IMG/VR virus record: IMGVR_UViG_3300021225_000324
Span: 1-20,074 of that record
Length of the DNA: 20,074 nucleotides
Reading direction: 5' to 3' (one strand)
Origin: a virus
Shown here: positions 1 to 20,074 of the stretch, piece after piece
Layout: each line of letters opens with the position of its first letter
Numbering within the stretch: the stretch's first letter is position 1
Notes under the pieces: model-generated
What the model saw: only the letters and a program-made list of their open reading frames with translations
Told to the model about the DNA's origin: nothing
The model's database searches: none
Program-made: the position numbers and the translations under genes

Positions 1-588
1 ATCATCCCTGCTGATAAGCGACCAGAGACTGAGACAAAATTCCGCAAGGAATATAACGATCAGACTAAGCCATATCAGGAAGTAAAGTCGGCCTATGGTC
101 GTGTTCTCTCCTCTGAGGACACCGCAGTTGGTGACTTGTCTTTGATCTTTGGCTACATGAAGATGCTCGACCCAGGTTCTGTGGTGCGCGAAGGTGAATT
201 TGCCACAGCGCAAAACGCAGCTGGTGTTCCTGAGCGAATCATGAACATCTACAACAAGGTTGCAAGCGGACAACGTCTTAGTTCATCTCAACGTGAAGCG
301 TTCAAAGGACAGGCCAAAGGCTTGTACAACAGCGCTCTGGAAGGAGAGAAAACAGTCCGCACCGGCTTGGAGCGAATTGCAAAGGGCTACGGATTGAAGA
401 CAGAAAACATCTTCTACACGCCAACCGAGCAAGCACCGACTGCACCTGGCGCTCCTGCTCCGGCCGCACCTGGTGCGCCTGCACCTGCACCTGCCCAAGT
501 GAGCGTCACGGCTCCCAATGGCCAGGTGATCACATTCCCGAACCAGCAGGCGGCTGACGCCTTCAAGAAAGCAGCAGGGATTCGCTGA
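1..588 (+). CDS. C-terminal part of a phage virion protein (left-truncated)
   Basis: The frame is open from base 1 and no stop precedes it, so this is the 3' end of a longer gene, not a 150-aa gene starting at the internal TTG at 136. The visible 195 residues include the segment MLDPGSVVREGEFATAQNAA, which I associate from memory with the C-terminal part of large phage virion or DNA-ejection proteins. An Ala/Pro-rich linker (about 440-500) follows, and the last ~25 residues form a compact end (GQVITFPNQQAADAFKKAAG). The stop overlaps the next start as TGATG, so the two are co-translated, and the downstream gene has the same Ala/Pro style. Tail or internal virion protein is inferred; the exact role is not determinable. 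Confidence 0.75.
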   Translation: MIPADKRPETETKFRKEYNDQTKPYQEVKSAYGRVLSSEDTAVGDLSLIFGYMKMLDPGSVVREGEFATAQNAAGVPERIMNIYNKVASGQRLSSSQREAFKGQAKGLYNSALEGEKTVRTGLERIAKGYGLKTENIFYTPTEQAPTAPGAPAPAAPGAPAPAPAQVSVTAPNGQVITFPNQQAADAFKKAAGIR

Positions 589-3005
589 TGGCAACCGATT
601 ACGCAGCACTTGCACGACAGTTCGGTGGCACGGCCACCAGTCCCGCTGCGCCTGCTCCTGCAGCGCCCACACCTGCCGCAGCTCCAGCCGTCGACTATGC
701 GGCTATGGCAACACAGTTCGGTGGCAAAGCAGAGCCTCAAAAGATGGGCTTCTTTGAGTCCGTTGGCGAGATGGTCACTGGCTCACGACGAGCAACGCCT
801 GAAACCCAAGCTCTGCCCGAGTGGACTGGTATGCCAGAGCTGAACCAGATGAGCGTGGCTTCTTTGAAGTCTGCATTGGGCACCTTGGTTTCCAACCCAC
901 AGGAGACCGTGCAGATTTTGAAGGCCAACTTCCCCGGCATCGAGGCACGCCAAGACGCCAAGGGAAACTTCATCCTGAAATCGTCTGTTGACCAGAAAGA
1001 GTACGCCATCCCACCCGGTTTTTCGGTTGGCGACATTCCGCGTGCTCTTGGCGGCTTGCTGGCCTTCACCCCTGCCGGTCGCGCCACAACGCTTCCTGGT
1101 GCTGTTGCCGCTGGCGCTGGCACCCAGGCCGTGATCGAGGCAACCCAAGCAGGCACTGGTGGCCGCTTTGACACTGGCGAGGTTGTCACCGCTGGCGCTG
1201 CTGGTGGTGCTGGCCAAGTCGTGCAGCGTGCTGCTCAGGCAGCCGCACCTGTTGTAAAGCGAGCCGTCCAGCGTGCCACCGGCCGTCCTGTTACGCCTGC
1301 GCCTGCAGTACCCGCTGCGGCCCCTGCTCCTGCCCCTGCTGCGCGAATTGAGCCAACGCTTGAGCCAATGCCTGCGCCAGCTGCGCCGACGGCTCCTGCG
1401 GCCCCTGCTGGCGCACCAATTGGCACCGCGATGGCACCCGAGGCTGCTCCTGTGGCCCAAGTAGCCACCGAGGCCTTCGAGGAAGTTGGCGACCTGGTGC
1501 GCAAGGCATCCGGCAGCGGCCCAGGCTCTGCCGCTGCCAAAGCCAAGCTGGCGGACGTTGCCCAGGTAAACCCTGAGGCCCGTGCCGCAGCCGAGCGCCT
1601 TGGCATGGACTTGCCATTCGACGTGTTCAGCGACAACCCACAAGTTCGTGCGGCTGTTGGCCTGACCCGGTCTGTGGCCGGTGGTGAGGCTGAGGCTGCT
1701 TGGGTGAATACCGTCCGCACTGCCATCGGTAAGGCCGACGACGTTGTGCAGCAGTTTGACGCGGCCTTCATTGAGGGTCGTCCGGCTCCTGGTGCAACTT
1801 CCCAGCGCATCCTGGACAGCCTAAACACAACACGCACGCAGCTGTTCAACGATGCCGACGTGATCTACAAGCGTGTGGACGCCACGATTCCAAAGACCTC
1901 GACCGTCCAATTCCCTCGTCTGACACAAACGCTCGACGACGTGCTGGCCGAAGTCGGTGAAAAAGGCTTGTCCGCACAGGAAAAGAAGCTGTACGAGCTG
2001 GCCACCGACCCTGCCGTGACCTACGGCCGTCTGCTGCGCGAGAAAAACCTGATCGGCCAAGCAATGGCTGGCAAGGAGTCTCCTTACGGCAACATGGCCG
2101 CAGGCGACCTCAAGCGCCTTTACGGTGCCTTGGCCGAAGACCAGCTGACCAACGTCGGCCAGATCGGTGGCGATGCACTGCGCCAAGAGCTGCGTGCAGC
2201 CAACCTGCTGACCGCCAAGCGCAAAGCCCTGGAAAACCGCATCGTCGGTGCCTTTGGCAAAGAGAGCGACGGCAGCGTGGCAACCCTTATGCAGTCGGCC
2301 ATCAAGTCGGCAGCCAAGGGTGACGCGGCGCAGTTCAACAAGCTGATCAAGGTCGTGCCTCCTGAGTTGCGCAAGGAGACCATCGCCACGGCCCTGGCAT
2401 CCGTCGCAAGCTCCGGCCGCGCTGCCCAAGAAGGTGCGTTCGGCTTTGCTGAGTTCGCCAAGACCTATCGCGGCCTGCGTGCCAACCCACCTGTCTACAA
2501 GCAGGTAATCGAGGTACTTGGCAAGGACGCAGACCCTGTGCTACGAGACCTGTTTGAGATCTCGCGCAGGATCACCGACGCACGCGCCCAGGTGCTCACC
2601 ACCGGCAAGGCCAACCAGGCGCTGGTTGAGGCCATGAAGGCCGAAGGATTGATCGGCAAGGTCATGCAAAGCACGACAGCCCAACGCGTCGTCACAGGTG
2701 CAGCAAGTGCAATCCCTGGTGGCGGCTTCGTTGCGCCTGACATCGTGCAGTTCATGTCCAAGGGCAACGCTGATGCAGTGAAAGCTGCCGGTAATCTATT
2801 CGCCAGCGACGACTTCCAGAAGCTGGCCATCGAGGCCGCGACAAAGACAGAGCCAAGCCAGGCCGTGCTCCGTCGCACTGCCGCGAGCAAGGCATTTTCC
2901 GATTTTGCAAACGCAGCAAAGCTGCCACAATCCTTGGACGCGAGAGTGCAGTGGCTGCAATCCGCTGTCCAGACAGGACGCCAATTTGACCAGGAGAACC
3001 AGTAA
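588..3005 (+). CDS. large Ala/Pro-rich phage virion protein, probable DNA-ejection (internal virion) protein
   Basis: 805 aa. The N-terminus has two copies of a short motif (DYAALARQFGG near residue 4, DYAAMATQFGG near residue 36) separated by an Ala/Pro linker. A Gly/Ala-rich weakly hydrophobic stretch follows (about 150-215), then a long Pro/Ala linker (about 230-300), then about 500 residues of mostly alpha-helical, charged sequence. I see no enzyme motif. Size, low-complexity linkers and position between another virion protein and the tailspike fit the ejection proteins of podoviruses, which leave the capsid to build a conduit across the envelope. It overlaps both neighbours by one base (TGATG, TAATG). 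Virion protein is fairly sure; ejection role is inferred. Confidence 0.7.
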   Translation: MATDYAALARQFGGTATSPAAPAPAAPTPAAAPAVDYAAMATQFGGKAEPQKMGFFESVGEMVTGSRRATPETQALPEWTGMPELNQMSVASLKSALGTLVSNPQETVQILKANFPGIEARQDAKGNFILKSSVDQKEYAIPPGFSVGDIPRALGGLLAFTPAGRATTLPGAVAAGAGTQAVIEATQAGTGGRFDTGEVVTAGAAGGAGQVVQRAAQAAAPVVKRAVQRATGRPVTPAPAVPAAAPAPAPAARIEPTLEPMPAPAAPTAPAAPAGAPIGTAMAPEAAPVAQVATEAFEEVGDLVRKASGSGPGSAAAKAKLADVAQVNPEARAAAERLGMDLPFDVFSDNPQVRAAVGLTRSVAGGEAEAAWVNTVRTAIGKADDVVQQFDAAFIEGRPAPGATSQRILDSLNTTRTQLFNDADVIYKRVDATIPKTSTVQFPRLTQTLDDVLAEVGEKGLSAQEKKLYELATDPAVTYGRLLREKNLIGQAMAGKESPYGNMAAGDLKRLYGALAEDQLTNVGQIGGDALRQELRAANLLTAKRKALENRIVGAFGKESDGSVATLMQSAIKSAAKGDAAQFNKLIKVVPPELRKETIATALASVASSGRAAQEGAFGFAEFAKTYRGLRANPPVYKQVIEVLGKDADPVLRDLFEISRRITDARAQVLTTGKANQALVEAMKAEGLIGKVMQSTTAQRVVTGAASAIPGGGFVAPDIVQFMSKGNADAVKAAGNLFASDDFQKLAIEAATKTEPSQAVLRRTAASKAFSDFANAAKLPQSLDARVQWLQSAVQTGRQFDQENQ

Positions 3006-4840
3006 TGTCCGCACTCTCGATTCAACCCACCTATCCGATCTTCACGGACATCGATGGCCAACCTCTGGAGGCTGGTTATGTCTGGATCGGAACGGCAAAC
3101 CTCGATCCTCAGACTAACCCCATCAACGTGTATTGGGACGAGGCGCTGACCATCCTTGCGCCTCAGCCTATTCGCACCCTGGCTGGATACCCTTCGCGCA
3201 ATGGCACGCCTACACGCCTGTACGTCAACAGCGACTACAGCATCCGAGTGATGAATAGGAACGGCAGCGCTGTCTACAGTGCACCGTCTGCGACAGAGCG
3301 ATATAGCGGCGTTGTTATCAGCAGCATTGACGCTCAAAACGTTGTCTATGAGCCTCCATTTTCTGGCGCTGTGGCAACCAACCAGGAGGCATACAACAGC
3401 CGCACGGTAAGCGCCAAGGACTTCGGTGCTGTTGGAAACTCCACCGGCGTTCCTGGGAACGGAACAGACGACTACGCTGCGATTCAGGCAGCATTGGACT
3501 ATGTTGGCAACACTGGCGGCGGCACTGTGCTGCTTCCAAAGACCAATGGTCAATATCGCATCACTCAGGGTCTGAAGATTCCGTCTTACACCACCCTGCA
3601 AGGCGTTGCACCAGATCGCTACCCGTTTAACGGCGGAACTGCCGACAACTCGTGCCTGTTTGCAGACTTCGTGATTCAAAACCAATGGGTCATTGACACG
3701 TCGGCCACCAAGGTGGCAACCGGATTGCCCTACGCTTACAACGAGTTCTGCAACAACGTTGCTCCGAACTTTGTGTTCAACTCTGGTGTGCGCGACCTGT
3801 TCATTCGCGCTGATGGCGTGATGCCATGGGGTGGTATTCGCATTCAAGGTTGCCCTGGCGCAGTGGTGGATAACGTCTCCGTCACTGGATGCGGAACTGG
3901 CATGCTAGTGAACTTCACATTTGGCGCGTATTTCAGCGTTCACTGCTTAACACCTTACTATGGGGTGATCGCATGGGAAAACGTCAACGCGAACAACTGG
4001 GAGGTGTACTGCGCATCCAACCAGCCTGTTTCGCACACCGTGCCTGCTGCATACCTGCAGCCGTTCATGAACGCACTGAACGGCGCGATGGTTCCTGTGC
4101 TCAAGTTGAACACAAACGATCACTACAACCGTTCGTGGGGAATGATCATCGGGTCAGATGGCCTGAGCACCAGCACCAACAACAGCCTCGACATCACTAT
4201 CGAGCGCTACTCTGGCGGCCTGTTCCAGTTCTACTCCTACGGCACCGTCTTCAACAAGTTCTACTTTGAAGGCAGTGGCCTGAGCGAGATGCGCTATGCC
4301 TGTGTTTCGGCTTACTCATTGTGGGTGGCAAACACCATGCACGCCTACCTGTCCGATCCGGCTTGCTACTTTGTCGATTGGGGAACAGGAAACCAAATTC
4401 GCCTAACCCCCATTGGCCTGAAGAACGGTAGCTACGGCTTCGGGCCGTACCCAGACATTTTCTCGTTGGTGACGATTGACGGCATTGCACCTTCTGCGTT
4501 TGGTCCTGCCGTGCCGCAGTTCAACATGTTTTACACGGCTGGTGGATTGCGTGGCACGGTCTCAGTCTTTCAGAACTCTTGGGTAAACGTCGGTGCTCCA
4601 TACGACGTTGTGCAGTACATCTTGAAAAAGCAGGTCGGTGAAGTTGTCTTGACTGGCGGCGTCAGCGGCGGTTCTGCTGGAACTGTTGCTTTTAACCTGC
4701 CTGCAGGCTACCGTCCTTTGTATCGCGTCAAGAACGTTGTGCCGGGAGGTGAAGTGCAAATTGATCCAAACGGTGATGTGACCGTCGTCAGCGGAACATC
4801 GCTGATTCTTGAACAAGTACGATTTACGGCATCGCCATAA
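3005..4840 (+). CDS. tailspike with P22-type head-binding domain and beta-helix body
   Basis: 611 aa. Residues 1-~105 resemble the P22 tailspike head-binding domain (IFTDIDGQPLEAGYVWIG near the start, then RTLAGYPSRNGTPTRLYVN and a DYSIRV segment). This domain anchors the spike to the virion. From about residue 137 the sequence SAKDFGAVGNSTGVPGNGTD followed by DYAAIQAALDY is the classic entry to a pectate-lyase-type right-handed beta-helix. The Asn/Gly-rich body runs to about 520, and a short beta-rich tail (VVLTGGVSGGSAGTV) probably trimerises. Such spikes bind and often cleave host O-antigen or capsule. The active-site residues cannot be assigned by eye. Confidence 0.88.
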   Translation: MSALSIQPTYPIFTDIDGQPLEAGYVWIGTANLDPQTNPINVYWDEALTILAPQPIRTLAGYPSRNGTPTRLYVNSDYSIRVMNRNGSAVYSAPSATERYSGVVISSIDAQNVVYEPPFSGAVATNQEAYNSRTVSAKDFGAVGNSTGVPGNGTDDYAAIQAALDYVGNTGGGTVLLPKTNGQYRITQGLKIPSYTTLQGVAPDRYPFNGGTADNSCLFADFVIQNQWVIDTSATKVATGLPYAYNEFCNNVAPNFVFNSGVRDLFIRADGVMPWGGIRIQGCPGAVVDNVSVTGCGTGMLVNFTFGAYFSVHCLTPYYGVIAWENVNANNWEVYCASNQPVSHTVPAAYLQPFMNALNGAMVPVLKLNTNDHYNRSWGMIIGSDGLSTSTNNSLDITIERYSGGLFQFYSYGTVFNKFYFEGSGLSEMRYACVSAYSLWVANTMHAYLSDPACYFVDWGTGNQIRLTPIGLKNGSYGFGPYPDIFSLVTIDGIAPSAFGPAVPQFNMFYTAGGLRGTVSVFQNSWVNVGAPYDVVQYILKKQVGEVVLTGGVSGGSAGTVAFNLPAGYRPLYRVKNVVPGGEVQIDPNGDVTVVSGTSLILEQVRFTASP

Positions 4841-4869
4841 TCGAAACGCAACATTTACAGGAGAACATC

Positions 4870-5154
4870 ATGGCACTTGAAACAACCATTGAATACAAGC
4901 CCTCTGCATTCGACACGCCTGCAAAAATCGAGGGCGCGTATTGCAGAATTGCATACGTGGCAGGAGATAAGCGCAGCATGAATGTGCGCATCAACTGCTT
5001 CAAAAGCAAGGACGCTGCAGATAAGGAGCCGCACGCACATCTTGTTGCGGTGTCCTTTACGCCAGACATGGCAGAAGGCGCAAAGAACTTCATTGCGCAG
5101 GCATACGACCACCTCAAAACTCTGCCTGAGTTTGCAAACGCGAAGGACTGCTGA
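4870..5154 (+). CDS. hypothetical protein between tailspike and tail fibre
   Basis: 94 aa, not recognised. A good Shine-Dalgarno (AGGAGA, 8 bases before ATG) supports the start, and the 29-base gap from the tailspike is one of the few gaps in this operon. The protein is soluble and mixed alpha/beta, with a SMNVRINCFKSKDAA segment and three Cys. Lying between a tailspike and a chaperone-bearing fibre, it may be a small virion component or assembly factor, but the sequence itself does not show this. Confidence 0.7.
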   Translation: MALETTIEYKPSAFDTPAKIEGAYCRIAYVAGDKRSMNVRINCFKSKDAADKEPHAHLVAVSFTPDMAEGAKNFIAQAYDHLKTLPEFANAKDC

Positions 5155-5156
5155 TC

Positions 5157-6008
5157 ATGCTAAAGACCGTCTCTTCCATCGCCAACGCCATCGGTGCGTT
5201 GAACTACAAAGGCACTTGGAATGCCAGCACCAACACGCCAGCATTGGCGTCCGGTGTTGGCACCAAGGGCGACTATTACGTCGTCAGCGTCGCAGGCACA
5301 ACATCACTCGATGGCATCAGCAACTGGGGCGTTGGTGACTGGGCGACTTTCAACGGCAGCGTGTGGCAGCGCGTTGAAGGCGGCGCTGGTCTTAACGGTA
5401 CAACGCTGGATGTCTCTGGCGTTTCCACTCTGACTGGTGGCGTTACCACAAGTGGCGCGACAGACCTAGGTCTTGGCACCAATGGAAGCGTTACAGGCGC
5501 ACTGCTGGACACGGCCAATAACCTGATCATTGGTCGTTCAACTAAGCTCAATCCAGGAGATGCCAACTCCGTCCAGGTCATGAGCAATGGCCCACAGTAC
5601 GTGATCATGAACACGACTGCTGGCGCTGGCCAGTCGTACAACTTGTTCATGTCGCAGTTCGGAACGATGTTCTTCCAGAACGCTTCCGGTGCTGGTGTTT
5701 ACATGACCTACGGCGCAACGTCCTGGACTTCGACCTCTGACATTCGCAAGAAGAACGTGACGGGCAAGATCGAGGACGCGCTGGCCAAGGTTAACTCGTT
5801 GACGCCTGCTCGATTCACCTGGAAGTCTGACGAGACGAATACTCCTCAAGTCGGTCTGATCGCTCAAGAAGTGCAGGCTGTTCTTCCTGAAGTCGTCACC
5901 GATGATGGCGAAGGCACCCTTGGTGTGCGCTACGCTGAAACTGTGCCGCTGCTGGTCGCGGCTATTCAAGAACTCACTGCTCGTTTGGCAATCTTGGAAG
6001 GAAAATAA
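5157..6008 (+). CDS. tail fibre protein with C-terminal S74 intramolecular chaperone
   Basis: 283 aa. Residues 1-~190 are Gly/Ser/Thr-rich beta-structured fibre sequence. The last 90 residues match the peptidase S74 / endosialidase chaperone domain: a start at TSTSDIRKKNV, then PARFTWKSDE, VGLIAQEVQAVLPEVV, and a C-terminal coiled-coil helix (LLVAAIQELTARLAILEG). In this family the domain drives fibre trimerisation and then cuts itself off just before the conserved Ser, here probably Ser194 of the SDIRKK motif. The start follows the previous stop by two bases. It is probably an accessory receptor-binding fibre. Confidence 0.88.
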   Translation: MLKTVSSIANAIGALNYKGTWNASTNTPALASGVGTKGDYYVVSVAGTTSLDGISNWGVGDWATFNGSVWQRVEGGAGLNGTTLDVSGVSTLTGGVTTSGATDLGLGTNGSVTGALLDTANNLIIGRSTKLNPGDANSVQVMSNGPQYVIMNTTAGAGQSYNLFMSQFGTMFFQNASGAGVYMTYGATSWTSTSDIRKKNVTGKIEDALAKVNSLTPARFTWKSDETNTPQVGLIAQEVQAVLPEVVTDDGEGTLGVRYAETVPLLVAAIQELTARLAILEGK

Positions 6009-6010
6009 AC

Positions 6011-6364
6011 ATGGCTACCAACTCGCAAATCGCATTCAACCCCCAAGGCAAGACCGTCGTCGTCGCTGCCGCTGGCACTGCCCCATCTGGCGTGCAGGCT
6101 CCCGTCTACGAGAAGTTCAACCCACAAGCCACAGGCCAGTACCGCTTTGTGAACGCTGGCACGAACACCGTGTTCTTGGGCACTGGCCCGACAGCTGCAC
6201 TGGCCCAGGCCGCTGCCGTTGCTCCAGTTGCTGGCACGCCTTCGGATGCCATCGTTCTGGTGCCTGGTGCGGTGGAGATCATCCGCTTCAACAAAGACAC
6301 CTTCTTCAGCGGTCTAGCCTCCGGCGCGACTACCGTCTACGTCACCCCAGGTGAAGGCCTGTAA
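6011..6364 (+). CDS. hypothetical small late protein downstream of the tail fibre
   Basis: 117 aa, rich in Ala, Val, Thr and Pro, with a beta-sandwich-like composition (KTVVVAAAGTAPSGVQ, QYRFVNAGTNTVFLG, VPGAVEIIRFNKDTFFSGLA). No signal peptide or membrane segment is visible. SD-like AAGGAAAA precedes the ATG. Its place immediately after the S74 fibre suggests a virion or fibre-associated role, but I do not recognise the family with certainty. Confidence 0.7.
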   Translation: MATNSQIAFNPQGKTVVVAAAGTAPSGVQAPVYEKFNPQATGQYRFVNAGTNTVFLGTGPTAALAQAAAVAPVAGTPSDAIVLVPGAVEIIRFNKDTFFSGLASGATTVYVTPGEGL

Positions 6365-6382
6365 ATGTTGGAGGCCGACGTC

Positions 6383-6598
6383 ATGGCGGATGGGAACGAG
6401 ATCGACTTGGTGAAGTACGGCGTCCTCTGGCAAAAAGTCCAGGACATGGATCGCAAGGTCGACAAAATGGAACGCCAACTTGAAGAGCTGCTTGCTCTGG
6501 CCAACAAGGGCAAGGGCGGCCTCTGGCTTGGAATGAGTATCGCGTCCGGCTTTTCGGCGCTGGTTGGCTTCTTGGCCAGCCATTGGAAAGGGCACTGA
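6383..6598 (+). CDS. XhlA/holin-like membrane protein (lysis cassette)
   Basis: 71 aa from the ATG at 6383, chosen because GGAGG ends 8 bases before it. The upstream in-frame ATG at 6365 would add six residues but has no such site. The N-terminal half is a charged heptad-like helix (VQDMDRKVDKMERQLEELLA), followed by one transmembrane segment (GLWLGMSIASGFSALVGFLA) and a short basic tail. This helix-then-TM plan is that of XhlA-type phage membrane proteins that act with a holin and endolysin. It lies directly upstream of the endolysin, whose ATG overlaps its stop (TGATG). Accessory holin is inferred. Confidence 0.7.
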   Translation: MADGNEIDLVKYGVLWQKVQDMDRKVDKMERQLEELLALANKGKGGLWLGMSIASGFSALVGFLASHWKGH

Positions 6599-6978
6599 TG
6601 TACAAGCTCGGCGCACGGTCAAAGCAGCGGCTCAAAGGCGTGCACGATGACCTGGTGAAGGTTGTCGAGCGTGCCATTGAGATCACCACTGTGGACTTCA
6701 CAGTCCTGGAAGGCTTGCGCGATCCTGAGCGCCAGAAGACGCTGATGGAGTCCGGTGCAAGCCAGACCCTCAACTCGCGCCACATAACCGGCCACGCGGT
6801 CGATCTTGGGGCTTGGGTGGACAACCAGGTGGACTGGTCTTGGCCGCTGTATCACAAGATCGCGTCGGCCATGAAAGAGGCGGCCAAGGAGCTGGACGTC
6901 AAGATTGTTTGCGGTGCGGACTGGAAGCGTTTTCCCGACGGCCCTCACTTCGAGCTTGATCGAAAGGCATACCCATGA
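6598..6978 (+). CDS. endolysin, M15 (VanY-like) L,D/D,D-peptidase
   Basis: 126 aa. Peptidase M15 zinc signature SxHxxGxAxD is present as SRHITGHAVD (His62, Asp69), and the third ligand is His117 in DGPHFE, with Asp114 in the catalytic loop. Phage members cut the peptide stem of peptidoglycan at the end of infection. The start at ATG 6598 overlaps the previous stop; an upstream in-frame TTG at 6583 lies inside that gene and is less likely. There is no signal peptide, so release needs a holin. The length is normal for phage M15 endolysins of this single-domain type. Confidence 0.92.
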   Translation: MYKLGARSKQRLKGVHDDLVKVVERAIEITTVDFTVLEGLRDPERQKTLMESGASQTLNSRHITGHAVDLGAWVDNQVDWSWPLYHKIASAMKEAAKELDVKIVCGADWKRFPDGPHFELDRKAYP

Positions 6979-7388
6979 TCTGGCAAGCACTCATCCCCGT
7001 GATCGGCACCGTCTTGGAGAAGGTGCTGCCCGACCCACAGGCCAGCGCAGACGCAAAGATCAGGCTGATGGAGTTGGCTCAGAAAGGCGATCTGGCTGTG
7101 CTGGACGCAGAGACCAAACTGGCGCTTGGACAACTTGAAGTCAACAAGGTCGAGGCTGGCACCGACATGTTCCGTGGCGGCTGGCGTCCAGCGACCGGCT
7201 GGGCGTGCGTTTTCGGCCTGGTGTACCAGTTCCTGCTCCAGCCTGTTTTGCCGTGGCTGGTGGCCGTTTGTGGCGGTTCTGTGCCACCTTTGCCACCAAT
7301 CGACAACGAGACCCTGATGGTCTTGCTGACCGGCATGTTGGGCCTTGGTGGACTTCGCACCTTTGAGCGCATCAAAGGAAAAGCCTGA
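6975..7388 (+). CDS. holin, 3-TM (gene-transfer-agent type) family
   Basis: 137 aa. It begins with a hydrophobic helix (IWQALIPVIGTVLEKVLP), then an amphipathic Ala/Glu-rich stretch, the family-typical FRGGWRPATGWACVFGLVYQ around residue 66, a transmembrane pair region (about 72-99) and a last membrane segment (about 112-128). This is the plan of the 3TM holins that permeabilise the inner membrane so that endolysin reaches the wall. It overlaps the endolysin by 4 bases (ATGA) and is the last gene before the terminator. Confidence 0.85.
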   Translation: MIWQALIPVIGTVLEKVLPDPQASADAKIRLMELAQKGDLAVLDAETKLALGQLEVNKVEAGTDMFRGGWRPATGWACVFGLVYQFLLQPVLPWLVAVCGGSVPPLPPIDNETLMVLLTGMLGLGGLRTFERIKGKA

Positions 7389-7404
7389 TTGCAAGTTGTC
7401 TCCA

Positions 7405-7447
7405 GCGGCTTCGGCCGCCTTGCCCGGTCTCTGTGCCGGGCTTTTTT
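7405..7447 (+). terminator. intrinsic terminator closing the late operon
   Basis: Stem GCCCGG (7422-7427), 8-nt loop, CCGGGC (7436-7441), then six T (7442-7447). Just upstream is a second hairpin, GCGGC-TTCG-GCCGC (7405-7418), with a stable UUCG-type tetraloop. It lies 16-60 bases after the holin stop. The T tract serves the + strand only. Confidence 0.9.
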
Positions 7448-7449
7448 CT

Positions 7450-7665
7450 ATGACTGACGTTTCCGACCAAGCAACCATCCGAGAAGAACAAGAACGCGAG
7501 GCCTGCCTGCGCACTGCCAGGGAGCCGCACCAGCGTTTGCATCCGACTGGTTTGTGCCACTACTGCGAGGATGTGGTGGCCGACGACAGGCGCTTCTGCG
7601 GCCCTGAGTGCCGCGATCAATGGCAGGCCCACTCAAACGCCAAGCGGCGTGCTGGTCAGCTGTAA
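7450..7665 (+). CDS. small zinc-ribbon protein
   Basis: 71 aa from ATG 7450. A Cys4 cluster CHYCEDVV...FCGPECRDQW near residues 37-56 looks like a zinc ribbon of the kind seen in small phage proteins (DUF2116-like). The N-terminus is acidic and helical. The frame stays open upstream through the terminator to a TTG at 7345, but that part looks non-protein-like, so I take the ATG. There is no Shine-Dalgarno before it and it starts three bases past the terminator T run, so expression may need read-through or its own promoter. Its 3' end overlaps the convergent gene by 10 bases. Confidence 0.6.
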   Translation: MTDVSDQATIREEQEREACLRTAREPHQRLHPTGLCHYCEDVVADDRRFCGPECRDQWQAHSNAKRRAGQL

Positions 7666-7934
7666 TCCTGAACCGTGCCACAGTTGGCGCACATGTGGCC
7701 TTCAGGCTTGATGTAGAACAGCTGGTTACCGCATCTGCACTCGCGCACCATGTCGCCCACCTTGGGCGCGAACTCGAACTTCCACAGGCCTTTGTGCGTG
7801 TGGCACTCTGGGCACTCAAACCGCGTATCGCCAATAGGAGCGACCGCCATCCATTCGTGGCCACACTGAAGGCAGAAAGCCTGGCCAGAGCCGTGCGGGT
7901 CTGACTTTTGCCGAAGCTCGATCACGTTGCTCAT
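7656..7934 (-). CDS. small protein with two zinc-ribbon modules
   Basis: 92 aa from the ATG at 7934, chosen because AGGAG lies 6 bases upstream and its ATGA overlaps the stop of the preceding 58-aa gene. A longer in-frame extension to 8084 is spurious. There are four Cys pairs: FCLQCGHEW, ECPECHTH, ECRCGNQL and MCANCGTV, giving two CxxC...CxxC zinc ribbons. Target (DNA, RNA or protein) is unknown. It is the last gene of the promoter-distal leftward unit. Confidence 0.75.
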   Translation of the reverse strand: MSNVIELRQKSDPHGSGQAFCLQCGHEWMAVAPIGDTRFECPECHTHKGLWKFEFAPKVGDMVRECRCGNQLFYIKPEGHMCANCGTVQDYS

Positions 7935-8107
7935 GGCTGCTCCTTTTTTGTGAAGTCCTCGCATTTGCGCTTCCAGCCCCACGAATCCTTGATCCAGTAC
8001 ACGGGCGCGTAGAAGCGCGGCTTGTGAAGCATGGCGCAGATTAGGACAGGCTTGGGCAGCGCTCGCGTGGTTGCGTGCTTGCACTCGTCGCAGTGCTGGG
8101 TTTTCAT
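7931..8107 (-). CDS. 58-aa Cys-containing small protein
   Basis: Translation gives MKTQHCDECKHATT... ending DFTKKEQP. It contains CDEC near the N-terminus, a third Cys (residue 24) and a fourth (residue 49), so a single zinc site is possible. AGGGG lies 5 bases before the ATG, and the stop overlaps the next start as ATGA. It is Trp- and Lys-rich around residues 38-48 (YWIKDSWGWKRK). Function unknown. Coupling on both sides supports that it is translated. Confidence 0.65.
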   Translation of the reverse strand: MKTQHCDECKHATTRALPKPVLICAMLHKPRFYAPVYWIKDSWGWKRKCEDFTKKEQP

Positions 8108-8151
8108 GCGTTCCCCTTAATACCGTGTGCGGCTTCGATGGCTTTGGTCAT
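8104..8151 (-). CDS. candidate 15-codon coupled micro-ORF
   Basis: ATG at 8151 overlaps the stop of the 61-aa gene (ATGA), and its own stop overlaps the start of the 58-aa gene (ATGA). It encodes MTKAIEAAHGIKGNA. It may be a translational-coupling device that carries ribosomes across the gap, a remnant of a longer gene, or a real micropeptide. Nothing shows which. Confidence 0.3.
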   Translation of the reverse strand: MTKAIEAAHGIKGNA

Positions 8152-8333
8152 AAATTCACGTTCCAATAATGCAGCTTGGTCATTTCAAGCACGCCGATTA
8201 CGGTGGCCACAGTCATGTGGTCATACTTAGGGGAATTGACCAGCTCGCGGATGTCATTCATTAAGTCAAGCCCCATCGCCTTTTGATCGGACGATGGGAT
8301 GACGGTCAGTTTCGGCTTGTCGTCTATGGTCAT
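8148..8333 (-). CDS. hypothetical 61-aa protein
   Basis: Begins MTIDDKPKLTVIPSSDQKAM and ends EMTKLHYWNVNL. It is mostly helical and soluble, with no recognisable motif. Its start overlaps the stop of the AQQQEP-repeat gene (8330-8333, ATGA), so it belongs to the same leftward unit. Not recognised. Confidence 0.65.
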   Translation of the reverse strand: MTIDDKPKLTVIPSSDQKAMGLDLMNDIRELVNSPKYDHMTVATVIGVLEMTKLHYWNVNL

Positions 8334-9172
8334 GTGTTCTTCTCCCGCAGCTTGGCTTCGATGGCGCGGGCGAACTTGTAGCTGTCCGTGTCGCCGCAGT
8401 CGTTGATGATTTCAAGTTCCTCATCCGTCAGCCCCACCCACGGCTTGCCAGCGTTAGCGTTTGCTGGTGGGGATGTGTAGAAGAAGTCGCCGACCCTCGG
8501 GAACGGTGCGTCAAGAATGTGCTTGACGACGATGCTCTCAAGGTGCGGAACGACAGCCTCGACAATCGCCACCGGCTCCTGCTGCTGTGCTTGCTGCTCA
8601 ATGAGCGCAAGTTTGTGATATGCCATAGCCAGATCGTTTTGAATTGCTTTAGCAACAACACCCGTTTCATACCCTCGACCAAGCAAAAGCCACTTGCTGC
8701 GTTGGTCGTTGGTTTTAAGGTCGCACCAGAGCATTTTTGACAGCCTTATTTCCGTTACTTGCTCCTGTGCTGACTTCTCCACCGGCTCCTGCTGCTGTGC
8801 TGACGCAGGGCGGGACTCGAACCCGCCACCACTCTCCGTTGCTGGAGGCTCTACCTTTGGAGCTACTGCGTCATAAATTGGGAAGCTGCACCGCGCATCT
8901 TGTTTTGTTCCGTAGGCTGTCCAGCACATGCCTGCTTTCAGTGCGGCCAATCCTTCTGGGTACAGCCAGCCAATTGGCTCCTGCTGCTGTGCTGGCTGCT
9001 CGGCCAGTGCTGTGTTGATAGTGTCTTGCACAAGCTGGTCAAACTCAGATTTGGCAGCATCGGCCTTTTTCCAATGGCTTGAATATTCACTGTCTGCCCA
9101 AGACCAGTATCTTTGACCAAGCTGAAACGCTTTGTTCAGCGCCAGCTTCAGCGCTTCTGTCTGTTTGCTCAT
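8330..9172 (-). CDS. modular phage protein with AQQQEP repeats
   Basis: 280 aa. Three perfect AQQQEP units (near residues 61, 124 and 194) separate otherwise different segments: an N-terminal helical part (LNKAFQLGQRYWSWADSEY), an EPIGWLYPEG module, a middle helical module and a C-terminal module (KPWVGLTDEELEIINDCGDT) ending in a helix. Short QQQEP-linked cassettes are a recurrent design in phage accessory proteins of unknown function, and the repeated DNA allows cassette exchange. It overlaps both neighbours by ATGA. No catalytic motif is visible. Confidence 0.75.
   Translation of the reverse strand: MSKQTEALKLALNKAFQLGQRYWSWADSEYSSHWKKADAAKSEFDQLVQDTINTALAEQPAQQQEPIGWLYPEGLAALKAGMCWTAYGTKQDARCSFPIYDAVAPKVEPPATESGGGFESRPASAQQQEPVEKSAQEQVTEIRLSKMLWCDLKTNDQRSKWLLLGRGYETGVVAKAIQNDLAMAYHKLALIEQQAQQQEPVAIVEAVVPHLESIVVKHILDAPFPRVGDFFYTSPPANANAGKPWVGLTDEELEIINDCGDTDSYKFARAIEAKLREKNT
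8574..8993. repeat. three perfect 18-bp copies encoding AQQQEP, plus a partial one
   Basis: GGCTCCTGCTGCTGTGCT occurs at 8574-8591, 8784-8801 and 8976-8993. A shortened related copy (GCTCCTGTGCTGAC) lies near 8761. The first two copies also share the preceding CACC. All lie in one reading frame of the 280-aa gene. Confidence 0.9.
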
Positions 9173-9393
9173 TGCATCCTCGCTTGAATTGCTGCCGGGT
9201 CAATGTGCATCATCTGCTGAAAGTAAATCGAAAAGCTGGCCTTGGTGTCGTTGCCAAACGGCATGGCTTGCACACGCTTCATGGCCTCCTGCATGGCGCT
9301 GTTCCAACCAGAGATAAACACCCACTTGGCTGCGTCGTTTGGTGACAGTCCCAGATCGCCATAAAGCTGGTCGAAGTGTTGAAGCGCGTCCAT
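9169..9393 (-). CDS. hypothetical 74-aa protein
   Basis: Starts MDALQHFDQLYGDLGL, with a central KWVFISGWNSAMQEAMKRV helix. Small, soluble and helical, with no recognised domain. Overlaps the downstream gene by ATGA (9169-9172), and its ATG shares a base with the upstream stop at 9393. The WxxGWN-type aromatic motif recurs in small phage proteins of this operon type, but no function is known to me. Confidence 0.7.
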   Translation of the reverse strand: MDALQHFDQLYGDLGLSPNDAAKWVFISGWNSAMQEAMKRVQAMPFGNDTKASFSIYFQQMMHIDPAAIQARMQ

Positions 9394-9653
9394 CAGTACG
9401 CCTCCTCGGTCATGGCCTCTGCGATCTCCTGCTCGATGCGCTGGCGGTCGTCGTCGGTAAGTTTGCGCTCCAGCCAGGCAGCCGGACGACCTCTTCGGTC
9501 AAGAACGTCCCACTCGCTTTCGCTGTAACCGTAGTAATCCATGTCGCTGGCTGCGTTGTAGGAATACGACCCCTGCACGCAGTCGAAGTGCGACACACCG
9601 ATCAGGCAAGGGATGCCAGCCACGCGGCTCTCGATCTCTGCGATGTAGCTCAT
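9393..9653 (-). CDS. conserved phage hypothetical protein, 86 aa
   Basis: I start at ATG 9653 (MSYIAEIESRVAGIPCLIGV) because it overlaps the stop of the 54-aa membrane gene as ATGA. The longer in-frame extension to 9734 is Cys/Arg-rich shadow sequence. The protein has a beta-rich first half (SHFDCVQGSYSYNAASDMDY), an aromatic YYGYSESEWDVLD centre and an acidic C-terminal helix (LTDDDRQRIEQEIAEAM). I have the impression that similar proteins occur in many tailed phages of Gram-negative hosts; function unknown. Confidence 0.72.
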   Translation of the reverse strand: MSYIAEIESRVAGIPCLIGVSHFDCVQGSYSYNAASDMDYYGYSESEWDVLDRRGRPAAWLERKLTDDDRQRIEQEIAEAMTEEAY

Positions 9654-9814
9654 GACGACCACCATGCAACCAACAAGCAGGCCAGGCCGACACCAATGGC
9701 AACAGCCAGGAGGAATCCGGCAGCGGCTTCGCATCGGCGTTCGGTCTTGCTGATGAACAGTCGGCGCTTGATCTCGTCGCTGTAAGGGTACTGCGTGTGC
9801 TGGTGATGTTTCAT
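9650..9814 (-). CDS. 54-aa single-pass membrane protein
   Basis: Begins MKHHQHTQYPYSDEIKRR, with one transmembrane segment near residues 31-50 (AAAGFLLAVAIGVGLACLLV). AAGGAG lies 8 bases before the ATG and decides this start over the longer frame to 9862. First gene of the promoter-distal leftward unit, about 20 bases after a predicted transcription start. His-rich cytoplasmic N-terminus likely. A role at the host membrane (for example superinfection exclusion) is only a guess. Confidence 0.65.
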   Translation of the reverse strand: MKHHQHTQYPYSDEIKRRLFISKTERRCEAAAGFLLAVAIGVGLACLLVAWWSS

Positions 9815-9841
9815 GCTTTGCTCCTTGGTTAAGATGGCTCC

Positions 9842-9847
9842 ATTATA
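9842..9847 (-). promoter_or_regulatory. -10 element of a second leftward promoter
   Basis: On the - strand the sequence reads GGGTATAATGG, a perfect TATAAT, 27 bases upstream of the 54-aa gene's ATG. I see no good -35 at 16-18 bases, so it may need an activator or be weak. A GT-rich stretch (TTGTGGTTGTTTGTGGG) precedes it. Confidence 0.55.
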
Positions 9848-9872
9848 CCCACAAACAACCACAAACGCATCA

Positions 9873-9888
9873 TTAGGATAAACCCTAA
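9873..9888. promoter_or_regulatory. imperfect palindrome upstream of the second leftward promoter
   Basis: TTAGGATAAACCCTAA has 5-bp perfect outer arms (TTAGG/CCTAA). It lies 26 bases upstream of the -10 element and just after the stop of the preceding gene. It could be a regulator site at that promoter or a weak attenuator stem. No T run follows, so it is not a convincing terminator. Confidence 0.3.
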
Positions 9889-9892
9889 CAGA

Positions 9893-10381
9893 TCACAGAT
9901 CAACGATTTCAACGTCGTGAGGTCGCTTCTTGCCGTCCAGGATTTCATGCAGGCGCTTTTCGGTTAGCCGATGGCATCGAACCATAACCCGCGCAGGCAG
10001 AACCTCGATCAGGTCTGAATAGTCCTGCAAGATCGCACGCACGGCCACGATTCCTGCACCGTCCAGGCGCAGGGTCTTGCCTTCTTTGTTGCGCCTGCCT
10101 GCCATGGCCAGCGCGGTGATGGCATCCATGAGAAGGCCGCTGTCGTCCTGGCAAACCTTCATGTCGACCACCAGTGTTTCGACCAAATTCACAGCGTCCG
10201 AGCAGAGCCGCCAGTCGTTCGGAGTTGGCTGATCGCCTTGCTCGAGCTGGTGCAGGGCTTCGTACATCTTGGTGAGCTGGCCAACCCGCCAAGCCTCTGG
10301 CAAAGGCTCGGTCGGGCTGGCGGCCATCTCGTCCAGCAATGTGTACCGCTTCGGCCGTGGGTGGCGCTTTGGCTTCTTCAC
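9893..10381 (-). CDS. conserved phage hypothetical protein
   Basis: 162 aa from a GTG at 10381 that overlaps the MazG-like gene's stop (GTGA). A further in-frame GTG at 10411 would add 10 residues and overlap by 34 bases. The N-terminus is strongly basic (VKKPKRHPRPKR). The body is helical, with PNDWRLCSDAVNLVETLV, ALAMAGRRNKEG, LRLDGAGIVAVRAI and VRCHRLTEKRLHEIL. This resembles a family I have seen in phage recombination/replication operons, with no assigned role. The basic tail could bind nucleic acid. Last gene of the main leftward unit. Confidence 0.7.
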   Translation of the reverse strand: MKKPKRHPRPKRYTLLDEMAASPTEPLPEAWRVGQLTKMYEALHQLEQGDQPTPNDWRLCSDAVNLVETLVVDMKVCQDDSGLLMDAITALAMAGRRNKEGKTLRLDGAGIVAVRAILQDYSDLIEVLPARVMVRCHRLTEKRLHEILDGKKRPHDVEIVDL

Positions 10382-10926
10382 ACGAATCCCGACAGATCTG
10401 GAGCCGTCCACCCGCTGGGCTTCCCAATTTTCCCACCTGGTAGGATGACTGGCTTGCCGTCGACCAGCTTGGCGTCATTGCTGGCCAGCACGGCCATGTC
10501 GGCTGCGCCTTTGTCAAAGCCTGCCAGGTAAGCCACACCGTTGCCGGTCACCTCGGTGTCGCACAGGGCGTCCAGCGCCTCGATGCGGTCGCTTGGATTG
10601 ATGCCAGCCATGACTATGCCCTTCTTTAGCCCGTTGGCCACACGCAGCAGGTCGGCCACGCTGCGCTCGAGGCTTTCTGCGTCCTCTGCTGAATCAAAGT
10701 CAACGCACAGCAGGAACTCCAGAAACTCCTCTATGTGGCACCCGATCTGCACCGACAGCGCAGCAGGCCCAGGAACCTTGCCGCAGGCCTTCAGCCAGGC
10801 CGCTGTGCGCTCAAAGTTGCTTGTCTGGGCCTCGGATACCAGTCGCTCGTTGCGTGCCCGTAAAAGCCGGTTCTCGTACTCCAGCTCGGCCACCAGCATG
10901 TCCAGCTTCATCTCGTCTTCGGTCAT
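10378..10926 (-). CDS. MazG/PRA-PH-like nucleoside triphosphate pyrophosphohydrolase
   Basis: 182 aa. An N-terminal coiled helix (ELEYENRLLRARNERL) precedes the all-alpha NTP-pyrophosphatase domain. The metal-binding EExxE motif is HIEEFLEF (Glu66, Glu67, Glu70) and the second motif ExxD is EALD (Glu116-Asp119). The C-terminus has the family's ASNDAKLVDGKPVILPGGK and WTAPDL. Such enzymes hydrolyse (d)NTPs to NMP plus pyrophosphate, and phages use them to reshape the nucleotide pool or alarmone levels. Substrate is not predictable here. It overlaps both neighbours by 4 bases. Confidence 0.72.
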   Translation of the reverse strand: MTEDEMKLDMLVAELEYENRLLRARNERLVSEAQTSNFERTAAWLKACGKVPGPAALSVQIGCHIEEFLEFLLCVDFDSAEDAESLERSVADLLRVANGLKKGIVMAGINPSDRIEALDALCDTEVTGNGVAYLAGFDKGAADMAVLASNDAKLVDGKPVILPGGKIGKPSGWTAPDLSGFV

Positions 10927-11279
10927 GCCTGCCCCCTTGCTCGGATGGCGTCACGCAGATCGGTGTTGTTCTTGGCGTAGCTATCCACCAGATCAAGCAT
11001 CGCCTCACGCTCGGCAGCGATCTCGCGCTGCATGTATTCCATCGTTACCGTTCCAAACTGCGACGGCTGATTTTCTGGGTCAGTGATGGCTTGCTTGATG
11101 GATTCAATTGTTGTCATCTGCTCGAGCGCAATCTGGCGCAGGAGAAGGAACGGCTCCGATTCCATCTCCCAGGCACCACGCTCATCAAGCATGGCTTCCA
11201 GTTTCTTCTCAACGTCGCTGCGTTGGTCACGGCGAATCAGGGCCAAAGTATCGGCTTCGCTTGCATATTGGTCGGTCAT
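10923..11279 (-). CDS. hypothetical helical protein, 118 aa
   Basis: Starts MTDQYASEADTLALIRRDQR; highly charged, predicted almost wholly helical, with heptad-like stretches (EKKLEAMLDERG, MQREIAAEREAMLDLVDSYA). No Cys and no membrane segment. It overlaps the next gene's start (10923-10926) and the previous gene's stop (11276-11279) as ATGA. Not recognised. Confidence 0.68.
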   Translation of the reverse strand: MTDQYASEADTLALIRRDQRSDVEKKLEAMLDERGAWEMESEPFLLLRQIALEQMTTIESIKQAITDPENQPSQFGTVTMEYMQREIAAEREAMLDLVDSYAKNNTDLRDAIRARGQA

Positions 11280-11428
11280 GGCTTGTACTCCAGGATGCTG
11301 AATGTCTTTTCAACTCGGTCAAGAAACACAGCCATCGCTGGCCGTGAACCGCAGGAAAGTGCCCGGCACGCGGCCAGGTGGATGGATGAAGGCCGCAGTA
11401 CGGCCATCAGGACATAGCGCTTGTCCAT
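11276..11428 (-). CDS. hypothetical 50-aa protein
   Basis: Translation from ATG 11428 gives MDKRYVLMAVLRPSSIHLAA... ending TFSILEYKP. GGAGG lies 5 bases before this ATG, and the start shares a base with the stop of the 42-aa gene upstream, so it is preferred over the longer frame to 11527, whose extension is shadow sequence of that gene. Moderately hydrophobic, with two Cys. Function unknown. Confidence 0.6.
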   Translation of the reverse strand: MDKRYVLMAVLRPSSIHLAACRALSCGSRPAMAVFLDRVEKTFSILEYKP

Positions 11429-11556
11429 CAGTACCTCCAGATGGTCACATCGACCACCCAAAGGCACAGGCAGAACTGGCCTTGGTGAATGCCGCACACA
11501 AACAGCGGCCAGCGGTGCGTGAACCACTCCACGTCAAACTGCCAGCCTCGCTTCAT
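11428..11556 (-). CDS. hypothetical 42-aa Trp/Cys-rich protein
   Basis: Begins MKRGWQFDVEWFTHRWPL and continues through FVCGIHQGQFCLCLWVV to IWRY. It contains five Trp and three Cys. The hydrophobic C-terminal half could sit at a membrane. The ATG overlaps the Arc-like gene's stop (ATGA) and its own stop overlaps the next ATG (TGATG). AAGG lies 8 bases upstream. Tight coupling on both sides is the main reason to accept it. Function unknown. Confidence 0.55.
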   Translation of the reverse strand: MKRGWQFDVEWFTHRWPLFVCGIHQGQFCLCLWVVDVTIWRY

Positions 11557-11705
11557 GCTTTCACCTTCTCAAGGCCTTGCTTCAGGAAGTGCAGCACCTG
11601 GGCAGACAGGCTGCGGGTGTTGCGCTCGGCCTCGGCCTTGAGCATGGCCATGATGTCGTCCGGCAGGCGGACAGTCACGTATTGGCGTTTGTTTCCGGTG
11701 GTCAT
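11553..11705 (-). CDS. Arc-like ribbon-helix-helix DNA-binding protein
   Basis: 50 aa. The sequence around residues 8-48 is a textbook Arc/MetJ fold: beta strand QYVTVRLPDD, helix IMAMLKAEAERN, the turn TRSLSAQ, and helix VLHFLKQGLEKV. Such proteins dimerise and insert the N-terminal beta ribbon in the major groove to repress transcription. Phage examples include P22 Arc and Mnt. It overlaps the Tad2-like gene and the 42-aa gene by ATGA. It may regulate this operon or the late/immunity promoters; the palindrome at 9873 is one candidate target, but this is inference. Confidence 0.85.
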   Translation of the reverse strand: MTTGNKRQYVTVRLPDDIMAMLKAEAERNTRSLSAQVLHFLKQGLEKVKA

Positions 11706-12211
11706 TCCACGATCTCCCAGTCTTCAGAAAGCATGTCGGTTTGGCTGGCCAACCAGCCAGGCAGCATGGCACGACGTCCGTGTGCGTTTGTTGTCCACAT
11801 GTCGATGTGCGCAAGGATTTCAATCGGTGGCACATCGCCCAGCGCCTTTTCGTATGGCGTGCCAGCACGCAGCGCCACGTCCTTGGTGCCTGGCACCAGT
11901 ACCAGCCACATGCCTTTGCCGTTCCAGCCTTTGCGTGCGACCTTCTGGCCAGACTTCAGCGATTCGATTGCCTGGCCAAACGTCATGCCTTCGCATGGAC
12001 GGTAAGCGCGGTCAAAAACGTCGGCAGGCGACCAGCTCACGTAACCGGCGTAATGGTCGGTGTTGCCTTTGCCGCCATCCACGTATTCGACCAGGTAACC
12101 CTCGTCTGCACCGTTCTCGTCGGCTGGCAAAGTCCAGCCTCTGAAGTCGTTGTAGGCCTGCCGTGTCATCGGCTTGGCGTTGATCAGTTTGGTTCCGATG
12201 TAGCGTTTCAT
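11702..12211 (-). CDS. DUF2829 (Tad2-like) fusion protein, candidate anti-Thoeris
   Basis: 169 aa in two parts. Residues 1-~73 form an extra domain (MKRYIGTKLINAKPMTRQAY, GYLVEYVDGG, GYVSWSPADVFDRAYR). Residues 76-169 match DUF2829: MTFGQAIESLKSGQKVARKG, WNGKGMWLVLVPG, HIDMWTTNAHGRRAMLPGW, LASQTDMLSEDWEIVE. DUF2829 is the family of Tad2, a phage protein that sequesters the cyclic ADP-ribose signal of Thoeris defence. The family assignment is strong. Anti-Thoeris activity of this fused version is inferred. AGGAG-type SD is present and it overlaps both neighbours by ATGA. Confidence 0.8.
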   Translation of the reverse strand: MKRYIGTKLINAKPMTRQAYNDFRGWTLPADENGADEGYLVEYVDGGKGNTDHYAGYVSWSPADVFDRAYRPCEGMTFGQAIESLKSGQKVARKGWNGKGMWLVLVPGTKDVALRAGTPYEKALGDVPPIEILAHIDMWTTNAHGRRAMLPGWLASQTDMLSEDWEIVE

Positions 12212-12435
12212 GCTGCCTCCTGCGCTTCTTCAAACATGTCAACCGTGGCACCAGCGCCAGCCAGCTCGACCGGAATGCCACTAGTCAGCAGGCTCACCAG
12301 ATCGTCCTGGCCAGCCACCTCGATGTCGAAGCGTGTCTGGGCGGCGTGCCGGATGGCCTGCGCCTGGTTGCCTGCGCGAATCAGGCGGTGTTTGTTGGTC
12401 TCCACGTCGGTGACCAGGTAAATGCGTGTGCTCAT
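12208..12435 (-). CDS. hypothetical 75-aa early protein
   Basis: Begins MSTRIYLVTDVETNKHRLIR and continues AGNQAQAIRHAAQTRFDIEV to an acidic end MFEEAQEAA. It looks like one compact alpha/beta domain in which a beta strand is followed by an alanine-rich helix. Similar proteins are common beside phage SSB genes, with no assigned function that I know. An SD (AAGGAGAAACC) precedes the ATG; 9 bases separate it from SSB. Confidence 0.7.
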   Translation of the reverse strand: MSTRIYLVTDVETNKHRLIRAGNQAQAIRHAAQTRFDIEVAGQDDLVSLLTSGIPVELAGAGATVDMFEEAQEAA

Positions 12436-12444
12436 GGTTTCTCC

Positions 12445-12855
12445 TTAAAAAGGCACGTCGTCAGGGAAATCGTCAAAACCAGAATCAGCTGGCGCTGGCT
12501 GTGGTTTTGGCTGCGGCTTTGGCTGGCTGCTTGCCTGCTCGCCACCGGCCACAAACTCCAAGTCGACGAGGCGTGCCACCATCTTGGTTGCCGATGTGCC
12601 GTCGCCTTTGACGTAAGTCTGGATGCTCACATCCTCAAGGTAAGCCACGATCTGGCCACCCTTCTTGATGTACGGTGCCAGCGACTCTGCGCGTTGGCCC
12701 CACAGCGAGGCATCGACCCACTGCGTCGGGCGCTTGCCATCGTCGCCTTTTTTGCCGTAAGTGAACGCCAGCGAAACGTTGGCCACAGCCGTGCTGCCTG
12801 GTGTGTATCGCACCTCGGCGTCCTTACCGATGCGTGCCAGTCCTTGTGCTTTCAT
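12445..12855 (-). CDS. ssb: single-stranded DNA-binding protein
   Basis: 136 aa. An OB-fold core covers residues 1-~105 (GKDAEVRYTPGSTAVANVSL, QWVDASLWGQRAESLAPYIK, KGGQIVAYLEDVSIQTY). A Gln/Lys/Pro linker (QPKPQPKPQPAP) follows, and the acidic tip ends DDFPDDVPF, the conserved docking tail that recruits replication and repair proteins in bacteria. It is shorter than host SSB, as usual for phage. AAGGAG precedes the ATG. In the operon with ERF and exonuclease it serves recombination-dependent replication. Confidence 0.93.
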   Translation of the reverse strand: MKAQGLARIGKDAEVRYTPGSTAVANVSLAFTYGKKGDDGKRPTQWVDASLWGQRAESLAPYIKKGGQIVAYLEDVSIQTYVKGDGTSATKMVARLVDLEFVAGGEQASSQPKPQPKPQPAPADSGFDDFPDDVPF

Positions 12856-13139
12856 GCTTGCTCCTTCAGTTTGTAAACCCGAACAACCCGAGCGTGGGCC
12901 GATGGGTGGGTTGCTTGACAGTATCCAATCGGCTCGAAGGCGTCACCCCTCAGAACCGCACCCCAAGTGTTGTGGTTAAAGTCGTCTGGCAGGTCGATCA
13001 GCTGCCGAACGTCGTTGATGGTCACCTTTCCGGATTGCTTGGCAATCCAGATGGCCATGTCGCGTGCCTTGGCGATCCAGTCCTCGCGGCCAATGGACAC
13101 CGCAGCGATTCCAGCGTCTCGAAGGTCGCGGCCTTCCAT
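12852..13139 (-). CDS. phage protein with probable winged-helix fold
   Basis: 95 aa from ATG 13139, preceded by GAGGG at 5 bases. The longer frame to 13202 adds a non-protein-like stretch. A helix-rich first half (DWIAKARDMAIWIAKQSGKV) is followed by TINDVRQLIDLPDDFNHNTW and GAVLRGDAFEPIGYCQAT, ending with a strand pair (ARVVRVYKL). The pattern helix - VTINDVR - NTWGAVLR - GY - HARVVRV recalls small winged-helix phage proteins, possibly DNA-binding. It overlaps SSB by ATGA and overlaps the upstream gene by 118 bases in another frame. Confidence 0.68.
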   Translation of the reverse strand: MEGRDLRDAGIAAVSIGREDWIAKARDMAIWIAKQSGKVTINDVRQLIDLPDDFNHNTWGAVLRGDAFEPIGYCQATHPSAHARVVRVYKLKEQA

Positions 13140-13378
13140 GATTCCCTCGCTTTCAGCATGGCTGATTTGACGGCTTCGATGGTTATCTCTGGGATCGTGC
13201 ATTCGCCGTTATGCAGGTATGGCGGGATCGTTTCTAGCATCAACTGCAAAGCCTGAAGCATGTCAGGCGCGGCTGCAGCCAACTTCCAATCCTCGCGAGT
13301 AACTGGCCCTTTTAAATCCCAATCTCCGCATCCGATATAAACGGCTTCCCACGGCCATGGCGTGTGTTGTGTGCTCAT
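13022..13378 (-). CDS. conserved small phage protein with an out-of-frame C-terminal extension
   Basis: 118 aa. The first ~80 residues look genuine (MSTQHTPWPWEAVYIGCGDW, then EDWKLAAAAPDMLQALQLML, ITIEAVKSAMLKARES). This follows the common phage plan HTPxPW...AAAPDLLxAL...A...A. The last 38 residues (from WKAATFETLES on) are read from a second frame of the next gene and look like noise. A stop would be expected around 13139, where the next ATG lies. The stop may have been lost by substitution or indel. Overlaps the exonuclease gene by ATGA (13375-13378). Confidence 0.65.
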   Translation of the reverse strand: MSTQHTPWPWEAVYIGCGDWDLKGPVTREDWKLAAAAPDMLQALQLMLETIPPYLHNGECTIPEITIEAVKSAMLKARESWKAATFETLESLRCPLAARTGSPRHATWPSGLPSNPER

Positions 13379-13995
13379 ACGCCCATCCGAATCTGGATCA
13401 GCTTGTCCACCGTCTCCTGCACCTCAGCAAGGAACTTGATTACCTCGGCCTCGTACTCAGCGATCAAAGCGTTGTCGCGTGGCACCCGCTTTATGAACAG
13501 CTGCATGTCCTCTGGCATCCGTGGGTCGAAGCTCACGAAGTCGCACCAGGCGCGACCTGTGCAGGCCATCTGCCACTGCATCTGTGGGATGTACTGGCTC
13601 GGTGCTTTGTCGGCCATCAGCGTGGCAATGTGCGTGCTGGTGTTTGGGCACTTGATCTCGACCAGGCCATCATCACCGACCAGGCCATCAGGCGATGCCC
13701 CGGCCATCTCAATGGTGCCGTGCTGGATCATGGCCACCTCTGTGACCATCAGGCCAGTCTCGGCCTCGTAAGCCATGCGTGCTTGCGGCTCTGTCTCGGT
13801 GCCGTGCTGCATGGCTCCGCTTTTGAATGTCTCAGCGGTTTGGCCGGTCAGGCGCTCGGCTACCAGCTGCGCCAGGTAGTTAACCCTGCTGGCAGAAACT
13901 CCGGTCTTGGTCTTGGCGATGATGTCCGAGACCCGGCTGGCCGTGACCTTGCCCAGGCGCTGGGCGAACCATGCCTCACTGCCTTGTTCGATCAT
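13375..13995 (-). CDS. YqaJ/lambda-exonuclease-type recombination nuclease
   Basis: 206 aa. It starts like the family (QGSEAWFAQRLGKVTASRVS) and shows the PD-(D/E)xK nuclease core: Glu69 in GTETEPQARMAYE, Asp103 in AGASPDGLV, then Glu113 and Lys115 in LVEIKCP, and the QMQWQM motif (residues 138-143) after a helix. These 5'-3' exonucleases chew duplex ends to give a 3' tail for the annealing protein. Its partner here is the ERF protein two genes upstream. Length is typical (lambda Exo is 226 aa). It overlaps neighbours by ATGA. Confidence 0.93.
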   Translation of the reverse strand: MIEQGSEAWFAQRLGKVTASRVSDIIAKTKTGVSASRVNYLAQLVAERLTGQTAETFKSGAMQHGTETEPQARMAYEAETGLMVTEVAMIQHGTIEMAGASPDGLVGDDGLVEIKCPNTSTHIATLMADKAPSQYIPQMQWQMACTGRAWCDFVSFDPRMPEDMQLFIKRVPRDNALIAEYEAEVIKFLAEVQETVDKLIQIRMGV

Positions 13996-14201
13996 GCTTG
14001 CTCTCCTTTGGAGACCGGAAGCTTCTCCAGCAATGCCCCTGCGTCTTTTGCATCTTTTGCAAACGCATCAGCTGCACCTTGACGGAAATATCGTCCGTCT
14101 TTGTCTTGTGCAGCAGCATCCAATCTTGCGTATGCGTCAGTCATAAAGCGATGAACAGCAAATCGAATGATCGCGTTATCTCTGTCTGTAAGCTGGCTCA
14201 T
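13992..14201 (-). CDS. hypothetical 69-aa protein between annealase and exonuclease
   Basis: Begins MSQLTDRDNAIIRFAVHRFM and continues YARLDAAAQDKDGRYFRQGA, then a basic helix and KLPVSKGEQA. Wholly helical, soluble, no Cys. It overlaps ERF (14198-14201) and exonuclease (13992-13995) by ATGA, so it is made together with the recombination pair. An accessory role in recombination is plausible from position only. Confidence 0.7.
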   Translation of the reverse strand: MSQLTDRDNAIIRFAVHRFMTDAYARLDAAAQDKDGRYFRQGAADAFAKDAKDAGALLEKLPVSKGEQA

Positions 14202-14851
14202 GCTGCCTCCTGCTCGTCTGCGGTCTTGGCAGCTTTCTTGAGGGCTGGCCCTTGGGCTTGCCAGAACGCTGCCTTGTGTGCCGACTTTGGCAAAGCCTGG
14301 AACGCTGCGGCCAGGGCCTCGCTGCCTTGCAGGGCGGCTTCGCGCATGGCTGGCAGGGTGGCTGCTTCAAATTCACCGTAACCAGCTGGAACCGTCTGTT
14401 TTGCGGCCACGTTGTGGGTTTGTGAATCCGCATCGTTGTCGCCCTCTGTTGGAATGCAGAAGGCCTGGAACATGGCGTATTTGTAAGCTGCGCTCATGGC
14501 CTTGTTGGTTGCCTTGTCGCCAGAGTCCATGGCCTCGCCATACATCTTGACCGTGTGCTTGCTGCCGTCGTGGGCGCTCACAAAGTCAAACTCCATATCC
14601 ACCGTCACATAAAACAGCGCTTTGCCTTGGCCGCTTACGCGCTCCACACAATCTCTGGAAAGTGTGCGCGGCAGGATGCTCAGGCCATGCTTGGCCAACA
14701 ATGGGCCGATGGCGTTGTAAACGTCGTCGATGCCTCGGAAGTTGTATCCAATGCCCTGGCTGTTTCTTTGGTTTTTGCTGATGCCGGTGTTGGCCAGTTC
14801 GCCAGCCACCAATGAGATCAGTTGGTAAACGTTTTGCTTTTCGGTTGTCAT
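14198..14851 (-). CDS. erf: ERF-family single-strand annealing protein
   Basis: 217 aa from ATG 14851, chosen because AGGAGA precedes it and it overlaps the previous stop (ATGA). The longer frame to 15082 adds shadow sequence. The ERF signature is clear: VYQLISLVAGEL, GYNFRGIDDVYNAIGPLLAK, HGLSILPR, then DGSKHTVKMYGEAMDSGDKA and TNKAMSAAYKYAMFQAFCIP. ERF proteins form rings on ssDNA and anneal complementary strands, here with the YqaJ-type exonuclease and phage SSB. P22 Erf is 204 aa. The C-terminal third is Ala/Lys-rich and variable. Confidence 0.93.
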   Translation of the reverse strand: MTTEKQNVYQLISLVAGELANTGISKNQRNSQGIGYNFRGIDDVYNAIGPLLAKHGLSILPRTLSRDCVERVSGQGKALFYVTVDMEFDFVSAHDGSKHTVKMYGEAMDSGDKATNKAMSAAYKYAMFQAFCIPTEGDNDADSQTHNVAAKQTVPAGYGEFEAATLPAMREAALQGSEALAAAFQALPKSAHKAAFWQAQGPALKKAAKTADEQEAA

Positions 14852-15033
14852 GCTGTTGTCTCCTGGTTCAAAGTCTGGGTGATTGCGTTGATCAGTTCCT
14901 GGGCCCGCTCTGGTGTCAGGTCTATGCGGCAGCTGCCGCCTCGGATGTGCAGGCCAAGCGAGATGTGCTCCTCGTTTTGGCTGACGATGGCGGCATTGCC
15001 GTCCACCGCGTTTATGTAAAAGTTGTCTTGCAT
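14848..15033 (-). CDS. hypothetical 61-aa first gene of the leftward early operon
   Basis: From ATG 15033 it reads MQDNFYINAVDGNAAIVSQN, then EEHISLGLHIRGG, a short strand and helix (LTPERAQELINAITQTL). AAAGG lies 8 bases before this ATG. An upstream in-frame ATG (15075) has no SD and lies in the control region. Small alpha/beta protein, unrecognised. As the first gene after the leftward promoter region it is an immediate-early product. Confidence 0.68.
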   Translation of the reverse strand: MQDNFYINAVDGNAAIVSQNEEHISLGLHIRGGSCRIDLTPERAQELINAITQTLNQETTA

Positions 15034-15156
15034 CGTGTTTACCTTTCGTGGGTGGTTGTTGGTGAAACGAATCATACACCATAAAAAAAGAATTTTATAG
15101 GTTGACGCAAAAATAAATTTTTAGGAGCGTTATAAATTTGTGCTACAGTCCAGCAC
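15034..15156. promoter_or_regulatory. divergent early control region
   Basis: A 123-bp AT-rich gap between the leftward operon and the Cro-like gene. Elements visible: on the - strand TATAAA (15094-15099) within an inverted repeat ATAAAA-N6-TTTTAT (15081-15098); on the + strand TTGACG (15102-15107) and TATAAA (15131-15136), whose 23-bp spacing is too long to be one promoter. The leftward -35 is unclear. Divergent promoters are inferred from gene layout more than from consensus matches. Confidence 0.55.
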
Positions 15157-15157
15157 A
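15139..15157. promoter_or_regulatory. inverted repeat touching the start codon of the Cro-like gene
   Basis: TGTGCT-N7-AGCACA: perfect 6-bp arms, with the last base being the A of the ATG. It is a candidate operator for autorepression, or an mRNA hairpin at the start. No Shine-Dalgarno lies in the 15 bases before the ATG; the nearest AGGAG is 30 bases away. Confidence 0.45.
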
Positions 15158-15369
15158 TGACAAAAGACGATCAGTATTTCAACCAGGTCTATGCCTTTGC
15201 CCATAAGCAGGCTGGTAGCTATTCCAAGCTGGCCAAGGCTCTGGGCGTGCCAAATGGCCCTGCCGTTCAAATGTGGAAGGTGAACGGCGTGGCCCACAAG
15301 TGGCGGCCAGTGCTGGAAAAGAAGTTCGGCGCGGCCTTCCGAAAGTCCTTGAGCCACCTGGTCGTCTGA
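15157..15369 (+). CDS. Cro/YdaS-like helix-turn-helix regulator
   Basis: 70 aa. Residues about 20-46 form a helix-turn-helix (QAGSYSKLAKALGVPNGPAV then QMWKVNGVAHKW), followed by a short helix (PVLEKKFGAAFRKSL). The YdaS/Cro pattern LAKALGV...V..W...G.....W is evident. It lies where Cro lies in lambda, first gene rightward and divergent from the recombination operon. It probably represses the early promoters through sites in the 123-bp gap. No SD precedes it, so it may be leaderless or weakly translated. No partner CI gene is visible. Confidence 0.78.
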   Translation: MTKDDQYFNQVYAFAHKQAGSYSKLAKALGVPNGPAVQMWKVNGVAHKWRPVLEKKFGAAFRKSLSHLVV

Positions 15370-15378
15370 GGTAAAGTG

Positions 15379-15498
15379 ATGCAAGACCCGGCTAGGGTGG
15401 GAGTAGCTACCCACTCGAAAAGCGAACCTCCCGCCTGCCGTAAGTCTTTCTGGAGGGTTTGCGAGGAAGTGCAATGCACTATTACAAAAGAAACCTAG
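15379..15498 (+). CDS. possible 39-codon small ORF between regulator and initiator
   Basis: ATG 15379 follows GAGG by 7 bases and opens a frame reading MQDPARVGVATHSKSEPPAC to ITKET, ending at TAG 15498, 25 bases into the initiator gene. It would fill most of the 104-base gap between genes. The composition is not clearly protein-like and the same DNA can form hairpins (GTGGG/CCCAC at 15397-15414; CCTCC 15427-15431 with GGAGG 15452-15456). A leader that couples or attenuates translation of the initiator is equally possible. Confidence 0.25.
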   Translation: MQDPARVGVATHSKSEPPACRKSFWRVCEEVQCTITKET

Positions 15499-16217
15499 GC
15501 GACTACGCCAAAAAATGCGGACGGCTGTCCATGTTGCAGCACGGTGCGTACACGCTTCTGATTGATTCGTGCTACGACCGTGAGAAGTTCCCCACGCTTG
15601 AAGAGGCCATCGAATGGACTTGGGCTAGCACTGAGGCCGAGGTCGAGGCGGTGAAGTTTGTACTTGGCAGGTTCTTCAAGCTGGACGAGGATGGCCAATA
15701 CGTGCAGGATCGCATCCTTGCCGAGTTGCTGGACTACCACGCCAAGGCCGACAAAAACAAACAGATCGCCCTAGAACGTGAAACGAAGCGTCGAGAGAAA
15801 AGCACGAACCGTGCACCAAGCGTGAACGAAGCGCCACCTAACCAAGAACCAATAACCATAAACCAAGAACCAAGAACCAAGAAAGAGAAGAAAGGCGCAA
15901 GCGCCTCTGCTGTTCAGCGCCCCGACTTTGTTGATGAACAACTTTGGAACGACTGGCTTGTCATCAGGAAAAAGAAAAGCGCCCCACTGACCGAAACGGC
16001 ATGGGCCTTGATGACAAACGAAGCGGCAAAGGCAGGCTGGCCGATCGACAAGGCCATCGAGGAGTGTTGCCTGAGAACTTGGGCATCTTTCAAAGCCGAC
16101 TGGGTTGCAACGCAACGCGGCCAAGTGATCAACAAGCAAGCTGCGGTCGAGCAGCGCAACCAGGCAGCCGTCGACGAGTGGCTGGCGCAACAAGGAGCGA
16201 CACATGAAAGCAACTGA
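15474..16217 (+). CDS. DUF1376-type phage replication initiator (lambda O position)
   Basis: 247 aa from ATG 15474, with GAGGAA 6 bases upstream. The N-terminal DUF1376 domain (about 1-95) starts HYYKRNLGDYAKKCGRLSML and QHGAYTLLIDSCYDREKFP, the winged-helix type that binds origins. A charged low-complexity hinge (about 96-145) contains NQEPITINQEP. The C-terminal domain (about 150-245) has the phage-replication pattern LWNDWLVIRKKKSAPLTETA and AGWPIDKAIEECCLRTWASF. In this position it should recruit host helicase with the next gene. The hinge DNA carries a tandem repeat. Overlaps the next gene by 14 bases. Confidence 0.85.
   Translation: MHYYKRNLGDYAKKCGRLSMLQHGAYTLLIDSCYDREKFPTLEEAIEWTWASTEAEVEAVKFVLGRFFKLDEDGQYVQDRILAELLDYHAKADKNKQIALERETKRREKSTNRAPSVNEAPPNQEPITINQEPRTKKEKKGASASAVQRPDFVDEQLWNDWLVIRKKKSAPLTETAWALMTNEAAKAGWPIDKAIEECCLRTWASFKADWVATQRGQVINKQAAVEQRNQAAVDEWLAQQGATHESN
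15777..15881. repeat. tandem 7-bp repeats in the initiator gene, candidate origin
   Basis: Six contiguous 7-mers at 15840-15881: AACCAAG, AACCAAT, AACCATA, AACCAAG, AACCAAG, AACCAAG, followed by a purine-only tract (GAAAGAGAAGAAAGG). Upstream, CGTGAAACGAAGCG (15777-15790) recurs as CGTGAACGAAGCG (15821-15833). Seven is not a multiple of three, so successive units are read in different frames. Confidence 0.85.
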
Positions 16218-16845
16218 CCAGCAGCAATTTGCCGACATCCTGCGCGACGTGATGGCCTTCTACAAGCAGGACGTCACCCCGTTTGCCCTGTCGGTCTGGT
16301 GGCAAGCCTGCCAACGCTTTGATCTTGACCAGGTGCGCAAAGCTCTGACCCAGCACGCCATGGATGCCGAGCGCGGCGTTTTCCCGCCGAAGCCTGCCGA
16401 TCTTGTGCGCAAGCTGGAAGGCACGGCCACAGACCGAGCAATGTTGGCCTGGGGAAAAGCATTTGACGCAATGCAGCGGGTTGGCGCGTACTCGGACGTG
16501 GTTTTTGATGACCCGGCAATTCACGCGGCCATCGAGGACTTGGGTGGCTGGCCGAAGGTTTGCCGCAGCGAGACCAAGGATTTGGGTTACCTGCAGCACA
16601 GGTTTTGCGAATCGCACCGCGCTTACACCGACCGTGAGACGTTCGACTATCCACGCCTGCTGGTTGGCGACCGAAGCCCCGACGAGATGTACGCCAAGAA
16701 AGGCCTGAAGCCACCGAAGCCAGCCGTGATTGGCGAGACCGAGAAAGCCCGACTGGTCTACAAAGGCGGAAAAGTCGGCGGGAAAACGGCGATCAGCTTT
16801 CAGATTGCTGACGCACTTGGCAAACTGGCGATTGGTGAGAAATGA
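16204..16845 (+). CDS. DUF6475-like replication protein (lambda P position)
   Basis: 213 aa. The N-terminal helical domain matches the phage family with QFADILRDVMAFYKQDVTPF, ALSVWWQACQRFDLDQVRKA, and FPPKPADLVRKLEG. A second domain carries AWGKAFDAMQRVGAYSDVVF, DDPAIHAAIEDLGGWPKVC and RFCESHRAY. I recognise this as DUF6475-like. Position right after the initiator suggests helicase loading or replisome assembly, but there is no Walker motif, so it is not a DnaC-type ATPase. AAGGAG lies 6 bases before the ATG. Confidence 0.78.
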   Translation: MKATDQQQFADILRDVMAFYKQDVTPFALSVWWQACQRFDLDQVRKALTQHAMDAERGVFPPKPADLVRKLEGTATDRAMLAWGKAFDAMQRVGAYSDVVFDDPAIHAAIEDLGGWPKVCRSETKDLGYLQHRFCESHRAYTDRETFDYPRLLVGDRSPDEMYAKKGLKPPKPAVIGETEKARLVYKGGKVGGKTAISFQIADALGKLAIGEK

Positions 16846-17096
16846 CATGCAAAGCCTGCCAAGCCCACGCCACGAACCCGCTGTCCGGCCAGTATCACTT
16901 TGGGTGCCTACAGTGCTGCACCCGGCTGGTGATCAGCACAAGGCCGAACAAGGCCGCAGCTGCCGGGATGCTGGCAGCGATTGCCCGATACCCGCAGAAC
17001 CCTGGCCGGGAGCGCATCTTGGCATCCGTCGCCCAGACATTGACGAAACCCCCCTCAGCGCCGACGAGTGCTGGATCGCAGTCCGGGAGTGCCTGA
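16842..17096 (+). CDS. small Cys-rich phage protein
   Basis: 84 aa. The N-terminal zinc-binding module is CKACQAHA...FGCLQCCTRLV (Cys pairs near residues 3-6 and 22-25), followed by a basic helix (KAAAAGMLAAIARYPQNPGR) and an Ala/Ser/Pro tail. Similar C2...C2 proteins are frequent next to ninB in phages and have no known role. Overlaps the previous gene by ATGA. One base separates its stop from the NinB start. A longer frame on the same DNA (16730-17101) is a shadow. Confidence 0.72.
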   Translation: MTCKACQAHATNPLSGQYHFGCLQCCTRLVISTRPNKAAAAGMLAAIARYPQNPGRERILASVAQTLTKPPSAPTSAGSQSGSA

Positions 17097-17097
17097 C

Positions 17098-17535
17098 ATG
17101 ACCGACCGCATCAAGATCACGCTGTTTGAGCCAGTACAGGCTCACAAAATCCTGACGCAGCAGATCTGGCCGCTGATCAAGGCATCCCTGATGGCTGGCC
17201 ACCGGATGGTTGTCGAGGTTCGGCCCGAAACACGCAGCCTGGAACAAAACCGCAGGCTCTGGGCCATGCTGACCGACGTCAGCAAGCAGGTGAACTGGTA
17301 CGGCAGGAAGCTGACCCCTGAAAACTGGAAGGACGTGCTGACCGCTGCCTTGACCAAGCAGGACGTCGTGCCTGGCATAGACGGAGGCTTTGTGGCCCTT
17401 GGAAAGTCCACCAGCAACATGACCAAGCCAGAGATGTGCGAACTTCAAGAATTGATTGAGGCATTTGGTGCGCAGCAAGGCGTGAAGTTCACCGCGCCAG
17501 AATACATCGACCAGAATACCGGGGAGATCACATGA
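17098..17535 (+). CDS. ninB: NinB recombination protein
   Basis: 145 aa from ATG 17098, preceded by GGGAG; lambda NinB is about the same length. Visible family features: a first strand (RIKITLFEPVQAH), the MVVEVRPETRSLEQNRRLWA block with the conserved SLEQNRRLW, VNWYGRKLTPENWKDVLTAA, and the C-terminal KSTSNMTKPEMCELQELIEA. NinB (Orf) binds ssDNA and SSB and replaces host RecFOR in phage recombination. It suits the ERF/exonuclease system in the leftward operon. Overlaps the next gene by ATGA. Confidence 0.9.
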   Translation: MTDRIKITLFEPVQAHKILTQQIWPLIKASLMAGHRMVVEVRPETRSLEQNRRLWAMLTDVSKQVNWYGRKLTPENWKDVLTAALTKQDVVPGIDGGFVALGKSTSNMTKPEMCELQELIEAFGAQQGVKFTAPEYIDQNTGEIT

Positions 17536-18236
17536 CGACAGCATTTGTGCGCTCAATCATGAAGTCAGTCATATCGGCAGGCTTCGACCCGACCGAAATG
17601 CAGTGGTTTGACATCTCCAGCGCTGACTTGTCCACAGGCATAAAGATCGACAACCTGGCCACGCATCGTCCACCGTTTGAGAAAAACCTGGTGCTTTGGT
17701 CTGGCAAGTCTGGAAACCACGAACGCTACGAAATGATGATGCTGGCGTCTGGTGGAGACCCAGAAGAAGGCATCGTGCTCGACCTGAGCAAGGGACAACC
17801 TGGAAAATACACCACATTCCCGCCGATGGTATACCTGATCGAGGATGGCCAAATCAAGTACGGCCCGGTGGACGAAGGCGACGATCTGCCGCGAGATGTG
17901 GCCGAAATCATGCTGGCCACCATGTCCAAGTGGCTGGAAAGCATGGACACCGGCTGCGAAAGCTATCGGCCAGAGGTCAAGCAGACATTCACTAACCGTC
18001 GCAAGATCGCTGAAGGCAAGCTGCCGACTTACGACTGGCACACGGTCATAATCCAGCCAGCAAAGCCGCGGTCTGAAAGCGAAGGTGGCACGCACGCCTC
18101 ACCGCGGCTGCACGACCGTCGCGGCCACATTCGCAGGCTCAAAAGCGGCAAGAATGTCTGGGTGAAGGCTCACAAAGTTGGAGATGCCAGCAAGGGCTAC
18201 GTTTTTCACGATTACAAGATCGAGGCAGCATCATGA
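17532..18236 (+). CDS. conserved phage hypothetical protein in the nin region
   Basis: 234 aa. The first ~150 residues are alpha/beta (MQWFDISSADLSTGIKIDNL, LVLWSGKSGNHERYEMMMLA, KYTTFPPMVYLIEDGQIKYG). The C-terminal module is TYDWHTVIIQPAKP, GGTHASPRLHDRRGHIRRL, GKNVWVKAHKVGDASKGYVF, HDYKI. That last module looks like one shared by many phage proteins of unknown function, with conserved His, Arg and Lys that could contact nucleic acid. No known catalytic set. Overlaps both neighbours by ATGA. Confidence 0.72.
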   Translation: MTTAFVRSIMKSVISAGFDPTEMQWFDISSADLSTGIKIDNLATHRPPFEKNLVLWSGKSGNHERYEMMMLASGGDPEEGIVLDLSKGQPGKYTTFPPMVYLIEDGQIKYGPVDEGDDLPRDVAEIMLATMSKWLESMDTGCESYRPEVKQTFTNRRKIAEGKLPTYDWHTVIIQPAKPRSESEGGTHASPRLHDRRGHIRRLKSGKNVWVKAHKVGDASKGYVFHDYKIEAAS

Positions 18237-18520
18237 TTGGCACCAAGCACGACGGAAAAAAGCCACGCTGGAGCCTTCTGCCTGCCGGAACCGTCCAACA
18301 GATCATTTCCGTTCTGGAATTCGGCGCAGCAAAGTACACCGAGAACAACTGGCAGCACGTTGACCGGGGCCCTGAGCGCTACTACGACGCCATGATGCGG
18401 CACGTGCACGCCTGGCGCGATGGTGAGAAAAACGACCCGGAAAGCGGACTGCACCACCTGGCCCACGCTGGATGCTGTTTGCTGTTCATGCTTTGGCTGG
18501 ACGATAGGGGCGTCAAATGA
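18233..18520 (+). CDS. dATP/dGTP diphosphohydrolase N-terminal-like protein (DUF5664)
   Basis: 95 aa. The family pattern is clear: KPRWSLLPAGTVQQIISVLE, FGAAKYTENNWQHVD, YYDAMMRHVHAWRDGEKNDP, ESGLHHLAHAGCCLLFMLW. The E...GE..D.ESG..H..HA arrangement gives metal-binding Glu/Asp/His residues of an all-alpha NTP-pyrophosphatase. Members act on purine deoxynucleotides and in some phages accompany altered nucleotide pools. It overlaps NinG by ATGA. With the MazG-like protein it would be a second nucleotide-cleaning enzyme in this phage. Substrate is inferred from the family name only. Confidence 0.78.
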   Translation: MIGTKHDGKKPRWSLLPAGTVQQIISVLEFGAAKYTENNWQHVDRGPERYYDAMMRHVHAWRDGEKNDPESGLHHLAHAGCCLLFMLWLDDRGVK

Positions 18521-19083
18521 CCAAGCCCGCCAAGTGCAAAGTCTGCCAGTGCGCCTATACCAAGACCAGGCCGCTGCAAACGGTATGCAGCCCACCGTGC
18601 GCCCTTGTGCTGGCCAGGAAAGCCACGGAAAAAACCCAAGCCAAGGAGCAGGCCAAAGACCGCAAGGAGACCCGTCAAAAGCTGGACGCCATGCAAACTA
18701 AGCCGCAGCTGACCAAGAAAGCGCAGACGGCCTTTAATTCCTTTGTGAGAGCACGGGACGCGGGTAAACCCTGCATTTCCTGCGGAACGCCACTGAGCAA
18801 CGAGCCGAACACCTACGATGCCGGACACTACCGTTCAGTCGGCAGCGCACCGAACATGAGGTTTGTGGAGGAAAACTGCCACGGCCAATGCAAGCACTGC
18901 AACAACTACCTGGCCGGGAATCACGTCGAATACCGCAAGCGCCTGGTCGAACGCATCGGCCTGCAAGCCGTGGAGCGCATCGAGAGCGACAACACGGTGC
19001 GCAAATACTCTCACGAAGGCCTGATCGAACTGGCCAAACACTATCGGGCGGAAGCGCTCGCAACCAAGAAAGGTAAATCATGA
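18517..19083 (+). CDS. ninG: NinG (Rap) recombination nuclease
   Basis: 188 aa. The N-terminal zinc cluster is CKVCQCAYTKTRPL...VCSPPCALVLARKA. A long basic helix follows (EKTQAKEQAKDRKETRQKLD), then the second cluster: CISCGTPL, TYDAGHYRSVGSAPNMRFVE, ENCHGQCKHCNNYLAGNHVE, which is HNH-like (AGH...NCHGQC..CN). In lambda, NinG/Rap is a structure-specific nuclease promoting Red and RecBCD recombination. Length is close to lambda NinG (204 aa). Overlaps the 42-aa secreted gene by ATGA. Confidence 0.92.
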   Translation: MTKPAKCKVCQCAYTKTRPLQTVCSPPCALVLARKATEKTQAKEQAKDRKETRQKLDAMQTKPQLTKKAQTAFNSFVRARDAGKPCISCGTPLSNEPNTYDAGHYRSVGSAPNMRFVEENCHGQCKHCNNYLAGNHVEYRKRLVERIGLQAVERIESDNTVRKYSHEGLIELAKHYRAEALATKKGKS

Positions 19084-19208
19084 AATCCATCATCATCCTC
19101 GCCATCACCCTGGCCGCCACCTTTGCCCAGGCACAGACCACCACCCGGTGCGTCAAAAACTGGGACGGCAGTGTTACATGCACCACCACCCGCAACGGCG
19201 GATTTTGA
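19080..19208 (+). CDS. 42-aa signal-peptide microprotein
   Basis: Translation is MKSIIILAITLAATFAQAQ, then TTTRCVKNWDGSVTCTTTRN and GGF. Residues 1-18 form a classic signal peptide with cleavage after AQA. The mature ~24 residues hold two Cys (24 and 34) that could form a disulfide in the periplasm. Its ATG overlaps the ninG stop (ATGA), and 14 bases separate it from the methyltransferase gene. Not a lipoprotein (no lipobox). Function unknown; cell-surface or exclusion roles are possible. Confidence 0.65.
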   Translation: MKSIIILAITLAATFAQAQTTTRCVKNWDGSVTCTTTRNGGF

Positions 19209-19222
19209 CAAAGGCCAGAAAA

Positions 19223-20074
19223 ATGAAACTTCCGGACACACTCGAAGCCATCCAGATCGATGCGCTCATACCCTACGCACGCAACAGCCGAACGCACAGC
19301 GACGCGCAGGTGGCCCAGATCGCGGCATCCATCAAGGAATTCGGATTCACCAATCCGGTGCTGATTGACGGGGGGGGGGGAATCATTGCCGGACATGGCC
19401 GAGTGCTCGCTGCACGCAAGTTGGGCCTGATCGACGTGCCGTGCATCCGACTCGACCACCTGACCGACGCGCAAAAACGCGCTTATGTGATTGCCGACAA
19501 CCGGCTGGCGCTGAACTCCGGCTGGGACACTGAAATGCTCAAGGTGGAGTTTGCCGACCTGCAGGAGCTTGGTTTCGACCTTGAGCTGACCGGCTTTGAC
19601 CTGGACGAGATCAAAGAGCTTCTGGCACCCGTGGGCACCGAAGGCCTGACCGACCCCGACGATGCCCCACCGCTGCCGGAACACCCGCGCACCGTGCCAG
19701 GCGACATTTGGGTGATGGGGAAGCACCGCCTCCTGTGTGGCGACAGCACCAGCGTCAGCGATCTGGAAAAACTTACCGAAGGCCAGCTGGTGGACATGTG
19801 GCTGACCGACCCACCTTACAACGTGGCCTATGAGGGCAAGACAAAGGACGCGCTCAAGATCAAGAACGACGAGATGGGCGACGACCAGTTCCGCCAGTTC
19901 TTGCGCGATGCTTACACCGCAGCCGACACAGTCATGAAGCCCGGCGCTGTTTTCTACATCTGGCACGCAGACTCTGAGGGCTACAACTTCCGAGGCGCTG
20001 CCCAAGACGCAGGCTGGAAAGTCCGCCAGTGCCTGATCTGGAAGAAGTCTAGCATGGTCATGGGCCGCCAGGAC
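19223..20074 (+). CDS. ParB-domain DNA methyltransferase (right-truncated)
   Basis: 284 codons visible; the frame is open at the window end. Residues ~5-95 are a ParB/Srx-type N-terminal domain (DALIPYARNSRTHSDAQVAQ, IAASIKEFGFTNPVLID, IIAGHGRVLAARKLGL). From ~155 the methyltransferase begins (VPGDIWVMGKHRLLCGDS), with catalytic motif IV TDPPYNVAYEG (DPPY at 196-199) and WHADSEGYNFRG. DPPY before a not-yet-seen SAM motif fits a beta-class N6-adenine or N4-cytosine enzyme. Such fusions are common in phages and modify phage DNA. SD-like AAAGG precedes the ATG. The ParB part contains an 11-G run. Confidence 0.87.
   Translation, partial: MKLPDTLEAIQIDALIPYARNSRTHSDAQVAQIAASIKEFGFTNPVLIDGGGGIIAGHGRVLAARKLGLIDVPCIRLDHLTDAQKRAYVIADNRLALNSGWDTEMLKVEFADLQELGFDLELTGFDLDEIKELLAPVGTEGLTDPDDAPPLPEHPRTVPGDIWVMGKHRLLCGDSTSVSDLEKLTEGQLVDMWLTDPPYNVAYEGKTKDALKIKNDEMGDDQFRQFLRDAYTAADTVMKPGAVFYIWHADSEGYNFRGAAQDAGWKVRQCLIWKKSSMVMGRQD
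19370..19380. repeat. 11-base poly-G run inside the methyltransferase ORF
   Basis: Eleven consecutive G encode most of a GGGG stretch (residues 50-53) in the loop between PVLID and IIAGHG. The present length keeps the frame. By reading the other frames, loss of one G gives a stop about 14 codons later and gain of one G gives a stop about 47 codons later. Confidence 0.95.

Follow-up and report, generated by a model that had tools for sequence, protein, structure and literature searches.

Described G-tract switches and the present locus

Phase variation is textbook biology for bacteria. Phase-variable methyltransferases of bacterial restriction-modification systems include the Mod/phasevarions and the polyG loci of H. 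pylori and Campylobacter (PMC12003011; PMC4889913). In the Pgl system of Streptomyces, length variation of a G tract in pglX switches an anti-phage DNA methyltransferase (PMC4365076). Among phages, polyG phase variation is known for the receptor-binding proteins of Campylobacter phages (Sorensen et al., 2021, Cell Rep 35:109214; outlined in PMC11868660, also cited by PMC10877375).

The locus analyzed here is an 11-G tract in a DNA methyltransferase gene of a phage. The window, by which we mean the whole stretch of DNA that was analyzed, is a complete, 20,074-base IMG/VR virus record. As in the phase-variable restriction-modification methyltransferases, a simple repeat in a methyltransferase gene would lead to ON/OFF methylation; however, those bacterial genes serve to switch restriction and regulation in the host, whereas the gene in the window is a phage gene. 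Similarly, pglX is a G-tract-switched DNA methyltransferase in phage-host conflict, but it belongs to a bacterial defence and has a shorter tract (8 G), while in the window the attacker carries the putative switch. With the Campylobacter phages, the locus shares a phage-encoded G homopolymer, length variation and, as inferred for the window phage, population diversity that counters bacterial resistance. In those phages, which are unrelated to the window phage, the product is a receptor-binding protein rather than a DNA methyltransferase. While polyG phase variation in phage receptor binding and G-tract switching in bacterial pglX are known, phage methyltransferases appear to be a new target: no report of a phage-encoded phase-variable methyltransferase was found in the literature searched, coverage of which was partial. 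The G11 run is very likely (probability approximately 0.85) a phage-carried contingency switch for slippage-driven phase variation of DNA methylation. Switching, enzyme activity and methylation were inferred and not measured.

A phage methyltransferase gene with an in-frame 11-G tract

PHROG matches indicated a lambdoid-style gene set in the window, with tail proteins, an endolysin, SSB, a RecE-like exonuclease, replication proteins, NinB and NinG. The NinG/Rap-like gene upstream of the methyltransferase gene (Table 1) placed the latter at the end of the early/replication block. In MW202867, the closest annotated relative, the methyltransferase gene is followed by genes for a DNA-binding protein, terminase and portal. 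No restriction nuclease was recognised among the window genes examined. Because the contig ends within the methyltransferase gene, its 3' part is absent from the window (relatives are ~412 aa); the full 412-aa protein was provided by a 98.6% identical relative, L049.

Table 1. Positions of features in the window.
Feature	Position	Strand	Basis and remarks
NinG/Rap-like junction endonuclease gene, upstream of methyltransferase	18517..19083	+	PHROG 171, 1e-74
ParB-domain / N6_N4 DNA methyltransferase gene, 5' 284 codons	19223..20074	+	Pfam, PHROG 498; last gene in window
N-terminal half of ParB-like domain	19223..19369	+	Per-length translations; out-of-frame copies would make only this part plus a short frameshifted tail
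11-G tract, proposed slippage switch	19370..19380	+	Encodes Gly50-52 and first two bases of Gly53 codon; predicted beta turn; in frame (ON)
IIAGHG motif (ParB box II-like), directly 3' of tract	19382..19399	+	Alignment: I54, I55, A56, G57, H58 and G59 invariant in family
Catalytic motif IV (LTDPPY)	19802..19819	+	Translation WLTDPPYNV; D196, P197, P198 and Y199 invariant; lost if tract out of frame

The translation of the methyltransferase open reading frame, which contains NPVLIDGGGGIIAGHGRVLAARK, met the criterion of a family-profile match: residues 5-284 matched the PHROG 498 DNA methyltransferase at E 5e-114. Matches to Pfam N6_N4_Mtase were above cut-off, both for the window protein (6e-7) and for full-length L049 (5e-24). 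The Pfam ParB_N match was weak (3e-5; 24-25 bits for the window protein and L049, just under the curated cut-off of 26.3), and the N-terminal domain also matched Noc/ParB structures by profile and PHROG ParB-like families at 3e-55. The motif order criterion, DPPY preceding the SAM-binding F-G-G-S-G, was likewise met. DPPY lies in the window and is invariant in relatives; FGGSG, past the window end, was visible in full-length relatives only.

Phage PHROG 498 ParB-domain N6_N4 methyltransferases (e.g., of Streptococcus Javan phages, MW202867) have the same domain order, and the best annotated phage relatives were 44-74% identical to the window methyltransferase. Unlike the window, MW202867, the sole annotated relative read at DNA level, has a mixed-codon loop without a tract. 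As a separate observation, a 17-base string encoding IIAGHG recurs in this record 50 bases downstream in another frame (L194:4147 and 4197), as well as in L073, L083 and L100.

Apart from the tract, no homopolymer in the window exceeds 7 nucleotides; 8-mer G matches in the window numbered 4 against 0.53 expected, a count reached in 0 of 100 shuffles. The context of the tract, GAC-G(11)-AATC, encodes a turn, D-GGGG-I, just 5' of an invariant IIAGHGR. The reading frame is kept at 8, 11 and 14 G, while 10 G leads to a stop at codon 69 and 12 G to a stop at codon 104, both before DPPY. The tract thereby met the criterion of a long in-frame homopolymer of which other lengths truncate the product. 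The initial annotation, made from the sequence alone, had claimed an in-frame 11-G run at the IIAGHG-proximal loop of a ParB-like domain and early stops upon both +1 and -1 shifts, and both claims held. Its statement that family members have a shorter, mixed-codon loop held only in part: tract-free near relatives do use mixed codons (e.g., D-GDNG-I, D-ENGG-I), but for a turn of the same four residues.

An AlphaFold model of L049 (mean pLDDT 70, relied on for the local hairpin only) predicted that the tract encodes the turn between strands 46-48 and 53-56 of the ParB-like domain. This turn appears to tolerate length changes, since an in-frame relative with 14 G (L054) has one extra glycine there.

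In the proposed mechanism, the homopolymer would gain or lose a G during replication; slippage in vivo and its rate are inferred. One length in three would leave the ParB-methyltransferase in frame, and other lengths would stop translation within ~15-50 codons, before any catalytic motif. Since the beta turn occurs both with four glycines (window) and with five (an in-frame relative), a functional enzyme is expected from every third length. By such length switching, a clonal phage population would come to hold particles made with and without modification; mixed lengths within one sample have not been shown. Methylated DNA would survive restriction enzymes that cut unmodified sites, and unmethylated DNA would survive type IV defences, which target methylated DNA, or save a cost. 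The benefit is likely to be bet-hedging against restriction, an interpretation that agrees best with known biology but is inferred from family and context only, without an assay.

Tract length and phase in related phages

A scan of 2.9 million viral contigs (IMG/VR) for G8 or more beside an IIAGHG-type motif gave 47 stretches, 46 of which encoded members of the ParB-methyltransferase family. With one member (L193) added by a relaxed pattern, the tract set comprised 48 records: the window and 47 other IMG/VR contigs. This comparison with related phages, which had been proposed by the initial annotation, thus found 47 other records with a tract at this site, in- and out-of-frame copies among them. 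Tract lengths at the ParB turn were 8-14 G, plus 19 at one contig end. In-frame (ON) copies numbered 28, window included, out-of-frame (OFF) copies 18, and in the remaining 2 the tract was cut by the contig end. Flanks of the tract varied (5', GAC or GAT; 3', A, C or nothing), indicating that the records did not represent one clone. GGG accounted for 130/138 of the first three loop codons, compared with 3/46, 2/48 and 2/48 at neighbouring invariant glycines, and its share of glycine codons was 4% in the window and 4.6% in the catalytic domains of relatives. The tract and its conservation are thus shown.

In all 48 records, every OFF copy included, the downstream methyltransferase frame ran open as far as its stop codon or the end of the contig. 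Median dN/dS of the catalytic part among OFF copies was 0.13, with purifying selection no weaker than in ON copies, which indicated that OFF copies are not decaying. The criterion of otherwise intact OFF copies was met on both counts. ON copies were more common at the ParB turn than the expected one third (28/46), so that selection or a reduced rate of slippage also plays a part; because of relatedness, sequences in these ON/OFF tallies are not independent counts.

Purifying selection on OFF copies, no weaker than on ON copies, supports an alternative explanation in which RNA polymerase or ribosome slippage gives some full-length enzyme at every tract length, and the tract is a dial or recoding signal rather than an on/off DNA switch. 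Transcription can slip on long homopolymer runs. However, a recoding site is expected to fix one length, whereas the lengths scatter over three frames, near-identical phages included, and the frameshifted tails at the ParB turn are short and lead nowhere. This alternative is therefore considered unlikely.

When mapped onto a tree of catalytic domains, the tract label required 7 changes (shuffles, ~36), of which well-supported branches forced at least 6, and the ON/OFF state required 13. These counts indicated that the tract is clustered yet has undergone several gains or losses, and that phase changes often. The gain/loss count is approximate, as some rows are long-branched and two 'tract-free' rows begin at the tract itself. 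Two close relatives, L050 and L061, carry an interrupted tract (GCGGGTGGGGG) and look like locked-ON versions of the gene.

Relative to window-like relatives, five contigs (L013, L026, L032, L048, L029) showed 93-99% DNA identity in their N-terminal halves and only 66-75% in their catalytic parts. The drop occurred at or after the tract and reflects either domain swapping or chimeric assembly. This pattern is what supports a reading in which the tract is mainly a recombination joint for swapping N-terminal and catalytic parts. Such a reading leaves unexplained the pure G composition, the length variation among near-identical phages and the tracts at other sites; moreover, phage mosaicism is ordinary without tracts, and chimeric assembly remains possible. 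We consider it very unlikely.

Seven tract-spanning contig pairs that were at least 99% identical (36.2 kb aligned) contained no indels outside the tract, and in three of the seven the tract length differed (13/11, 11/12 and 11/12). Over 4,048 bases, L038 and L045 were separated by 2 substitutions and two Gs. The out-of-frame L034 differed from the in-frame L046 by 17 substitutions and a single G in 6.9 kb, and L227 differed from L229, both of the C5 family discussed below, by 10 substitutions and a single G in 6.0 kb. These pairs met the criterion that tract length differ between near-identical genomes, and variation in length with almost nothing else changed is thereby shown. Other same-phage pairs agreed in tract length, which indicated that the consensus is reproducible between samples. 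Equal lengths in several such pairs (L007/L020, L002/L041) further indicated that switching is not extreme.

All records are metagenome assemblies without reads, and lengths in single contigs may be off by one G due to library PCR stutter. Short-read libraries are known to stutter at G11-G14. The length differences could then reflect errors of sequencing, PCR or assembly in a tract whose true length is fixed and in frame, an artefact that the initial annotation regarded as its main alternative. The assembled nature of every record speaks for this explanation, as does the fact that several contigs (L024, L031, L062, L069) start or end in or at the tract; in an unselected G14 sample, 46/121 tracts lay near an end of the fetched stretch. 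Against it, dozens of independent samples yielded contigs that contain the tract internally, between flanks that are conserved on either side. Lengths span 8-17 instead of a single value ±1, exact agreement is often seen in same-phage pairs from different samples, and the first C5 site described below shows no preference among the three frames (13/18/13). In view of the related contigs and near-identical pairs, such an artefact is now very unlikely. The phase-variation interpretation of the initial annotation, a mix of modified and unmodified particles, is correspondingly supported; switching within one population and methylation of virions remain unshown.

G tracts at other sites in phage methyltransferases

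A second G11 tract was found in L045, inside a C5-cytosine methyltransferase. The first C5 site was represented by 50 contigs with G10-G17, and the C-terminal part was open in all 44 that were readable. Frames were distributed 13/18/13 (13 ON, 31 OFF), which is indistinguishable from random phase. Assembly breaks clustered at this site, as 5 of the 50 contigs ended within 35 bp of the tract against 0.34 expected; this clustering, like the contig ends at the ParB-turn tract, also counts in favour of the switch reading. Two further sites were found via an unselected set of G14 tracts. One, before DPPY of ParB-methyltransferases, occurred in 43 contigs with 35 distinct flanks (22 ON, 11 OFF); the other, a second C5 site located 3' of motif IV, in 69 contigs with 56 distinct flanks (32 ON, 21 OFF). 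At least 10 of 75 G14 tracts away from ends in the unselected set lay within DNA methyltransferase genes or at their edges. Independent recurrence of tracts at other sites is thus shown. For four tract sites in two enzyme families that are unrelated, the best explanation is that switching was repeatedly selected for.

A control pattern for Walker-A loops with G8 matched 0 contigs. When 84,980 bacterial and archaeal genomes (GTDB) were scanned for a host or prophage copy, none of the 63 pattern matches was in the ParB-methyltransferase family. A search of 401 genomes from the bacterial family to which a Giesbergeria MAG belongs retrieved near-full-length relatives of 62% identity at most, and none of their four motif-readable loops contained a tract.

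These data bear on a neutral explanation, in which G runs expand by polymerase slippage wherever a glycine turn tolerates them and switching brings no benefit. Consistent with it, the turn tolerates different residues, and interrupted forms exist (L050, L061). However, other glycine loops should then be hit too, yet the Walker-A control gave no match and the bacterial-genome matches included none of the ParB-methyltransferase family. Tracts were, moreover, gained at four sites by two unrelated methyltransferase families, and a needed gene would be purged of frameshifts unless the OFF state is tolerated or useful. The neutral explanation is therefore unlikely, and a contingency switch remains the preferred reading.

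A bolder reading, to which we lean only slightly, is that many environmental phages hold a phase-variable methylome, with several methyltransferases that each independently gained a slippery G tract, at differing sites. One phage clone would then yield particles in combinatorial epigenetic states. If the contingency-switch reading is correct, a phage stock comprises more than one epigenetic type, and part of it would pass a restriction barrier that stops the rest; modelling of restriction barriers and of host range would change. The tract sites found provide a ready search key.

In the C5 family (L045:11742-12612 (+), also L207, L218, L232 and L240), one G tract lies within two overlapping genes that are read in different frames; one encodes the C5 enzyme, the other an unnamed protein with LNPxWVEWLMGWP at its C-terminus. 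The upstream part of the latter protein was without a Pfam match. Both genes shared the same phase in 40/40 contigs that were readable for both (13 both ON, 27 both OFF), so that one tract would switch them together. Because two frames overlap there, the downstream dN/dS of the C5 gene, which was near 0.9, could not be used as a test of constraint.

Single contigs (L045, L231, L375, L385 and L396) were also observed to carry two G-tract methyltransferases of different classes, an arrangement that would allow combinatorial methylation states. Additional DNA methyltransferases had G14 tracts at positions unlike any of the above: close to the C-terminal end of the reading frame in one of the N6_N4 type (L354:6590-7627 (-)), and close to the N-terminal end in one of the C5 type (L370:4524-5846 (-)).
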